Assembly: GCF_031760065.1 (NCBI RefSeq)
Contig: NZ_CP134500.1
Location: 5,146,001 to 5,210,000, forward strand
Reading direction: 5' to 3'
Source of the DNA: Streptomyces durocortorensis
GTDB lineage: Bacteria; Actinomycetota; Actinomycetes; Streptomycetales; Streptomycetaceae
Length of the DNA stretch: 64,000 nucleotides
Below the pieces are notes generated by a model. That model saw only the letters and a program-made list of their open reading frames with translations. It made no database searches and was not told the origin of the DNA. Shown here in pieces: positions 1-64,000 of this stretch. Made by a program: the position numbers and the translations under genes. Numbering within the stretch: position 1 is the first letter of the stretch; every line of letters begins with the position of its first letter.

Positions 1-174
1 GAGTACGCCAAGTCCCTCTGCCGCACCTGCCCGCTGGTCGAGGCCTGCCTCGCCGGCGCGAAGGACCGCCGCGAGCCGTGGGGCGTCTGGGGCGGCGAAC
101 TGTTCGTCCAGGGTGTCGTCGTGGCCCGCAAGCGGCCGCGTGGCCGTCCGCGCAAGAACCCGGTCGCAGCGTGA
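1..174 (+). CDS. wblC: WhiB-family redox regulator WblC (WhiB7 type), C-terminal part
   Basis: This is the 3' end of a gene cut by the window edge; 57 residues remain. The CxxC of the WhiB iron-sulphur region (CRTCPLVEAC) is followed by the family turn GVWGG. The tail KRPRGRPRKN is an AT-hook. Only the WblC/WhiB7 subgroup of WhiB proteins carries such a hook; in mycobacteria and Streptomyces it activates intrinsic antibiotic-resistance genes together with the principal sigma factor. The gene order that follows also fits wblC. The missing N-terminus prevents a check of the first two iron-sulphur cysteines. Confidence 0.9.
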   Translation, partial: EYAKSLCRTCPLVEACLAGAKDRREPWGVWGGELFVQGVVVARKRPRGRPRKNPVAA

Positions 175-359
175 CCGCCACCTGTGGGGTCCCCGCCCCC
201 ACACACCGGAACCGCCTCGGAACGATCGACCGCCCCCAGACTCATGACCCCCGGAATCAGGCACCAATGATCACCCCCACGAAGGAGCCCGTCGGCTCCG
301 CCACCCCCGACGTCACCATCATCGGCGCGAACGACTCGCGTCAGAACAGGACCCGCGAA

Positions 360-530
360 ATGCAACTCATCCCAGAAGCCCTGGCGCGTGCGCATATGCA
401 CGACCGCCTGCGAGAGGCCCAGGAGGACCGCCAGTCGGCCCGCCTGGTCGCCGCCCGCCGGATGCAGCGCCGAGCGGAGCGCGCCTCCCTGCGCGCCCGC
501 CGTGCGCTGGCCATGGCGGTCATGCACTGA
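360..530 (+). CDS. Small basic actinobacterial protein of unknown function
   Basis: A 56-residue protein, rich in Arg, Ala and His, with a predicted helical middle (EALARAHMHDRLREAQE) and a strongly basic C-terminal half. Start ATG 360 is preceded by AGGA at 348-351, eight bases away. An in-frame ATG at 267 would add 31 residues, but nothing comparable precedes it. Similar short proteins follow wblC in other Streptomyces, as far as I recall. No function can be assigned. A strong hairpin follows at 549-584. Confidence 0.7.
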   Translation: MQLIPEALARAHMHDRLREAQEDRQSARLVAARRMQRRAERASLRARRALAMAVMH

Positions 531-548
531 CCGTGCGACCGATCACTC

Positions 549-584
549 CACCACGGGGCCGTCCGACAGGACGGCCCCGTGGTG
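549..584 (+). terminator. Hairpin terminator after the small basic protein
   Basis: A perfect 16-bp stem (CACCACGGGGCCGTCC with its complement) closes a 4-base loop, 18 bases after the stop codon at 530. No T-run follows, which is usual for Streptomyces terminators. Confidence 0.75.
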
Positions 585-631
585 CGTTGTGCCGCCGCGC
601 GTCCGCCCGCTCGCGGGGATATCGTCACGAG

Positions 632-835
632 GTGGACGAGGAGACCTATTCCCCTGACCGGCCTGCCGACGGACGCGTGGTGTGCGCCCGCTGTGGGACC
701 GCCGCCGACGGCGACACGGCCCCTCCGACCTGGCTCTGCTCCATGGAGGACGGACGCCGTCTCCACTTCTGCGAGGACTGCGCCCGCCTCCACATCCGCG
801 CGATCGAAAGCCGCCTCGACTCGCTCTGGTGGTAA
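632..835 (+). CDS. Small zinc-ribbon-like protein of unknown function
   Basis: A 67-residue acidic protein with two cysteine pairs, CARC (about residues 18-21) and CEDC (about 48-51), separated by a short hydrophobic stretch (WLCSMEDG). The spacing suggests a single zinc-ribbon. The start GTG 632 was chosen because the conserved-looking sequence begins there (VDEETYSPDRPADGRV); no convincing Shine-Dalgarno sequence is visible, so the start is uncertain. It is convergent with the ABC1 gene, only 18 bases away. Function unknown. Confidence 0.6.
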   Translation: MDEETYSPDRPADGRVVCARCGTAADGDTAPPTWLCSMEDGRRLHFCEDCARLHIRAIESRLDSLWW

Positions 836-853
836 CCGCGCCCCGCCCCCGTC

Positions 854-2359
854 CTACGTCTGGACGGCCTCTCCCGCCTGCTCGCCCTTCTCGCCGGCGT
901 ACGAAGTGAGCTCCGCAGCCTGCTCGGACTCGGGGTCCTGCTGGAACTCCGAGTCCGCTTCGAACTCCAGGGCCTCCTCAGGCTGCGCGGACTCCGCGAC
1001 GAACCCCGGCAGCCACGCTTCGAGCTCGTCCCGCAGCCGGACCGTCGCCCCCAGCTGACACAGCACTCCGATCGTGCTGAGGGTCACCCGGTGTATCAGC
1101 ACATACGACGGCGGAAGGTTCAGCTGACGGCCCAACTGGTGGGCGGGGGAGCGTGGATCGGCTATCCGGGCCGCCTGCTCACGGATCCAGCCCCGGGTGA
1201 AGGCGAACTCCTCCACCTGCGCGGGCTCGATGATCGGAAGCAGATAGTCGAGGACCGCGTCCGGGTCGAGCTCGATCGACTCCTTCACGAACCCTTCCTC
1301 ACGCAACAGCCCGTACACCGCCGCGGCCTCGCCCTCCAGCGCCAGCCGCAGGGAGTCGCCGATGTTCCGCGGCAGCCCGCCCGGCAGCCGGTCGACCGTG
1401 CCGAAGTCCAGGACCCCCAGACGCCACGCCCCCGCCGGGCCTCTCGCCTGGTCCTCCGCCGGGCCACTCGCCTTGTCCCCCGCCTGGGGCAGCAGCCGGA
1501 AGTTGCCCGGATGCGGGTCGGCGTGGAGCAGGCCGGTGCGTGCCGGGCCGGAGAAGAGGAAACGGGCCAGCAGCTGACCCGCCCGGTCCCGCTGTTCCGC
1601 GGTGCCCTGCGTGATGACCTCGGACAGCGGGATTCCGTCGATCCACTCGGTCACCAGCACCTGATCGGACTGGTGTACCACCTGGGGAATCACCACATCC
1701 GGGTCATCCGCGAACTCCGCCGCGTGCTCCCGCTGCGCCTGCGCCTCCAGCTCGTAGTCCAGCTCCTCCGATACGCGGTCGCGCAATTCCTTGATGAGCG
1801 GCTTGATGTCCATGCCCGGGACGAGCGGGCCGAGCAGCCGGGCGAAACGGCTCAGCTGGGCGAGATCGGAGAGCAGTGCCTCGCCCGCGCCGGGATACTG
1901 CACCTTCACCGCGACCTCGCGGCCGTCGTGCCACACCGCACGGTGGACCTGCCCGATCGAGGCGGCGGCCGCCGGAGTGTCCTCGAACTCCAGGAAATAC
2001 TCCCGCCAGTCCTCCCCGATCCGCTCGGCGAGGACCCCGTGGACCGTGCGGGCGGGCAGGGGTGGCGCGGCCTCCTGAAGCTTGGTCAGCGCGGCCCGGT
2101 AGGGACCGGCGACCTCCTCGGGAAGCGCCGACTCGAAGACGGAGAGCGCCTGGCCCAGCTTCATGGCCCCGCCCTTCAGCTCTCCCAGGGTCTTGAACAA
2201 CTGGTCCGCCGTGCGCTGCTGGACCTCGCGGGCGACGAGCTCGGCGGACTTCCCGCCGATCCGCTTGCCCAGGCCCCACGTGGCGCGGCCGGCGAAGCCG
2301 AGTGGGAGCGCGGCCAGCTTGGCGGTACGCGTAACCGCCTTCCGGGGAAGATCAGACAT
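854..2359 (-). CDS. ABC1/UbiB/ADCK-family atypical kinase-like protein
   Basis: 501 residues. Diagnostic motifs in order: the KxGQ region MKLGQ (about 66-70), an alanine-rich loop AAAASIGQ (about 130-137) in place of a normal P-loop, VAVKVQYP with the ATP-site lysine (about K152), the catalytic HADPHPGN (279-286), and DFG (318-320). The family includes UbiB and mitochondrial ADCK proteins, ATPases linked to isoprenoid-lipid homeostasis. Residues about 291-311 form a low-complexity insert between the catalytic loop and DFG. ATG 2359 has GGAGGGG six bases upstream. Its substrate is unknown. The C-terminus is Glu/Ala-rich and probably disordered. Confidence 0.88.
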   Translation of the reverse strand: MSDLPRKAVTRTAKLAALPLGFAGRATWGLGKRIGGKSAELVAREVQQRTADQLFKTLGELKGGAMKLGQALSVFESALPEEVAGPYRAALTKLQEAAPPLPARTVHGVLAERIGEDWREYFLEFEDTPAAAASIGQVHRAVWHDGREVAVKVQYPGAGEALLSDLAQLSRFARLLGPLVPGMDIKPLIKELRDRVSEELDYELEAQAQREHAAEFADDPDVVIPQVVHQSDQVLVTEWIDGIPLSEVITQGTAEQRDRAGQLLARFLFSGPARTGLLHADPHPGNFRLLPQAGDKASGPAEDQARGPAGAWRLGVLDFGTVDRLPGGLPRNIGDSLRLALEGEAAAVYGLLREEGFVKESIELDPDAVLDYLLPIIEPAQVEEFAFTRGWIREQAARIADPRSPAHQLGRQLNLPPSYVLIHRVTLSTIGVLCQLGATVRLRDELEAWLPGFVAESAQPEEALEFEADSEFQQDPESEQAAELTSYAGEKGEQAGEAVQT

Positions 2360-2423
2360 GTGCCCCTCCAGTTCCCAGACTGCCGTGCCGCTCCAGCCTC
2401 CGGTGTCACTCCGTCGACGGCGG

Positions 2424-3608
2424 TCACCCGGCCATTGTGTCCTGCGCCGGAAAACTGCCCGAGGCCCGATCCCCCTTAGCGGGTGTCCGACAACTCCGAG
2501 TCGGCTCACGGGCGCTCTCGGTCCCGCCGCAGGAACAGTCCGCATGCGGGCCGATCCGCTCGGAGCGCCAGTCCAGCAACGGCAGAGCGGCCTCCCAGCG
2601 AGCGCCCGTGCTGGCCGGGAGGTCCCCGTCCAGAAAGGCCAGGGCATGGGCCGCGGCGAGACCGGCGACCGCGGTGGCAAGCCCCAGATCGCAGGCGGGC
2701 CCCGCGCCCCGCCGCCCCGAACGCCACTGGGCCAGCATCCGGGGCCACTGCGAATCCCGGTCCGTGCGATGCAGCTCCAGGCACCCCGCGCAGCCGGTGC
2801 CCCCGGGCAGCACCAACGGTCCGACCACCCCCGTCGCCTCGATCACTCCCGCATAGAGATGAGGAGTACCGGACGCGATCCAGGGCGCCGCGGTGTCCGG
2901 AAGGGGCGCGTACACCGCGAGGCCGTCCCGGGGCGCGACGACGACCAGCGAAAGACCGGGCTGTCCGGCGCCCCCGTCAAACCTCGCCCCCGCCCCCGCC
3001 GACCGGGGAGCCGGTCCGGGCGCGGACCGGCGGACGAGGCGGCGGGCGGCCACGTCGCGTCGTTCCCCCACGGACGCCGGAGGCAGCCCCGCGGGCGCCA
3101 CATCCCAGAGCTCGGCCCGCCCCCCGTCCAGCACTTCAACCTCGCCCACCCCCGCACCCGACAACAACGAGGCGATCGACGCACCCACCCGCCCCGCGCC
3201 CCGCACCTGGACCCGCATCGCCCGCCGGGCCGCCATCCGGCGCAGGCCGCCGCCCGGTTCGGGATGGACGATGGAGAGCGAGGCCACATCGGGACGTTGA
3301 CGATCCATCACCTCGGCCCGTCGGCGCAGCGCATCGGTGTCCGGGGCCGCCGATCTCGGATCGTCGAGGAGCCCGGCGTCCGTCAAGCGCGAGAGCAGCA
3401 AATCGACATGACGCTCCGACAGGTCCAGAGCCCTGGCTTCCTCGTAAAGGAGTGGCAGGCCGCGTGTGCCGTCGAGCAGTTCCAGGAAACTTCCGGTGGC
3501 GATGTCCACCGGACCGAGCGTCACGGCGTGTGCGGGCGTCACCCCGAACTGCACGGTGTTCCGTCCGCGCCAGGCACGGCGCAGTGCGGGCTTCAGCATC
3601 GGATGCAT
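2424..3608 (-). CDS. ThiF/E1-like adenylyltransferase-fold protein (cyclodehydratase-like)
   Basis: 394 residues. The N-terminal third resembles the partner-binding region of TOMM/bacteriocin cyclodehydratase E1-like proteins (GRNTVQFGVTPAHAV). A Rossmann segment follows (VRGAGRVGASIASLLSGAG, about 131-149), then a single structural-zinc pair GCAGC and a late CSC. E1-like proteins activate or bind C-terminal carboxylates of small modifiers or precursor peptides. Neither a YcaO partner nor a precursor peptide is visible nearby, so this looks like the stand-alone actinobacterial form. ATG 3608 has GGGGGAG six bases upstream. It is divergent from the YgjP-type peptidase across 218 bp. Function unproven. 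Confidence 0.72.
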   Translation of the reverse strand: MHPMLKPALRRAWRGRNTVQFGVTPAHAVTLGPVDIATGSFLELLDGTRGLPLLYEEARALDLSERHVDLLLSRLTDAGLLDDPRSAAPDTDALRRRAEVMDRQRPDVASLSIVHPEPGGGLRRMAARRAMRVQVRGAGRVGASIASLLSGAGVGEVEVLDGGRAELWDVAPAGLPPASVGERRDVAARRLVRRSAPGPAPRSAGAGARFDGGAGQPGLSLVVVAPRDGLAVYAPLPDTAAPWIASGTPHLYAGVIEATGVVGPLVLPGGTGCAGCLELHRTDRDSQWPRMLAQWRSGRRGAGPACDLGLATAVAGLAAAHALAFLDGDLPASTGARWEAALPLLDWRSERIGPHADCSCGGTESAREPTRSCRTPAKGDRASGSFPAQDTMAG

Positions 3609-3826
3609 GACTTCTCCCCCGAGTCCCCGAGCGATGTTGCGATCACGGATTCGCGAGCCGTACCCCGCGAGTCCTTGTCAGCATGCGGGCCGACGGCGAA
3701 CCCTGCGCAGAGTTGTCCACAGGCGGGGGGCGTTAGTCGTTCAAATAGTGCAAGCCGGCGTACGGATCGTCGCCGAACCGTCCCCGGGGCGGGACTTCCC
3801 GCGCGGACAGCGGGTAACGTCGTGGC

Positions 3827-4450
3827 GTGCCCGCCGACCCGTCGTCCGGCTTCGCCGGGGAGTTCCCCGCGCGCAGGTCCGGAAGCCATCAGCGCAGCGC
3901 GGCAGCCCATCCGGCCCGCGCTTCGGCGACGAGCGCGGTCGAGGTCCGCAGGAGCACCCGGCGCAGGAAGTCGGTCTCCGCGTACCGGGAGGGTGACCGC
4001 ACGATCGTGCTCATCCCCGCACGGATGTCCGAGGCTGAGGAGCGGCGCTGGGTGGGCGTGATGCTCGACAAGCTCGCCGCCCAGGAGAGCAAGCGGGTCC
4101 TGGGCGACACCGAGCTCGCGGAGCGCGCCGCGCGGCTGTCGGCCCAGTATTTCGACGGTCGCGCCCGGCCCGTCTCGGTGCGCTGGGTGACCAACCAGAA
4201 CACCCGCTGGGGCTCGTGCACCCCGGCCGAGGGCAGCATCAGGCTCTCCCACCGGTTGCAGGGCATGCCGGAGTACGTCGTCGATTACGTGCTCCTCCAC
4301 GAGCTGGCTCATCTGCTCGTGCCCGGGCACGGCCCGGGGTTCTGGCAGTTGCTGGAGTCCTACCCGCGCACCGAGCGGGCCCGCGGCTACCTCGAAGGTG
4401 TGGTGGCGGCCGAGCAGCTGCCCCACCTGCCCGCCGCCCGTGAGGAGTGA
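3827..4450 (+). CDS. YgjP/SprT-like zinc metallopeptidase
   Basis: 207 residues. The zinc site is HELAH (H158-H162), with a further histidine at GHGPGF (about H168). Just before it is the RWGSC motif (127-131), typical of the YgjP (DUF45) family of M48-like gluzincins. The first 50 residues are basic and low in complexity. Start GTG 3827 gives the usual length. E. coli YgjP has no firmly established substrate. The location, divergent from the E1-like gene, recurs in Streptomyces as I recall, which may point to a joint role. Confidence 0.85.
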   Translation: MPADPSSGFAGEFPARRSGSHQRSAAAHPARASATSAVEVRRSTRRRKSVSAYREGDRTIVLIPARMSEAEERRWVGVMLDKLAAQESKRVLGDTELAERAARLSAQYFDGRARPVSVRWVTNQNTRWGSCTPAEGSIRLSHRLQGMPEYVVDYVLLHELAHLLVPGHGPGFWQLLESYPRTERARGYLEGVVAAEQLPHLPAAREE

Positions 4451-4603
4451 CACGGGCACGGGTTTCCGAGCCACGCTCGGTGATCCCGAAGGGCCGCGTT
4501 CGGCGATTCTGTACCGGGTGTGTACCGGCTTGGTCGGATGTCGTCGATTGCGGTTAGCCTGGCGCGACGCATTCACCTTCCGGATGGGGGACGGTCGTTA
4601 CGC

Positions 4604-6229
4604 ATGGCCAGGGAATTCCAACGCGGCCACAAGGCCAAGATCAGTGACCTCACGGCAGGGACAGATCTGTACGTAGGTGTGCAGATCGCCGCCCCGGGGC
4701 TGACCTTCGACATCAGCTGCTTCGGCCTCGACGCCAACGAACAGCTCTCGGACGACCGGTATTTCATCTTCTTCAATCAGCCCAAATCGCCCGAGGAGTC
4801 CATTCAGCTCCTCGGCGCGCAGTCCGGCGACACCGAGTCCTTCCGCGTCACGCTCGACCGTATTCCGGCCGCCATCCAGAAGCTCTCGTTCACCGCGACC
4901 CTCGACGGCGCGGGGCAGATGTCGCAGATCGGCCCGGGGTACATCCGGATCGTCGCGGGCGGCGAGGAGGTGGTCAGGTACTCCTTCAGCGGATCGGAGT
5001 TCACCACCGAACGTGCGGTGATGCTCGGCGACTTCTATATGAAGGACGTCTGGCGCTTCGCCGCCGTCGGCCAGGGTTTCGACGGCGGACTCGAAGCGCT
5101 CCTGAAGAACTTCGGCGGCGAGGTCGCGGAGGAAGAGCCCCCGCCGCCCGCTCAGACCGCGGCCCCCGGGTTCGCCCCGCCGGCCCAGGCCACCGCGCCC
5201 CCGGCGTTCGGCGCCCCGCCCGCCGCTCCTGCGCCACAGGCCCCGCAGCCCGCGCCGTCCTTCGGTGCCCCGGCCACGCCCACGCCGCCGCCCGCGCCGC
5301 ACCAGTCGATGCACGCGGCGCCGACGATCGCGGCCCCGCTGGCGCCCCAGGCGCCTCAGCCGCCCCAGGCCCCGTCCCCGTACGGCCAGCCCCAGCAGCC
5401 GCAGCTCGGGCAGATTCCCGGACAGGTGCCGGGCCAGGGCGTCCCGCCCGCCGCACCCTTCGGCCAGCAGGCCCCGGCTCCGTACGGACAGCCCGCACCG
5501 GCCCCGTTCGGACAGCAGCCCCCCGGCTCCATGCCCCAGGGCGTCCCGCAGGGAGTTCCGGCCACCGGCGCGGGTCTTCAGGCGGCGCTCCAGCCGTACA
5601 AGGAGACCCCGACCGGGCAGCGCTGGACCCCGCAGAACAAGCAGCTCATGCGGGTCGACCTGACCATGGGCGGCGCCGGAGTGCTGGCCCGCCAGGGCAG
5701 CATGGTGATGTATCAGGGCAAGGTCGACTTCGGCTACAAGAGCGCCGGGTTCGTCGGTCGCGCGGTAGGCAACGCCACCGGCCAGGAGATGCAGCTCATG
5801 CGCTGTACCGGCCGCGGTCAGGTCTTCCTCGCCGAGGAGGGCTCGTATCTGCACCCGATCGAGCTCCAGGGTGACGCCATCTGCGTCTCCGCCGAGAACG
5901 TCCTCGCCTTCGACGAGTCCCTCCAGTACGAGGTCCGCAGGATCGAGGGGCACGGCATCCCCGGCGGCGCTCTGTTCACCATGCAGTTCCAGGGCACCGG
6001 CACCGTGGTCATCAAGACCCACGGCACCCCGGTCGTCCTGCCGGTCACACCCACCACGTTCGCCGACTGCAACGCCGTCGTCGCCTGGTCGGCCGCCTCC
6101 CAGGTGATCATTTCCAGCCAGGTCCGGCTGCGCCGTAACGCGTACCCGGGACACAGCGGGGAGACCGTGAACCTCCAGTTCCGGGGAGCACCCGGCAACT
6201 TCATCGTCGTCCAGCCCTACGAGGTCTGA
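4604..6229 (+). CDS. TerD-domain and AIM24-domain fusion protein
   Basis: 541 residues in three parts. Residues 1-175 are a TerD domain (LTFDISCFGLD, YFIFFNQ, GEEVVRYSFSG, MLGDFYMKD), the calcium-binding fold of tellurite/stress-resistance proteins. Residues about 178-340 are a Pro/Ala/Gln linker with many PAPxGQ-like units. Residues about 345-541 are an AIM24 (TRAP-like beta-helix) domain beginning LMRVDLTMG. Start ATG 4604 matches the TerD N-terminus; an in-frame ATG at 4520 would only add low-quality sequence. It leads a three-gene operon in which the next two genes are further AIM24 proteins, 11 and 19 bases apart. Role probably in the cell envelope or stress response, unproven. Confidence 0.87.
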   Translation: MAREFQRGHKAKISDLTAGTDLYVGVQIAAPGLTFDISCFGLDANEQLSDDRYFIFFNQPKSPEESIQLLGAQSGDTESFRVTLDRIPAAIQKLSFTATLDGAGQMSQIGPGYIRIVAGGEEVVRYSFSGSEFTTERAVMLGDFYMKDVWRFAAVGQGFDGGLEALLKNFGGEVAEEEPPPPAQTAAPGFAPPAQATAPPAFGAPPAAPAPQAPQPAPSFGAPATPTPPPAPHQSMHAAPTIAAPLAPQAPQPPQAPSPYGQPQQPQLGQIPGQVPGQGVPPAAPFGQQAPAPYGQPAPAPFGQQPPGSMPQGVPQGVPATGAGLQAALQPYKETPTGQRWTPQNKQLMRVDLTMGGAGVLARQGSMVMYQGKVDFGYKSAGFVGRAVGNATGQEMQLMRCTGRGQVFLAEEGSYLHPIELQGDAICVSAENVLAFDESLQYEVRRIEGHGIPGGALFTMQFQGTGTVVIKTHGTPVVLPVTPTTFADCNAVVAWSAASQVIISSQVRLRRNAYPGHSGETVNLQFRGAPGNFIVVQPYEV

Positions 6230-6240
6230 GGGAGCCCGTC

Positions 6241-6921
6241 ATGAACCAGCAACTCGCGGGCTTCGCCCCGACCCCCGTCAGCGCCCGCATGGAGAACCAC
6301 GGTTCGGCCATGCTCAAGGTCGCCATGGCCTCCGGACAGGACCTCTACGCACGCACCGGCTCGATGGTGGCGTACGAGGGCTTCATCCAGTACGAGCCCA
6401 ACCCGCCCGCCGTCCGGCAGATCGCCTCCCAGTGGATCACCGGCGAGGGCGCCCCCGTCATGAAGTGCTCCGGCGACGGGCTGCTCTACCTCGCCGACTA
6501 CGGCGCCGACGTGGTCGTCATCAACCTCAACAACGACTCCATCTCCGTCAACGGCACCAACCTCCTCGCCTTCGACGCGCACCTCACCTGGGGTGTCGAG
6601 AAGGTCAAGGGGATGGCCAAGTTCGCCGGACAGGGACTGTGGAACGTCGTCGTCCAGGGCACCGGATGGGTGGCCATCACCTCCCGGGGCACCCCGATCG
6701 TCGTCGACTGCGGACGCGGCGAGGACGAGACGTACGTCGATCCGGACGCGCTGGTCGCCTGGTCCCCGAACCTCAAAGTGAAGGGCAAGCGCAGCTTCAA
6801 GGCCGGGGCGCTGATCGGCCGCGGCAGCGGCGAGGCGTACCAGATGGCCTTCTCCGGCCAGGGCATCGTCGTCGTCCAGCCGAGCGAGGACAGTACGGAC
6901 CGCCTGCGGATCCGGAACTGA
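6241..6921 (+). CDS. AIM24-family protein
   Basis: 226 residues. A single AIM24 domain covers nearly the whole chain: an entry MLKVAMASGQDLYARTGSMVAYEG and the repeated beta-strand glycine pattern. GAGGGAG precedes ATG 6241 with normal spacing. It lies 11 bases after the TerD-AIM24 gene and is clearly paralogous to its C-terminal part (compare VLARQGSMVMYQG there with LYARTGSMVAYEG here). AIM24 is named after a mitochondrial protein needed for cristae organisation; the bacterial role is unknown. Confidence 0.85.
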   Translation: MNQQLAGFAPTPVSARMENHGSAMLKVAMASGQDLYARTGSMVAYEGFIQYEPNPPAVRQIASQWITGEGAPVMKCSGDGLLYLADYGADVVVINLNNDSISVNGTNLLAFDAHLTWGVEKVKGMAKFAGQGLWNVVVQGTGWVAITSRGTPIVVDCGRGEDETYVDPDALVAWSPNLKVKGKRSFKAGALIGRGSGEAYQMAFSGQGIVVVQPSEDSTDRLRIRN

Positions 6922-6940
6922 GGGGGAGGGAGAACACAGC

Positions 6941-7696
6941 ATGCAGAGTCCGCTTTTCAGCCACACCGAGCAGCAGACCCAGGACCGGTACGCCATCCAG
7001 AACCCGCAGCTCCTGCGGGTCGCGCTGACCGGCCACGACGACGTCCTCGCCCGCAAGGGCGCGATGGTCGCCTACCAGGGCCTGATGGACTTCGACGGGG
7101 AGTACCAGCCGCAGGCCCAGCGCAGCGCCCGCGCGCGGACCGGCGAGGGCCTCGACCTGATGCGCGTGTCCGGCCAGGGCACGGTCTACCTCGCCAACCT
7201 CGCCCAGCACATCCACGTCGTGGACGTCGACCGCGACGGGATGACCGTGGACAGCTCCTACGTCCTCGCGCTCGACTCCTCGCTGCACACCGAGGTCATC
7301 GCGGTGGACAGCCAGTACGGGATCTCCGGCAGCGGCAAGTACCAGCTCAACATCTCCGGCAGCGGCAAGGTCGCCCTCATGACCTCGGGCCAGCCCCTGA
7401 TGATGCAGGTCACGCCCGAGAAGTACGTCAGCGCCGACGCCGACGCGATCGTCGCCTGGTCCAGCTCCCTGCGGGTACAGATGCAGGCCCAGACGCACTC
7501 CACGGGTGTCTTCCGGCGCCGCGGCAACACGGGGGAGGGCTGGGAGCTGAGCTTCCTCGGACAGGGCTTCGCCCTGGTCCAGCCGAGCGAGGTCATGCCC
7601 CCGCAGAACGCCCAGATCGGTGAGGGCGCCCGCGCCCAGTTCGGCATCGGCCAGCAGGGCTCCCACGGCCAGAACCAGAACAACGCCTGGAACTGA
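6941..7696 (+). CDS. AIM24-family protein
   Basis: 251 residues, the third AIM24 domain in this operon (RVALTGHDDVLARKGAMVAYQG). The end is a Gln/Asn-rich tail (GIGQQGSHGQNQNNAWN). GGGGGAGGGAG lies upstream of ATG 6941. It closes the operon, which ends at a strong hairpin at 7719-7752. The three non-identical AIM24 domains suggest a hetero-oligomeric assembly, which is an inference. Confidence 0.85.
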   Translation: MQSPLFSHTEQQTQDRYAIQNPQLLRVALTGHDDVLARKGAMVAYQGLMDFDGEYQPQAQRSARARTGEGLDLMRVSGQGTVYLANLAQHIHVVDVDRDGMTVDSSYVLALDSSLHTEVIAVDSQYGISGSGKYQLNISGSGKVALMTSGQPLMMQVTPEKYVSADADAIVAWSSSLRVQMQAQTHSTGVFRRRGNTGEGWELSFLGQGFALVQPSEVMPPQNAQIGEGARAQFGIGQQGSHGQNQNNAWN

Positions 7697-7718
7697 CCGG
7701 CGCCCGCAGAGCACAGCA

Positions 7719-7752
7719 GTAAGGGGCGGCCTCCACAGAGGCCGCCCCTTAC
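7719..7752 (+). terminator. Bidirectional hairpin terminator
   Basis: A perfect 15-bp stem (GTAAGGGGCGGCCTC and complement) with a CACA loop sits between the AIM24 operon and the convergent Nudix gene. It ends in A/T on both sides and could serve both directions. Confidence 0.85.
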
Positions 7753-7774
7753 ACATATCTCTCTCAGCCTGCCG

Positions 7775-8317
7775 CTACAGCCGGGACCGCGTCGCCTCCA
7801 GCAGCCGTACGACGGAGGTGTCGGCCACCGAGGCCACCTCGTCGTAGGCGAACCAGCGCAGCTCCAGCGACTCCTCGCTGATCCGCTCCGCCGCACCGGC
7901 CGGGGCCAGCGCCGCGTACTGCACGTCCAGGTGCCAGTTACAGGGCGACGGAATGGGATGCCGGTCCAGCCGGACCGGTCCGCCCGGCAGCAGCGTGAGC
8001 CCCGGTACGCCGGACTCCTCCGTGGCCTCACGGAGCGCCGCAGCCTCCAGCGTGGCGTCGCCCGGCTCGCAGTGTCCGCCCATCTGGAGCCACATCCGCA
8101 GCTTCCGGTGCAGGGTGAGCAGCACCCGGCCGTGCTCGGGATTGATGACCAGGGCGCTGGCCGTGACGTGCCCGGCCTCGCAGGCCTTCCACATGCCGTC
8201 GCCGTGCAGTGCCAGATGGTCCAGATACGCCTGCCGCAGCTCCGCCTGGCCGTCGCCGGTCCCGTGCTCGGGGGCGTAACCCTTCAGTACGAGGGTGGCG
8301 TCGTCGTGCAGCGTCAC
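7775..8317 (-). CDS. Nudix hydrolase
   Basis: 180 residues. The Nudix box reads GHCEPGDATLEAAALREATEESG; the RE..EE.G core is intact, but the loop before it is one residue longer than the textbook GX5EX7 spacing. Nudix enzymes hydrolyse nucleoside-diphosphate-linked compounds; the substrate cannot be told from sequence. Start GTG 8317 overlaps the stop of the upstream DUF2342 gene (GTGA), so the two are translationally coupled. Confidence 0.85.
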   Translation of the reverse strand: MTLHDDATLVLKGYAPEHGTGDGQAELRQAYLDHLALHGDGMWKACEAGHVTASALVINPEHGRVLLTLHRKLRMWLQMGGHCEPGDATLEAAALREATEESGVPGLTLLPGGPVRLDRHPIPSPCNWHLDVQYAALAPAGAAERISEESLELRWFAYDEVASVADTSVVRLLEATRSRL

Positions 8318-9738
8318 TGGTCGCGGCCGTCCTTGCCGTCTTCCTTGCCCTCATCGTTCTCGGAGGGCTTCCGCGGGCCCTTCGCCGCCTCGCCGAGCAT
8401 CTTGTCCAGCTCGGAGAAATCGGCCTGCTCGTGGTGCACGAAGCCGTCCGGGTCGTCCAGGTCGCGGGCGGTCGGCAGCATGTCCGGGTGCGCCCACAGC
8501 GCGTCGCGGCCCTCCAGGCCCCGGGCGTCCGTGAGCGAGGCCCACAGCCGCGAGGCGTCCCGCAGCCGCCGCGGGCGCAGCTGAAGGCCGATGAGCGTGG
8601 CGAACGTCTGCTCGGCCGGACCACCGGAGGCACGCCGCCTGCGCATCGTCTCGCGCAGCGCGTCGGCCGAGGTCAGCCGGGACTTCGCGGCCTCGTGGAC
8701 CACCGCGTCGACCCAGCCCTCCACCAGGGCGAGAGCCGTTTCGAGCCGGGCCAGGGACGCCTTCTGCTCGGGCGTGTCCTCGGGCTGGAACATGCCCTGC
8801 TGAAGGGCGTCCTGCAACTGCTCCGGCTGCGAGGGGTCGAACTGGCCGACGACGTCCTCCAGCTTGCTGGTGTCGACCGTGATGCCACGGGCGTACGCCT
8901 CGACGGCACCGAACAGATGCGACCGCAGCCACGGCACATGGGCGAAGAGCCGCTGGTGAGCGGCCTCGCGCAGGGCCAGATACAGCCGGACCTCGTCCTG
9001 CGGGACGCTGAGGTCCTTGCCGAACCGCGCCACGTTCAGCGGGAGGAGCGCGGCCTTGCCCGCCGGGCCCAGCGGCAGCCCGATGTCGGTGGAACCGACC
9101 ACCTCACCGGCCAGCACGCCGACGGCCTGGCCGATCTGCTGGCCGAACATGGCGCCGCCCATCGACCGCATCATGCCGATCAGCGGGCCCGCCATGGCCT
9201 GCATCTCCTCGGGCAGCACATCGCCCATCGCCAGGCCCACCCGCTCGGCCACCGGGTCGACCAGCTGCTGCCAGGCCGGCAGCGAGGCCTCGACCCACTC
9301 CGCGCGGCTCCACGCCACGGTGGAGACCGAACCGGAAGGCATCGAGGTCACGCCGTCGAGCCAGAGGTCCGCCAGCCGCAGCGCCTCGTCGACCGCCGTG
9401 CGCTCCGACGGGCCCACACTGGCGTCCTTGGTGCCGTCCGGCGTGCCCTGCGAGACCGTCTGGCGGGCGATCTGCTTGGCCATGTCCCAGTTCACGGGAC
9501 CGCCCTCGTAGCTCAGCATCTGACCGAGCTGCTGGAAGGCCGCGCCGAGATCGTTCGGATTCATCGAGCCGAACATCGCGGCGAACGGGTTGTCGCCGCC
9601 CGCTCCCGGCCCGAAGCCGAACGGGTTTCCCATCCCGCCCGCGCTCTGCCCACCCTCGGTGGGGTCCTTCTTCTTGCCCTCGTCGCCGTTCTCCGGCTCC
9701 TCCGGCGGAAGGCCGAATCCGAATGGGGTGTCACTCAC
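8314..9738 (-). CDS. DUF2342-family (Zincin_2) protein, putative metalloprotease fold
   Basis: 474 residues. The N-terminus is a low-complexity stretch with repeats of NPFGFG and NPFAAMFG. The middle matches the actinobacterial zinc-dependent metalloprotease-like family (LREAAHQRLFAHVPWL). At the expected HExxH position the sequence is EAAH, so a canonical zinc ligand set is not visible. The C-terminus is a Lys/Glu/Asp-rich tail. It is upstream of, and overlaps by a few bases, the Nudix gene. Catalytic activity is doubtful. Confidence 0.78.
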   Translation of the reverse strand: MSDTPFGFGLPPEEPENGDEGKKKDPTEGGQSAGGMGNPFGFGPGAGGDNPFAAMFGSMNPNDLGAAFQQLGQMLSYEGGPVNWDMAKQIARQTVSQGTPDGTKDASVGPSERTAVDEALRLADLWLDGVTSMPSGSVSTVAWSRAEWVEASLPAWQQLVDPVAERVGLAMGDVLPEEMQAMAGPLIGMMRSMGGAMFGQQIGQAVGVLAGEVVGSTDIGLPLGPAGKAALLPLNVARFGKDLSVPQDEVRLYLALREAAHQRLFAHVPWLRSHLFGAVEAYARGITVDTSKLEDVVGQFDPSQPEQLQDALQQGMFQPEDTPEQKASLARLETALALVEGWVDAVVHEAAKSRLTSADALRETMRRRRASGGPAEQTFATLIGLQLRPRRLRDASRLWASLTDARGLEGRDALWAHPDMLPTARDLDDPDGFVHHEQADFSELDKMLGEAAKGPRKPSENDEGKEDGKDGRDQ

Positions 9739-9928
9739 GGGTTTCCTCGGCTCCTAGGGCCGCCGGCTCGAACCGACGGCGACTGCCCGACATCACCATC
9801 CAGCGTAGACACCACGCCCGCTTCGGGCCTCAGTGCTCCGCCGACTCCCGGCCTGCGGCAGGATGGACGCCACCTGGTACGTACGCGTCATTCGGGTACG
9901 TACTGAAGACAACCGCTGGAGACGCCCG

Positions 9929-11080
9929 GTGAGTTCCCCAGATCCGCAGGTTCGCGCAGCGCGAAACCTGACCGACCCCTCGCCCGAAAGCACAACCGAA
10001 AAGAAACGCCCCAGGACCCCCAGGAACCGGGGCCCCGTCGTCGCGGTCACCGGCGCCGCGACCGGCATCGGCGAGCTGCTGACCGCGCACCTCGCCGCAT
10101 CCGACGCGATCAAGCAGGTCATCGCGATCGACGAACGCCGCGGCGAGGTCTCCGAGGCGACCTGGCACATCCTGGACGTCCGGGACCCGGCCATCGCCGA
10201 GAAACTGCGCGGCGCGGACGTCGTCGTGCACCTGGCCCTCGATCTCGACCTGGAGACCGACCCCGCCGCCCGTACCGCGTACAACGTACGGGGCACCCAG
10301 ACGGTCCTCACCGCCGCGGCGGCCGCAGGGGTTCACCGGGTCGTGCTGTGCACCTCGGCGATGGTCTACGGGGCGCTGGCCGACAACGATGTGCCGCTCT
10401 CCGAGGACGCCGAGCTGCGTGCCACCGCGGAGGCCACCGGCGTCGGCGACCTCCTGGAGATCGAGCGGCTGGGCCGCCGCGCGCCCCGCGCCCACCCCGG
10501 GCTCAATGTCACCGTCGTGCGTCCCACCGTCCTGGTCGGCGGCACCGACACCGCCCTGACTCGCTACTTCGAGTCGCCGCGCCTTCTGGTCGTCGCCGGA
10601 TCGCGGCCCACCTGGCAGTTCTGCCACGTCGAGGACCTGGTGACAGCCCTGGAGTACGCCGCCCTGGAGAGGATCGACGGCGAGTTCGCGGTCGGCTGCG
10701 ACGGCTGGCTGGAACAGGAGGAGGTCGAGGAGCTCAGCGGCGTACGCCGGATGGAACTGCCCTCCGCCGTCGCACTCGGGGCTGCCGCCCGGCTGCACCG
10801 GATCGGCCTCACCCCCTCCCCGGCCGGTGACCTGGCGTACACGATGCACCCCTGGGTGGTCAGCGTCAGCAGGCTGCACGACGCGGGATGGCGGCCGAAG
10901 TGGACCAACGAGGAGGTCCTCGCGGCGCTGCTCGAAGAGGTCGAGGGACGCCACACGCTCGCCGGCCGCCGCCTCGGCCGCAAGGACGCCACCGCCGCCG
11001 GAGCCGCCGGAGCCACGGTCGCCCTGCTCGGCGCCGCCGCCGTGGTCCGCCGTGCCCGCAAGGCCCGCCGACGCATCTGA
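9929..11080 (+). CDS. NAD(P)-dependent SDR-family epimerase-like protein with C-terminal membrane anchor
   Basis: 383 residues. The Rossmann glycine motif is TGAATGIGE (41-49). DVRDP and VVVHLALDLD mark the second half-domain of extended SDRs, and VYGA lies at the usual substrate-side position. A hydrophobic stretch near the C-terminus (about 352-370, GATVALLGAAAVV), then Arg/Lys, looks like a single membrane anchor. Start GTG 9929 has GGAG seven bases upstream; the region further upstream is divergent promoter space shared with the DUF2342 gene. Substrate unknown. Confidence 0.82.
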   Translation: MSSPDPQVRAARNLTDPSPESTTEKKRPRTPRNRGPVVAVTGAATGIGELLTAHLAASDAIKQVIAIDERRGEVSEATWHILDVRDPAIAEKLRGADVVVHLALDLDLETDPAARTAYNVRGTQTVLTAAAAAGVHRVVLCTSAMVYGALADNDVPLSEDAELRATAEATGVGDLLEIERLGRRAPRAHPGLNVTVVRPTVLVGGTDTALTRYFESPRLLVVAGSRPTWQFCHVEDLVTALEYAALERIDGEFAVGCDGWLEQEEVEELSGVRRMELPSAVALGAAARLHRIGLTPSPAGDLAYTMHPWVVSVSRLHDAGWRPKWTNEEVLAALLEEVEGRHTLAGRRLGRKDATAAGAAGATVALLGAAAVVRRARKARRRI

Positions 11081-11198
11081 CCGGCCACACCGCAGCGGGC
11101 CGCTGGGCGAGTCCCTGTAGGAGGCTCCAACCCGGGAGGCCTGCCGCCGGGCGAACACGCAATTCCGGGATGTCAGTGCCGTACGGCACGATGGAGGC

Positions 11199-11660
<462 letters not shown>

Positions 11661-11786
11661 GCGCAAACCGGACCGCGGCGTATCAGCCCCGATTTGCGTA
11701 ACCGCCCCCCCGCCATGAGCGTTGGTCTTCCGGATCGTTAATCTGCTGATCGGGCATCCGGTCGCTCATGGGGTAGGGAGGTCGTG

Positions 11787-11957
11787 ATGGGAGCACTCGC
11801 TTGGCTGCTGATTCCGTTTTTCGCTGCTGTCGGCGGTGCGATATGGGCGAGCTGGGCTGCTCGTAATCGCACGACCGGCGATGTCACCGAACTCGCCGGC
11901 TATGCCAGGTTCCGTGACGCGATGGAGAAATCGCACTCCGGTTCCGAGGCTCTCTGA
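11787..11957 (+). CDS. Small single-pass membrane protein
   Basis: 56 residues: an N-terminal transmembrane helix (LAWLLIPFFAAVGGAIWASW, residues 4-23) followed by a charged cytoplasmic tail (ARNRTTGDVTELAGYARFRDAME). GGGAGG lies seven bases before ATG 11787. It sits 102 bases upstream of the Lon-like protease gene, in the same direction. Function unknown. Confidence 0.75.
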   Translation: MGALAWLLIPFFAAVGGAIWASWAARNRTTGDVTELAGYARFRDAMEKSHSGSEAL

Positions 11958-12059
11958 AGACCGTCGAACGCCGCGTGAGGCCCTGCCGCCGCGTACCGGT
12001 CTCCCCGTACGGACCGGCCCCGGCGGTGCACTGACAGGCCCTTCCCGTACTGTCGTTCC

Positions 12060-13175
12060 ATGCCACGCCGCACCGCGACGATGCTCGCTTCCACCCTCGT
12101 CCTCATCGCGCTGCTCTGCGCCGGCGTGCTGATCAAAGTGCCGTATGCGGAGATGTCTCCCGGACCGACGGTCAACACCCTGGGCGAAGCGCGTGGCGAG
12201 CCCGTACTGCAGATCTCCGGTCGCAAGACGTACCCGACCTCCGGGCACCTCAACATGACGACGGTCCGCGTCACCGGAGCGGAGTACCGGATGAACCTCG
12301 TCGAGGCCGTCTACGGCTGGATGGCCCACGACAGCGTTGTGGTGCCGCACGACACCCTCTACCCGGACGGCAAGACCGAGGAGGAGTCCACCCAGGAGAA
12401 CGCCGAGGAGTTCAGCCAGTCCCAGGAGAGCGCCAAGGTGGCCGCCCTGGAGGAGCTGAAGATCCCGGTGTCCACGCAGGTCGTGGTCTCCTCGGTGGTC
12501 AAGGACAGTCCCGCCCAGGGCAAGCTGCACGCGGGCGACGTGATCAGGGCCGTCGACGGTACGGCGGTCAAGGAACCCGGTGATGTGGCGAAGCTGGTCA
12601 CCGAGCACCGGCCCGGCGAGGACGTCACCTTCACCATCGTCCCCGCCAAGGAGGCCGTGGCGGCCGAGAAGACGGGCCGGCCCCCCGAGGGCGAAGAGAG
12701 GATCACCATCACCACCGCCAAGGCTCCCGCCTCCAAGGACGGCGGCGACGGCGGTGAGGAGGGGCGCGCGATCGTCGGGATCGCGGCCGGGACGGACCAC
12801 ACCTTCCCGTTCGAGATCGACATCAAGCTGGCGGACGTCGGAGGGCCGAGCGCCGGGCTGATGTTCTCCCTGGGCATCATCGACAAGCTCACCCCGGGCG
12901 ATCTGACCGGCGGGAAGTTCGTCGCGGGCACCGGCACGATCGACGACGCGGGCAAGGTCGGCCCGATCGGCGGCATCACCATGAAGCTGGTCGGCGCCCG
13001 CGAGGCCGGCGCACGCTACTTCCTCACCCCCGACGACAACTGCGCATCGGCCGCGGCCGACACCCCGAGCGGGCTCACCCTGGTCCGGGTCAAGACCATC
13101 GAGGACGCCAAGAAGTCGCTGGAGCAGATCCGCGCCGGGAAGACCGACGCCCTGCCGAGCTGCTCGGCAGGCTGA
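12060..13175 (+). CDS. Lon-like PDZ-domain serine protease (YlbL family)
   Basis: 371 residues. An N-terminal signal-anchor (about 6-25) is followed by an extracytoplasmic part with a PDZ domain (about 130-215, VVSSVVKDSPAQGKLHAGDVI) and a Lon-type protease domain. The catalytic Ser264 is in GGPSAGLMF and the Lys309 in TMKLVGAREAG, matching the Ser-Lys dyad of Lon. B. subtilis YlbL is the best known relative. In many actinobacteria this gene is next to UPF0182, as here. The substrate is probably a membrane or envelope protein (inferred). Confidence 0.9.
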   Translation: MPRRTATMLASTLVLIALLCAGVLIKVPYAEMSPGPTVNTLGEARGEPVLQISGRKTYPTSGHLNMTTVRVTGAEYRMNLVEAVYGWMAHDSVVVPHDTLYPDGKTEEESTQENAEEFSQSQESAKVAALEELKIPVSTQVVVSSVVKDSPAQGKLHAGDVIRAVDGTAVKEPGDVAKLVTEHRPGEDVTFTIVPAKEAVAAEKTGRPPEGEERITITTAKAPASKDGGDGGEEGRAIVGIAAGTDHTFPFEIDIKLADVGGPSAGLMFSLGIIDKLTPGDLTGGKFVAGTGTIDDAGKVGPIGGITMKLVGAREAGARYFLTPDDNCASAAADTPSGLTLVRVKTIEDAKKSLEQIRAGKTDALPSCSAG

Positions 13176-13183
13176 CGGCCGTG

Positions 13184-13215
13184 CCGCCCGGGCCCCGTAC
13201 GACGGACCCGGGCGG
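13184..13215. terminator. Hairpin between convergent genes
   Basis: A 9-bp GC stem (CCGCCCGGG with CCCGGGCGG) separates the Lon-like protease from the convergent PPA1309-type gene. Confidence 0.6.
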
Positions 13216-13223
13216 TAGCCCGG

Positions 13224-13784
13224 TCAGGACTCGAACGTGGCCGCGAGCGCCTCGGCAAGACCGGGGACCAGACCGGCGCCCGTCAGCACCTCGGTGGGGG
13301 AGTCCTTCTCGCGCAGCCGGACAGCGGACTCGCGCGCCCCGTCCCGCAGGACGGCCACGGTCATCCGCACCTCCTGCCGGTCGGGGTGCTTGGCCACCCA
13401 CTGGGTGAGCTGCTTGTCGCTGAGCCCTTCGGGTACGGAGGCCTCGGCGGACGGCGGCAACATCAGCCGCTCCACCGTCATGGCGCAGCCGACCACCGCA
13501 TCGGGCCAGGCGATGGTGGCGAGGAACTCGTCCAGCGCGGTGCCCGGGGGCAGCTCGTCCTGCTCGATCGGGGTGAGGGCGGCGACGGAGGACCCGGGGT
13601 CGTCCAGGCCGAGCTGAGAGGCGAGGCCGGGCTCCTGGGACCGCAGCCGGTCGGTGTCGACCAGGGCGAACAGCCGCGCGGGCCGGTCCCAGCCGAGGGT
13701 GGAGGCGTAGGCGTCGATTTCGAGGACGGCGACGGTGAGCGGACTCGCGGCCATCGGGGGTCCTGCGGGGGAAACATTGGGCAT
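13224..13784 (-). CDS. PPA1309-family conserved actinobacterial protein
   Basis: 186 residues, soluble, no membrane segment. Characteristic stretch LEIDAYASTLGWDRPARLFA near the N-terminus and a C-terminal VLTGAGLVPGLAEALAATF. This is a conserved actinobacterial family of unknown function. ATG 13784 has AGGA about eight bases upstream; ATG 13754 (starting MAASPLTVAV) is a good alternative with its own AGGA. It is divergent from the UPF0182 gene. Confidence 0.75.
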   Translation of the reverse strand: MPNVSPAGPPMAASPLTVAVLEIDAYASTLGWDRPARLFALVDTDRLRSQEPGLASQLGLDDPGSSVAALTPIEQDELPPGTALDEFLATIAWPDAVVGCAMTVERLMLPPSAEASVPEGLSDKQLTQWVAKHPDRQEVRMTVAVLRDGARESAVRLREKDSPTEVLTGAGLVPGLAEALAATFES

Positions 13785-13818
13785 GGGCAATATCCTGCCT
13801 CGTCCTACCCCGGAGACG

Positions 13819-13844
13819 GGAACTAGGTAAAGCTTCAGTAAGTT
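13819..13844 (+). promoter_or_regulatory. Candidate ECF-sigma promoter for the UPF0182 gene
   Basis: GGAAC at 13819-13823, exactly 18 bases, then GTT at 13842-13844. This is the layout of sigma-R-type promoters (GGAAT-N18-GTT), with C for T at the last -35 base. It is 65 bases before the predicted start codon. Confidence 0.4.
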
Positions 13845-13908
13845 GCATAGGTGGGCTCTAGGATCGCTGGGCCTGTTCCACTCGACCGCGAACTTCGAGG
13901 TGCGCACG

Positions 13909-16900
13909 TTGGCTTTCCAGATGCCGGACCGCGGCGGAGGCCCGACCGGGCCACGGATCAGAGTCGGCCGCCCGTCCCGGCGCGCCCGAACCCTGCTCAT
14001 GACTTTGGGCGTCCTGGCGGTTCTCGCCATGGCCTTCGTCATGTTCGCCGGGTTCTGGACGGACTGGCTCTGGTACAGGTCGGTCGCGTATTCATCCGTC
14101 TTCACCACCACCCTGTGGACCAAGATCGGGCTCTTCCTCGTCTTCGGACTGCTGATGGCCGTGGCCATCGGCGTGAACATCTGGCTCGCGCACCGGCTCC
14201 GGCCGCCGCTGAGCGCGATGTCCCTGGAGCAGCAGAGCCTGGACCGCTATCGCATGAGCATCGCCCCCTTCAAGAAGTGGGTGCTGCTCGCCGCCACGGC
14301 GCTCGTCGGGCTGATCGCCGGAGCATCCGCCTCCGGCCAGTGGCGCACGTGGCTGATGTACGTCAACGGCGTGCCGTTCAACCAGAAGGACCCCCAGTTC
14401 AATCTGGACGTCGCCTTCTACGCCTTCGACCTGCCGTGGTACCGCTTCCTGCTGGGCTTCGGCTTCGCGGCGACCGTGCTGTCGCTGATCGCCGCCGCCC
14501 TGACCCACTATCTGTACGGCGGGCTGCGCATCACCAGCCCCGGCGCCCGTGCCACCGCGGCGGCCACCGGCCATCTCTCGGTGCTGCTCGGCATCTTCGT
14601 CTCCCTGAAGGCCGTGGCGTACTGGCTCGACCGGTACGGTCTGGCGGTGAAGTCCAGTGACTTCAAGGCCGCGGACAACTGGACGGGCCTGCGGTACGTC
14701 GACGCGAACGCCTATCTCCCGGCGAAGACCATCCTGTTCTGCATCGCGGCGATCTGTGCCGTGCTGTTCTTCGCGACGCTGTGGCGCCGCACCTGGCAGC
14801 TGCCGGTCATCGGCTTCGGCCTGATGGTGCTGTCGGCGATCCTGATCGGCGGGCTCTACCCGGCGATCGTGCAGAAGTTCCAGGTCCAGCCGAACGAGCA
14901 GGCCAAGGAAGCGCCGTTCATCCAGAAGAACATCGACGCGACACGCGATGCGTACGACATCGACGACGCGGTGATGGAGGATTACGCGGGCCAGGCCACC
15001 AAGGGGGACGGCACCAAGTTGCGGGCCGCCGCCAACACGGCCGCCAGCTACCGCGTGATGGACCCCAACGTCGTCTCCCCGGCCTTCCAGCAGCTCCAGC
15101 AGCGCAGGAACTACTACCAGTTCCCCAAGACGCTGGACGTCGACCGCTACAAGGGTGCGGACGGCAAGGAGCAGGACACGATCATCGGTCTGCGTGAGCT
15201 GAACATCCAGGGCCTGCCCAAGCGGAACTGGATCAACGACCACTTCACGTACACCCACGGCTACGGCGCCATCGCGGCCCGCGGCACCACCACCGGCACC
15301 AACCCGACGGGGTCCCCGGACTTCATGGAGTCGGGTCTGCCGTCCACCGGTGAGTTCGGGGAGTACGAGCAGCGGGTCTACTACGGCGAGAAGACCGAGC
15401 AGTACTCCATCGTCGGCGGGCCCCAGAAGGAGCTCGACTACGAGGAGGACGGCGAGAAGACCACCAGCTACAAGGGCGGCAGCGGGGTCAGCCTCTCCAA
15501 CGGCTTCAACCGTGCCGCGTACGCGGTCGCTTTCAGCGAGCCGCAGATCATGTACTCGGGAGCCATCGGTGAGGGCTCGCGGATCCTGTACAACCGCACG
15601 CCCAAGGAGCGCGTCGAGGCGGTCGCCCCGTGGCTGACCATCGACGGCGACGCCTACCCGGCGGTCGTCGACGGCCGGATCCAGTGGATCGTCGACGCCT
15701 ACACCACGACCAACGGCTACCCGTACGCGTCCCGCACGACGCTCGGCGACACCACGGCCGACTCGCTGACCACCAATCAGCGCGCGGTCGTCGCCCAGGA
15801 GAACCAGGTCAACTACATCCGCAACTCGGTGAAGGCCACCGTCGACGCGTACGACGGCAAGGTCAAGCTCTACGAGTGGGACACCAAGGACCCGGTCCTC
15901 AAGACCTGGCGCAAGGCGTTCCCGGGCACCGTGGAGGCCCGCTCGGAGATCCCGCAGACCCTCCTGGACCACCTGCGGTATCCCCAGGACCTCTTCAAGG
16001 TCCAGCGTGAGCTGCTCACCCGCTACCACGTCGAGGACCCCGCGCAGTTCTACAGCGGCTCCGACGCGTGGCAGGTGCCGGACGACCCGACGAACCAGGA
16101 GCCGGGTTCCGTCCCGCCGTACTACCTGAGCATGAAGATGCCGGGCCAGAGCGAGCAGGAGTTCTCCCTGACCACCACGTTCACCCCGAGGGGGCGCCCG
16201 AACCTCGGGGCCTTCATGGCGGTGAACGCGGACGCGGCCAGCAAGGACTACGGCACCATGAGGCTCCTGCGGGTCACCTCAACGGTGAAGGGCCCGGGCC
16301 AGGTACAGAGTGAGCTCAACGGTAACGACGACGTCGCCGAGTTCGTGAGGAACCTCAAGGGCACCGACTCGGACATCGAGTACGGAAACCTGCTGACGGT
16401 TCCCCTCGAAGGCGGCTTCCTCTACATCGAGCCGGTCTACACGCGCGGTGGCACACAGAACTACCCGCTGCTGCGCAAGGTGGCCGCCTCGTACGGTTCG
16501 GAGATCGTCTTCGAGAACAATCTGGGAGACGCGCTCAACGCGGTCTTCGGGGTCGACGGCGATTCGGACACGACACCGCCCGACCCCAGTGAGCCGGACG
16601 AGCCCACCAAGCCCCCGGCCACCGGCGACGAGGCACTCAAGAAGGCCATCGCGGACGCCCAGAAGGCGTACACGGACGGCGAGAAGGCGCTGAAGGAGCA
16701 GGACTGGCCCGCCTACGGCAAGGCGCAGGACGCTCTCCAGGAGGCTCTTGAGCGGGCCGCCGCCGCGCAGCCCAAGCCGGGCAGCGAGGGCGAGAAGGCG
16801 GACGGCGCAGCCAAGCCGGACGGTGCAGACAAGCCGGACGGCGATGCCGAGCCGGAGGGTGAGGGCGAGCCGGAGAGTTCGGCCAAGCCCGCGAGCGTCG

Positions 16901-16953
16901 GCAGGTCGGCGCCCGCCGAGGGAGCCGGGGAGGGCAGCGGCCAGGGCAGCTGA
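13909..16953 (+). CDS. UPF0182-family large membrane protein
   Basis: About 1014 residues. Seven or so N-terminal transmembrane helices (first about [19 protein letters not shown]) precede a large domain with many aromatic and Tyr-Asp motifs ([24 protein letters not shown]) that would face outside. The C-terminal 130 residues are Pro/Glu/Lys/Ala-rich and include PDGA-type repeats. TTG 13909 has GAGG eight bases upstream and is preferred; ATG 13921 is four codons later. The family is widespread in actinobacteria and its function is unknown. Confidence 0.88.
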
Positions 16954-16995
16954 GAATGACCCACTCCGCGTCGTGGTACGGTTTGAACACAACGA

Positions 16996-17069
16996 CGCGG
17001 GGTGGAGCAGCTCGGTAGCTCGCTGGGCTCATAACCCAGAGGTCGCAGGTTCAAATCCTGTCCCCGCTA
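16996..17069 (+). tRNA. tRNA-fMet(CAT), copy 1
   Basis: A 74-base cloverleaf with anticodon CAT. Two initiator features are visible: the first base pair of the acceptor stem is a C-T mismatch, and the anticodon stem has three consecutive G-C pairs (GGG/CCC). CCA is not encoded. It lies 42 bases after the UPF0182 stop. Confidence 0.95.
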
Positions 17070-17076
17070 CTGAAAA

Positions 17077-17114
17077 GACGAAGGCCCGGATCCCATGGGA
17101 TCCGGGCCTTCGTC
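17077..17114 (+). terminator. Terminator of the first initiator tRNA
   Basis: A perfect 38-base palindrome (arm GACGAAGGCCCGGATCCCA), starting seven bases after the tRNA. Confidence 0.85.
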
Positions 17115-17294
17115 GTGCCGTCGTCCGTGCGTGCCGTGCCTTTCGCGAGTCGAGGGCGTGAAGTGCGGTTCGCTGGGCACCAGTTGGGTCCGGACGTGTT
17201 TGACTTGTCTCCCTGTGGGCATGTCGACAAAACGCTGAAGTGACCTCACTGGCCGCGGTATACCAGGTGTACGCGGGTTGCAGGTGGTGCGACG

Positions 17295-19442
17295 ATGGTA
17301 TTTATGGGGGACAGGGCAACTCTGTTGGAGACAGGGCGGTTTGTGCAGCGGCGCGGCCAAGATGCGGAAAACACGGTAGATGCGGCTTTCGCTGCCGCCA
17401 TCGCCGGCGCGGCCGTGCCGGGTATCAGCACACCCGCGGGGGAAGCCGCCGCGTTGCAGGCGAGGGCCTCCGACGAGGCCACCACGGACGCGGTCGACGC
17501 GGCGGACAGCGCCGAGACCGAGGCGCGGCACCGACGCGCCGCCGACGCGGGGGACACCGCGTCCATGAGCGTCCTGGGCGCATTGCTGCTGCGCCGGGGC
17601 GAGCTGGACGGCGCCGAGAAGTATCTGCGCGCCGCCACCGCCGACGGGGACCGGGCCGCCGCGAACAACCTGGGCGTCCTGCTGCACCAGCGCGGCTACC
17701 CGGACGAGGCCGCGGGCTGGTGGCGCATCGCCGCTGTGGCAGGATCCGCCGCCGCCGCGCACGCCCTGGGTCGGCACTTCCGCGAGCGCGGCGACGAGCC
17801 GGGTGCCGAGTACTGGCTGCGCCAGTCCGCCGAGCAGGGACACGCGCTGGGCGCCTACGCGCTGGCGGACCTCCTGGAGCACCGCGGCGACGTCGGCGCC
17901 GAGCGCTGGCTGCGTGCTGCCGCCGAGCAGGGCCACCGCGAGGCGGCCTACCGGCTGGCCCGCGCCCTGGAGCGGAACGCAGTGGAGGACCCGCACGACG
18001 CCTTCGGCCTGGGCCGGGGCACCGGTTCCGGTAGGACCGGAACGGGCCTCGGCCTTCCCGGCGATCCGGCTGTGCCCGTGGCCGATGCCGGTGAGGCGGG
18101 TGCGGCGAACACCGAGAACGCCGCCGACGCGAAGAGTGCCGGGAGCGTGGCGAACGCGGCGCAGGCCAAGGGCGGTAGGAACGCCAGGAGCGCGGGCGAC
18201 GGCGACAGCCCCGTGGCGGGGCCCGCCGCCGGCCGGGTCGGCGAGGCCGAGCAGTGGTACCGCCAGGCAGCCGCCCGCGGTCACCGGCGGGCCGCGCTGC
18301 ACCTCGGCGCGATCCTGGAGCAGCGCGGCGAGCTCAAGGAGGCGGGCCGCTGGTATCTCACCTCCGCCAAGGACGGCGAGCCCCGTGCCGCCTGCGCCCT
18401 CGGCTTCCTGCTGCGCGACGCGGGCGACGAGGAGAGTGCCGCCGTGTGGTGGCTGCGCGCCGCCCAGGACGGCGATGGTAACGCGGCCAACGCGCTGGGC
18501 GCCCTGCACGCGGCGCGCGGTGAGCAGCAGACCGCCGAGCGCTGGTACCGGGCGGCCATGGACGCCGGAGACGTCAACGGTGCGTACAACCTGGGGCTGC
18601 TCTGCGCTGCCCAGGACCGCACCCCGCAGGCCGAGCAGTGGTACCGCCGGGCCGCGTACGCCGGCCACCGCGAGGCCGCCAACGCACTCGCCGTGCTGCT
18701 CCTCCAGGCCGGGGACCACACCGGGGCCGAGCCCTGGTTCTCCAAGGCGGCCGAGGCGGGCAGCGTGGACGCCGCGTTCAACCTCGGCATCCTGCACGCC
18801 GGGCGCGACGAGGACCGTACGGCGCTCGGCTGGTACCAGCGGGCGGCCGCTGCCGGGCACACCGACGCCGCGCTCCAGGTCGCCATGGCCCTGCTGCGCG
18901 ACGGCGAGGACCGCGAGGCCGAGCGGCACCTGCGGTGCGCGGCGGGTGGCGGCAGCGCCGAGGCGGCGTTCCGGCTCGCCGGGGTGCTGGACGCGCGCCA
19001 GCCGCCGCCGGGGCCGCCCGCGCTCGGCGAGCCGATGCCGGAGAAGACCGAGTGCGAGGAGTGGTACGAGCGGGCCGCCCAGCAGGGCCACCGCCGCGCC
19101 CAGGTCCGCGTCGGCATGCTCGCCGCCGCCCGCGGGGACATGGAGAGCGCCGCCCACTGGTACCGGGAGGCCGCCGAGGCGGGCAGCCGCAACGGGGCGT
19201 TCAACCTCGGGCTGCTGCTCGCCCGTGAGGGCAGCGAGCGCGAGGCCGCCCTGTGGTGGAGCCACGCGGCGAACGCGGGCCACGGCCGTGCGGCCCTGCG
19301 CCTGGCGCTGCTCGCCGCCCGCCGGGGCGAGCTCACCGAGGGGCAGCGCTGGTGTGCGCGGGCCGTGGAGCTGGGCCCGGCCGAGGTGGCGGAGCGGGCG
19401 GCCCGGCTGCGCGAGGCGCTCCACCAGGAGCTCACCGCGTAA
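17295..19442 (+). CDS. Sel1/TPR-repeat protein
   Basis: 715 residues. After an 80-residue Ala-rich N-terminus, the chain is almost wholly tandem Sel1-like repeats, about 33-36 residues each, with the signature A..G...A...LG.L...RG....A..W...AA. Roughly 14-16 units can be counted. A low-complexity stretch interrupts them at about 232-310. Such repeats mediate protein contacts. No enzymatic domain or signal peptide is visible. Start ATG 17295 has AGGTGG upstream. It is enclosed between two identical initiator tRNA genes. Confidence 0.85.
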   Translation: MVFMGDRATLLETGRFVQRRGQDAENTVDAAFAAAIAGAAVPGISTPAGEAAALQARASDEATTDAVDAADSAETEARHRRAADAGDTASMSVLGALLLRRGELDGAEKYLRAATADGDRAAANNLGVLLHQRGYPDEAAGWWRIAAVAGSAAAAHALGRHFRERGDEPGAEYWLRQSAEQGHALGAYALADLLEHRGDVGAERWLRAAAEQGHREAAYRLARALERNAVEDPHDAFGLGRGTGSGRTGTGLGLPGDPAVPVADAGEAGAANTENAADAKSAGSVANAAQAKGGRNARSAGDGDSPVAGPAAGRVGEAEQWYRQAAARGHRRAALHLGAILEQRGELKEAGRWYLTSAKDGEPRAACALGFLLRDAGDEESAAVWWLRAAQDGDGNAANALGALHAARGEQQTAERWYRAAMDAGDVNGAYNLGLLCAAQDRTPQAEQWYRRAAYAGHREAANALAVLLLQAGDHTGAEPWFSKAAEAGSVDAAFNLGILHAGRDEDRTALGWYQRAAAAGHTDAALQVAMALLRDGEDREAERHLRCAAGGGSAEAAFRLAGVLDARQPPPGPPALGEPMPEKTECEEWYERAAQQGHRRAQVRVGMLAAARGDMESAAHWYREAAEAGSRNGAFNLGLLLAREGSEREAALWWSHAANAGHGRAALRLALLAARRGELTEGQRWCARAVELGPAEVAERAARLREALHQELTA

Positions 19443-19450
19443 CGCCCGGG

Positions 19451-19507
19451 AAGGCTGGACCGCCGGACGGCCCTGGATCGCCGAAAGGCTGGACGGCCGG
19501 ACGGCCC
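19451..19507 (+). repeat. Short direct repeat downstream of the Sel1 gene
   Basis: Two 23-base copies (AAGGCTGGACCGCCGGACGG and its near-copy), at 19451-19473 and 19485-19507, differ at one base. They follow the stop codon immediately and contain self-complementary GGCCGG, so they may fold as terminator-like hairpins. Confidence 0.5.
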
Positions 19508-19569
19508 CGGGTGGTCGGCTGAATGAATTTGCGCCGTTCGACCTGCTGACGTAATGTTGCATTCATCGA

Positions 19570-19643
19570 CGCGGGGTGGAGCAGCTCGGTAGCTCGCTGG
19601 GCTCATAACCCAGAGGTCGCAGGTTCAAATCCTGTCCCCGCTA
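19570..19643 (+). tRNA. tRNA-fMet(CAT), copy 2
   Basis: Identical in all 74 bases to the first copy, with the same initiator features. Its upstream region differs and offers an AT-rich -10-like TAATGT at about 19552-19557, suggesting an independent promoter. Confidence 0.95.
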
Positions 19644-19650
19644 CTGAAAA

Positions 19651-19688
19651 GACGAAGGCCCGGATCCCATGGGATCCGGGCCTTCGTC
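19651..19688 (+). terminator. Terminator of the second initiator tRNA
   Basis: Same perfect 38-base palindrome as at 17077-17114. Confidence 0.85.
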
Positions 19689-19710
19689 ATTCCCGGAGGA
19701 AGAAGGCGAA

Positions 19711-19732
19711 GCCCGCCTCGTGCGAGGCGGGC
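19711..19732 (-). terminator. Hairpin terminator of catR
   Basis: A 9-bp stem GCCCGCCTC/GAGGCGGGC with a 4-base loop, 26 bases downstream of the catR stop. Confidence 0.65.
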
Positions 19733-19757
19733 CCCGAAGTGCTCGGATGAGAAGTAA

Positions 19758-20177
19758 TCAGGCTGCGGCAGCGCAGTTCGGGCAGACGCCGCGGTACGTC
19801 ACTTCCACGCCGGAGACCGTGAAGCCGTAGCGCTCGTCCGTCGGCAGGTCCGCCAGCGGGTTGCCCGCGGGATGCACGTCCCTGATCGCGCCGCACTGGG
19901 CGCACACCAGGTGGTGGTGGGGGCGGTGCGCGTTCGGGTCGTAGCGCTTGGCCCGGCGGTCGGTGGAGACCTCCAGCACCTCGCCGAGGGACACCATCTC
20001 GCCGAGGGTGTTGTAGACGGTGGCGCGCGAGATCTCGGGCAGCCTGGAGACGGCCCTCGCGTGGACCTCGTCCGCCGTCAGGTGCACGTGGTCCCCGTCA
20101 AGGACCTCGGCCACGACACGCCGCTGCGCCGTCATGCGCCAGCCGCGTCCACGAAGTCGTTCCAGCAGGTCGCTCAT
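19758..20177 (-). CDS. catR: Fur-family peroxide-sensing repressor CatR
   Basis: 139 residues. Winged helix at about 20-80 (RGWRMTAQRRVVAEVL, SRATVYNTLGEM), then the metal-sensing HHHLVCAQCG and a late CPNC forming the structural zinc site. In S. coelicolor the divergent partner catA is repressed by CatR until peroxide oxidises it; the same divergent layout is present here. ATG 20177 gives the usual length. It probably represses its own promoter too. Confidence 0.92.
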   Translation of the reverse strand: MSDLLERLRGRGWRMTAQRRVVAEVLDGDHVHLTADEVHARAVSRLPEISRATVYNTLGEMVSLGEVLEVSTDRRAKRYDPNAHRPHHHLVCAQCGAIRDVHPAGNPLADLPTDERYGFTVSGVEVTYRGVCPNCAAAA

Positions 20178-20237
20178 GGGGCCCAGCCTAACAGTGGGGG
20201 AACGGAGTCCCGATCGGGTGTGACTTTGGATGCTCGC

Positions 20238-20265
20238 TTGACTTAGACATTGTCCATTGTAGGAT
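20238..20265 (+). promoter_or_regulatory. catA promoter with candidate CatR operator
   Basis: -35 TTGACT (20238-20243), 16-base spacer, -10 TAGGAT (20260-20265). The spacer holds the palindrome GACATTGTC (20246-20254) and a direct repeat CATTGT-C-CATTGT (20248-20260). Both fit a hexamer-based Fur-family site overlapping the promoter. Confidence 0.6.
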
Positions 20266-20352
20266 CGGAAACGGCATTGGCCAAGGGACAGGGCTGTACG
20301 GAAGCTGTGCAGATAAGGACCGCTGTGCAGGGACATGACGCAGGAGGCGCAC

Positions 20353-21804
20353 GTGACGCAGGGACCGCTCACCACGGAGGCCGGGGCTCCGGTCGCCGAC
20401 AATCAGAACAGTGAGACCGCGGGTGCCGGCGGTCCGGTTCTCGTCCAGGACCAGGCGCTGCTGGAGAAGCTCGCCCACTTCAACCGTGAGCGCATACCGG
20501 AGCGCATCGTGCACGCCCGCGGCGCCGGTGCGTACGGCACGTTCACGCTGACCCGCGATGTCTCGCAGTGGACCCGGGCGAAGTTCCTCTCCGAGGTCGG
20601 CAAGCAGACCGAAACGTTCCTGCGCTTCTCCACCGTCGCGGGCAACCTCGGCTCCGCCGACGCGGTGCGGGACCCCCGCGGCTTCGCGCTGAAGTTCTAC
20701 ACCGAAGAGGGCAACTACGACCTCGTCGGCAACAACACCCCGGTGTTCTTCATCAAGGACGCCATCAAGTTCCCCGACTTCATCCACACCCAGAAGCGCG
20801 ATCCGTACACCGGCTCGCAGGAGGCGGACAACGTCTGGGACTTCTGGGGCCTGTCGCCGGAGTCGACGCACCAGGTGACCTGGCTCTTCGGTGACCGGGG
20901 TATCCCTGCCACGCTGCGCCACATGAACGGCTACGGCTCGCACACGTTCCAGTGGAACAACGAGGCGGGCGAGGTGTTCTGGGTCAAGTACCACTTCAAG
21001 ACCGACCAGGGCATCAAGAACCTCACCCAGGAAGAGGCCAACAAGCTCGCCGGTGAGGACCCCGACAGCCATCAGCGCGATCTGCGCGAGGCGATCGAGC
21101 GCGGTGAGTTCCCGTCCTGGACGGTGCAGGTCCAGATCATGCCCGCGGCGGAAGCGGCCACCTACCGCTTCAACCCGTTCGACCTCACCAAGGTGTGGCC
21201 GCACGAGGACTACCCGCCGATCGAGATCGGCAAGCTGGAGCTCAACCGGAACCCGGAGAACATCTTCGCCGAGGTCGAGCAGTCGATCTTCAGCCCCGCG
21301 CACTTCGTGCCGGGCATCGGGCCGTCCCCGGACAAGATGCTCCAGGGCCGGCTGTTCGCGTACGGGGACGCCCACCGCTACCGCGTCGGCATCAACGCCG
21401 ACCACCTGCCGGTTAACCGCCCGCACGCCACCGAGGCGCGGACCAACAGCCGGGACGGCTTCCTCTACGACGGCCGCCACAAGGGCGCCAAGAACTACGA
21501 GCCGAACAGCTTCGGCGGCCCCCGCCAGACCGACCGGCCGCTGTGGCAGCCGCTCCCGGTCACCGGCGGCACCGGAAACCACGAGGCCCCCAGCCACGCC
21601 GAGGACAACGACTTCGTGCAGGCGGGCAACCTCTACCGGCTCTTCTCCGAGGACGAGAAGTCCCGGCTGATCGAGAACCTCGCCGGGTTCATCGCCCAGG
21701 TCTCGCGCGATGACATCGCCGAGCGCGCGATCAACAACTTCCGCCAGGCGGACGGTGACTTCGGCAAGCGTCTGGAAGCCGCGGTCCAGGCCCTTCGCGG
21801 CTGA
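20353..21804 (+). CDS. catA: Monofunctional haem catalase CatA
   Basis: 483 residues, the length of small-subunit clade catalases. The distal histidine lies in [11 protein letters not shown] (about H54), the distal asparagine region is GNNTPVFFI, and the proximal tyrosine is in [13 protein letters not shown]. It converts hydrogen peroxide to water and oxygen in the cytoplasm. AGGAGG lies six bases before GTG 20353, so this start is preferred over the ATG at 20335. It is divergent from catR. Confidence 0.96.
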
Positions 21805-21823
21805 CCGGACGCCTGTCGTCGAC

Positions 21824-21859
21824 GGTGGGCCGGATCCCCTCACGGGGGTCCGGCCCACC
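21824..21859 (+). terminator. Hairpin terminator of catA
   Basis: A 16-bp stem with one G-T wobble (GGTGGGCCGGATCCCC), 20 bases after catA; the convergent CBS gene ends 34 bases further on. Confidence 0.8.
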
Positions 21860-21892
21860 GGTCGTTCGCGTCGTTCGCGCGAGGAGCGGCCG

Positions 21893-22303
21893 TCAGCCCG
21901 CCGTGGCGACCGCGCGACGGGTGGGCGCCCAGCAGCGGATGATGTCGCGCACCGACACGATCCCCACCGGGCCGTCGTCGTCCAGCACGATCAGATGCCG
22001 GAAACCTCCGTGCGTCATGGCTTCCGCGGCCTCCTCCAGGGTCCAGGCCGGGGCGGCGAACACCACGTCGGTGGTGGTGTGGGCGGACGCGGTCTCCCGA
22101 TCGGGATCCTGGCCGGATCCGATCGCGTCGAGGATGTCGCGCTCGGTGATGATCCCGAGCCCGCAGGTGTCCGGGTCGTGGACGACGGCTGCTCCGATGC
22201 GCCGGGCCGACATCAGCCGGGCCGCCTGGCGGAGCGTGTGGGTGGGGCCGATGGTGAGGACCACCGTACTCATGGCGTCACGGACGAGCATGAAACGAGC
22301 CAC
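21893..22303 (-). CDS. Twin CBS-domain protein
   Basis: 136 residues made of two CBS motifs (about 8-65 and 78-130), each ending in the typical GIITERDIL and GIVSVRDII. CBS pairs bind adenosine nucleotides and act as energy or ligand sensors. There is no effector domain, so it may act on a partner. A CRP-like palindrome lies 20 bases upstream of the start. Confidence 0.88.
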   Translation of the reverse strand: MARFMLVRDAMSTVVLTIGPTHTLRQAARLMSARRIGAAVVHDPDTCGLGIITERDILDAIGSGQDPDRETASAHTTTDVVFAAPAWTLEEAAEAMTHGGFRHLIVLDDDGPVGIVSVRDIIRCWAPTRRAVATAG

Positions 22304-22322
22304 CTCCTCGGTGAGCCGACTG

Positions 22323-22338
22323 TGTGAGTCGATTCACA
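22323..22338 (-). promoter_or_regulatory. CRP-like palindrome upstream of the CBS gene
   Basis: TGTGA-N6-TCACA, a perfect match to the E. coli CRP core. A second TTCACAAG repeats directly at 22341-22348. Streptomyces encodes a Crp regulator with a related half-site. Confidence 0.4.
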
Positions 22339-22436
22339 AGTTCACAAGTGGGGGGACTCTCAGAGTTGCACCCTTGGGGCGGGGCGACAAGGGGTGGACC
22401 GGGCGTGCGCCGGGGGAGTGCGCACGCGCGCGGAAC

Positions 22437-23237
22437 TCAGTAGCGCTGGTTGAGATAGCCCAGCAACTCGTCGTGGAGCAGCCCGTTCGAGGCCGCCGCA
22501 TCGGCGCCGCCCGGGCCGTCGACCCCGTCCAGGCCGGTGAACCGGCCGCCCGCCTCCTGGACGATGATCGCGTTCGCCGCCATGTCCCACAGCGACAGCT
22601 CCGGCTCCGCGCAGATGTCCACGGAACCCTCCGCGACCATCATGTACGGCCAGAAGTCCCCGTAGCCCCGCGTCCGCCAGCAGGCCCGGGTCAGGTCGAG
22701 GAGCCCGTCGAGGAGGCCCTTCTCCTCCCAGCCGGACAGCGAGGAGAACGCGAACGAGGAGTCCGCGATGTTCTCCACCTTCGACACCTGGAGGCGGGTC
22801 GCCGAGGTGAGGCTGCGGCCGGAGAACGCGCCCGCGCCCTTCGCCGCCCACCAACGCCGGTTCAGCGCGGGCGCGGAGACCACTCCGACCACCGGCTGGA
22901 AGCCCTGCTCTCCCGCCTCCATCAGCGAGATCAGCGTCGCCCACACCGGCACACCGCGTACGTAGTTCTTGGTGCCGTCGATCGGGTCGATCACCCAGCG
23001 CCGGGGCCCGCTGCCCTCGACCCCGTACTCCTCGCCCAGGATCGCGTCCCTCGGGCGGGCCCGCTGCAAGTGGCCCCGGATCAACGCCTCGGCGGCCTTG
23101 TCGGCCTCGGTCACCGGCGTCATGTCCGGCTTGGTCTCGACCTTGAGGTCGAGAGCCTTGAACCGCTCCATCGTGGCCGCGTCGGCGGCGTCGGCCAGTA
23201 CATGGGCAAGGCGCAGATCATCGTGGTAGTCGGGCAT
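22437..23237 (-). CDS. hisN: Histidinol-phosphate phosphatase HisN (inositol-monophosphatase fold)
   Basis: 266 residues. Metal-site motifs of the family: GEE (68-70), [12 protein letters not shown] (81-92) and the late [12 protein letters not shown]. The S. coelicolor counterpart at this position has been characterised as histidinol-phosphate phosphatase, the eighth step of histidine synthesis. Sequence alone cannot exclude inositol monophosphate as a substrate. No other his genes are near. Confidence 0.88.
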
Positions 23238-23375
23238 GCCGTCACAGTATCCAGCGCCGCGGGCCGCGGGCTACAGCACCCCCGGCCCGCCTCCCGGCCC
23301 GCGACGTGGACCCTTGACAGCCCCCGGGAGCACATCAACTCTGAATCGCAAGGTTCCGGGGCGGGGGAGGCGATG

Positions 23376-24002
23376 ATGCCGACAGCACGGCAGGCCCTGC
23401 TGGACGCCGCCCTCAGAGCGCTCGCCGACCGGCCCTGGCGCACCGTGCGCCTGGTCGACGTCGCCGCACTGGCCGGGGTGTCCCGGCAGACCCTCCACAA
23501 CGAGTTCGGCACCAAGGACGGGCTGGCCGGGGCCCTGCTGCGGCGGGCCGCCGACCGCTATCTCGCCGGGGTCGACCGCGCCCTGACCGCCCCCGCGCCC
23601 GACCGTCCGGCCGCCGTCGCGCTCTGGACCGTACGGGCAGCCCGCCAGGACGCGCTGGTCAAGGCCCTCCTCACGGGGTTCTGGGCGGACGGGCTGCCCC
23701 GCCCGAAGCGGCCCCCGGCCCCCGGGGCGCTGCTCGCGCTGGTACGGGACAGGATGCGGGCGGTCCCGCCCCCGGCGCCCGGCAGCACGGCCGAGCGCGG
23801 CTACGCCACCGACGACACCGAGCGCTACGAGATCGCGTTACGGATCGCACTGTCCTGTGTGATCGCCCCGGTGCCGGGGGACGACGCCGCGGACGGCCAC
23901 GCGCTCCGGCTCGTACGGCAGGCGTCCGGCACCGCCGACCAGCGCCAGGCGGCCGGTACCGCTCGGGTCAGTGCGCGGAGCCGGACAGCTGGAGGCCCAT
24001 GA
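23376..24002 (+). CDS. TetR-family transcriptional regulator (contains a TTA codon)
   Basis: 208 residues. Helix-turn-helix at about 25-50 (LVDVAALAGVSRQTLHNEFGTKDGL). The rest is a variable ligand domain. GGGGGAGG lies five bases before ATG 23376; an overlapping ATG at 23373 is too close to it. Codon 155 is TTA (23838-23840), the rare leucine codon read by bldA tRNA, so full translation may be development-dependent. The last 35 bases overlap the convergent SMR gene. Confidence 0.85.
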   Translation: MPTARQALLDAALRALADRPWRTVRLVDVAALAGVSRQTLHNEFGTKDGLAGALLRRAADRYLAGVDRALTAPAPDRPAAVALWTVRAARQDALVKALLTGFWADGLPRPKRPPAPGALLALVRDRMRAVPPPAPGSTAERGYATDDTERYEIALRIALSCVIAPVPGDDAADGHALRLVRQASGTADQRQAAGTARVSARSRTAGGP

Positions 24003-24291
24003 CTCCGATGATCACCAGGGAGATCGACACCAGCTTCAGCGTCGAGACGACGTCACCGAGGAAGACCATGCCGTAGATCGCCGTACCGGCCGCGCCGATC
24101 CCGGTCCACACCGCGTACGCCGGGCCCACGTCCAGCTTCTTCAGCGCCATGGTCAGCAGACCGAAGCTGCCGAGCGCGAACGCGGCGAACGCGATCGTCG
24201 GCCAGAGACGGGTGAACCCGTGGGAGAGCTTCAGACACACGGCGAAGCCGGTTTCCAGCAGTCCAGCGACCACGACCAGCAGCCACGCCAT
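23968..24291 (-). CDS. Small multidrug resistance (SMR) family transporter
   Basis: 107 residues with four transmembrane helices. The family glutamate lies in helix 1 (VVVAGLLETGFAVCLKLSHGF), and the motif AYAVWTGIGAAGTAIYG follows. The pattern resembles SugE/Gdx guanidinium exporters as well as QacE-type pumps, which cannot be separated safely here. GGAGGG precedes ATG 24291. It is convergent with and overlaps the TetR gene. No guanidine riboswitch is visible upstream. Confidence 0.85.
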   Translation of the reverse strand: MAWLLVVVAGLLETGFAVCLKLSHGFTRLWPTIAFAAFALGSFGLLTMALKKLDVGPAYAVWTGIGAAGTAIYGMVFLGDVVSTLKLVSISLVIIGVMGLQLSGSAH

Positions 24292-24400
24292 CGTCGGTGC
24301 CCTCCAGATAGGTGACGGCTTCGTCCAGCTCGGTGCGATTATGCCTTTACCAGTCGTTGAATCGCGCAAACGTCCCGCGGGACGCACCGAACGATTCCGG

Positions 24401-25417
24401 TCAGTCGCCCTCGCGCCGTTCCCGCGTCGCGAGCAGCCGGTGCAGGGAGTCCAGCCGGGCCGGATCGGCGTGCCCCCCGGCCACCCAGGCGGGCAGTGCG
24501 CATTCGGGCTGGTTCTCGTCGTGGGTGCAGCCGCGCGGGCAGTTCCCGGTGCCCGGTTCCAGGTCGGGGAAGGCGTGGATGACGCGCGAGGGGTCGACGT
24601 GGTGCAGCCCGAAGGAGCGGACGCCCGGGGTGTCGACCACCCAGCCCCGGTCGCCCGGCAGCGGCAGCGCGAGGGCGGAGGTGGTGGTGTGCCGGCCCCG
24701 GCCGGTGACCGCGTTGACGATGCCCGTGGTGCGCCGCCGGTCCTTCGGCACCAGGGCGTTCACCAGGGTCGTCTTGCCGACCCCGGAATGGCCGACGAAG
24801 GCGGTGACCCGGCCCTCCAGCTGCTCGCGCACCCGGTCCGCCGCGTCCCCGTTCTCCAGCTCCTCGCGGCTCGTCACGATGTACGGGACGCCGAGCGGGG
24901 TGTACGCCTCCAGCAGCTTGTCCGGCGGGGCCAGGTCGGACTTGGTGAGCACCAGCAGCGGGGTCAGCCCGCCGTCGTACGCCGCCACCAGACAGCGGTC
25001 GATCATGCGCGGACGCGGCTCGGGGTCGGCCAGCGCGGTGACGATGGCCAGCTGGTCCGCGTTGGCGACGACCACCCGCTCGTAGGGATCGTCGTCGTCC
25101 GCCGTGCGGCGCAGCACCGTGCGGCGCTCGCCGATCCGCACGATCCTGGCCAGGGTGTCCTTCTCGCCGGACAGGTCCCCGACGATGGAGACGGTGTCGC
25201 CCACCACCGCGGCCTTGCGGCCCAGCTCGCGGGCCTTCATCGCCACCACGGTCCGGCCGTCGACGAGGCAGGTGAGCCGGCCCCGGTCGACGGTGAGGAC
25301 CATGCCGTCCTCGGCGTCCTCGTGCTTGGGCCGGATGTGCGTGCGCGGCCGGTTGCCCTTGCGGTTGGGGCGGACGCGGATGTCGTCCTCGTCGGGGTTC
25401 TTCCCGTAGCGGCGCAT
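24401..25417 (-). CDS. rsgA: Ribosome small-subunit-dependent GTPase RsgA
   Basis: 338 residues. An OB-fold N-terminal half is followed by a circularly permuted GTPase domain: G4 (LTKSD) comes before G1 (GHSGVGKTTL) and G3 (DTPG). A zinc-knuckle region GNCPRGCTHDENQPECAL closes the fold. RsgA helps late 30S ribosome assembly. Start ATG 25417 is six bases after the aroA stop, so the two form an operon. Confidence 0.93.
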   Translation of the reverse strand: MRRYGKNPDEDDIRVRPNRKGNRPRTHIRPKHEDAEDGMVLTVDRGRLTCLVDGRTVVAMKARELGRKAAVVGDTVSIVGDLSGEKDTLARIVRIGERRTVLRRTADDDDPYERVVVANADQLAIVTALADPEPRPRMIDRCLVAAYDGGLTPLLVLTKSDLAPPDKLLEAYTPLGVPYIVTSREELENGDAADRVREQLEGRVTAFVGHSGVGKTTLVNALVPKDRRRTTGIVNAVTGRGRHTTTSALALPLPGDRGWVVDTPGVRSFGLHHVDPSRVIHAFPDLEPGTGNCPRGCTHDENQPECALPAWVAGGHADPARLDSLHRLLATRERREGD

Positions 25418-25422
25418 GGTCT

Positions 25423-26775
25423 CTAGGCCCCGAGCATTCCGGTCCACATGTCCGGGAAGTCCGGCAGGGTCTTGGCGGTCGTGCCCACGTTCTCGATCTC
25501 CACGCCCTTCACTGCGAGGCCGATGACCGCTCCTGCGGTGGCCATGCGGTGGTCGTCGTACGTGTGGAAGACGCCGCCGTGCAGCGGGCGCGGGCGGATG
25601 TGCAGCCCGTCGGCCGTCTCGGTGACGTCGCCGCCGAGCTCGTTGATCTCCTTGGTCAGCGCCGCCAGCCGGTCCGTCTCGTGCAGCCGCAGATGGGCCA
25701 CGCCCCGCAGGGTGGAGGGCGAGTCGGCCAGCGCCGCGACCGCCGCGATGCCCGGGGTCAGCTCGCCGACCTCGCCGAGGTCCACGTCGATGCCGTGGAC
25801 ACGGCCCGTACCGGTGAAGGTCAGACCGCGTTCGGTCAGCTCGCAGCTGCCGCCCATCGCGGTGAAGATCTCGCGCAGCGCGTCACCCGGCTGCGTGGTG
25901 CGCTCCGGCCAGTCGGGGACGGTGACCCTGCCCCCGGTCACCAGCGCGGCGGCCAGGAACGGCTGGGCGTTGGAGAGGTCCGGCTCGACCGTCAGGTCCC
26001 GGCCGAGCAGCGCGGAGGGGGAGACCCGCCACACGTTCGGCTCGCCGCCCGTCTCCGGCTCGTCCACCTGCGCGCCGACGGCCCGCAGCATGTCGACGGT
26101 CATCCGGATGTGCGGCATCGAGGGGAGGACGGAACCGGTGTGCCGGACCTCCACGCCCTGGTTGAAGCGCGGCCCCGAGAGCAGCAGCGCCGAGACGAAC
26201 TGCGAGGACGACGACGCGTCGATCGCCACCGGGCCGCCGTCCAGCGCCCCGCCGCCGTGCACGGTCAGCGGCAGCGCCCCGCGCCCGTCGTCGTCGATCC
26301 GCGCGCCCAGTGCCCGCAACGCCTCGATCACGCCGGTCAGGGGCCGCTCGTAGGAGCGGGGGTCGCCGTCGAAACGGATCGGGCCGTCGGCGAGCGTGGC
26401 GACGGGCGGCAGGAATCGCATGACCGTACCGGCGTTGCCGACGTCGACGGTGGCCGGGCCGTGCAGCCCGGCCGGGATGACCCGCCAGGCCTCGCCGGAG
26501 GCGTCCGGGCCGGTCGCGGCGGAGGGGCTGGTCGCGGAGGACGAGGAGACCGTCTCCTCGATGCCGACGCCCATCGCGCGGAGCGCCTGGGCCATCAGCA
26601 GGGTGTCGCGGGAGCGCAGCGGGCGGCGCAGCCAGCCCGGCTCGGAGGCCAGCGAGGCCAGGACGAGCGCCCGGTTGGTGACCGATTTCGATCCGGGCAC
26701 GGTGACGGTCGCGTCGACGGCTCCGCTCGCGTGGGGGGCGGGCCAGAGGGCGGGGTGCACGGAACTCTCGGTCAT
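25423..26775 (-). CDS. aroA: 5-enolpyruvylshikimate-3-phosphate synthase
   Basis: 450 residues. Motifs: [17 protein letters not shown] (phosphate and shikimate site), [12 protein letters not shown] and [16 protein letters not shown], then [14 protein letters not shown] at the end. The enzyme joins shikimate-3-phosphate and phosphoenolpyruvate in aromatic amino acid synthesis. ATG 26775 is preferred over 26781; neither has a strong Shine-Dalgarno. It is co-transcribed with rsgA. Confidence 0.95.
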
Positions 26776-26830
26776 GGCCATCACTTTAGTGGTTCCGCGC
26801 GAACCAGGATCCTGATGAAAAGGGCGGAAA

Positions 26831-26862
26831 CCGGTCCGTAACGAAAGAGTGGTACGGGCCGG
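26831..26862 (-). terminator. Weak hairpin after the M50-like gene
   Basis: A 9-bp stem CCGGTCCGT/ACGGGCCGG with one wobble and a 14-base loop, 17 bases beyond the M50-like stop. Confidence 0.4.
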
Positions 26863-26878
26863 AGCGGCCGGGTCCGCC

Positions 26879-27592
26879 TCACCAGCCCAGCAGCCATCGC
26901 CCTCCGCCGATCAGCGAGCACAGCGACACCGCGTGGAAGAGGAAGAGCCACAGCGCGGCCGGGGCGTGGGTCAGCCGGGCCAACTGGTCCGCGTCGGAGT
27001 CCGGAGCACCCCCGAAGCGTCGCTTGGACTGGAGCTCGAACGGCGGCCGCACCCCGCCCAGCAGCAGGAACCACACCACCGCGTACGCGAACGCCGACTG
27101 GACGTCCGCGGCGGCCAGCCAGGACACCAGCAGGAAGGCCGCGCCGGTCAGGATGACGGTGAGGGCCCCGTACACATTGCGGATCATCACCAGCATCACC
27201 GCGAGCAGCGCCGTCGCCACCCACAGCAGCAGGGTGATCCGCCCGTTGGTGAGCAGCCAGGCGCCGCCCAGACCCAGCAGTGAGGGGGCCGTGTAGCCGG
27301 CCGCGGCGGTGAGGATCATGCCGATCCCCGTCGGCTTGCCGCGGCTGACGGTCAGCCCGCTGGTGTCCGAGTGCAGCCGGATGCCGGAGAGCTGCCGTCC
27401 GGTGAGCAGGGCCACCAGGCCGTGGCCGCCCTCGTGCGCGATGGTGATCGTGTTGCGGGCCAGCCGCCATATCGGGTTCGGTACGACGGCGATGAGCGCG
27501 AGCGTGGCCGTCACCACCACCAGCCACTGCTCCGGCGCGGGCTGGGTGCCGGTCACGCGATCCCACAGATCGCCCAATTCGGTGCTGTTCAT
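26879..27592 (-). CDS. M50-like integral membrane metallopeptidase
   Basis: 237 residues. The zinc motif HEGGH in [18 protein letters not shown] (about 47-51) is set in a membrane helix. At least four further hydrophobic helices follow ([38 protein letters not shown]). The third zinc ligand, normally in an LDG motif, is not obvious, so activity is uncertain. It starts at ATG 27592, 53 bases from the divergent SRAP gene. Confidence 0.8.
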
Positions 27593-27645
27593 CGGCCGGG
27601 CGACTCCTTGCGGTCGGGGCGGTCGGTCGTGGCAGTGTGGCACTT

Positions 27646-28461
27646 ATGTGCGGAAGGTATGCAGCGAGTCGGAAGCCCGAGGACCTGACCGGACTCTTCG
27701 GCGTCGAGAAGTGGGAACCCACCGAGGCCTTGGAGCCGGACTGGAACGTGGCGCCGACCAAAGAGGTCTACGCGGTTCTGGACCGTCCTGTTAAGGACGC
27801 GGACGACCGGCGTCCGGTTCGCCAGCTGCGCACCCTGAAATGGGGGCTCGTCCCGTCCTGGTCGAAGACCCCCGAGGGCGCCGCCCGGATGATCAACGCC
27901 CGCGCGGAGACCGTCCACGAGAAGCCCTCCTTCCGGAACGCCTTCGCTCAGCGCCGCTGCATCCTGCCCGCCGACGGCTACTACGAGTGGGTCACCGGCG
28001 CGGAGGAACGGCAGCTGGAGGAGAGGAAGGGCAAGAAGCGGGCGCGCAAGCAGCCGTATTTCGTGACCCCCGCCGACGGCTCGGTCTTCGCGATGGCCGG
28101 ACTGTACGAGTTCTGGCGCGACCCGACCCTGCCCGGCGACCACGAGCTGGCCTGGTGGGTCACCTGCTCGGTGATCACCACCGAGGCGGAGACCGCACCG
28201 CTGGCGGTCGCCCCCGCCGAAGGACCCGGCGCCCTCGCCGACATCCACCCCCGGATGCCGCTGATGCTCACCCCGGACCGCTGGGACGCCTGGCTGGACC
28301 CCTCGCACACGGGCCTCGACGAGCTGCGCGCGCTGCTGGAGCCGCCGCCCGGCGGGCTGATGCGGGCCTACCCGGTCGCCACCGCCGTCAGCAACGTCCG
28401 CAACAACGGACCGGAGCTGCTGGAGGAGCTGGCCGCGCCGGAGGAGTCGACGCTGTTCTGA
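27646..28461 (+). CDS. SRAP-family DNA repair protein (YedK/HMCES)
   Basis: 271 residues. All known active-site residues are visible: Cys2 at the N-terminus (MCGRYA), the Asn in INARAET, the Glu in DGYYEW and the His in IHPRMP. SRAP proteins crosslink to abasic sites in single-stranded DNA through Cys2 and so shield them. ATG 27646 is required to place the cysteine second, excluding the upstream start at 27637. Confidence 0.94.
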   Translation: MCGRYAASRKPEDLTGLFGVEKWEPTEALEPDWNVAPTKEVYAVLDRPVKDADDRRPVRQLRTLKWGLVPSWSKTPEGAARMINARAETVHEKPSFRNAFAQRRCILPADGYYEWVTGAEERQLEERKGKKRARKQPYFVTPADGSVFAMAGLYEFWRDPTLPGDHELAWWVTCSVITTEAETAPLAVAPAEGPGALADIHPRMPLMLTPDRWDAWLDPSHTGLDELRALLEPPPGGLMRAYPVATAVSNVRNNGPELLEELAAPEESTLF

Positions 28462-28478
28462 ACGGGAGGGGAGGCAGG

Positions 28479-29138
28479 ATGGGACGCGTGAGCCGTGAGA
28501 AGAGCGTGCAGAGCATCCCCACCGACGCCGGAGAGGCCCGGATCACCTGGCTCCCCGCCACGACCGGCGCGCGGCCCCGCCTCGTGCTGGCCGTGAGCCA
28601 CGGGGCGGGCGGCGGCATCGAGGCCCGCGATCTGAAGGCCCTGGCCGCCGCCCTGCCCGGACAGGGCGTCACCGTCGCTCTGGTGGAGCAGCCCTGGCGG
28701 GTGGCGGGCAAGAAGGTGGCGCCCGCCCCGAAGACCCTCGACACCGGCTGGCGCGGACTGTGGCCCGCCCTGGCCGAGCCCGGGCTGCCCGTCGTCGCCG
28801 GGGGCCGCAGCGCCGGGGCCCGGGTCGCCTGCCGCACCGCCACCGAGCTGGGCGCGGCGGCCGTCCTCGCGCTCAGCTTCCCGCTGCACCCCCCGGGCAG
28901 GCCCGAGAAGTCCCGCGCCGACGAACTCCTCGGTGCCGGGGTGCCCACCCTCGTGGTGCAGGGCGGCAACGACCCGTTCGGGCGGCCGGAGGAGTTCCCG
29001 CCCGGTCCGTACGAGCTGGCCGAAGTGCCGTACGGGGACCACGGCTTCGCCGTACCGAAGAAGTCCGGGCTGAGCGAGGAACAGACGATGGGCATCCTCA
29101 CCGAAGCGGTCAGCGGGTGGCTCATGTCACTCGGGTGA
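28479..29138 (+). CDS. Alpha/beta-hydrolase-family protein (Tex30/KANL3-like)
   Basis: 219 residues. SHGAGGG (about 40-46) is the oxyanion-type loop; the nucleophile motif GGRSAGARVA supplies the serine. TLVVQGGNDPFG and a late GDHGFAVPK supply the acid and histidine. This short family lacks a lid. Substrate unknown. ATG 28479 is 17 bases after the SRAP stop, so the two are probably one operon. It ends 10 bases before the sigR promoter elements. Confidence 0.82.
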   Translation: MGRVSREKSVQSIPTDAGEARITWLPATTGARPRLVLAVSHGAGGGIEARDLKALAAALPGQGVTVALVEQPWRVAGKKVAPAPKTLDTGWRGLWPALAEPGLPVVAGGRSAGARVACRTATELGAAAVLALSFPLHPPGRPEKSRADELLGAGVPTLVVQGGNDPFGRPEEFPPGPYELAEVPYGDHGFAVPKKSGLSEEQTMGILTEAVSGWLMSLG

Positions 29139-29149
29139 CACGGGCCCCG

Positions 29150-29175
29150 GGAATGCTCCGCACGGGGGCGCTGTT
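29150..29175 (+). promoter_or_regulatory. Sigma-R-dependent sigR promoter (p2 type)
   Basis: GGAAT (29150-29154, within GGGAAT), exactly 18 bases, then GTT (29173-29175): an exact match to the sigma-R consensus. The transcript would start near 29182 and cover the upstream ATG 29226. Confidence 0.88.
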
Positions 29176-29225
29176 GTTCGGGACGTCGGTACAACAACGT
29201 CGTACGTGGAGAGGGAGTCCGTCGC

Positions 29226-29411
29226 ATGGGTTCGACCATCTGCCCGAGCCGCTCGAACACCGCTGACCTGGAGTGGAGCGTGCTGCCCGCGGCGAGGACC
29301 ACCCCTGAGCGACCCCTGAGCGGCGGTAATCGACAGGCCGTCTCCAAGCAGGGTCGACTATTCTCCGATGCGAGCGGGTCCGGTTTCGGCTCCGCCACAT
29401 CGTTGGAGGAG
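29226..29411 (+). other. N-terminal extension of the long sigma-R isoform
   Basis: ATG 29226 has GGGAG eight bases upstream and is in frame with sigR, adding 62 residues. S. coelicolor makes an unstable long form (sigma-R') from a sigma-R-induced promoter, with a similar extension. The extension contains one cysteine (position 6) and is otherwise low in complexity. Confidence 0.7.
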
Positions 29412-30068
29412 GTGGGTCCGGTCACTGGGACCGACACAGGGACCGACGACGGCCGCGCACCGGAGACGCCCGCCGAGCGCAACGCGCGCTTCGAGCGCGA
29501 CGCCCTGGGCTTTCTCGACCAGATGTATTCGGCCGCGCTGCGCATGACGCGCAACCCCGCCGATGCGGAGGACCTGGTCCAGGAGACCTACGCCAAGGCG
29601 TACGGCTCCTTCCACCAGTTCCGCGAGGGCACCAACCTCAAGGCGTGGATGTACCGCATCCTCACCAACACCTTCATCAACTCGTACCGCAAGAAGCAGC
29701 GCGAGCCCCAGCGCAGCGCCGCCGAGGAGATCGAGGACTGGCAGCTGGCCCGCGCCGAGTCGCACATGTCGACCGGTCTGCGCTCGGCCGAGTCCCAGGC
29801 CCTCGACCATCTCCCGGACTCCGACGTGAAGTCGGCGCTCCAGGCGATCCCCGAGGAGTTCCGCATCGCCGTGTATCTCGCCGATGTCGAGGGCTTTGCC
29901 TACAAGGAGATCGCGGACATCATGGGGACTCCCATCGGTACGGTGATGTCCCGGCTGCACCGCGGCCGCCGCCAGCTGCGCGGCATGCTGGAGGACTACG
30001 CCCGTGAGCGCGGGCTCGTCGCAGCCGGTGCCGGTGACTCGGACGATCGGAAGGGCTCGGCCTCATGA
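29412..30068 (+). CDS. sigR: ECF sigma factor SigR (thiol-oxidative stress)
   Basis: 218 residues from GTG 29412. Region 2 is visible at [18 protein letters not shown] and [20 protein letters not shown]; region 4 is [31 protein letters not shown]. It directs transcription of thioredoxin, mycothiol and proteostasis genes under disulphide stress. GGAGGAG abuts GTG 29412 without the usual spacing, so the short-form start is less certain; the long form starts at 29226. The stop overlaps the rsrA start. Confidence 0.95.
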
Positions 30069-30385
30069 GCTGCGGAGAGCCGCACGAGACGGATTGCTCG
30101 GAGGTGCTCGATCATCTCTACGAGTTTCTCGACCGGGAGATGCCCGCGGGCGACTGCACCAAGTTCGAGGTGCACTTCGAGGAGTGCTCCCCGTGCCTGG
30201 AGAAGTACGGCCTCGAACAGGCCGTGAAGAAGCTGGTGAAGCGCTGCTGCGGACAGGACGACGTCCCGGCCGACCTGCGCTCCAAGGTGATGGGCCGGAT
30301 CGATCTGATCCGGGCCGGCGAGTCCGTGCCAGACCAGGATGTGTCCGTGCACAGCACGGACCGGTCGGCGACCGCCACCGAATAG
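30065..30385 (+). CDS. rsrA: Zinc-binding redox anti-sigma factor RsrA
   Basis: 106 residues. All cysteines known from S. coelicolor RsrA are at the same numbers: C3, C11, C31, C41, C44, C61 and C62, with H7 and H37 and the HxxxCxxC motif. Reduced, zinc-loaded RsrA holds SigR; disulphide formation releases zinc and the sigma factor. ATGA overlap with sigR ensures coupled synthesis. Confidence 0.96.
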
Positions 30386-30461
30386 TCACCCGAATGTGCT
30401 AATCGGATCCGTAGCGGCTCGGTGAGCCGGACAACTCGCTAGCGTGGCGCCTCCATCGAGC

Positions 30462-31907
30462 ATGCTGGGGGGGGCGAGTGCGGGCGTGAGGGGCACACCG
30501 GCGGCGGCGCGCGTCTGCATCCTGGCCGCAGTCGTCTGCGCGGTCTGCTGCACGCTCCCCGTGTACGCGGCTGACGCCCCGGTCCCGTGGGGCACGACGG
30601 CCCTGCTCGCCGCACTGGGTCTCGGTTCCGAGCTGGCCGCCCGTCGCCGTCACGCGGGCGGCTCCCTCACCGTCGGCGCCGGATCGTCCGTTCCGTTGCT
30701 CCTGGCCGCGGCTTTTCTGCTGCCGCCCGCCGCCGCCGCGCTGGTGGCGGTCCCGGGAGCGCTGGCCGGGCGGGTGGAGCGGCCCCCGTACGCCGCCCGC
30801 CGGATCTGGCGGGCCGCCCAGCTCGCCCTCACCTGTGCCGCCGCCTCCTGGGTCCACACCGCCCTCGGCGGACCGGCGACCCTCGGCGGCCCCGGCCTGG
30901 CACCGGACTTCCCGCTCGCCCTGCTGCCCGTCTGCGCCGCGTCGGTCGCCTTCAGCCTGGTCCTGACCGCGCTCGACGGGGTCATCCTCGCGGCGGCGGA
31001 ACGGCGGCCCGTGCACCGCACCTGGCGCGGTCTGCTTCCGCGCGCGCTCGGCCCCCACCTGGTGCACGCGCTCTCCGGGCTGCTGATGGCCGTCCTGTGG
31101 CGCAGTTCGTACGGGCCGGTCTCCGCGCTCTTCGTCCTGCTGCCGATGTCCGTCTCCTGCTGGGTCTTCGCCCAGTACCACCGCGAGCGGGCCGCCCACC
31201 GGGCCACCATCCGCGCGCTCGTCCACGCCGTCGACATCAAGGACACCTACACCCGGGGCCACAGCGAGCGGGTCGGCCGGGCCTCCGTGCTGATCGCCCG
31301 CGAACTCGGCATGGACGACAGCCGGGTGGAGGCACTCCGCTTCGCCGGGATCCTGCACGACATCGGCAAGCTCGGCGTACCCACCCGGGTGCTCCGCAAG
31401 GACGGCCCCCTCACCTCCGAGGAGCGCCGGATCATGGAGCTGCACCCGGAGTACGGGCACGAGATCGTCCGGGGCATCGCCTTCCTGGACGAGGCGCGCG
31501 ACGCGATCCTGCACCACCACGAACGCCTCGACGGCAGCGGATACCCCTACGGCCTCAGAGGTTCGCGCATTCCCGAGTTCGCCCGGGTCGTCGCGGTCGC
31601 CGACGCCTTCGACGCGATGACCTCCAACCGCTCCTACCGGCGCGCCCGGCCCGTGCCCGCCGCGCTCGCCGAGCTGAAGCGGTGCGCGGGCAGCCAGTTC
31701 GACCCGCGCATGGTGCGGGCGCTGGGCCGCGCCCTGGACCGGCACGGCTGGAGCGCCGCCGACACCGCCGTCACGGCGGACGAACCGGGGGGTGCGGAGG
31801 ACGGGACCCGCCGGGAGGCGGCCCAGGTGCCCGGCGCGCGGTCGGCGGGGCACGGCGCACCGGGCTCCGCCCCACGCCCGTCCCCGTCCCCCGGAGGCCG
31901 TCGGTGA
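30462..31907 (+). CDS. HD-GYP-domain membrane protein
   Basis: 481 residues. About six hydrophobic segments occupy residues 15-245. The HD-GYP domain (about 260-440) retains HSERVGRAS, FAGILHDIGKLGVP, a HPEYG loop, HHERLDGSGYPYGL and VADAFDAM. Intact HD-GYP domains are cyclic-di-GMP phosphodiesterases in other bacteria. The last 50 residues are Pro/Ala/Gly-rich. Start is uncertain: ATG 30462 or GTG 30486, neither with a good Shine-Dalgarno. The next HD gene overlaps its stop. Confidence 0.82.
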   Translation: MLGGASAGVRGTPAAARVCILAAVVCAVCCTLPVYAADAPVPWGTTALLAALGLGSELAARRRHAGGSLTVGAGSSVPLLLAAAFLLPPAAAALVAVPGALAGRVERPPYAARRIWRAAQLALTCAAASWVHTALGGPATLGGPGLAPDFPLALLPVCAASVAFSLVLTALDGVILAAAERRPVHRTWRGLLPRALGPHLVHALSGLLMAVLWRSSYGPVSALFVLLPMSVSCWVFAQYHRERAAHRATIRALVHAVDIKDTYTRGHSERVGRASVLIARELGMDDSRVEALRFAGILHDIGKLGVPTRVLRKDGPLTSEERRIMELHPEYGHEIVRGIAFLDEARDAILHHHERLDGSGYPYGLRGSRIPEFARVVAVADAFDAMTSNRSYRRARPVPAALAELKRCAGSQFDPRMVRALGRALDRHGWSAADTAVTADEPGGAEDGTRREAAQVPGARSAGHGAPGSAPRPSPSPGGRR

Positions 31908-33190
31908 GCGGCGGGTACGCGGGCGCCCCGCCCGCCCCCGTCGTCCTCGCGGTGCGCGGGACCGCCTTCGCCCTCGCCCTCGCCGCGTTCACGCACACCC
32001 TGGTGCAGGGGCTCGTCGGGCCGGGACACGCGTTGGCCTTCGGGCTGCTCGTGGTCCTCGGGGAGGCCGCCCGCCGGGGTGCGCACCCCGGAGAGCGGGA
32101 GCCCGCGCCGCTCGGGGCCGCCGGGGCGCTCGCGTACGCCCTGCTCGGGGACAGCGCCGGGCGGCCGACCGGGCACGGGGCGCTCCAGGTGGTCGCCGTG
32201 GTGGTCGCCGCGCAGGCGCTCGCCGCCGTGCCCAGGGCGGCGAGCGGCCACCGCGTGGACGCGGACCGGGCCGCCCGCCGGACGCTGACCGTGGGCTTCG
32301 CCGCCGTCTGCTTCCAGCCGCTGTACAACTCCGGGCAGGCGGTCCGCTGGTTCGGCGACGGGCTGGCCTTCGCCCTGTTCCTGCTCCTCCTGCTGGCGCT
32401 GACCGCGCTGTGCGACGCCCTGCTGGCGGCCCTCCTGGCCCGCTCGGCGGACCGGCCCGCGGGTCCCGGCGCCACGCCTCCGTACGCACCGCTCCTCGGT
32501 GACGAGCTGCGCGCGCTCGCCGGGATCGGGCCGGCGGTCGGGGCGACCGGCGTCGTGCTGGCGCTGGGCGTCGCGGTCGCCGGGCTCTGGGCGCTGCCTG
32601 TGCTGTGCGGGCCGCTGCTGCTCACGCAGGTCTCCTTCCGCCGGTACGCGGCCGCGCGCACGACCTCCCGCCAGACCGTCTCCTCGCTCGCCCGCGCCAC
32701 CGAGATCGCCGGGTACACCCCGCCAGGCCACGCCCGCCGGGTCGCCGCGCTCGCCACCGCCGTAGGCCGGGAGCTGGGGCTGACCGGACCGCAGCTGACC
32801 GTCCTGGAGCACGCCGCCCTGATGCACGACATCGGCCAGCTCTCCCTTCTCGACCCGGTCGCGGGCGGGGCCACCGCCCGGCTGCCCGCCGCCGAGCAGC
32901 GCCGCATCGCCCTGCTCGGCGGGGCGGTCGTCCGGCGCACCGGTGTGGACCCGGCGGTGGCCGCGGTGGTCGAGCAGCAGGCCGATCCGTACCGGGAACA
33001 ACTGCCCGCCGCCAGGATCGTCAGGACGGTAAACGCATACGACGACCTGTGCGGGGAAAGCGTGAGCGGGCCGCTCGGCGCACTGGAGCTCCTCAGGCTC
33101 GGCACCGGGCACGACCACCAGCCGCAGGTGGTGGAGGCGCTGGGACGAGTCCTGGCGCGGGGCGGTCTGACCCCGGCCGGGGCTGGGTAA
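31904..33190 (+). CDS. Degenerate HD-domain membrane protein
   Basis: 428 residues with about seven hydrophobic segments up to residue 250. The C-terminal HD domain keeps HARRVAALATAVG and HAALMHDIGQLSLLDP, but the later HHExxDGxGYP block is replaced by VEQQADPYREQLPAARIV, so cyclic-di-GMP hydrolysis is unlikely. Start GTG 31904 overlaps the upstream stop (GTGA), with GGAGG upstream. It may pair with the intact HD-GYP protein. Confidence 0.8.
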   Translation: MSGGYAGAPPAPVVLAVRGTAFALALAAFTHTLVQGLVGPGHALAFGLLVVLGEAARRGAHPGEREPAPLGAAGALAYALLGDSAGRPTGHGALQVVAVVVAAQALAAVPRAASGHRVDADRAARRTLTVGFAAVCFQPLYNSGQAVRWFGDGLAFALFLLLLLALTALCDALLAALLARSADRPAGPGATPPYAPLLGDELRALAGIGPAVGATGVVLALGVAVAGLWALPVLCGPLLLTQVSFRRYAAARTTSRQTVSSLARATEIAGYTPPGHARRVAALATAVGRELGLTGPQLTVLEHAALMHDIGQLSLLDPVAGGATARLPAAEQRRIALLGGAVVRRTGVDPAVAAVVEQQADPYREQLPAARIVRTVNAYDDLCGESVSGPLGALELLRLGTGHDHQPQVVEALGRVLARGGLTPAGAG

Positions 33191-33282
33191 CCCATGGGTA
33201 ATGAGCGGGCGTCGGGCCGGGCATGGTTGGATGCGAAAGCAGAGCGGATAACGAGGGTGTCCAGTCGGGACAGGCGGGAATC

Positions 33283-34278
33283 GTGAGGATCTTCGGGAAG
33301 GTACGGCATCGTCCGTCCGCCTCTTGGCGGCAGGCCACGGACCGCGCGTTCACGCTGATCGGCGACGGCCGGTACGAGGACGCGGGGGCGCTGCTGACGC
33401 GCGCGGCGGATCTGGAGCCCTGGCTCTCGGAGTCCTGGTTCAATCTGGCACTGCTGCACAAGTTCCGGCACGACTGGGAGCAGGCGCGCGCGGCGGGCCT
33501 GCGGGCGGTCGCGCTGCTGGACCGCGAGTCCGGCGCCCCGGACTGGTGGAACGTGGGCATCGCGGCCACCGCGCTCCAGGACTGGCCACTGGCGCGCCGG
33601 GCCTGGCAGGCGTACGGCCTCAAGGTCCCCGGCAGCGGCCAGCACAGCGCGGCGACCACCGAGCCGACCGGCATGGAGCTGGGCAGCGCGGCGGTGCGGC
33701 TCTCGCCGGAGGGCGAGGCCGAGGTGGTCTGGGGCCGCCGCCTCGACCCGGCCCGGATCGAGGTGCTGTCCATTCCGCTGCCGTCCTCAGGGCGGCGCTG
33801 GGGCGAGGTCGTCCTGCACGACGGGGTCCCCAACGGCGAGCGGGTCACCGCGGCCGGGCCCGCCTATCCGGTGTTCGACGAGATCGAGCTGTGGGCGCCC
33901 TCGCCGGTGCCGACCTGGGTGGTGCTGCTGGAGGCGGCCACCGAGGACGACCGCGACGCCTTGGAGAAGCTGGCCTCGGACGCCGGGTTCGCCGCCGAGG
34001 ACTGGTCCTCCTCCGTACGGCTGCTGTGCCGGGACTGCTCGGAGAGCCGGATGGAGAGCGACGAGGGGGACGGGGAGCACCTGGACCCGCACGACCACAG
34101 CGAGCCCGGCCACCCGGGCCCGCTGGGCCACCGCACCGCGGGCGCCGGTGACCTGTGGGTCCCGGAGCGCGAGTGCGGTCTCGCGGCCCCCGCCGGGCTG
34201 GTGCGCGGACTGCTGGACGGCTGGGTCGCCGACAGCCCCGACAGCCGTGAGTGGCGGGATCTCGAAGAAGTCTGCTGA
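33283..34278 (+). CDS. Tetratricopeptide-like protein of unknown function
   Basis: 331 residues. The N-terminal third has two or three TPR-like helix pairs (RQATDRAFTLIGDGRYEDAG, WFNLALLHKFRHDWEQARA, WWNVGIAATALQDWPLARRA). The rest is beta-rich, with a CRDC pair (about 268-271) followed by an acidic, His-rich stretch. The start GTG 33283 begins the conserved block MRIFGKVRHRPSASW; the upstream frame is poorer. Soluble; function unknown. Confidence 0.72.
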   Translation: MRIFGKVRHRPSASWRQATDRAFTLIGDGRYEDAGALLTRAADLEPWLSESWFNLALLHKFRHDWEQARAAGLRAVALLDRESGAPDWWNVGIAATALQDWPLARRAWQAYGLKVPGSGQHSAATTEPTGMELGSAAVRLSPEGEAEVVWGRRLDPARIEVLSIPLPSSGRRWGEVVLHDGVPNGERVTAAGPAYPVFDEIELWAPSPVPTWVVLLEAATEDDRDALEKLASDAGFAAEDWSSSVRLLCRDCSESRMESDEGDGEHLDPHDHSEPGHPGPLGHRTAGAGDLWVPERECGLAAPAGLVRGLLDGWVADSPDSREWRDLEEVC

Positions 34279-34398
34279 CCGCTGCCCGTAGGCTGTACGC
34301 GCACCGATCGCGGTGCTGCTCCTCCCGTGGTTCCCGGTTTCCGGCGGGTTCGGCGGGGTTCACCGAGTTCAGGTTTTGCAGGAAGGCGTACGGCGGAC

Positions 34399-35037
34399 AT
34401 GTCGCAGCAGGAGACGGACGGGACGATCGGCGTGGACGACGAGGGGTTCATCGTCGACACCGAGGACTGTGAGGCGCGCGAGGCGGCGTACCGCGAGCGC
34501 GGCACCTCCCGTCCGATCACGGTCGTGGGCAACCCGGTGCTGCACAAGGAGTGCAAGGACGTCACGGAGTTCGGTGACGAGCTGGCGCAGCTGATCGACG
34601 ACATGTTCGCCAGCCAGAAGACGGCCGAGGGCGTGGGCCTCGCGGCCAACCAGATCGGTGTGGACCTCAAGGTCTTCGTCTACGACTGCCCGGACGACGA
34701 CGGGAAGCGGCACACCGGTGTCGTCTGCAACCCGGTCCTGGAGGAGCTCGCCCCCGAGCGGCGGGTGCTGGACGACTCCAACGAGGGCTGCCTCTCGGTC
34801 CCGACCGCGTACGCGTCCCTCGCCCGCCCCGACTATGCGGTGGTGCGTGGACAGGACGCGAAGGGCAACCCGATCCGGGTCAGAGGCACCGGCTACTTCG
34901 CGCGCTGCCTCCAGCACGAGACGGACCACCTCTACGGCTACCTGTACATCGACCGGCTCTCCAAGCGGGACCGCAAGGACGCGCTGCGGCAGATGGAAGA
35001 GGGCACGCCGCGCTACGAGACCGTCCCCAACGGCTGA
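34399..35037 (+). CDS. def: Peptide deformylase
   Basis: 212 residues. Three metal-site motifs are intact: [17 protein letters not shown] and QHETDHLYG. It removes the formyl group from nascent polypeptides. The N-terminal extension of about 50 acidic residues (from [18 protein letters not shown]) is longer than in E. coli Def. A terminator hairpin follows at 35049. Confidence 0.95.
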
Positions 35038-35048
35038 GGCCGCGCCGC

Positions 35049-35083
35049 AGGGGCCCGACGCCGTTCCCGGGCGCCGGGCCCCT
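35049..35083 (+). terminator. Hairpin terminator of def
   Basis: AGGGGCCCG pairs with CGGGCCCCT; an inner CGCC/GGCG extends the stem across one mismatch. It starts 11 bases after the def stop and is followed by a short T-run (GGCTTT). Confidence 0.75.
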
Positions 35084-35202
35084 TGGCTTTCCGGATACCA
35101 CCGGGCGGATAACTGCCGTTTGCTCAGGGGTAGTTGACGCGCGTCGACTCCTGGGCCAGGCTCACCTGGACACCGCCCGTGACGTTCAGAGGGAGACCCC
35201 CT

Positions 35203-35940
35203 GTGCTGAGACGTACCGCACGCGTTCTGCTCGGACTTGTCATGACCATCACATTCGCGTTGGGTGGGGCGGTGCTGACCGCCGGCCCCGCGCAGGCCGA
35301 CGGCTGCTACACCTGGACCCGTACGCTCTCGTCCGGAGCCACCGGCAACGACGTCACCCAGCTCCAGATCCGGGTGGCGGGCTGGCCCGGCTACAACTCA
35401 GTGCTCGCCATCGACGGCGTCTACGGTCCGGCCACCACCGCCGCCGTCAAGCGGTTCCAGGCGGCCTACGGCCTGGCCGCCGACGGGATCGCGGGCCCGG
35501 CCACCCAGGCCAAGATCTACGCGCTCCAGGACAACGACTGCACCCCGATCCACTTCACCTACCCCGAGCTGAACAAGTGCAACAGCACCTGGGCCGGCGG
35601 GAAGGTCTCGGCGGGCACGGCCAGGGCCAACGCGCTGAGCAGCATGTGGAAGCTGGAGGCGCTGCGCCACGCGCTGGGCGACCAGCCCATCCGCGTCACC
35701 AGCGGCTTCCGTTCCGTCTCCTGCAACGCGGCCGTCGGCGGAGCCTCCAACAGCCGCCACCTGTACGGCGACGCGGTCGACCTCGGCGCCTCGCCGCACT
35801 CCCTGTGCACGCTGGCCAGGCAGGCCCGCTACCACGGCTTCAGGGGAATCCTCGGCCCGGGCTACGCCGGCCACGGTGACCACGTGCACGTCAACCAGGG
35901 GCCCAACCGCTTCTGGTCGGCGTCCCAGTGCGGCATCTGA
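35203..35940 (+). CDS. Secreted peptidoglycan-binding M15-type peptidase
   Basis: 245 residues. Signal peptide with RR at positions 3-4, hydrophobic core and AQA cleavage near residue 32. A PG_binding_1 domain follows (about 40-105, GNDVTQLQIRVAGWPGY, VYGPATTAAVKRFQAAYGL), then an M15_3/D-Ala-D-Ala carboxypeptidase-like domain with SRHLYGDAVDLG (zinc ligands H and D) and GDHVHVN (third ligand). GGGAG precedes GTG 35203. It probably trims peptidoglycan peptides. In S. coelicolor, as I recall, this interval holds a terpene synthase pair instead. Confidence 0.88.
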   Translation: MLRRTARVLLGLVMTITFALGGAVLTAGPAQADGCYTWTRTLSSGATGNDVTQLQIRVAGWPGYNSVLAIDGVYGPATTAAVKRFQAAYGLAADGIAGPATQAKIYALQDNDCTPIHFTYPELNKCNSTWAGGKVSAGTARANALSSMWKLEALRHALGDQPIRVTSGFRSVSCNAAVGGASNSRHLYGDAVDLGASPHSLCTLARQARYHGFRGILGPGYAGHGDHVHVNQGPNRFWSASQCGI

Positions 35941-35974
35941 CCCACACTCCTCCCGGTGCCCGGCCCGGCGGCGC

Positions 35975-36955
35975 TCAGGCGACGTCGGGCACGGCCGCGG
36001 CCGACGGGCCCCGGAAGGCGCGGCGGTAGGCGTTCGGCGTGGTCCCCAGCGACCGTACGAACTGGTGTCGCAGGGTCGCCGCCGTGCCGAAGCCCGTCTG
36101 TCCCGCGATCGTGTCGATCGTCAGGTCGGAGGTCTCCAGCAGGTGCTGGGCCAGCAGCACCCGCTGCCGCAGCAGCCAGCGGTACGGGGTGGTCCCGGTC
36201 TCCTGCTGGAACCGCCGGGCGAAGGTGCGCGGCGACATGTGCGCCTGCGCCGCCAGCTGCTCCACGGTCAGCTCCTGGTCGAGATGGTGCTCCATCCACG
36301 CCAGGGTGGCGCCGACGGTGTCGCACGCGTTCCGGGGCAGCGGGCGGTTGATGTACTGCGCCTGGCCGCCGTCCCGGTGCGGGGGCACCACCATCCGCCG
36401 GGCGATGGTGTTGGCCGCCTCCTGCCCGTACGCCTGGCGGACCAGATGCAGGCAGGCGTCGATCCCGGCGGCGGTCCCGGCCGAGGTGACCACCGGGCCC
36501 TCGTCCACGTACAGCACGTCCGGCTCCACGATCGCCTTCGGGAAGCGCCGGGCCAGCTCCGCCGCGTGCCGCCAGTGAGTGGTGCAGCGGCGGCCGTCCA
36601 GCAGCCCGGCCGCGCCGAGGACGTACGCCCCCGAGCAGACGCTCAGCACCCGGGAGCCGCGCTCCACGGCCCGGCGCAGCGCGGCAAGCACCTCCTCGGG
36701 ATACTCCCGCTCCATGAAGTGGCTGCCCGCCGGCACGGCGATGAGGTCGGCCTCCTCCAGCCGGTCCAGGCCGTGGGGCGTGCTGATGGTGAAGCCCGCG
36801 TGGGTGCGCAGGACGGGGCCCTCGGCGGAGACCACCGCGAAATCGTGCACCGGCAGGCCCTCGTCGCTGCGGTCGAGGCCGAACACCTCGCACAGCACGC
36901 CGAGTTCGAAGGGGTGGACCTCGTCCAGGAGCAGGGCGGCGACATTGGTCAGCAT
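35975..36955 (-). CDS. nrdS: GlxA-type AraC-family regulator at the nrdS position
   Basis: 326 residues. An N-terminal DJ-1/PfpI-like domain (about 1-180, SVCSGAYVLGAAGLLDG carries the nucleophile-elbow cysteine) precedes two AraC helix-turn-helix motifs (LTVEQLAAQAHMSPRTFARRFQQ; IAGQTGFGTAATLRHQF). In S. coelicolor an AraC-like gene named nrdS follows nrdB in the nrdABS operon; this gene is the next minus-strand gene here, though 311 bases away. The symbol rests on position; its function is not proven. A putative operator lies upstream. Confidence 0.85.
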   Translation of the reverse strand: MLTNVAALLLDEVHPFELGVLCEVFGLDRSDEGLPVHDFAVVSAEGPVLRTHAGFTISTPHGLDRLEEADLIAVPAGSHFMEREYPEEVLAALRRAVERGSRVLSVCSGAYVLGAAGLLDGRRCTTHWRHAAELARRFPKAIVEPDVLYVDEGPVVTSAGTAAGIDACLHLVRQAYGQEAANTIARRMVVPPHRDGGQAQYINRPLPRNACDTVGATLAWMEHHLDQELTVEQLAAQAHMSPRTFARRFQQETGTTPYRWLLRQRVLLAQHLLETSDLTIDTIAGQTGFGTAATLRHQFVRSLGTTPNAYRRAFRGPSAAAVPDVA

Positions 36956-36965
36956 GGACTCAGTG

Positions 36966-37000
36966 TGGCAGTAATTGGATGTTCCATGGCAGTGCTGCCA
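36966..37000. promoter_or_regulatory. Repeated TGGCAG elements in a divergent promoter
   Basis: TGGCAGT at 36966-36972 recurs at 36987-36993, 21 bases (two helical turns) apart. The second is the left half of the palindrome TGGCAGTGCTGCCA (36987-37000). Direct repeats two turns apart are typical AraC-family sites. Confidence 0.4.
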
Positions 37001-37036
37001 CTGATGATTTCTGCCCGGGTGGACCAGAGTAGAGGC

Positions 37037-37252
37037 ATGAACACATTCCTGAACTACCTGGTCGTAGCGTCACTTTTCGCCCTTGTCGCGGCTCCGGCCG
37101 TCGTCGGCCTCGCCCGCGAGCGCCGGATCGACCGCGAACTGCGGGAGGCGGAACGGATGGCGCGGACGGCCGGGCCCCCGGAAACGGAAGGCGCCGCGCA
37201 ACCGGTCACGGCTGCGCGGCGCCCCTACCTCAGAAGCTGGGCCAGGATCTGA
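37037..37252 (+). CDS. Small single-pass membrane protein
   Basis: 71 residues: one N-terminal transmembrane helix (FLNYLVVASLFALVAAPAVVGLA) and a charged tail (RERRIDRELREAERMAR). ATG 37037 is preceded by AGAGG. It lies on the opposite strand between nrdS and nrdB. Its C-terminal codons overlap a hairpin that could terminate nrdB transcription. Function unknown. Confidence 0.55.
   Translation: MNTFLNYLVVASLFALVAAPAVVGLARERRIDRELREAERMARTAGPPETEGAAQPVTAARRPYLRSWARI
37190..37223 (-). terminator. Hairpin downstream of nrdB
   Basis: An 11-bp stem GGCGCCGCGCA with its complement, loop 12 bases, 44 bases beyond the nrdB stop. It may limit read-through into nrdS. Confidence 0.45.
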
Positions 37253-37266
37253 CGGATCCCGGGCGG

Positions 37267-38283
37267 CTAGAAGTCGTCGTCGAACCCGACCGAGCCCTCG
37301 ACGGCCACCTGGTAGGCGGACGGGCGGCGCTCGAAGAAGTTCGTCAGCTCCTGGACGCCCTGGAGCTCCATGAAGGAGAACGGGTTCTCCGAGCCGTACA
37401 CCGTCGGGAAGCCGAGGCGGGTGAGCCGCTGGTCGGCGACGCACTGGAGGTACTCGCGCATCGACTCGGTGTTCATGCCCGGCAGGCCCTCGCCGCACAG
37501 GTCGCGGCCGAACTGGAGCTCCGCGTCGACGGCCTCCTTCAGCATGTCGGTGACCTGCTGCTGGAGCTCGTCGTCGAAGAGGTCCGGCTCCTCCTTGCGG
37601 ACGGTGTCCACGACCTCGAACGCGAAGTTCATGTGCATCGTCTCGTCACGGAACACCCAGTTGGTGCCGGTGGCGAGACCGTGCAGCAGACCCCGCGAGC
37701 GGAACCAGTACACGTACGCGAACGCGCCGTAGAAGAACAGCCCCTCGATGCAGGCCGCGAAGCAGATCAGGTTCAGCAGGAAGCGGCGGCGGTCCGCCTT
37801 CGTCTCCAGCCGGTCGATCTTCTCGACCGAGTCCATCCACTTGAAGCAGAACTGCGCCTTCTCACGGATCGAGGGGATCTCCTCGACCGCGTCGAACGCG
37901 GCGGCCCGGTCGTCCGGGTCGGGCAGATAGGTGTCCAGCAGCGTCAGATAGAACTGGACGTGCACGGCCTCCTCGAAGAGCTGCCGCGACAGGTACAGCC
38001 GCGCCTCGGGGGAGTTGATGTGCTTGTACAGCGTCAGCACGAGGTTGTTCGAGACGATCGAGTCACCGGTCGCGAAGAACGCCACCAGCCGGCCGATCAT
38101 GTGCTGCTCGCCCGGCGACAGCTTGGCGAGGTCGGAGACGTCCGAGTGGAGGTCGACCTCCTCCACGGTCCAGGTGTTCTTGATCGCGTCCCGGTAGCGC
38201 TCGTAGAAGTCCGGGTAGCGCATGGGACGCAGGGTCAGCTCGAATCCCGGGTCGAGCAGGTTCTTGTTGTCGTCGGTGCTCAT
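37267..38283 (-). CDS. nrdB: Class Ia ribonucleotide reductase, small subunit
   Basis: 338 residues. Di-iron ligands are visible: Asp in ATGDSIVSNN, EEAVH, and DETMHMNF. The radical tyrosine is four residues after the first ligand histidine (HVQFY), as in E. coli NrdB Y122. ATG 38283 overlaps the nrdA stop (TAATG). With NrdA it makes deoxyribonucleotides under oxic conditions. Confidence 0.95.
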   Translation of the reverse strand: MSTDDNKNLLDPGFELTLRPMRYPDFYERYRDAIKNTWTVEEVDLHSDVSDLAKLSPGEQHMIGRLVAFFATGDSIVSNNLVLTLYKHINSPEARLYLSRQLFEEAVHVQFYLTLLDTYLPDPDDRAAAFDAVEEIPSIREKAQFCFKWMDSVEKIDRLETKADRRRFLLNLICFAACIEGLFFYGAFAYVYWFRSRGLLHGLATGTNWVFRDETMHMNFAFEVVDTVRKEEPDLFDDELQQQVTDMLKEAVDAELQFGRDLCGEGLPGMNTESMREYLQCVADQRLTRLGFPTVYGSENPFSFMELQGVQELTNFFERRPSAYQVAVEGSVGFDDDF

Positions 38284-40697
38284 TACTGGCAGGCCTCGCA
38301 GGACTCAGGGTTTTCCAGGGAGCAGGCGATCGCGTCCGCGTCGGGAGCCGACGCCTGCTGTACGGGAATGGGGGCGGCGGCCGACGCCTGACCGGACGCG
38401 GCACGGGCGATCCGGGTCGCCGGGCGCGAACGCAGGTAGTACGTCGTCTTCAGCCCCTGCTTCCAGGCGTACGCGTACATCGAGGAGAGCTTGCCGATGG
38501 TCGGCGTCTCCAGGAACAGGTTGAGCGACTGGCTCTGGTCGAGGAACGGCGTACGGGCCGCCGCCATGTCGATCAGGCCGCGCTGCGGGATCTCCCACGC
38601 GGTGCGGTACAGGGCCCGCACGTCCTCGGGAATCCAGGCGAAGCCCTGCACCGAGCCGCTCGCCTCGCGCAGCGCCTCACGGGTGCGGGCGTCCCACACG
38701 CCGAGCTTCTTCAGCTCGTCCACCAGGTAGGCGTTGACCTGGAGGAACTCACCGCTGAGCGTCTCGCGCTTGAACAGGTTGGAGACCTGCGGCTCGATGC
38801 ACTCGTACACACCGGCGATCGAGGCGATCGTGGCGGTCGGCGCGATGGCGAGCAGCAGCGAGTTGCGCATACCGGTCTTCGCGACCCGGGCGCGCAGGGC
38901 GTCCCAGCGCTCCGGCCAGTTCAGCTCGGTGTCGTAGTGGTCGGGGTGCAGCACACCGCGCGCGGCACGCGTCTCGGACCAGGCGGGCAGCGGGCCCGAC
39001 CGCTCGGCCAGGTCGCAGGACGCCTCGTACGCCGCCAGCATGATCCGCTCGGAGATCTTCGTGGAGAGCGCGCGGGCCTCGGGCGAGTCGAAGGGCAGAC
39101 GCAGCTGGAAGAAGACGTCCTGGAGGCCCATGGCGCCCAGACCGACCGGCCGCCAGCGGGAGTTGGAGCGCCCGGCCTGCTCGGTCGGGTAGAAGTTGAT
39201 GTCGACGACCCGGTCCAGGAAGGTCACGGCGGTGCGCACGGTGGCATCCAGCCGGTCCCAGTCGATCGAGCCGTTCGCCACGAAGGCGCCGAGGTTGACC
39301 GAGCCCAGGTTGCAGACGGCCGTCTCGCCGTCGTTGGTGACCTCAAGGATCTCGGTGCACAGGTTCGAGGAGTGGACGACCCGGCCCGGCTCGGCGGTCT
39401 GGTTCGCGGTCCGGTTGGAGGCGTCCTTGAACGTCATCCAGCCCTGGCCGGTCTGCGCGAGGGTACGCATCATCCGGCCGTACAGCTCACGCGCGGGCAT
39501 CGTCTTGCGGGCCAGCCCCCTGGCCTCGGCCGCGCGGTAGGCCGCGTCGAACTCGTCGCCCCACAGGTCGACCAGCTCGGGCACGTCGGCGGGGGAGAAG
39601 AGCGACCACTCGGTGTCGGCGTCGACGCGGCGCATGAACTCGTCCGGGATCCAGTGCGCCAGGTTCAGGTTGTGCGTACGCCGCTGGTCCTCGCCCGTGT
39701 TGTCGCGGAGTTCGAGGAACTCCTCGATGTCCGCGTGCCAGGTCTCCAGGTAGACCGCCGCAGCGCCCTTGCGCCGACCGCCCTGGTTCACCGCCGCCAC
39801 CGAGGCGTCCAGCGTCTTGAGGAACGGCACGATGCCGTTGGAGTGCCCGTTGGTGCCCCGGATCAGCGAACCCCGGGCGCGGATGCGGGAGTAGGACAGA
39901 CCGATGCCGCCCGCGTGCTTGGAGAGCCGCGCCACCTGGTGGTAGCGGTCGTAGATCGAGTCCAGCTCGTCCTTGGGGGAGTCCAGCAGATAGCAGGAGG
40001 ACATCTGCGGGTGCCGGGTACCGGAGTTGAAGAGCGTGGGGGAGGAGGGGAGGTAGTCCAGCCTGCTCATCAGCCCGTAGAGCGCGGCGACCTCGTCCAG
40101 CGCCCGCACCGACTCGTCCTCGGCCAGGCCCGCGGCCACGCGCAGCATGAAGTGCTGCGGGGTCTCGATGACCTGGCGGGTGTGCGGGTGGCGCAGCAGG
40201 TAGCGGCTGTGCAGCGTACGGAGACCGAAGTAGCCGAAACGGTCGTCCGCGCCCTCGGACAGCGTCCGCTCGACCAGCTCGTCCAGCGCCTTCGCGTGCA
40301 GCTCGACGAAGGCGGTCGTGCGGTCCGCGATCAGGCCCTCGCGGTGGCCGACGGCGACCGAGGCGGAGAAGGACGTGGCGCCCTGGCTCGCGGCCTCGTC
40401 GGCGATCGTGCGGGTCAGCAGCCGGGCGGCGAGCTTGGAGTACGCGGGGTCCTCGGAGATCAGCCCCGCGGCGGCCTCGGTGGCCAGCGAGCGCAGCTCG
40501 GCCTCGTCGGAGCGGGCGTTGCGCCCGCGCAACGCGGCAGCGGCGACCCGTCCGGGGTCGGTGTCGGGCAGATCGACGGTGAGGTCGGTCAGGGTCCGCA
40601 GCAGGGCGGTCCCGGGTCCGTCGTTCGAGGCGTCTCCGGACGTGGTGGACACTGCGGATTCGGTGGCTGAAACCGGATCGGCGGGCGCGATGGTCAC
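38283..40697 (-). CDS. nrdA: Class Ia ribonucleotide reductase, large subunit
   Basis: 804 residues. Catalytic cysteines: SSCYLLD (first redox cysteine), SNLCTEI (thiyl cysteine) and ETAVCNLGSVNL (second). The C-terminal CEACQ is the disulphide relay pair. The N-terminal 50 residues are low in complexity and no clear ATP-cone is visible, suggesting weak or absent overall activity control by ATP/dATP. A cobalamin riboswitch lies in the leader; in Streptomyces it shuts this operon off when B12 supports the class II enzyme. Confidence 0.95.
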   Translation of the reverse strand: MTIAPADPVSATESAVSTTSGDASNDGPGTALLRTLTDLTVDLPDTDPGRVAAAALRGRNARSDEAELRSLATEAAAGLISEDPAYSKLAARLLTRTIADEAASQGATSFSASVAVGHREGLIADRTTAFVELHAKALDELVERTLSEGADDRFGYFGLRTLHSRYLLRHPHTRQVIETPQHFMLRVAAGLAEDESVRALDEVAALYGLMSRLDYLPSSPTLFNSGTRHPQMSSCYLLDSPKDELDSIYDRYHQVARLSKHAGGIGLSYSRIRARGSLIRGTNGHSNGIVPFLKTLDASVAAVNQGGRRKGAAAVYLETWHADIEEFLELRDNTGEDQRRTHNLNLAHWIPDEFMRRVDADTEWSLFSPADVPELVDLWGDEFDAAYRAAEARGLARKTMPARELYGRMMRTLAQTGQGWMTFKDASNRTANQTAEPGRVVHSSNLCTEILEVTNDGETAVCNLGSVNLGAFVANGSIDWDRLDATVRTAVTFLDRVVDINFYPTEQAGRSNSRWRPVGLGAMGLQDVFFQLRLPFDSPEARALSTKISERIMLAAYEASCDLAERSGPLPAWSETRAARGVLHPDHYDTELNWPERWDALRARVAKTGMRNSLLLAIAPTATIASIAGVYECIEPQVSNLFKRETLSGEFLQVNAYLVDELKKLGVWDARTREALREASGSVQGFAWIPEDVRALYRTAWEIPQRGLIDMAAARTPFLDQSQSLNLFLETPTIGKLSSMYAYAWKQGLKTTYYLRSRPATRIARAASGQASAAAPIPVQQASAPDADAIACSLENPESCEACQ

Positions 40698-40839
40698 TGG
40701 GCTTTCCCTCGCTCGGCTGGGGGCCGGCAGCAGGCGGGGAAGCCGGGCAGCGCGAAGCCCGGGTCAGGGCAGCACTGCTGACGGCGTCCACCGGCCTATC
40801 CGCGAGGCCCGGACGTCTGGCATCCGGTTCGGTCGATCC

Positions 40840-40955
40840 GGACGCACTGTCGACAGGTCTTCGGACTTCAGGTGTGCAAAAGCACACTGATCACACCGTT
40901 GCGGGACAGTTCCGGATTCGCACCGGATTCCCCTGCGACGACAGCGAGGTCGAGC
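40840..40955 (-). promoter_or_regulatory. Cobalamin (B12) riboswitch of nrdAB
   Basis: Reading the minus strand, the leader contains GGAATCCGGTGCGAATCCGG (40932-40912), then CTGTCCCGCAACGGT, the hairpin GTGTGCTTTTGCACAC and the B12 box AGTCCGAAGACCTGTCG (40867-40851). These are the conserved blocks of a cobalamin aptamer. The region from 40840 to the nrdA start (143 bases) forms the expression platform. Confidence 0.9.
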
Positions 40956-41095
40956 ATACATGTGGGGGCCGCCTGATGAGGTAGCCCCCACATGTTGTGT
41001 CGGCCGACATAACTTTTCCGAGGCGGTGTGGATTCTTCGCCCGACTTTTCTCCGGTTCGGCCCGGAGCGGACGGGCCTGTACGAGGGCGCGAAAA

Positions 41096-41132
41096 GGGGC
41101 CGCCGCGCCCCTGGGCGGGGTGCGGCGGCCCC
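41096..41132 (-). terminator. Intrinsic terminator of the cstA-ybdD operon
   Basis: A 16-bp stem with one wobble (GGGGCCGCCGCGCCCC), 17 bases after the ybdD stop, followed on the minus strand by TTTT: a rare textbook intrinsic terminator in this genome. Confidence 0.85.
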
Positions 41133-41148
41133 GCGGGACCGGTGGCGC

Positions 41149-41352
41149 TCAGCAGCAGCGGAAGCCCTCGCGGGGGTCCGCCTCGCGGGCGTCGGTGCGG
41201 CTGTGCTCGAAGACGCGGCGGGTCATGACCGGTGTGTCCGGATCGTGCGCCCGCGCGTGCGCCACGTAACGGTCGTAGGCCGACTCGCCGGTCAGCTCGC
41301 GCACGTACCAGCGGATGCGGCCGGCGATCCGGCGGACGTCCCGCACACTCAT
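41149..41352 (-). CDS. YbdD/YjiX-family small protein
   Basis: 67 residues. Typical features: RWYVRELTGESAYDRYVAHA near the middle, ending HSRTDAREADPREGFRCC. In many bacteria this small protein is encoded directly after CstA/BtsT and is needed for pyruvate transport. ATG 41352 overlaps the cstA stop (ATGA). Confidence 0.9.
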   Translation of the reverse strand: MSVRDVRRIAGRIRWYVRELTGESAYDRYVAHARAHDPDTPVMTRRVFEHSRTDAREADPREGFRCC

Positions 41353-43574
41353 GTCCGGGCCTTCGGCAGGTCCGTACCGCCGTCCTCCACGCGGATGCCG
41401 CCCTCGGGGCCGACGCCCGCCGCGACCAGCTCGGCCTTCTCCTCCTTGGTCGCGAGGATCGACGCCGGGGCGACCAGCCTGGACTGGACGAACGGCGCCT
41501 CGTGGAGCTTGACGCTCTCCGGGTCGCGGATGGCGTTGAAGCAGACCCGTCCGGCGTCCACGAGGACCACGATGATGAGGACCGCGAAGAGCGCGCACAG
41601 CACCCCGTCGACCGTGGAGTTGGTGACGACGGTCCGCATCTCCTCCATGTTCTTCGCGGGGGCCAGCACCTCACCGGCGTCGATGCCCGCCTGGTACTTG
41701 TCGCGCTGGGCGAAGAACCCGATCTTCACGTCCTCGGAGAAGATCTTCTGCCAGCTCGCGGTGAGCGTGACCGCCACGTCCCAGGCCAGGGGCACCGCGG
41801 TCACCCAGGCCCACTTCAGTCGGCCGGACTTCACCAGCAGCGTGGTGCAGACGGCCAGCGCGACCGCGGCCAGCAGCTGATTGGCGATGCCGAACAGCGG
41901 GAAGAGCTGGTTGATGCCGCCCAGCGGGTCGTGCACACCGACCCAGAGGAAGTAGCCCCATCCGCCTACGACGACGGCGCTGGCGAACCACACGCCCGGC
42001 TTCCAGCTGACCTCGCGGAACGGCTTGTAGACGTTGCCCAGCATGTCCTGGAGCATGAAGCGCCCCACGCGGGTGCCCGCGTCGACGGTGGTGAGGATGA
42101 ACAACGCTTCGAACATGATGGCGAAGTGGTACCAGAACGCCTTCATGGCGGTACCGCCGATCACCGCGGAGAAGATCTCCGCCATGCCGAGCGCGAACGT
42201 CGGTGCGCCACCGGTCCGGGACAGCAGACTCTGTTCCTCGACGTCCTTGGCCGCCTGGGCCAGCGCCTCGGGGGAGATGGAGAAGCCGAAGCCGGCCACG
42301 GCCTCGGAGGCGGCCTGGACGCTGTCACCGATCACACCGGCCGGTGCGTTGATGGCGAAGTACAGACCGGGGTCGATGATGCAGGCGGCGATCATCGCCA
42401 TGATCGCCACGAACGACTCGGTCAGCATCGCGCCGTAGCCGATCATCCGGATCTGGGTCTCCTTCTGGACCATCTTCGGGGTGGTGCCCGAGGAGACCAG
42501 GGAGTGGAAGCCGGAGAGCGCGCCGCAGGCGATGGTGATGAAGACGAACGGGAACATCGAGCCCGCGAAGACGGGCCCCGAGCCGCTGCTCGCGAACTCG
42601 GTGACCGCGGGCATCTTCAGGGTGGGCAGCGCTATCACCACACCGAGGGCCAGCAGGGCGATCGTGCCGACCTTCATGAAGGTGGAGAGGTAGTCGCGCG
42701 GCGCCAGCAGCAGCCACACGGGCAGCACGGAGGCGAGGAACCCGTACACGATCATCCAGACGACCAGCGTGCCCGGTTCCAGCGTGAAGAAGTCCGCCCA
42801 GGACGACTCGGCCACCCAGCCGCCCGCGACGATCGCGAGCAGCAGCAGCGCGACGCCGATGAGCGAGACCTCGCTGACCTTGCCGGGGCGCAGGATCCGC
42901 AGATAGACGCCCATGAAGAGCGCGATCGGGATCGTCATGCCGATGGAGAAGACGCCCCAGGGCGAGTGGGCGAGCGCGTTCACGATGACCAGCGCGAGAA
43001 CCGCGAGCAGGATGATCATGATGATGAACACCGCGACCAGGGCGGCGATCCCGCCGACCGGGCCGATCTCGTCGCGCGCCATCTGGCCGAGCGAACGGCC
43101 GTTGCGGCGGGTGGAGAAGAAGAGCGTCACCATGTCCTGGACGGCACCGGCGAAGATGACGCCGACGACGAGCCAGATCGTGCCGGGCAAGTAGCCCATC
43201 TGCGCCGCGAGTACGGGACCGACCAGCGGCCCGGCGCCCGCGATGGCGGCGAAGTGGTGGCCGAAGAGGACCCGGCGGTCGGTGGGATGGAAGTCGACAC
43301 CGTTGTCGAGCCGTTCGGCGGGGGTCGCGCGGTTCTTGTCGGCCCGCAGTACCCGGTTGGCGATGAACCGGGAGTAGAAGCGGTAGGCGATGGCGTACGA
43401 GCCCAGGGCCGCCGCCAGCATCCAGGCGGCGGAGACCTCCTCGCCCCGCGAGAGTGCGAGGACGGCCCATCCGATGCCGCCGACCAGGGCGACCGAGACC
43501 CAGATGGCGACGGACTTCGGGGACAAGGTCCGCTGCCTCTGTTCCGGCGGGGCTGGTGTGGGCGTTTGCGGCAT
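41349..43574 (-). CDS. cstA: CstA-family carbon starvation transporter
   Basis: 741 residues, about 16 transmembrane helices. Signature segments: YRFYSRFIANRVL, FHPTDRRVLFGHHFAAIAGAGPLVGP and GTTPKMVQKETQIRMIGYG. CstA/BtsT proteins import pyruvate or peptides in starved cells. ATG 43574 fits the family length. The coupled ybdD overlaps its stop. Upstream, 117 bases separate it from the TrmB/LuxR gene. Confidence 0.93.
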   Translation of the reverse strand: MPQTPTPAPPEQRQRTLSPKSVAIWVSVALVGGIGWAVLALSRGEEVSAAWMLAAALGSYAIAYRFYSRFIANRVLRADKNRATPAERLDNGVDFHPTDRRVLFGHHFAAIAGAGPLVGPVLAAQMGYLPGTIWLVVGVIFAGAVQDMVTLFFSTRRNGRSLGQMARDEIGPVGGIAALVAVFIIMIILLAVLALVIVNALAHSPWGVFSIGMTIPIALFMGVYLRILRPGKVSEVSLIGVALLLLAIVAGGWVAESSWADFFTLEPGTLVVWMIVYGFLASVLPVWLLLAPRDYLSTFMKVGTIALLALGVVIALPTLKMPAVTEFASSGSGPVFAGSMFPFVFITIACGALSGFHSLVSSGTTPKMVQKETQIRMIGYGAMLTESFVAIMAMIAACIIDPGLYFAINAPAGVIGDSVQAASEAVAGFGFSISPEALAQAAKDVEEQSLLSRTGGAPTFALGMAEIFSAVIGGTAMKAFWYHFAIMFEALFILTTVDAGTRVGRFMLQDMLGNVYKPFREVSWKPGVWFASAVVVGGWGYFLWVGVHDPLGGINQLFPLFGIANQLLAAVALAVCTTLLVKSGRLKWAWVTAVPLAWDVAVTLTASWQKIFSEDVKIGFFAQRDKYQAGIDAGEVLAPAKNMEEMRTVVTNSTVDGVLCALFAVLIIVVLVDAGRVCFNAIRDPESVKLHEAPFVQSRLVAPASILATKEEKAELVAAGVGPEGGIRVEDGGTDLPKART

Positions 43575-43691
43575 GACGATCCGTCCCCTCGCGCGATCAC
43601 TGGCTCAACGTGCGCGAAATCTAGATCCTGTGACCGCCGTGCGTAACCCCCCGTCCGCATATCGGTACGGCAACGGGGCGACCATCGCAGG

Positions 43692-44666
43692 TCAGAGCCA
43701 CCCCTCCTTGACGGCCCGCACCCCCGCTTCGAACCGGCTGCGCGCGCCGAGCCGGTCCCGCAGCTCCGAGCTCATCCGGCGTACGGTCCGCAGGGAGATC
43801 CCGAGCCGCCGGGCGGCGAGGTCGTCGGTGCAGCCGATGCCGAGCAGCATGAGCAACTCCCGCTCCCGCGGGGAGAGGTCGTGCTCGTCGCGACGCGGTG
43901 CCTCGCCGAAGGGGGTGCCCGTGTCCCAGAGCTGGTCGAAGAGGACCACGAGTGCGTGCACGAGGCCGGGGCTGCGGACTTCGAGGGCGCCGGCGCGCCC
44001 CTCCTCCGGGTCGACCGGGACGAGCGCGGCCTCACGGTCGACGATCACCATGAGCATGGGGACCACGGGCACGGTCCGCGCCTCGCCGCCGAGGTCGCAG
44101 TACCAGCGGACGTAGTCGACGGTCGGGGGGTCGTTGCGAAAGCTGTCCTGGTAGATCGAGCGTATCCGCACCCCGCGTTCCAGGCAGAGTTGGTCGAGCG
44201 GCTGGCTCGCGTCCATCGTGTCGGGCAGCTGCGCCCCGCCCGGGAGCAGGGAGAGGCATTCGGTGCGGGCGTTCGCGGCGAGGTCCTCCAGGCGCCGGCG
44301 GACGGTCTCCAGGCCCACCACCCGGTGCACCACGTCGTGGCGGGCGGAGCGGTCGGGGCGCGCGGCGAGGATGTCGGCCACCGCCCGCTCGGCGCGTTCG
44401 ACCTGGCGGCGACGGCGGCTCAGTTCGCCCTCGGCGCGCGAGAGGAGGAAGGAGAACCCGACTTCGGGATCGAACGGCAGGATCTCCCCGGAATCGTCCT
44501 CCATGGAGATGAGTCGCGCCTCTGTGAGCCGGCCCAGTTCCTCGCGGACCCGTTGCTCGGTCCAGCCGAGTCGGCGGGCCATGTCCGCCACCCCGTAATC
44601 GGGCCGTTCGAGCATGAGCCGATAGACGATCTCGGCGGACTGTGCTATTCCCAGCGCCTCCAGCAA
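43692..44666 (-). CDS. TrmB/LuxR-type transcriptional regulator
   Basis: 324 residues. An N-terminal TrmB-like winged helix (about 1-60, YGVADMARRLGWTEQRVREEL) joins a central sensing part and a C-terminal LuxR helix-turn-helix (about 262-322, LSPRERELLMLLGIGCTDDLAARRLGISLRTVRRMS). Streptomyces has many such one-component regulators. It is divergent from an aldo/keto reductase, with two DasR-type operators between. Confidence 0.85.
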   Translation of the reverse strand: MLEALGIAQSAEIVYRLMLERPDYGVADMARRLGWTEQRVREELGRLTEARLISMEDDSGEILPFDPEVGFSFLLSRAEGELSRRRRQVERAERAVADILAARPDRSARHDVVHRVVGLETVRRRLEDLAANARTECLSLLPGGAQLPDTMDASQPLDQLCLERGVRIRSIYQDSFRNDPPTVDYVRWYCDLGGEARTVPVVPMLMVIVDREAALVPVDPEEGRAGALEVRSPGLVHALVVLFDQLWDTGTPFGEAPRRDEHDLSPRERELLMLLGIGCTDDLAARRLGISLRTVRRMSSELRDRLGARSRFEAGVRAVKEGWL

Positions 44667-44752
44667 GGCGATCTCCCCCTGGTGAACCCCATCGTGCCGT
44701 TGACTGTCCGTGCCGACGTGCGGCCGGCCGTGTTGGCAGGCCGCCGCCGATT

Positions 44753-44768
44753 GTAGGTCTAGACCAAT
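44753..44768. promoter_or_regulatory. DasR-type operator (dre-like) 1
   Basis: GTAGGTCTAGACCAAT. The consensus dre is ACTGGTCTAGACCACT-like; the central GGTCTAGACCA is exact. Confidence 0.7.
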
Positions 44769-44856
44769 TGAACCTCCTGTGGGGCAGCTTGAAATCCCCT
44801 GCGTCGGACAGGGGTTGACCGGTCAAACGCCTGCGCCGCACGCGCGAATGATCCAA

Positions 44857-44872
44857 GATGGTCTAGTCCAAG
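44857..44872. promoter_or_regulatory. DasR-type operator (dre-like) 2
   Basis: GATGGTCTAGTCCAAG, core TGGTCTAGTCCA, with one mismatch to the dre core. It lies 24 bases before the aldo/keto reductase start. Confidence 0.7.
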
Positions 44873-44895
44873 TGCCTCCGAGAAGGACTGTATCC

Positions 44896-45828
44896 ATGGC
44901 GATCCCGCAGCGCACCCTCATACTCGGCGCCCTGCCGTTCGGTACGACCGTCGACGAGGCCACCTCGTTCGCCGTGCTCGACCGCTTCACCGAACTGGGC
45001 GGCACCGTGATCGACACCGCCAACAACTACGCGTACTGGGCCGAAGGGGGCACCGGGGACGAGAGCGAGGAGACCGTCGGCCGCTGGCTCGCCGCGCGCG
45101 GCGGCCGCGACGGCCTGGTCCTCTCCACCAAGTGCGGCGGCAGGCCCGCCGCCCCCGGCTCCCCGGACGTCGAGGGGCTCTCCGAGAAGGCGGTCAGGAG
45201 CGCCCTGGAGGGCAGCCTGCGCCGGCTCGGCGTCGACCGGGTCGACGTCTTCTGGGCCCACCTGGAGGACCGCACGGTCCCGCTCGGCGAGACCGTCGCG
45301 GCCCTGGCCGACCTCGTCGACGAGGGGAAGGCCGCCGAACTCGGCGTCAGCAACCACGCCGTCTGGCGCGTCGAGCGCGCCCGCGCCCTCGCCGGAGAGC
45401 GCCCGCGCTACACCCACCTCCAGTACCGACACTCCTACCTCCAGCCCCGCTTCGACAAGGCCCTCCCCTCGTCGGGACACGTCCATGTCACCCGGGAGAT
45501 CCTCGACTTCGCGCGAAACGGGGGCGACCTCACGCTGTGGGCGTACAGCGCGCTGCTCTCCGGCGGCTACACCCGCCCCGAGGTGGGGATACCCGCCGCG
45601 TACGACCACCCCGGCACCGCCCCGAGGCTCGCGGCGCTGCGCGAGGTCGCCGGAGAGCTCGGCGCGAGCGTCAATCAGGTGGTGCTGGCCTGGCTCCTCG
45701 ACGGCGAACCGTCCGTACTGCCCGTCGTCGGGGCGAGCCGGGTCGAGCAGGTGGAGGAGGCCATGGGGGCGCTCGACCTCACCCTCGACCCGGAGCAGCG
45801 GCGCCGACTGGACGAGGCGGGCGCCTGA
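44896..45828 (+). CDS. Aldo/keto reductase
   Basis: 310 residues. Catalytic tetrad visible: Asp and Tyr in DTANNYAYW, Lys in STKCGG, His in FWAHLED. YSALLSGGYT and a late VLPVVGASRVEQVEE bind NADPH. AGAAGGA precedes ATG 44896. Substrate unknown; the dre-like sites hint at an aminosugar-linked role. Confidence 0.9.
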   Translation: MAIPQRTLILGALPFGTTVDEATSFAVLDRFTELGGTVIDTANNYAYWAEGGTGDESEETVGRWLAARGGRDGLVLSTKCGGRPAAPGSPDVEGLSEKAVRSALEGSLRRLGVDRVDVFWAHLEDRTVPLGETVAALADLVDEGKAAELGVSNHAVWRVERARALAGERPRYTHLQYRHSYLQPRFDKALPSSGHVHVTREILDFARNGGDLTLWAYSALLSGGYTRPEVGIPAAYDHPGTAPRLAALREVAGELGASVNQVVLAWLLDGEPSVLPVVGASRVEQVEEAMGALDLTLDPEQRRRLDEAGA

Positions 45829-45874
45829 GGGAGCCACGGGCGCGGGCACGGACGGCGGGCCGGGCCCGTGGCCG

Positions 45875-45920
45875 GGGGAGGGTCACGGAGGGTGCGGGTC
45901 CGCCCTCCGTGACCCTCCCC
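45875..45920. terminator. Hairpin terminator between convergent genes
   Basis: A perfect 18-bp stem (GGGGAGGGTCACGGAGGG) with a 10-base loop, between the reductase and the convergent EEP gene. Confidence 0.85.
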
Positions 45921-45933
45921 GCCCGCCCCCGGT

Positions 45934-47094
45934 TCAGTCGGCCGGGGAGACCAGCATCTCCTGGCCCCTGTGGTCGGAGAGGCCGGACGCGGAGACCAGC
46001 GCGTAGCGGTGCACGCGCAGCCGTTCGTCGGTGAACGTCCAGTCCAGCCGCCACAGCGGCAGCCCCTCGCTGCCCCATGTGCCGGGAAGGAAGGACGAGC
46101 CGGCGGGCAGCGCGTCGCGGAACTCCCCCCGTAGCCCGTCCAGATCACCCATGGCCGGGGTCGTGTTGAAGTCGCCCGAGATGAGCAGCGGATGGGGGTT
46201 CGCACGCGCGTCGCGGAGCAGCGCCGCGTAGTGCTCCTTCCGGACGGCGTCGGTGTCGCGGACCACCCGGTAGAAGCCGGGACTCAGCCAGCTTCGCTCG
46301 ATGTCCAGCTGTACCGGGATGTGCACGTTGTAGAACGACAGCACCGTGCCGGCGACGTCCACGTCGGTGCGCAGCACCTTGTGCCACTCGAACCGTTCCC
46401 GCCAGGACGACGACGGGCCCGGCGGGCGGCCCGGCCCCACTTCGGGCGCGGCGACGACCGGGTACCGCGAGAGGGTGACCAGCTCCCCGCGCGCCACGAG
46501 GTGGTAGCCGGGGAACTCGGCGCGCAGCCGGTCGAGCCGGTCGATCTCCGTATGTCTGCCGTCCTCCCGGGTCAGGTGCTCCTGGAGCAGGTAGACGTCG
46601 GCGTCCTTGGACCGCAGATGGCGGTGGAACGCTGCCGGATCGTCGGTCGTGTCCCAGTAGAGCGTGTTCCACGAGAAGACCTTGAGCGCGCCCGCCGGGG
46701 CGGGGCCCGGGCCCCCGCCGGGTACCAGCGCCCCCCAGTGGAGCCCCGCCCTCCCCACCCCCGCCGCGAGCAGCACCGCGAGGACGGGGAGCAGCCACCG
46801 GCGGGCGCGCCGGGTGGCCACGGCGCCGGACAGGGCGATCAGCAGGGCGGGCACCGCGACGAAGGCCGGCGGGGGAGCGAGGTCCGGCAGCAGCCACAGC
46901 CACCACCGGCCGCTCAGCGCCTGTCCGAGGCCGAGGAAGAGCGTCCACGCGGCGGTGGCGCCGATGAGGAGACCGGTGGCACGCCGTCTACCGCGAGTGG
47001 CTGGAACCGGACGCGGAACGGGGGGCGGCGAGACGTTCGCAGAGGCGCTCCCGACGGTCTCGTCACGGGCGCCGGGGAGGGTTCGAGGACTCAC
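45934..47094 (-). CDS. Membrane-anchored EEP-family hydrolase (copy A)
   Basis: 386 residues. About three transmembrane helices between residues 40 and 125 precede an endonuclease/exonuclease/phosphatase domain: FSWNTLYW, YLLQEH, FYNVHI, ISGDFNTTP and SDHRG, a complete metal-dependent set. Such enzymes cleave phosphodiesters or phosphate esters; here the catalytic part probably lies outside the membrane. Start GTG 47094. It is divergent from the glycosyltransferase operon and a paralogue of the operon's last gene. Confidence 0.85.
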   Translation of the reverse strand: MSPRTLPGARDETVGSASANVSPPPVPRPVPATRGRRRATGLLIGATAAWTLFLGLGQALSGRWWLWLLPDLAPPPAFVAVPALLIALSGAVATRRARRWLLPVLAVLLAAGVGRAGLHWGALVPGGGPGPAPAGALKVFSWNTLYWDTTDDPAAFHRHLRSKDADVYLLQEHLTREDGRHTEIDRLDRLRAEFPGYHLVARGELVTLSRYPVVAAPEVGPGRPPGPSSSWRERFEWHKVLRTDVDVAGTVLSFYNVHIPVQLDIERSWLSPGFYRVVRDTDAVRKEHYAALLRDARANPHPLLISGDFNTTPAMGDLDGLRGEFRDALPAGSSFLPGTWGSEGLPLWRLDWTFTDERLRVHRYALVSASGLSDHRGQEMLVSPAD

Positions 47095-47104
47095 GCCCCG
47101 GAAC

Positions 47105-47145
47105 GCTAACAGCTCTCAACTTCCTTTTTTCCAAGGCTTGTTAGC
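47105..47145. promoter_or_regulatory. Inverted repeat in the divergent promoter of the glycosyltransferase operon
   Basis: GCTAACA (47105-47111) and TGTTAGC (47139-47145), perfect 7-base arms 34 bases apart centre to centre, flank an unusually T-rich stretch (CTTCCTTTTTTCC). A candidate operator. Confidence 0.35.
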
Positions 47146-47217
47146 CGTCTCAGACTGCGAGAAGACGCGATACGCGATCGATATGCCGTCAATACGAGGG
47201 CCCGATGTCCTCTTCCC

Positions 47218-48261
47218 ATGACGCGAACCGTGTCGGTCGTCATACCGGCCTACAACTCCTCACGCACCCTCGACGCCTGTCTGAGATCCGTCCATGCGCA
47301 GACCCACCCCGTCCACGAGGTCATCGTCGTCGACGACGGCAGCACCGACGGCACCGCCGAGATCGCCCGGAACCATCCGTGCGTCCTCATCGGAGGCGGG
47401 GGCAACCGCGGAGTCTCCGCGGCCCGGAACGCGGGAATCGCCGCCGCCACCGGCGACGTCCTCTTCTTCCTCGACTCCGACGAGGCGCTCACCCCGGACT
47501 CGGTGGCCAACGCCCTGGAGATCCTGCGCGACGATCCCTCCTGCGGCTGTGTGCACGGCGTCATCGCGCCCGAGCCGCTCTTCGACGACGGGCCCGTCGA
47601 GTGGTACAAGGTGCTGCACGCGTACTGGTGGCGCGCCCGGGGCGCCGGAGTGGTGGAGACCGCCTTCTTCGCCCAGGCGGCCGTCCCCCGCGAGGTCTTC
47701 GAGGTGCTCGGAGGCTTCGACGAGCGGCTGCGCGACTCGGAGGACCTGGAGTTCAGCGACCGGCTCGCCCCGCACTACCGCATCGTGCTCACCGAGAGGG
47801 TGATGGCCCGCCACGACGAGGAGCACCGGTTCGGTCCCCTCCTCTCGGAGACGTACCGCAGGGCCCTGCTCCTCGTGCCCGCCCTGCTCTCGGCCCGCCG
47901 CGGGGGCCGGAGCAACCTGACGGCCAACAGCCCGGCGTCGGTCCTCGCCGCGGCCCTGTGCCTCGGCTCCGTGCCGCTGCCGCCCTTGGCTCTCCTCCTG
48001 TCGTGGCCGGCTCCGGCCGTACCGGTCCTGTCGGCCCTCCCCGTCGCCGGGCTGCTCGCCTTCTGCCTGGCCAACCTCGGGCTGCTGCGCTTCGCGGCCC
48101 GGCGGCGAGGAGCCTCCTTCGTCCCCTTCTTCACCGGCGTCCACCTCGCCAACCACGCCGCGCTGCTGGCCGGTGCCGCGAGTGGCGCCGTCCGCGCCCT
48201 CACGGCCGGCCGGACCGCCACCGGCGGCCGGCGGAGCTCCGAGCAGGCGGCGGCGCGATGA
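47218..48261 (+). CDS. Family 2 glycosyltransferase with C-terminal membrane helices (copy A)
   Basis: 347 residues. GT-A fold: VSVVIPAYNSSRTLDACLRS at the start, VDDGSTDGT, and the DxD-like FFLDSDEAL (about 80-88). GG(F)DE and RDSEDLEF follow, the acceptor-side acidic motif. Two or three hydrophobic segments (about 240-330) anchor it. It probably moves a sugar to a membrane-bound acceptor. ATGA overlap with the next gene. Confidence 0.88.
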   Translation: MTRTVSVVIPAYNSSRTLDACLRSVHAQTHPVHEVIVVDDGSTDGTAEIARNHPCVLIGGGGNRGVSAARNAGIAAATGDVLFFLDSDEALTPDSVANALEILRDDPSCGCVHGVIAPEPLFDDGPVEWYKVLHAYWWRARGAGVVETAFFAQAAVPREVFEVLGGFDERLRDSEDLEFSDRLAPHYRIVLTERVMARHDEEHRFGPLLSETYRRALLLVPALLSARRGGRSNLTANSPASVLAAALCLGSVPLPPLALLLSWPAPAVPVLSALPVAGLLAFCLANLGLLRFAARRRGASFVPFFTGVHLANHAALLAGAASGAVRALTAGRTATGGRRSSEQAAAR

Positions 48262-49355
48262 CCGTGTGGCTGCGCAGGCTCCTCACCCCGGTCGTCGTGG
48301 TGGCCGCGCTGGTCGGCGTGTTCTTCCTCGTCCGGGGCGAAGGACCCAAGGCGGTCGAGGCGTTCGCCCACGCCGACGCCGTTCCCCTGATCGTCGCCTC
48401 GGTCGTCGCCAACATCGGCGGACTGGTCCTCGCCGTGCACGCCTGGCGGGCCCTCATCCCCGGCGACCATCCCATCCGCGGCCTTCGCGCGGCGAAGATC
48501 TACTTCCTCGGCCAGCTGAGCAAGTACGTGCCCGGCAGAGTGTGGGGTGTCATCACCCATGTGGCGCACGGCCGAGAGGCCGGTGTGCCCGGCGCCCAGA
48601 TGACCTCCGCCTACGTCCTGAGCCTGGCGCTGACCCTGCTCACCGGAGCGGCGGTCGGGCTGGTCGCGGCGCCCGCCGCACTGCCCGGCCACTGGATGTG
48701 GCTGTGTCCGCCGGCGCTCTTCTTCCTCGCCGGGGTCGTACGGCCCTCCCTGATCACCCGGCCGGTCGTGGCCGCGGCCCGGCTGGTGAAGCGGCCCGTC
48801 GTACCACCGCCGGACGGTGCCGTCCGCAAGGCCGTGCTGCTCGCGATCGCCTCCTGGACCGCCTCCGGACTCCACCTGTGGTTCCTGCTCCTGGCGGTCG
48901 GAGCGCCGCCCCTCGCCGGACTCGGCGCGGCCGTCGGAGGCTTCGCCCTGGCCACCGTGATCAGCAGCCTGGCGCTGATCGTGCCCGACGGCTGGGGCGT
49001 GCGCGAGCTCACCCTCACCGCCGCCCTCTCCACCGTCCTTCCCGGCGGCCTGGCCGCCACCGCGGCGATCGCCAGCCGGCTGGTGTGCGTGGTCGCCGAA
49101 CTCGCCAGCTCGGCGGTGGTCCTGGCCTGGTCGCGAGCCAGGGACGCCAAAGCCGCCCGTGCCGCCCGTACCGCTGCCGGTGTCGCCGGGTCCGCCGCCG
49201 GGGCCGTCCCGGCAGCCGCAGGGCCCCGTGCCCCCGGTACCCCCCGCGTCCGCCGCGCCGGGCGGGCCCCCGACGCCCTGGCCTTCCCCGCCCCCCTCGT
49301 CCCCCCGATCCCCCCCACCGCCCCGATGGGAGAAGAAGCCCGTGTACACCCTTGA
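48258..49355 (+). CDS. AglD/LPG-synthase-like integral membrane protein (UPF0104 type)
   Basis: 365 residues with about eight transmembrane helices. The segment IYFLGQLSKYVPGRVWGV (about 77-94) and late VPDGWGVRELTLTAAL match the lysylphosphatidylglycerol-synthase TM region family. Relatives act as lipid flippases or in polyprenyl-linked glycan assembly. The last 70 residues are Ala/Pro-rich. It overlaps both neighbours, so it is translationally coupled. Confidence 0.85.
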   Translation: MTVWLRRLLTPVVVVAALVGVFFLVRGEGPKAVEAFAHADAVPLIVASVVANIGGLVLAVHAWRALIPGDHPIRGLRAAKIYFLGQLSKYVPGRVWGVITHVAHGREAGVPGAQMTSAYVLSLALTLLTGAAVGLVAAPAALPGHWMWLCPPALFFLAGVVRPSLITRPVVAAARLVKRPVVPPPDGAVRKAVLLAIASWTASGLHLWFLLLAVGAPPLAGLGAAVGGFALATVISSLALIVPDGWGVRELTLTAALSTVLPGGLAATAAIASRLVCVVAELASSAVVLAWSRARDAKAARAARTAAGVAGSAAGAVPAAAGPRAPGTPRVRRAGRAPDALAFPAPLVPPIPPTAPMGEEARVHP

Positions 49356-50742
49356 CGACGTCGAGAAGCTCCAGGTCGACGAGGTCCACGACCTCTACCG
49401 CCGCTACGTGAACAAGAGCCAGGTGTCCCTGATGACCTCGTTCGGCTTCGGCCGCGAGCTCGTCCGGAGCGCCGAGGGCGCCTATCTCACCCTCGACGAC
49501 GGCAGGCGAATACTCGACCTGACCGGCGGCGTGGGCGTCCTCAACCACGGCCACAACCATCCGCGCATCCTCGCCGCCCGCGAACGCTTCGCCCGCGACC
49601 GGCGCATGGAGGTGCACAAGACCTACTTCTCGCCCTACCTCGCGGCCCTCGGCCACAACCTGGCCGAGGTCCTGCCCGGCGACCTGAACATGGCCTTCCT
49701 GCCGAACTCGGGAGCCGAGGCGGTCGAGGGAGCGGTGAAGCTCGCGTACAAGTACCACAACGGCAAGCGGAACACGGTCCTGCGCGCCGACCGCGCCTTC
49801 CACGGCAAGCTGCTCGGCTCGGGCGGCCTGACCGGCCAGGCCCAGTTCGCCTTCCCCACCATCCCCGGCGTGGACACCTTCCGCTACGGGGACCTCGACT
49901 CCGTCCGCAGGGTCGTCGCCGCACACCGCGGCGACGTGTACGCCCTGCTCATCGAGCCGTTCAGCGCCTCCACCATCCAGTGGTGCTCGGAGGAGTTCCT
50001 GCGCGGCCTGCGCGAGATCTGCGACCGCGAGAAGATCGTGCTGATCTTCGACGAGATCTACACGGGGTGGGGGAAGACCGGCTCCCTCTTCCACTTCATG
50101 CGCTATCCGGGCCTGATCCCCGACGTGCTCACCACGTCCAAGTCCTTCGGCGGCGGCAAGTCCTCCATCTCCGCCTTCGTCGCCCGCGAGCCGGTCTTCC
50201 GCAAGGCGTACGACAGCCTCGGCGACGCCCTGCTCCAGTCCACGTCCACCACCTACTACGGCTTCGGCGAGGAGTGCGTCACCGCCCTCGAAGCCGTCAA
50301 CATCGCGATGGAGGACGACTATCCGGCGCGAGCCCGCGCACTCGGAGCCGTACTCGGACCCGGTCTCGAACGGCTCGCCGAGCAGTACCCCGACGCGATC
50401 GGCCGCGTGGCGGGTGCCGGTGCCCTGTGGGGCGTGTTCATCGAGGGCGGCCCACGGATCCTCGACCTCGTGGCGAAGCTCGCGCCCGGCGGGATGGCCA
50501 GGGACCCGCGGTTCAAGACGAAGGTCGTCACCTGCGCCGTGATCAACGCGCTCTACCAGGACCACGGCATCTTCACGTACTACACGCTCAACGGCGACAA
50601 CCCCCTTGTCATCGGCCCCTCTCTGGTCACCGAACCGGAGGAGGCCCAGCGCGTGGTCGACGCCCTCGACGACGTCCTCAGCCGCGGCCTGACCGGTCTC
50701 GTGGCCCGTTTCATCAAGCAGAAGGTGAGCTCCCAGTGGTGA
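49342..50742 (+). CDS. Class III pyridoxal-phosphate aminotransferase
   Basis: 466 residues. The cofactor loop LNHGHNHPRIL, NSGAEAVEGAVKLA, the Asp in IFDEIYTGWGKTG, and TTSKSFGGGK with the Schiff-base lysine are all present. Class III enzymes aminate aldehydes or ketones; HpnO, which makes aminohopanoids, is one lipid-directed relative. Substrate unknown. GTG 49342 is preceded by GGGAGAAG and overlaps the upstream gene by 14 bases. Confidence 0.9.
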   Translation: MYTLDDVEKLQVDEVHDLYRRYVNKSQVSLMTSFGFGRELVRSAEGAYLTLDDGRRILDLTGGVGVLNHGHNHPRILAARERFARDRRMEVHKTYFSPYLAALGHNLAEVLPGDLNMAFLPNSGAEAVEGAVKLAYKYHNGKRNTVLRADRAFHGKLLGSGGLTGQAQFAFPTIPGVDTFRYGDLDSVRRVVAAHRGDVYALLIEPFSASTIQWCSEEFLRGLREICDREKIVLIFDEIYTGWGKTGSLFHFMRYPGLIPDVLTTSKSFGGGKSSISAFVAREPVFRKAYDSLGDALLQSTSTTYYGFGEECVTALEAVNIAMEDDYPARARALGAVLGPGLERLAEQYPDAIGRVAGAGALWGVFIEGGPRILDLVAKLAPGGMARDPRFKTKVVTCAVINALYQDHGIFTYYTLNGDNPLVIGPSLVTEPEEAQRVVDALDDVLSRGLTGLVARFIKQKVSSQW

Positions 50743-51758
50743 TCACGATCACCGGCGCGGCCGGCATGCTCGGCTCCCGGCTGGCCGAACGGCTCCTCGC
50801 CGACGGCCACGAGGTACGGGGCGTCGACCTCAGACCCGGCCCCCTGGTCCTGCTCACCGGCGACATCCGCGACCGGGAGCTCATGGACCAGGCCCTGGAC
50901 GGGGCCGACGTCCTCGTCCACGCCGCGGCCGCCCTGCCCAGCTACCCCGACGAACAGATCCGCTCCATCATCGTCGGCGGGACCGAGAACGTCTTCGCGG
51001 CGGCCGGGGCCGCCGGCACCCCCCGCGTCGTGCACATCTCCTCGACCGCGGTCTACGGCCTGCCCACGATCGTGCCCACCCCCGAGGAGTACCCCCGCGA
51101 GCCGGTCGACACCTACAGCCGGGCCAAGGCCTCGGCCGAGGAGATCGCCGAGCGGTACCGGGCCGGGGGCATGTGCGTCCCCATCCTGCGGCCCAAGACC
51201 TTCGTCGGCCCCGGCCGCATGGGCCTGTTCTCGATGCTCTTCGAATGGGCCGAGGAAGGCCGCCACTTCCCCGTCCTCGGCAAGGGCGACGTACGCATCC
51301 AGATGTTCGCCGTCGACGACCTCGTCGACGCCGTCGTCACCGTCCTCACCGCACCCGACGAGGTCGCGAACGACACCTACAACCTCGCCGCGGCCGAGTT
51401 CGGCACCCTCCGCGAGGACTTCCAGGCGGTGCTCGACGCGGCGGGACACGGCAAGCGCGTCATCGGCCTGCCCGCGCGCCCCGCCCTGACCCTCCTCAAC
51501 GTCCTCCAGCGGGCCAAGCTCTCGCCGGTCTACGGCCGGCTCCTGCACAAGCTGATGGACGACTCCTACGTCAGCATCGACAAGGCCAAGGCGAAACTCG
51601 GCTTCTCCCCGCGCCTGTCGAACGCGGACGCCGTCCTGCGCACCTACGAGTGGTGGCGCACCGCCCGCCACACCGCCCCGGAGACGGGAGCCACCGGCCG
51701 CACCAGCCGCGACCCGTGGAGTCAGGGCCTGCTGTCCACCGCGAAGATCTTCTTCTGA
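50736..51758 (+). CDS. NAD-dependent extended SDR (epimerase/dehydratase-like)
   Basis: 340 residues. TGAAGMLGSRLAE (6-18) is the Rossmann loop. SSTAVYG and DTYSRAKASAE (YxxxK) form the active site. Members act on nucleotide sugars or 3-hydroxysteroids. A keto-sugar product would feed the preceding aminotransferase (inference). GTG 50736 overlaps the aminotransferase stop; GTG 50739 is the alternative. Confidence 0.88.
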   Translation: MVITITGAAGMLGSRLAERLLADGHEVRGVDLRPGPLVLLTGDIRDRELMDQALDGADVLVHAAAALPSYPDEQIRSIIVGGTENVFAAAGAAGTPRVVHISSTAVYGLPTIVPTPEEYPREPVDTYSRAKASAEEIAERYRAGGMCVPILRPKTFVGPGRMGLFSMLFEWAEEGRHFPVLGKGDVRIQMFAVDDLVDAVVTVLTAPDEVANDTYNLAAAEFGTLREDFQAVLDAAGHGKRVIGLPARPALTLLNVLQRAKLSPVYGRLLHKLMDDSYVSIDKAKAKLGFSPRLSNADAVLRTYEWWRTARHTAPETGATGRTSRDPWSQGLLSTAKIFF

Positions 51759-51769
51759 GAGGCCGTGCC

Positions 51770-52666
51770 ATGACCCAGCTCGCCGGACACACCAGCGCCC
51801 CGGCACCGGTACGGACAGGAAGGCTGCCCGCGCCGCTCGCCCTGCTCAGACCCGGTCAGTGGCCCAAGAACCTGCTCGTGGTGCCCCTGGCCCTGCTCGG
51901 CGGCGCCCCGGACGCGACGACGGCCGTCCGGGTCGCCGTCGCGCTCGGCGCCTTCGTCCTCGCCTCATCCCTCGTCTACGTCCTGAACGACATCGCCGAC
52001 GTGGAGCGGGACAAGCGGCACCCCGTCAAGCGTCACCGTCCCCTCGCCTCGGGGCAGATGAGCATGGCCTCGGCCGTGGCCACGGCCCTCGTGCTGGGCG
52101 CCCTGCTCGTCCCCGCCCTGCTGACCCTCGGGCCCGGGTCCGCCCTGATCATCCTGCTGTACCTCGCCGTGAACGGCGCCTACAGCTGGAAGCTCAAGCA
52201 CCTTCCCCTCCTCGACGTCTTCGTCGTGGCCGCCGGCTTCGTGCTCCGCCTGCTCGGCGGCTACGAGGCCGCCGAACGCCCGGTCGAGATGTGGCTGGTG
52301 CTGACCGTGCTGGCGTCCTGCCTGGTCCTGATCCTGGGCAAGCGGCGGCACGAGCTGAGCGTCTCCGGCACCGGGCACCGGCCGGCCCTCGTCGGCTACT
52401 CGGCCCACTTCCTCGACCTCGTCCTGGTCCTGTGCTCGGCCCTGAGCCTCTTCGGCTACCTGCTCTATCTGCGCACCGAGTCGGGGTTTGGACCGTACGC
52501 CCTGCTCACGGCCGTGTGCGCGCTCTTCGCCCTCTTCCGCTACCTCCAGATCGTGATCGTGGACGGCGGCGGGGGCGAGCCCGTCAAGACCCTCCTGCGT
52601 GACCGGGTCATGCTGGCCAACTCCGCCGTCTGGGGCGCGCTGCTGGTCCCGCACCTGGTCCTCTGA
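51770..52666 (+). CDS. UbiA-family prenyltransferase, decaprenyl-phosphate phosphoribosyltransferase-like
   Basis: 298 residues, about nine transmembrane helices. The first aspartate motif NDIADVERDKRHPVKRHRPL and the second SWKLKHLPLLDVFVVAAGF closely resemble DPPR synthase (mycobacterial Rv3806c), which transfers phosphoribose from PRPP to decaprenyl phosphate. A lipid-quinone role is less likely because the HPxKRxRPLASG motif is present. It lies 11 bases after the SDR. Confidence 0.88.
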   Translation: MTQLAGHTSAPAPVRTGRLPAPLALLRPGQWPKNLLVVPLALLGGAPDATTAVRVAVALGAFVLASSLVYVLNDIADVERDKRHPVKRHRPLASGQMSMASAVATALVLGALLVPALLTLGPGSALIILLYLAVNGAYSWKLKHLPLLDVFVVAAGFVLRLLGGYEAAERPVEMWLVLTVLASCLVLILGKRRHELSVSGTGHRPALVGYSAHFLDLVLVLCSALSLFGYLLYLRTESGFGPYALLTAVCALFALFRYLQIVIVDGGGGEPVKTLLRDRVMLANSAVWGALLVPHLVL

Positions 52667-52714
52667 CCCCCGCCCCGCCCCGCCTCAGCCCCTCCATCAC
52701 CGACGAGGAATCCC

Positions 52715-53722
52715 ATGTCAGCACCTCTCGTGTCGGTCGTCGTCCCGATGTACAACGACCGCCGGACCATCGACCTCTGCCTGCGTTCCATAGGTGAGCA
52801 GAGCTATCCCCACATCGAAGTGATCGTCGTCGACGACGCCAGCACCGACGGCTGCGCGGAGATCGCCGCCACCCACCCCGTCCAGCTCGTCCGCGTCCCG
52901 GAGAACGGCGGACCCGGCTCCTCCCGCAACGAAGGCGTCCGCCGCTCCAGGGGCGAGATCGTCTTCTTCCTGGACGCCGACCTGACCATGCACCCGGAGG
53001 CGGTCGCCGAGGCCGTCGCGCTGTTCGACGAGAACCCCTCGTACGGCGCGGTGTTCGGCATCCCCGACAAGGAGCCGCTGTTCGACGAGCCGCTCGTCGG
53101 CCAGTACCGCATCCTCCAGTACCACTACTGGCGCAAGAGCGCCGAAGGCCTGGTCAGCGGGGGCTTCTACGCGCTGGGCGCGGTCAGCAGGGCCGCCTTC
53201 ATGGAGGCCGGGTGGTTCAATACCGCGCTGCGGCAGACCGAGGAGATCGACCACGCGGAACGGCTGGCCGCCCGGCGGCCCATGCTGCTCACGTCCCGGA
53301 TCAGGGGCCGGCTGTCCGATGAGAGCCGGATGCGGCCCCTGCTGCGCAAGGCGTTCGTCCGCAGCCGGCTCCGGGTGCCGTTCTACTTCGACCGGGGCCG
53401 CGCCATGCAGGGCATGGAGACCGGCGGCCGTGCCGTCGCCTCCGCGCTGGGCGGCCTGGCCGTCGCGGCCCTGCCGTTCGGGTTCCTCCATCCGGCGGCC
53501 CTCCTGGTGCCGCTGGCCGCCCTCACCGGGTCCGTGGTCGCGGACCTCGGGCAGTACCGCTTCGCGCTCCGTGAGCGCGGTCCGCTCTTCACCGCGTTCT
53601 TCACCGGCGCGCACCTGCTGGTGAACGCGGCGGTCGTGGCGGGTCTCGCCGTCGGTCTCGCGCAGTACGCGGCGAGCCGGCGCTTCCGGCGCATGTACCA
53701 GCCGCAGGAGAGCCTGGCATGA
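52715..53722 (+). CDS. Family 2 glycosyltransferase with C-terminal membrane helices (copy B)
   Basis: 335 residues. Same build as copy A: VSVVVPMYNDRRTIDLCLRS, VDDASTDG, FFLDADLTM, and a matching C-terminal helix pair (FFTGAHLLVNAAVVAG against FFTGVHLANHAALLAG). It differs in the acceptor region (RQTEEIDHAERL). ATGA overlap with the next gene. Probably a second glycosylation step. Confidence 0.88.
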   Translation: MSAPLVSVVVPMYNDRRTIDLCLRSIGEQSYPHIEVIVVDDASTDGCAEIAATHPVQLVRVPENGGPGSSRNEGVRRSRGEIVFFLDADLTMHPEAVAEAVALFDENPSYGAVFGIPDKEPLFDEPLVGQYRILQYHYWRKSAEGLVSGGFYALGAVSRAAFMEAGWFNTALRQTEEIDHAERLAARRPMLLTSRIRGRLSDESRMRPLLRKAFVRSRLRVPFYFDRGRAMQGMETGGRAVASALGGLAVAALPFGFLHPAALLVPLAALTGSVVADLGQYRFALRERGPLFTAFFTGAHLLVNAAVVAGLAVGLAQYAASRRFRRMYQPQESLA

Positions 53723-54972
53723 CCGCGGGCAGCACACCGCCCGCGCACGCGGTGGATCCCGGGGACACCGCACCCGCCGGGGCAGTCGGAGGGGACAGGA
53801 CGGCCGGGGCGGCACGCGCGGCGGTGGCGGGGGAGGACCCCGGTCGTCCGCGCCGGATCGCCCGCCTCCTCAGGCTCTGGTACGGCAGGCTCGTCCTCGC
53901 CGTCGCGGCGCTGTGGCTGCTGTACGCCGTGACGCGGGTCCTGCTGAGCGACCGCTGGCACTGGTCCCTCGTCCTCGACGCCGTACCACCGCTCCTGCTG
54001 CTCGGTGTCCCCGCCGCCCTCCTGGTCGCGGCCGCCGGCGCGTGCGGCCGGCGCCGCCCCCTCGCGGCAGGCACGGCCGCCCTGGCCCTGGCGCTGGCCC
54101 TGACCACGGGCTCGGGCCTCAACTGGCCCGCCCTCTGGCGCGATCCCGGCCCGGTGCCGCGCGGCGCGCTGCGCGTGGTGTCGCTGAACACCCAGTACTG
54201 GGGGAAGGCGGCCGGTACCGACCGGCTCCGGGCCTTCCTGGGCGAGCATCCGGCCGACGTCTACCTGCTCCAGGAGCACGTCGCCTGGACCCCGGGCCTG
54301 GGGGAGGAGGGCTACGCACGGCTCGACGACGACGAGGCGCTGCGCCGGCAGTTCCCCGGCTACCACATCGCCCGCAGGGGCGAACTCCTCACCGTCTCGC
54401 GCTTCCCCGTCCTGTCGCAGACCTCCGTGGGCGTCCCTCCCGCCACCGACGGGAAGGACGACTTCGGCCGGGAGTTCCTGCGGGAGAAGGTGCTGCGGAC
54501 CGATCTCGCGGTCGGTGACCGGGTGCTCAGCACGTACAACGTGCACATCACCGTGCCCATGGCCTTGGACAACCTCAACCCCTTCTCGGAGTTCGACCAC
54601 GACGCCTACTTCCGCCGCAAGGACGCCTGGCGGCGGGAGGAGCTGCGCGGACTGGAACGGGACGTGGCGGCCAACCCCCACCCGTCGGTGATCGCCGGGG
54701 ACTTCAACACCACGGCCGCGAGCAGGGCGCTGGACGGGCTGCGCGCCACCGCCACGGACGCCACTCCGGTGAGCGGCGAGTTCCTCCCGCTGAGCTGGAA
54801 GTACGCCTCCCCGGGAGAGTTCTCCTTGGGAGGCGTACTCGACCGGCCCCTGCCGTTCTTCCGTCTGGACTGGGCCTTCACGGCAGGCGGGGCCGAGGCG
54901 CACCGGTACGAGTTCGTGCCGACCGACGGGCTGTCCGAGCACCGGATGCAGGACCTGTGGATCTCCTTCTGA
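53719..54972 (+). CDS. Membrane-anchored EEP-family hydrolase (copy B)
   Basis: 417 residues: a disordered N-terminus of about 45, two or three transmembrane helices (about 55-135), then an EEP domain with SLNTQYW, YLLQEH, YNVHI and IAGDFNTT. The last motif is SEHRMQ instead of SDHR, so Glu replaces the usual aspartate of the Asp-His pair. It shares FPGYH, GELLTVSRFPV and FRLDWAFT with copy A. It ends the operon. Confidence 0.85.
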   Translation: MTAGSTPPAHAVDPGDTAPAGAVGGDRTAGAARAAVAGEDPGRPRRIARLLRLWYGRLVLAVAALWLLYAVTRVLLSDRWHWSLVLDAVPPLLLLGVPAALLVAAAGACGRRRPLAAGTAALALALALTTGSGLNWPALWRDPGPVPRGALRVVSLNTQYWGKAAGTDRLRAFLGEHPADVYLLQEHVAWTPGLGEEGYARLDDDEALRRQFPGYHIARRGELLTVSRFPVLSQTSVGVPPATDGKDDFGREFLREKVLRTDLAVGDRVLSTYNVHITVPMALDNLNPFSEFDHDAYFRRKDAWRREELRGLERDVAANPHPSVIAGDFNTTAASRALDGLRATATDATPVSGEFLPLSWKYASPGEFSLGGVLDRPLPFFRLDWAFTAGGAEAHRYEFVPTDGLSEHRMQDLWISF

Positions 54973-55013
54973 GCCGTCCGGCGGGGGAGCGGGGCCGCCC
55001 GTGCCGGGGGCGG

Positions 55014-55763
55014 TCACGCGCTCAGGCACTCCCCGAGGAGGATGGACCGCTCCATCGCGCTGAGTTTCGGACCGGGCTCTATTCCCAGCTCCTCGACGAG
55101 GGTCAGACGGATGCGCCGGTACGCGGCCAGCGCCTCGGCCGTCCGGCCGGAGCGGTGCAGCGCCAGCATCAGCTGGGCGTGCAACCGCTCACGGAAGGGG
55201 TACGTCGACGTCAGGGCCATCAGCTCGCCGACGACGTCCTCGTGCCATCCGAGGTCCAGTTCGAGGCTGAGGCGTTCCTCGGTCGCCCGGATCCGCAGTT
55301 CTTCGAGGCGCCGGATACCCGGGTCGAGGGCCGGACTCGTCTGCCCGGCGAGCACGGGCCCGTTCCACAGGGCGAGCGCGTCGCGGAGCTCCAGCGCGGC
55401 CTCGGCCCTGCGGCCGTCGCCCGACAGCACGCGGGCGCGTTGCACGCGGCTCTCGAAGACGGCGGAGTCCAGGTCGTGGGGGCCGAGGCGGAGACGGTAG
55501 CCGTACGAGTGGGTCTCGATCAGCCCGGGTGCTCCGGCGGCGGCGAAGGCCCGGCGCAGCGTGGAGACGCAGATGCGGATCTGGGCACGGGCGCTGGCAG
55601 GGGGGTGGGGGCCCCAGACCGCTTCGACGAGGCCCTCGACCGAGACGGCCCAGTCGGCCTCCAGCGCGAGAGCGGCCAGGACGGTCTGCGTCCGTCTGCC
55701 CCCGAGGGGTACGGGGCGGTCGGTGACGGTGGCGTGGAGGGGGCCCAGGATATGGACGAACAC
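55014..55763 (-). CDS. SARP-family transcriptional activator (BTAD domain)
   Basis: 249 residues. Winged helix of the OmpR type at about 15-90 (ADWAVSVEGLVEAVWG, RICVSTLRRAFAAAG), then a BTAD domain (about 95-245, ERLHAQLMLALHRSGRTAEALAAYRR). SARPs activate secondary-metabolite clusters. It is convergent with the glycosyltransferase operon, 41 bases away. Confidence 0.92.
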   Translation of the reverse strand: MFVHILGPLHATVTDRPVPLGGRRTQTVLAALALEADWAVSVEGLVEAVWGPHPPASARAQIRICVSTLRRAFAAAGAPGLIETHSYGYRLRLGPHDLDSAVFESRVQRARVLSGDGRRAEAALELRDALALWNGPVLAGQTSPALDPGIRRLEELRIRATEERLSLELDLGWHEDVVGELMALTSTYPFRERLHAQLMLALHRSGRTAEALAAYRRIRLTLVEELGIEPGPKLSAMERSILLGECLSA

Positions 55764-55853
55764 GGCTGAATTCCCCGTTCACTTCTCTGTTCTCTCCGGT
55801 CGGCACGTCCTGTGCCGGACCGGCGGAGGGGTTGCGGGAGGGGTCGGGAGGTC

Positions 55854-56114
55854 TCACAGGAGTCTGCAGTCGGTGATGCCGTAGCCGCTGAACTCGGGGG
55901 AGTGCCCCAGCATGCGCAGGCAGATGCCCAGCGCGCGCCCGATGGCTTCCAGTTCGTCCGGGCAGTCGAGGCACAGTGCGATCCGGACGGAGCGGTCCCC
56001 GACCAGCGCGCGGGCGGTCTCGACGGGTTCCGTCGGCTCGATGGCCCGGTACAGCGCCGCCAGCACGCCGCTGGGGGTGGGGCGTTCGGGGTCCGCCGCG
56101 GCGGACGCGGACAT
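55854..56114 (-). CDS. Small protein of unknown function next to the SARP gene
   Basis: 86 residues from ATG 56112-56114. Soluble, with three cysteines (LCLDCPDELEAIGRALGICL, TDCRLL). No Shine-Dalgarno sequence is visible; the start could lie further upstream. 90 bases before the SARP start, same strand. No family recognised. Confidence 0.5.
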   Translation of the reverse strand: MSASAAADPERPTPSGVLAALYRAIEPTEPVETARALVGDRSVRIALCLDCPDELEAIGRALGICLRMLGHSPEFSGYGITDCRLL

Positions 56115-56184
56115 CGAGATGCCGATGAGGTAGATGGCGGGTCCTGCGGGGAGCGTGGTTCCGGCCGGGCGCGACGTGTGCCGG

Positions 56185-56397
56185 TCAGCCCCACGAGAAG
56201 CCGTCGGATGAGGCGGACGGCGTCGGTGTGGGCGCCGGGGCCTCAGCGGCCGCCGAGGTGGTGGCGACGACCCGCGACGGCGTGGTCGCGTCCGGGCCCG
56301 CCGTAGCGCCGGCGGACGGTCCGGCGGTGGCGAGCAGGGCGCAGAGGGCGGCGAGCGGGGCGGCGGCGAGGGCGAGACGGCGGGCGGAAGAGCGCAT
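56185..56397 (-). CDS. Small secreted Ala/Pro/Thr-rich protein
   Basis: 70 residues. A clear signal peptide (RSSARRLALAAAPLAALC, cleavage near AGA at about 31) leaves a mature part of only about 40 residues, rich in Pro, Ala, Thr and Ser, ending SSDGFSWG. AGAGG lies upstream of ATG 56397. Reading in the same direction as the SARP gene. Function unknown. Confidence 0.5.
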   Translation of the reverse strand: MRSSARRLALAAAPLAALCALLATAGPSAGATAGPDATTPSRVVATTSAAAEAPAPTPTPSASSDGFSWG

Positions 56398-56730
56398 GAC
56401 GGAGACACCTCTGGGTTCGGGATTCTGTGGAATGTGTCGATTGCCCGTTCGTGGGGCCCTTTCGACACGTTCAAGAATGCTCGAACGAGGCCGGAGTGTC
56501 AGCGTCCACCGCTGGCAGCAACCGCCCGGGCGTTTGGCGCCACCTCGTGGCCTCCCGTCCCGAGGCGGGCCCACCAGGGCGCTCACGGGTGGTGTCACGT
56601 TGCTGCCGGGCACAAGGTGCCGAGGCTCCGGGGCGGGGTGCGGCCGGGTCCGGCGCGCGCGTGGCCGGAAACGCGAAACGAGGGGGCCGCCGTGGGTTCG
56701 GCGTCCCCCTCGTCCGGTCTGCGGCTCCGC
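56398..56730. other. 333-bp gene-free interval
   Basis: Between the small secreted protein and dasR. It holds the dasR terminator (56678-56713) and presumably the promoter of the small protein. I see no convincing gene in it. Confidence 0.6.
56678..56713 (-). terminator. Hairpin terminator of dasR
   Basis: ACGAGGGGG pairs with CCCCCTCGT, with an inner GCCG/CGGC, 18 bases beyond the dasR stop. Confidence 0.75.
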
Positions 56731-57495
56731 TCAGTCGTTGGGGCGCTTCAGGCGGGCCACGAACTTGTACCGGTCGCCGCGGTAGACGGACCGTACCCAC
56801 TCGACCGGCTCGCCCTGGGCGTCCAGTGAGTGACGGGAGAGCATCAGCATCGGCAGGCCCACGTCCGTGCTCAGCAGCCCCGCCTCGCGCGGGGTGGCCA
56901 GGGAGGTCTCGATGGTCTCCTCGGCCTCGGCGAGGCGGACGTCGTACACCTCGGCGAGCGCGGTGTAGAGCGAGGTGTACTTCACCAGCGAACGGCGCAG
57001 CGCCGGGAAGCGCTTGGCCGAAAGGTGGGTGGTCTCGATCGCCATCGGCTCCCCGCTGGCGAGCCGCAGCCGCTCGATGCGCAGCACCCGGCCGCCCGTC
57101 GAGATGTCCAGCAGACCGGCGAGCGTGTCGTCCGCCGTGACGTAACCGATGTCCAGCAGCTGGGACGTCGGCTCCAGTCCCTGGGCGCGCATGTCCTCGG
57201 TGTACGAGGTGAGCTGGAGGGCCTGGGAGACCTTCGGCTTGGCGACAAAGGTGCCTTTGCCCTGGATGCGCTCCAGCCTGCCTTCGACGACCAGCTCCTG
57301 GAGGGCCTGGCGCACGGTGGTGCGCGAGGTGTCGAACTCGGCCGCCAGGGTGCGTTCGGGCGGCACCGGGGTGCCGGGCGGCAGGGTGTCCGTCATATCG
57401 AGGAGATGCCGCTTGAGCCGGTAGTACTTCGGTACGCGCGCCGTGCGCGTACCGGTACCGGTCTCGTTCCCCGAACTGCCCCCGTCGGCACCCAT
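56731..57495 (-). CDS. dasR: GntR-family regulator DasR
   Basis: 254 residues, exactly the S. coelicolor length. GntR winged helix at about 22-95 ([35 protein letters not shown]), then a UTRA ligand domain of the HutC subfamily. DasR represses aminosugar and chitin genes and is released by glucosamine-6-phosphate. It links nutrition to development and antibiotic production. ATG 57495 fits the family start. It is divergent from dasA. Confidence 0.95.
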
Positions 57496-57652
57496 GGCCC
57501 GCCTTCCCGACTGCTGCGTTGCTGCCGTCACCGGCTCCTCCGTCTGTTGCGGCTCACATGGTGGCACGGTCCGGTCACGGGTCCCTGCCCTCCCTCAGGT
57601 GTCGGTCCGATAACGGACGCGAGTGCACTTCTTATACACCCTTGACACCCCC

Positions 57653-57668
57653 AAAGGTCTAGGCCAAG
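57653..57668. promoter_or_regulatory. DasR operator (dre) upstream of dasA, distal
   Basis: AAAGGTCTAGGCCAAG, about 110 bases before dasA. One mismatch in the palindromic core. Confidence 0.75.
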
Positions 57669-57676
57669 CTCCCGGT

Positions 57677-57692
57677 ACTGGTCTAAACCATT
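57677..57692. promoter_or_regulatory. DasR operator (dre) upstream of dasA, proximal
   Basis: ACTGGTCTAAACCATT, close to the consensus; centre 24 bases from the distal site. Confidence 0.85.
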
Positions 57693-57774
57693 AAAGACCA
57701 GGTCCAGCCCCGGTGGAACTCGTCGAAAGTCTTCACGGTGGGTGGGGTTGCAGCATCCCTGAGGAGGGTTTGAC

Positions 57775-59067
57775 GTGAAGCGCAAGCTCATCGCGGCTAT
57801 CGGCGCCGCGGGCATGATGGTCTCTATCGCCGCGTGCGGTACGGACGGCGACACGGGCAAGGACGGCGGCAAGGGGTCCGGGGGAGACAAGACCCTGACC
57901 GTCTGGGTCATGGACGGTTCGGCCCCCGACGCATGGATGGCCGAGGTCAACAAGGCCTTCGAGGCCAAGCACCCGGGCGTCAAGGTCAAGGTCGAGAAGC
58001 AGGTCTGGAACGGCATCCAGGAGAAGATCACCACCTCCCTCTCCGAGGACACCCCGCCGGACGTCCTGGAGCTCGGCAACACCCAGACCGCCGGCTACGC
58101 CGACACCGGCGGCCTCGCCGACCTGACCGGCGACAAGGCCGCGCTGGGCTACGACGGCTGGAACAAGGGCATGGTCGCGTCCAACGAACTGGACGGCAAG
58201 CTCTACTCCGCCCCGTGGTACGCCGCCAACCGTGTCGTGGTCTACGACAAGGCGGCCTTCAAGAACGCGGGCGTCACCCCGCCGAAGACCCGCGCCGAGT
58301 GGATCGAGGGCCTGAAGAAGCTCAAGGCTGCCGACGCCAAGACCCAGCCCATCTACCTGCCCGGCCAGAGCTGGTACGTTCTCGCCGGCTTCGTCTGGGA
58401 CGAGGGCAGCGACCTCGCGGTCAAGGACGGCGACGAGTGGAAGGGCAACCTGTCCTCCCCCGAGGCCGTCAGCGCCATGAACTTCTACAAGGAGCTGGCG
58501 TCCTACTCCACCGCTCCGAAGGACAAGGACGAGGCGACCCCGCAGCAGTCCACCGACATCATCCCCAAGGGCGGCGTGGCGTCCTGGATCGGTCTCGGCT
58601 GGGAGGCCGGCGGCGCGATCGACGCCATGAAGAAGGCCGGCGAGACGGCCGACTTCGGTTACTTCCCGATCCCGGGCAAGACGGCCGACAAGCCGGGCTC
58701 CGTGTTCTTCGGCGGGTCGAACCTCGCCATCGCCGAGCGTTCCCCGAACAAGGACCTCGCGAAGGAGTGGCTGGCCCTCGCCGCCGGCAAGGAGTTCATG
58801 ACGAAGTACGCCGCCGCCACCGAGGGCGCGCTGCTTCCGAACAACGACGCCGCGCAGTTCAAGCCCGCCGCCGGCTCCTTCGCCGAGGCCATGGCCCTCT
58901 CCTCCGTCTCCGGCAAGATCACCCCGGTGACGCCGGGCTGGGCGAACGTCGAGACCGCTCCGAACCCGATCAAGGACTACATGACCAAGGTCCTGAAGGG
59001 GCAGGACGCCAAGGCCGCGGCCGAGGAGGCCGACAAGGTCATCAACGAGCGCGTCAACCAGCAGTAA
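57775..59067 (+). CDS. dasA: Chitobiose ABC transporter, substrate-binding lipoprotein DasA
   Basis: 430 residues. A short lipoprotein signal with lipobox SIAAC (Cys21), then a Gly/Asp/Lys linker and a type 1 extracellular solute-binding fold (VKVEKQVWNGIQEKI, DVLELGNTQTAGYA). DasA of S. coelicolor binds N,N'-diacetylchitobiose. GAGGAGGG precedes GTG 57775. A hairpin follows, before dasB. Confidence 0.95.
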   Translation: MKRKLIAAIGAAGMMVSIAACGTDGDTGKDGGKGSGGDKTLTVWVMDGSAPDAWMAEVNKAFEAKHPGVKVKVEKQVWNGIQEKITTSLSEDTPPDVLELGNTQTAGYADTGGLADLTGDKAALGYDGWNKGMVASNELDGKLYSAPWYAANRVVVYDKAAFKNAGVTPPKTRAEWIEGLKKLKAADAKTQPIYLPGQSWYVLAGFVWDEGSDLAVKDGDEWKGNLSSPEAVSAMNFYKELASYSTAPKDKDEATPQQSTDIIPKGGVASWIGLGWEAGGAIDAMKKAGETADFGYFPIPGKTADKPGSVFFGGSNLAIAERSPNKDLAKEWLALAAGKEFMTKYAAATEGALLPNNDAAQFKPAAGSFAEAMALSSVSGKITPVTPGWANVETAPNPIKDYMTKVLKGQDAKAAAEEADKVINERVNQQ

Positions 59068-59075
59068 TTCGCAGT

Positions 59076-59114
59076 CCGGTGGTGCGGCCGGTTACTCAGC
59101 GGCCGCACCACCGG
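59076..59114 (+). promoter_or_regulatory. Hairpin between dasA and dasB
   Basis: A perfect 15-bp stem CCGGTGGTGCGGCCG, loop 9 bases, eight bases after dasA; dasB begins 82 bases later. It probably lowers transcription of the permease genes or stabilises dasA mRNA. Confidence 0.8.
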
Positions 59115-59196
59115 TGCTTTGCAGTGATCAGAGGCCCGTTCCCCCGGGCCGCGTCCCGGTGGGCGCGGGAGCCCCAGAACCGCGAGGAATAAGACC

Positions 59197-60219
59197 ATGA
59201 CCGTGGACTCCCAGGGGGCGGCGGATGCCGCTACCCAGGACGCGCCCGGGAGGGCGGCAGGGAAGTCTCAGACTCCGCCACCCCCTTCCGGCCCGAAGGA
59301 AGTCCTTAAGCCCTCGCGCGGGAGACGCTCCCTGCCCAGCGGGCTGTTGCCGTACCTGCTCGTCGCGCCGGCGCTGTTGTCCATGGCGGTGCTGCTGCTC
59401 TACCCGCTGTTCCGGAACGTGGTCCTCTCCTTCCAGGGGGTCAACAAGCGGGAGATGATCCGGCGCGAGACGCCCTGGGTCGGCTTCGAGAACTACACCA
59501 AGCTCCTGAGCGACCCCGACTTCTGGACCGTCGTCGTCCGCTCGGTCGTCTTCACCGCGATCAACGTCGCCCTCATCATGGTCGTCGGCTCCCTGATCGG
59601 CCTGCTGCTCAACCGCCTGGGCAAGAAGATGCGGCTCGTGCTCTCCCTGGGCCTGATGTTCGCCTGGGCCATGCCGATCATCGCCTCGGTCACCATCTTC
59701 CGGTGGCTCTTCGACGAGCAGTTCGGCGTCGCCAACTGGGTGATGCGTACGCTCGGCTTCTCCGGCTACGAGCAGCACAACTGGTTCGAGACCGGCTTCG
59801 ACGCACTCACCATCGTCCTGGTGCTGCTCGTCTGGGGCTCGGTCCCCTTCGTCGCCCTCAACATGTACGCGGCCCTCACCACCGTCGGGGCGGAGCTGTA
59901 CGAGGCCGCCAAGATGGACGGCGCGAGCGGCTGGCGCACTTTCTGGTCGGTGGTCTTCCCGAACCTGAAGCCGTTCTTCCTGATCACCACGTTCCTGGAG
60001 ATCATCTGGGTCTTCAAGGCGTTCGCCCAGGTCTACGCCATGAACCAGGGCGGCCCCGACCGCGGCTCCGAGACCCTGCCCGTCTACGCCTACATCGAGG
60101 GCCTCGGACAGCAGCACTACGGCCTCGCGGCGGCCATTTCGATCCTCACGATCATCATGCTGATCGTCGCCATGTCCTTCTACTTCCGCCTGATCCTGAA
60201 GCAGGAGGATGAGCAGTGA
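59197..60219 (+). CDS. dasB: Chitobiose ABC transporter permease DasB
   Basis: 340 residues, six core transmembrane helices after a 45-residue Pro/Gly-rich N-terminus. The EAA loop reads YEAAKMDGASGWRTFWSVVFP, the contact site for the ATPase. No ATPase is encoded here; Streptomyces use the shared MsiK. Stop overlaps dasC. Confidence 0.95.
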   Translation: MTVDSQGAADAATQDAPGRAAGKSQTPPPPSGPKEVLKPSRGRRSLPSGLLPYLLVAPALLSMAVLLLYPLFRNVVLSFQGVNKREMIRRETPWVGFENYTKLLSDPDFWTVVVRSVVFTAINVALIMVVGSLIGLLLNRLGKKMRLVLSLGLMFAWAMPIIASVTIFRWLFDEQFGVANWVMRTLGFSGYEQHNWFETGFDALTIVLVLLVWGSVPFVALNMYAALTTVGAELYEAAKMDGASGWRTFWSVVFPNLKPFFLITTFLEIIWVFKAFAQVYAMNQGGPDRGSETLPVYAYIEGLGQQHYGLAAAISILTIIMLIVAMSFYFRLILKQEDEQ

Positions 60220-61088
60220 GTACCACGCAGACCGCGCAGACCCCCCAGAAGCTGCGGACCCGCAAGCCCCTCCGGCCGGCCGCGGTGGCGAAGAACCTCG
60301 CCGCCCTCCTCCTCACCGGGCTCTTCATCTTCCCCGTCTACTGGATGGTCTCGTCCTCGCTGAAGCCGCAGCAGGAGATCCTCACCAAGGACCCCGTCTT
60401 CGTCTTCACGCCGACCTTCGAGAACTACACGACGGCGACCGGCGTCGACCTGTTCTGGACGTACGTCACCAACAGCCTCCTGGTGACCGTCGGCGCGGTG
60501 ATCCTCGCCCTCCTCGTCGCCCTGGCAGCGAGCTTCGCGATCGCCCGCATGAAGTTCAAGGGCCGCAAGGGGATCGTCCTCATCGTGATGATGGCGCAGA
60601 TGGCCCCCTGGGAGGTCATGGTCATCGCGATGTACATGATCGCCCGCGACGGCGACATGCTGAACAGCATCCCGCTGCTCACGATGATCTACTTCGTGAT
60701 GGTCCTCCCCTTCACCATCTGGACCCTGCGCGGCTTCATCGCCGCCGTCCCGGTCGAGCTGGAGGAGGCCGCGCAGATCGACGGCTGCACCCGCGGCCAG
60801 GCCTTCCGCAAGGTGATCTTCCCGCTGCTCGCCCCCGGCCTGATGTCGACCTCGCTCTTCGGCTTCATCACCGCCTGGAACGAGTTCGCGATGGTCCTGG
60901 TCCTGAACAAGGACAAGGAGGCGCAGACCCTGACGCGCTGGCTGACGCAGTTCCAGACCGCGTTCGGCAACGACTGGGGCGCCACCATGGCCGCCTCCGC
61001 GCTCTTCTCGCTCCCCGTGCTCGTCGTCTTCCTCTTCCTCCAGCGCAAGGCCGTCGGCGGCATGACCGCCGGCGCGGTGAAGGGATAA
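60216..61088 (+). CDS. dasC: Chitobiose ABC transporter permease DasC
   Basis: 290 residues, six helices. EAA loop EEAAQIDGCTRGQAFRKVIFP. GTG 60216 overlaps the dasB stop (GTGA), preceded by GGAGGA. The partner of DasB in the membrane channel. Confidence 0.95.
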   Translation: MSTTQTAQTPQKLRTRKPLRPAAVAKNLAALLLTGLFIFPVYWMVSSSLKPQQEILTKDPVFVFTPTFENYTTATGVDLFWTYVTNSLLVTVGAVILALLVALAASFAIARMKFKGRKGIVLIVMMAQMAPWEVMVIAMYMIARDGDMLNSIPLLTMIYFVMVLPFTIWTLRGFIAAVPVELEEAAQIDGCTRGQAFRKVIFPLLAPGLMSTSLFGFITAWNEFAMVLVLNKDKEAQTLTRWLTQFQTAFGNDWGATMAASALFSLPVLVVFLFLQRKAVGGMTAGAVKG

Positions 61089-61098
61089 AGGGCTTCCC

Positions 61099-62628
61099 AT
61101 GACCACATTCGTACACGGCTCGGACACCCTGACCCGCGACGCGCTCACGGTGCTCCAGCCCGGATTCGCCGGAACCACCGCACCCGACTGGCTGCTGCGC
61201 CGCGTCGGCGAGGGCCTCGGAGCCGTCGGGGTCTTCGGCCGTAACGTCCACTCGCCCGAGCAGCTCGCCGCGCTCACGGAGCGGCTGCGCGCCGAACGCG
61301 AGGACATCCTCGTCGCGATCGACGAGGAGAGCGGGGACGTGACACGCCTGGAGGTCGTGCACGGGTCCTCGTTCCCCGGCAACTACGCCCTCGGCTCGGT
61401 GGACGACGTCCATCTCACCCGGTCCGTCGCCCAGGAGCTGGGCCGCCGGCTCGCCGAGTGCGGCGTCAACCTCAACTGGGCGCCGTCCGCCGACGTCAAC
61501 GCCAACGTGGGCAACCCGGTCATCGGCGTACGCTCCTTCGGCGCCGACCCCCAGCTGGTCGCCCGGCACACCGCCGCGTACGTCGAGGGCCTCCAGGCCG
61601 CCGGTGTCGCCGCCTGCACCAAGCACTTCCCCGGCCACGGCGACACCGCGGTCGACTCGCACCACGCGATCCCCCGCATCGATGTGGATCTCGACACCCT
61701 GCACGCCCGTGAGCTGGTGCCTTTCCGGGCGGCCATCGCCGCGGGTTCCCAATCGGTGATGAGCGCGCATATCCTGCTTCCCGCACTCGACCCCGACCGC
61801 CCGGCCACGGTCAGCCCGCAGATCCTCACCGGTCTGCTGCGCGAGGAGCTGGGCTACGACGGCCTGATCGTCACGGACGGCATCGAGATGGAGGCCATCT
61901 CCAAGGTCTACGGCATCGAGCGCGGCTCCGTCCTCGCCATCGCCGCGGGCTGCGACGCCATCTGTGTCGGCGGCGGCCTGTGCGACGAGGAGACGGTGCT
62001 GCGGCTCCGCGACGCCATCGTCGGGGCCGTACGCAGCGGGGAACTGGCCGAGGAGCGGCTCGCGGACGCGGCCGCCCGAGTACGAGCCCTCGCGTCCTGG
62101 ACGCAGAGGGCCCGGGGGGATGTCCCGGAGCCGGGCGCGGAAGTGCAGGAGGGGACCGCGCCCGGCACCGGAGTCAGCTCCGACATCGGCCTGGTGGCCG
62201 CCCGCCGCGCGGTCCGGGTGACCGGCTCCGGCGACCGGCTGACCGAGGCGGCGTACGTGGCCACGTTCAGCCCGGTGGCGAACATCGCGGTCGGCGCCGA
62301 GACCCCGTGGGGTGTCGCGACCGCCCTGACCGAGCTGCTGCCCGGCACCGACGCGGACACGTACACCGACGAGAGCGCCGACCCGGTGGCCGCGGCCCTG
62401 GAGGCTGCGGGGGACCGTCGTATCGTCGCCGTCGTCCGTGACGAGCACCGGCACGCCTGGATGGGCAGGGCGCTCGACGCCTTGCTGGCGGCCCGCCCGG
62501 ACACGGTCGTGGTCGAGATGGGCCTGCCCCAGTCGGAGCCCCGGGGCGCCCTGTACGCGGCCACCCACGGCGCGGCCCGCGTCTGCGGCGAGGCGGCGGT
62601 GGAGGCGATCACGGACACGAAGCCCTGA
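61099..62628 (+). CDS. dasD: GH3 beta-N-acetylglucosaminidase DasD (NagZ family)
   Basis: 509 residues. KHFPGHGDTAVDSHHAIP holds the Asp/His acid-base pair of GH3 N-acetylglucosaminidases, and LIVTDGIEMEAI holds the nucleophile aspartate. No signal peptide, so it acts inside the cell on imported chitobiose. A C-terminal domain (about 350-509) is typical of the longer GH3 group. ATG 61099 is 10 bases after dasC, in the same operon. Confidence 0.93.
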   Translation: MTTFVHGSDTLTRDALTVLQPGFAGTTAPDWLLRRVGEGLGAVGVFGRNVHSPEQLAALTERLRAEREDILVAIDEESGDVTRLEVVHGSSFPGNYALGSVDDVHLTRSVAQELGRRLAECGVNLNWAPSADVNANVGNPVIGVRSFGADPQLVARHTAAYVEGLQAAGVAACTKHFPGHGDTAVDSHHAIPRIDVDLDTLHARELVPFRAAIAAGSQSVMSAHILLPALDPDRPATVSPQILTGLLREELGYDGLIVTDGIEMEAISKVYGIERGSVLAIAAGCDAICVGGGLCDEETVLRLRDAIVGAVRSGELAEERLADAAARVRALASWTQRARGDVPEPGAEVQEGTAPGTGVSSDIGLVAARRAVRVTGSGDRLTEAAYVATFSPVANIAVGAETPWGVATALTELLPGTDADTYTDESADPVAAALEAAGDRRIVAVVRDEHRHAWMGRALDALLAARPDTVVVEMGLPQSEPRGALYAATHGAARVCGEAAVEAITDTKP

Positions 62629-62667
62629 GTCAGAGGCGCGGGTCGAAGCCTCCGGCGGCAAGATCAA

Positions 62668-62709
62668 GCCCGTCCGGCGATCGAGGACAAAGCCTCTCGC
62701 CGGACGGGC
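62668..62709. terminator. Hairpin 1 between dasD and nagB
   Basis: GCCCGTCCGGCGA pairs with TCGCCGGACGGGC; an inner GAGG/CCTC extends the stem. Confidence 0.75.
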
Positions 62710-62713
62710 GGCA

Positions 62714-62762
62714 TACGGCGAAGGGCCGGGACACCACCACGGTGCCCCGGCCCTTCGCCGTA
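62714..62762. terminator. Hairpin 2 between dasD and nagB
   Basis: TACGGCGAAGGGCCGGG pairs with its full complement (17 bp). Two tandem hairpins thus separate the convergent genes. Confidence 0.8.
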
Positions 62763-62773
62763 CCGCCAGGGGC

Positions 62774-63559
62774 CTACAGCCCCTGCCACGACGGCTTCGC
62801 CGCATACGTGGCCCGGAAGTAGTCCGCCAGCTTCAGCTTCGACGCAGCCGCCTCGTCGACCACCACCGTCGCGTGCGGGTGCAGCTGGAGCGCCGACGCG
62901 GGCACGATCGAGGCGACCGGCCCCTCCACCGTCTGCGCGACGGCCTCCGCCTTGCCCTCGCCGGTGGCCAGCAGGATCGGGTGGCGGGAGTCCAGGATCG
63001 TCCCGATGCCCTGGGTGATCACGTGGTGCGGCACCTGGTCGATGTCGTTGTCGAAGAACCGCGCGTTGTCGACCCGGGTCTGCTCGGTCAGCGTCTTGAT
63101 CCGGGTGCGCGAGGCGAGTGAGGAGCACGGCTCGTTGAAGCCGATGTGCCCGTCGGTGCCGATGCCCAGCAGCTGGAGGTCGACGCCGCCCGCCTCCGCC
63201 AGCGCCCGGTCGTACGCCTCGCACGCGGCCTGGACGTCCTCGGCCGAGCCGTCGGGGCCCATGAAGGCCGCCTCGGACAGCCCGAGCGGCTCGACGACCT
63301 CGCGCAGGACCACCGATCGGTACGACTCCGGGTGGCCCGCGGGCAGTCCGACGTACTCGTCGAGCTGGCAGATCCGGGCGCGCGACGCGTCGACCGCGCC
63401 GGAGGCGACCTTCGCGGCGAGCGCGCGGTAGATGGGCAGCGGAGTCGAGCCGGTGGCAACGCCGAGCAGGGCGTCGGGCTTGCGGCTGAGCAGGGCTGCG
63501 ATGGCCTCCGCGATCAGTTCGCCGCCTGCCGTGGCGTCCGGGACGATGACAACTTCCAC
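62774..63559 (-). CDS. nagB: Glucosamine-6-phosphate deaminase
   Basis: 261 residues. GVATGSTPLPIYRAL (phosphate loop), CQLDEYVGLP (catalytic aspartate) and GIGTDGHIGFNEP (catalytic Asp-His). It converts glucosamine-6-phosphate to fructose-6-phosphate and ammonia, so it also removes the DasR ligand. GTG 63559 matches the usual N-terminus MEVVIVPDA. A dre lies 31 bases upstream. Confidence 0.95.
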   Translation of the reverse strand: MEVVIVPDATAGGELIAEAIAALLSRKPDALLGVATGSTPLPIYRALAAKVASGAVDASRARICQLDEYVGLPAGHPESYRSVVLREVVEPLGLSEAAFMGPDGSAEDVQAACEAYDRALAEAGGVDLQLLGIGTDGHIGFNEPCSSLASRTRIKTLTEQTRVDNARFFDNDIDQVPHHVITQGIGTILDSRHPILLATGEGKAEAVAQTVEGPVASIVPASALQLHPHATVVVDEAAASKLKLADYFRATYAAKPSWQGL

Positions 63560-63589
63560 GCTGTGCCTGCCGATCTGACTAGGGGAGCC

Positions 63590-63605
63590 GGTGGTATAGA
63601 CCAAT
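63590..63605. promoter_or_regulatory. DasR operator (dre) between nagB and the SIS gene
   Basis: GGTGGTATAGACCAAT, core TGGTATAGACCA, near-palindromic. Located for control of nagB and possibly the divergent gene. Confidence 0.8.
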
Positions 63606-63848
63606 CAAGTTCCCAATTTAGCAGAATCGGGCGGCCGTACGGTGAACAGTCCGCCCATCGGCCCGCACGCTTGCGCGCCCACCGGCCCGCCCGCCCCGGC
63701 CCGCTGGCGGGCCTCGGCAATGCCTGGTCGACTTGTGCGGTACGGAACGGATCGCGCACCCCCGAGGACGCACCCCCCGTGGACGCGCCTGCCTAGACGC
63801 ACCGCCCGTACGCCGACACCGCAGCCGACAGCGCAGGGAGGCCCCCAT

Positions 63849-64000
63849 ATGTCCGCCACCCCACCGGCCGACCGGAGCGGCCAGGGCGACGAGCCCGGCC
63901 GCATCATGTCCGGCGAGATGGCCGAGCAGCCCGCGATGCTGCGCCGCATCCTCGAACAGGGCGCGCCCCGCATCCGCGAGGTCGCCGCCGAGATCGCCGC
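63849..64000 (+). CDS. SIS-domain sugar-phosphate protein, N-terminal part
   Basis: Cut by the window edge after 50 residues. The segment GRIMSGEMAEQPAMLRRILE followed by a helix is the usual start of SIS-domain sugar isomerases/GlmS-like glutamine-independent proteins. GGGAGG precedes ATG 63849. Next to nagB, it probably acts on aminosugar phosphates, but the catalytic part is not in the window. Confidence 0.7.
   Translation, partial: MSATPPADRSGQGDEPGRIMSGEMAEQPAMLRRILEQGAPRIREVAAEIA

Follow-up and report, generated by a model that had tools for sequence, protein, structure and literature searches.

A conserved actinobacterial gene cassette proposed to direct synthesis of a polyprenyl-phosphate-linked amino-pentose

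The arabinose of the mycobacterial cell wall is supplied by the decaprenyl-phospho-arabinose (DPA) pathway, comprising the UbiA enzyme Rv3806c, the phosphatase Rv3807c, DprE1/DprE2 and the exporter Rv3789. PRPP is the known source of lipid-linked pentoses for arabinan and for ribofuranose or xylofuranose side chains. In the Arn pathway, which yields undecaprenyl-phosphate aminoarabinose, a DegT-type enzyme aminates the UDP-sugar before its transfer to the lipid. Class III aminotransferases act mostly on terminal aldehydes or amino-acid-like ketones. Glycosyltransferases of the GT87 family use polyprenyl-phospho-sugar donors outside the membrane, and Haloferax AglD joins a family 2 glycosyltransferase (GT2) and an LPG_synthase_TM domain in a fusion protein. 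Kelly et al. 2024 described three-component systems for pentofuranose addition in Citrobacter youngae O1 and O2; in the excerpted text of that paper (PMC11127046), O2 requires the GalE-like ORF13 to have xylofuranose rather than ribofuranose in its side chains.

Gene content, conservation and genomic position

The window, the whole stretch of 64,000 nucleotides of Streptomyces durocortorensis that was analysed, carries a run of seven forward-strand genes at 47218-54972. Gaps in the gene calls were −4, −14, −4, 11, 48 and −4 bases, as the sequence-only reading had described (overlapping or at most 48 bases apart), and its family assignments were borne out by Pfam and NCBIfam. The run consists of GT2a, a glycosyltransferase with C-terminal membrane segments (47218..48261; Pfam, NCBIfam, hydropathy, solved relatives), an AglD-like LPG_synthase_TM membrane protein and flippase candidate (48258..49355; Pfam), a class III aminotransferase (AT; 49342..50742; Pfam Aminotran_3, GTG start chosen at 49342), an extended SDR of the epimerase/dehydratase type (50739..51758; Pfam Epimerase, alignment, GalE-like solved relatives), a DPPR-synthase-like UbiA-family enzyme (51770..52666; Pfam UbiA, NCBIfam, solved relatives, residue comparison, tree), the second family 2 enzyme GT2b, also with C-terminal membrane segments (52715..53722; Pfam, NCBIfam, hydropathy), and EEP2, a second membrane-anchored EEP hydrolase (53719..54972; Pfam, hydropathy, invariant residues). 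The two flanks named earlier were both present on the reverse strand: the divergent membrane hydrolase EEP1 (45934..47094; Pfam Exo_endo_phos, AlphaFold2 model, fold matches) and a SARP regulator (55014..55763; Pfam BTAD, 154 bits). The left edge had been drawn slightly too narrow, as an accessory aldo/keto reductase (44896..45828, forward; Pfam Aldo_ket_red, 180 bits) and a LuxR-type (GerE) regulator of family F07 (43692..44666, reverse; Pfam GerE, 27.6 bits; TTG start at 44666, a shorter call ending at 44504) lie further left. The reverse strand also encodes, at 55854..56114, a small family F18 protein (86 aa) without Pfam match. The Pfam scan of the cluster proteins exceeded the gathering score for Exo_endo_phos, Glycos_transf_2, LPG_synthase_TM, Aminotran_3, Epimerase, UbiA and BTAD.

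Conservation was assessed in 80 named loci, the best 80 of 129, of which 68 are longer than 18 kb; all counts of "long loci" refer to these 68. The six core families (AT, SDR, UbiA, GT2, EEP and AglD-like) were found together in 65/68 long loci, so the gene set is not a product of chance. The exceptions are L108, with AT, SDR, GT2, EEP and a GT2-AglD fusion and without UbiA (1/68), L116, with GT4 genes and no GT2, and L125, which has no EEP and lies at a contig end; EEP is thus present in 67 of the 68. AT and SDR are neighbours on one strand in every long locus. Their ends overlap in most, in 42 by 7 bases according to crude gene calls that set the SDR start one codon early, and this arrangement fits consecutive steps. 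GT2 and LPG_synthase_TM domains are united in one protein (family F37) in six long loci. An aldo/keto reductase match was found in 45/68 (family F06, 74/116 loci), family F07 in 29/68 and family F18 in 10/68. Other accessory genes of the 68 long loci encode methyltransferases (11 and 10), polysaccharide deacetylase (11), GT4 (17) and GT87 (8). A SARP, LuxR or two-component regulator is present in 65/68, families F17, F21, F26 and F42 being labelled by eye and F07 and F13 by Pfam. The set is thus a conserved gene cassette of actinobacteria and not peculiar to this S. durocortorensis strain. In the literature searched, no described system with the same gene set was found, in line with the sequence-only reading.

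Within Streptomyces, an AT of the wider family was detected in 36 of 295 genomes (E ≤ 1e-150). The distance between nrdA and dasR is 16.1 kb in the window and 2.8–6.8 kb in 12/12 sampled Streptomyces without the AT, none of which carries any of the unit's genes between the two. Insertion, as proposed at first, or loss relative to these genomes is therefore supported. The cassette adjoins the same dasR-like gene in 22/68 long loci and occurs widely, so repeated loss may equally explain the difference. The earlier interpretation is supported in part: the gene content, a PRPP-compatible UbiA and an insertion or loss were retained, and its order of steps is putative.

Properties of the encoded enzymes

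The nearest NCBIfam models for the cluster UbiA were those of decaprenyl-phosphate phosphoribosyltransferase, all below cut-off (183/207, 176/234 and 148/474 bits); the canonical Streptomyces DPPR synthase of L187 scores 422.5/207 bits. Only 8j8j and 8j8k were solved relatives at E ≤ 0.001. Comparison with Rv3806c, suggested as a check by the sequence-only reading, was made at the 13 PRPP or lipid-phosphate binding positions named in the excerpted text of PMC10994848. The window protein has the same residue at ten of the 13, and these ten show little or no variation among 73 relatives. The differing positions of the cluster UbiA are Q135 (to N/S), Y157 (to F) and K208 (to P), with Q135N, Y157F and K208P in the window protein. 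They also vary among 26 control DPPR-synthase-like proteins (Q135 is Q in 15, T in 7 and N in 4; Y157 is F in 21 and Y in 5; K208 is K in 8, R in 7, S in 5 and P in 3, among others). The signature NDxxDxxxDxxHPxK..RP.A.G of cytoplasmic loop 1 is present in the window protein and in 72/73 cluster UbiA proteins. In a tree with long-branch warnings the cluster UbiA forms a clade separate from canonical DPPR synthases. Judged by its residues, the enzyme is DPPR-synthase-like and compatible with PRPP use.

The AT motif TSKSFGGGK was found in 76/80 named loci. Phylogenetically, the cluster ATs and a related AT group branch apart (100/100) from seven further class III enzymes encoded in the genome; the related group forms one clade (95/100), and the cluster ATs themselves were not recovered as a clade. 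The related group occurs in 12 Streptomyces loci, beside a GMC oxidoreductase in 12/12 and a GT2 of the polyprenyl-phosphate-sugar-synthase kind in 11/12, a representative of which matches 5ekp at 1.6e-57 and ArnC 9hwj at 5.8e-30. This combination of lipid-linked sugar synthase, oxidoreductase and AT is counted in favour of a lipid-linked amino sugar. The SDR has NAD-binding and YxxxK motifs (YxxxK in 78/80 and GxxGxxG in 58/80 named loci, with crude starts), its profile is nearest to nucleotide-sugar epimerases/dehydratases and its solved relatives are GalE-like. Its C-terminal tail is conserved and hydrophobic, with a helical moment no better than that of a quarter of shuffles.

The GT2 enzymes resemble NDP-sugar users (NCBIfam, solved relatives), and the best hits of GT2a are not of the dolichol-phosphate-mannose-synthase type. 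In a simple motif count, FLDxD-type motifs were present in 80/164 and [ST]E[DE] in 111/164 copies, so not all GT2 copies need act alike. Neither teichoic acid nor hopanoid synthesis, which the sequence-only reading had named as pathways that would speak against it, was recovered: the SDR scores 79.1/367.65 bits for HpnA, and GT2a and GT2b score 35.6 and 39.4 of 379.25 bits for HpnB, under the cut-offs. No NCBIfam model among the matches listed for the core proteins reached its cut-off. A GT-C transferase was not found in the window's gene set.

EEP1 consists of three membrane helices followed by an EEP domain predicted outside the membrane (AlphaFold2 model with pLDDT 90.4; charge distribution), with invariant residues E172, D308, N310 and H375. 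Its fold matches do not separate phosphatase from diesterase or nuclease. The predicted topology places both EEP enzymes on the outside, and a cytoplasmic 5'-phosphatase is absent from the core set, so the phosphate need not be removed before the sugar is oxidised and aminated.

Proposed pathway and alternative readings

The cassette may direct synthesis of a polyprenyl-phosphate-linked amino-pentose glycolipid or donor, a reading we hold tentatively and at somewhat less than an even chance. From gene set, linkage, conservation, active-site residues and predicted topology, we infer substrates, step order, position of the amino group and product fate as follows. UbiA would move 5-phosphoribose from PRPP onto polyprenyl phosphate at the inner leaflet. 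The GalE-like SDR would oxidise the lipid-linked ribose at a ring hydroxyl, that of C2 or C3 (or, with lower likelihood, at C5 once the phosphate is gone), and the AT would capture the carbonyl, yielding an amino-pentose on the lipid. In loci that encode the aldo/keto reductase, this enzyme may reduce one of the intermediates. The two GT2 enzymes would add more sugars on the cytoplasmic side, the AglD-like protein would carry the lipid to the outer leaflet, and there the EEPs would either take off the 5-phosphate or hydrolyse the phosphodiester that joins the sugar to the lipid.

The amino-pentose reading is supported by the six-family linkage, the AT-SDR adjacency, the UbiA residues, the related AT group and the precedent of ORF13, as excerpted (PMC11127046). 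The GT2-AglD fusions, GT87 in 8/68 long loci, the EEP topology and the canonical pairing with PAP2 and GtrA described below add to it. Counted against it are L108 without UbiA, UbiA scores under the DPPR cut-offs, the lack of GT-C, the patchy GT2 motifs, the ambiguous hydrolase type of the EEP fold and the weak helical moment of the SDR tail. Amination of the ring needs a C2 or C3 ketone, unusual for a class III AT, and AT and SDR could serve another metabolite.

The product could instead be a soluble specialised metabolite for secretion, either an oligosaccharide with amino-pentose or a compound resembling a nucleoside, built on the lipid carrier and freed by the outside EEPs under antibiotic-type regulators. 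The regulators in 65/68 and EEP in 67/68 long loci, and the variable methyltransferases, deacetylase, GT4 and GT87, agree with this, but the core set has no exporter, EEP cleavage is putative and such regulation is compatible with an envelope glycolipid too; we consider it unlikely, with an appreciable residual chance. There is likewise a small chance that UbiA makes a plain polyprenyl-phospho-ribose or phosphoribose donor and that SDR and AT make a separate soluble amino sugar for the GT2s, giving a ribose-decorated aminoglycan. The SDR profile, the resemblance of the GT2s to NDP-sugar users and the retention of AT and SDR in L108 point this way; against it, AT, SDR and UbiA stay linked in nearly all other loci, NDP-sugar pathways usually employ DegT-type aminotransferases, and the related AT group also accompanies a polyprenyl-phosphate sugar synthase.

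A displaced part of the DPA pathway, in which the cluster UbiA feeds DprE1/DprE2 elsewhere, is improbable. The window's genome does encode DprE1 (509/500 bits) and DprE2 (380/250 bits), unlinked to the cluster, and no other convincing DPPR synthase was found in it. Of 46 Streptomyces genomes compared, 23 with and 23 without the cluster, 31 have no second DPPR-type UbiA; in these 31, DprE1 was present in 12/17 with the cluster versus 5/14 without (Fisher p = 0.076). However, DprE1 is missing in 5/23 cluster-bearing genomes (E ≤ 1e-100), a canonical DPPR synthase coexists with the cluster in 6/23, five of the 23 cluster-less genomes keep DprE1 with no UbiA found, and AT and SDR would be left without explanation. 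The separate canonical loci, together with the 6/23 and 5/23 genomes, indicate a diverged parallel pathway. In canonical Streptomyces loci (L184-L193; two loci scanned) DPPR synthase is paired with PAP2 and GtrA; by analogy, their roles would be filled here by EEP and the AglD-like protein. Very improbable is a UbiA that does not use PRPP and instead prenylates an amino-alcohol or an aromatic compound made by SDR and AT: scores below the DPPR cut-offs, its own clade and the changed Q135 and K208 would fit, but the other PRPP-binding residues of Rv3806c are retained, and controls also vary at the changed positions.

Significance and comparison with known systems

The cassette, a gene set undescribed in the literature searched, is probably a new twist on the pathway supplying arabinose to mycobacterial cell walls. 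A PRPP-based synthase coupled to an aminotransferase would extend lipid-linked pentose chemistry to amino sugars and would suggest that common soil actinomycetes have a charged envelope constituent, or secrete a product, that has gone unrecognised. It would give concrete enzymes with which to ask whether sugars can be aminated on a lipid carrier, and its coexistence with the canonical DprE1/UbiA locus in some Streptomyces makes two diverged phosphoribose-lipid pathways comparable in one cell. More doubtful is that this would be the first pathway to oxidise and transaminate ribose on polyprenyl phosphate, by which a widespread cassette would build a glycolipid or surface glycan bearing positive charge, with the related AT and GMC cluster as a second version for another sugar.

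As in Haloferax AglD, GT2 adjoins LPG_synthase_TM and in 6/68 long loci is fused to it, but the cluster is bacterial, includes UbiA and an aminotransferase, and its GT2a is by best hits of another type. With Arn it would share the product, a polyprenyl-phosphate-linked amino-pentose; its AT is of the Aminotran_3 class III and not of the DegT type, and its lipid-linked sugar would come from PRPP. With the DPA pathway it has in common a DPPR-synthase-like UbiA, putative redox enzymes for a lipid-linked pentose, and a hydrolase and flippase candidate nearby. DprE1 and DprE2 (Pfam, NCBIfam) and PAP2-type phosphatase and GtrA-type exporter (Pfam, nine cluster proteins) are absent, and SDR, class III AT, membrane EEPs, AglD-like protein and GT2s are present instead. 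With the C. youngae O1/O2 systems, as excerpted (PMC11127046), it would share a UbiA-type polyprenyl phosphoribose synthase, and its SDR is a candidate for the part played in O2 by a GalE-like SDR that sets the identity of the lipid-linked pentose. Unlike those systems, the cluster is without HAD phosphatase domain, MATE flippase and GT-C (GT136), the latter two having no match in nine cluster proteins (Pfam), and in it an aminotransferase follows the SDR.

Gene content and distribution of the cassette

The tight packing of the seven genes at 47218-54972 and the families assigned to them in the sequence-only reading were borne out by gene calls, Pfam and NCBIfam, and the run is indeed flanked by EEP1 (45934-47094, reverse strand), encoding a membrane-anchored hydrolase, and a SARP gene (55014-55763, reverse strand). 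Two genes had been overlooked: an aldo/keto reductase gene (44896-45828), an extra member with a match in 45 of the 68 long related loci described below, and a LuxR-type gene (43692-44666). A conserved protein of 86 amino acids adjoins the cluster at 55854-56114; its family, F18, was seen in 10/68 long loci and had no match in Pfam.

The class III aminotransferase (AT) was used as a query against a collection with one genome per species, giving 129 encoding places, of which the best 80 were used. Counts were made over the 68 of these 80 loci that exceed 18 kb, the remaining 12 being cut by contig ends. All six core families (AT, SDR, UbiA, GT2, EEP and AglD-like) were present in 65 of these 68 long loci from the best 80 of 129, with AT, SDR and AglD-like found in 68 each and UbiA, GT2 and EEP in 67 each. 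SDR directly follows AT on the same strand in 68/68; apart from this pair, gene order differs between loci. Accessory genes in the long loci encode GT87 (8), polysaccharide deacetylase (11), methyltransferases (11 and 10) and GT4 (17).

Within Streptomyces, AT was found at E ≤ 1e-150 in 36 of 295 genomes, the window's own included, and phylum-wide at E ≤ 1e-80 in 3 of 396. Cluster genes surround 23 of the 35 other Streptomyces AT loci, with an AT identity of about 70-74% (L023 is cut by a contig end and L034 has no GT2 match); the other 12 show about 57-60% identity and a different gene context. Based on these locus and genome counts, the cassette is patchy yet conserved.

An Actinokineospora locus (L108) carries AT, SDR, GT2s, EEP and a GT2-AglD fusion, and UbiA was not found there within 21 kb. 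In the Micromonospora versions (L081, L092, L106 and L118), inspection by eye picked out additional genes: one for an AMP-binding-like protein, one for a further UbiA-like protein and one for a small protein that looks like S-adenosylmethionine decarboxylase.

UbiA and the canonical DprE1 pathway

The UbiA active site was compared with Rv3806c, the mycobacterial DPPR synthase, at 13 positions named in its structure paper (PMC10994848). The window protein is identical at 10 of the 13. Among 73 cluster UbiA proteins, Y70, N73, D77, K87, R90, Y138 and K191 are invariant, as are R22 and K28 wherever covered, while the K143 position holds K in 71 and R in two. The Q135 position is occupied by N (54), S (18) or T (1), the Y157 position by F in all 73 and the K208 position by P in 70; these three positions also vary in 26 control proteins of other actinobacteria. 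Since 10 positions are kept and the three changed ones vary in the controls, a residue set incompatible with PRPP, which would have spoken against the original proposal, was not found at the positions compared. The window UbiA falls below the NCBIfam DPPR cut-offs. In a UbiA tree, the cluster proteins (38 rows) formed one clade apart from 27 controls including Rv3806c (support 100/99, with long-branch warnings).

In many Streptomyces, the trpS-yihY interval holds DprE2 and DprE1, transcribed divergently from a UbiA-containing gene set. The neighbours of this canonical UbiA are PAP2 and GtrA proteins (two loci scanned), and the one UbiA scanned (L187, 9285-10229) scored 422.5 against 207 bits as DPPR synthase. 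Co-occurrence was assessed in 46 genomes, the window's and 45 others. In the 23 with the cluster, canonical-type UbiA and DprE1 occurred together in six, DprE1 only in 12 (including the window's genome) and neither in five; in the 23 without it, both occurred in eight (in G008 on different contigs), UbiA only in one, DprE1 only in five and neither in nine. On these counts, the cluster is not a substitute for DprE1/DprE2, nor does it depend on them.

At the trpS-yihY site of the window's genome, DprE2 and DprE1 are kept (L172:12200-14437, C1:4644199-4646436), both over the NCBIfam cut-offs, and UbiA was not found there. No DPPR synthase neighbours this pair at L172; in other Streptomyces UbiA lies between DprE1 and yihY. 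A DPPR-type UbiA is also encoded at L194 in a Streptomyces genome that lacks both DprE1 and the cluster (G060); no reference gene was matched around it.

The nrdA-dasR site

The cluster had been described as an insertion between nrdA and dasR. In the window, 16.1 kb separate nrdA from the dasR-like gene, versus 2.8-6.8 kb in 12/12 Streptomyces genomes picked from those listed without AT, and no cluster genes were found between the two in these 12. The aldo/keto reductase and LuxR-type genes are both missing from these empty sites as well. cstA lies between nrdA and dasR in six of the 12; in the nearest genome compared (L160, dasR 96% identical) it is about 0.3 kb from dasR. Yet a dasR-like gene adjoins the cluster in 22 of the 68 long loci, in differing arrangements. 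The site is therefore old or recurrent, and the difference can be read equally well as a gain or as a loss in some lineages. The dasR-like product has a GntR-UTRA domain and its gene a sugar transporter alongside; from these, and partly from the known gene order, we take it to be DasR.

A possible lipid-linked amino-pentose pathway

The nearest PDB relatives of AT are putrescine-type class III enzymes, and AT fits none of the curated NCBIfam models among the matches listed. Its PLP-lysine motif is present in 76 of the 80 loci (best 80 of 129). The SDR belongs to the extended, GalE-like type. Mutations described by Kelly et al. 2024 (PMC11127046) show that ORF13 of Citrobacter youngae, a GalE-like SDR, decides between xylofuranose and ribofuranose, in a pathway that begins with a UbiA-type polyprenyl phosphoribose synthase; by analogy, it is a precedent for an SDR that would form a keto-pentose on the lipid. 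An AT beside such an SDR would trap the lipid-linked keto-pentose intermediate.

EEP1 is modelled with three N-terminal helices followed by the EEP domain. In 30 aligned rows, the mean K+R count is 2.8 before helix 1 and 4.1 in the loop between helices 2 and 3, versus 0.9 between helices 1 and 2 and 0.5 after helix 3; this distribution of positive charge puts the hydrolase domain, by prediction, outside the membrane. Membrane segments are found at the C-terminal end of both GT2a and GT2b. In six of the 68 long loci, GT2 is fused to the AglD-like domain in a single protein, and the two therefore probably act together.

Amination of a lipid-linked sugar is supported from another side, by analogy, in 12 Streptomyces loci (L038-L049) where a related AT occurs with a GT2 resembling polyprenyl-phosphate-sugar synthases (11/12), an FAD oxidoreductase (11/12) and a GMC oxidoreductase (12/12). 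The best solved relatives of this GT2, searched with one representative, are sll0501 (5ekp) and ArnC. The product of this cluster type could be another lipid-linked amino sugar.

The simplest model using every core gene is that of a lipid-linked amino-pentose, in which UbiA would place phosphoribose on polyprenyl phosphate, to be oxidised by SDR, aminated by AT, extended by the GT2s, flipped by the AglD-like protein and hydrolysed outside by EEP. We advance it tentatively, at slightly less than an even chance; next after it come the readings that the cassette makes a secreted metabolite or a separate amino sugar. The cluster locus belongs neither to the decaprenyl-phospho-arabinose pathway nor to the three-component pentofuranose pathway, although the first step of the lipid-linked amino-pentose model would be like that of both.
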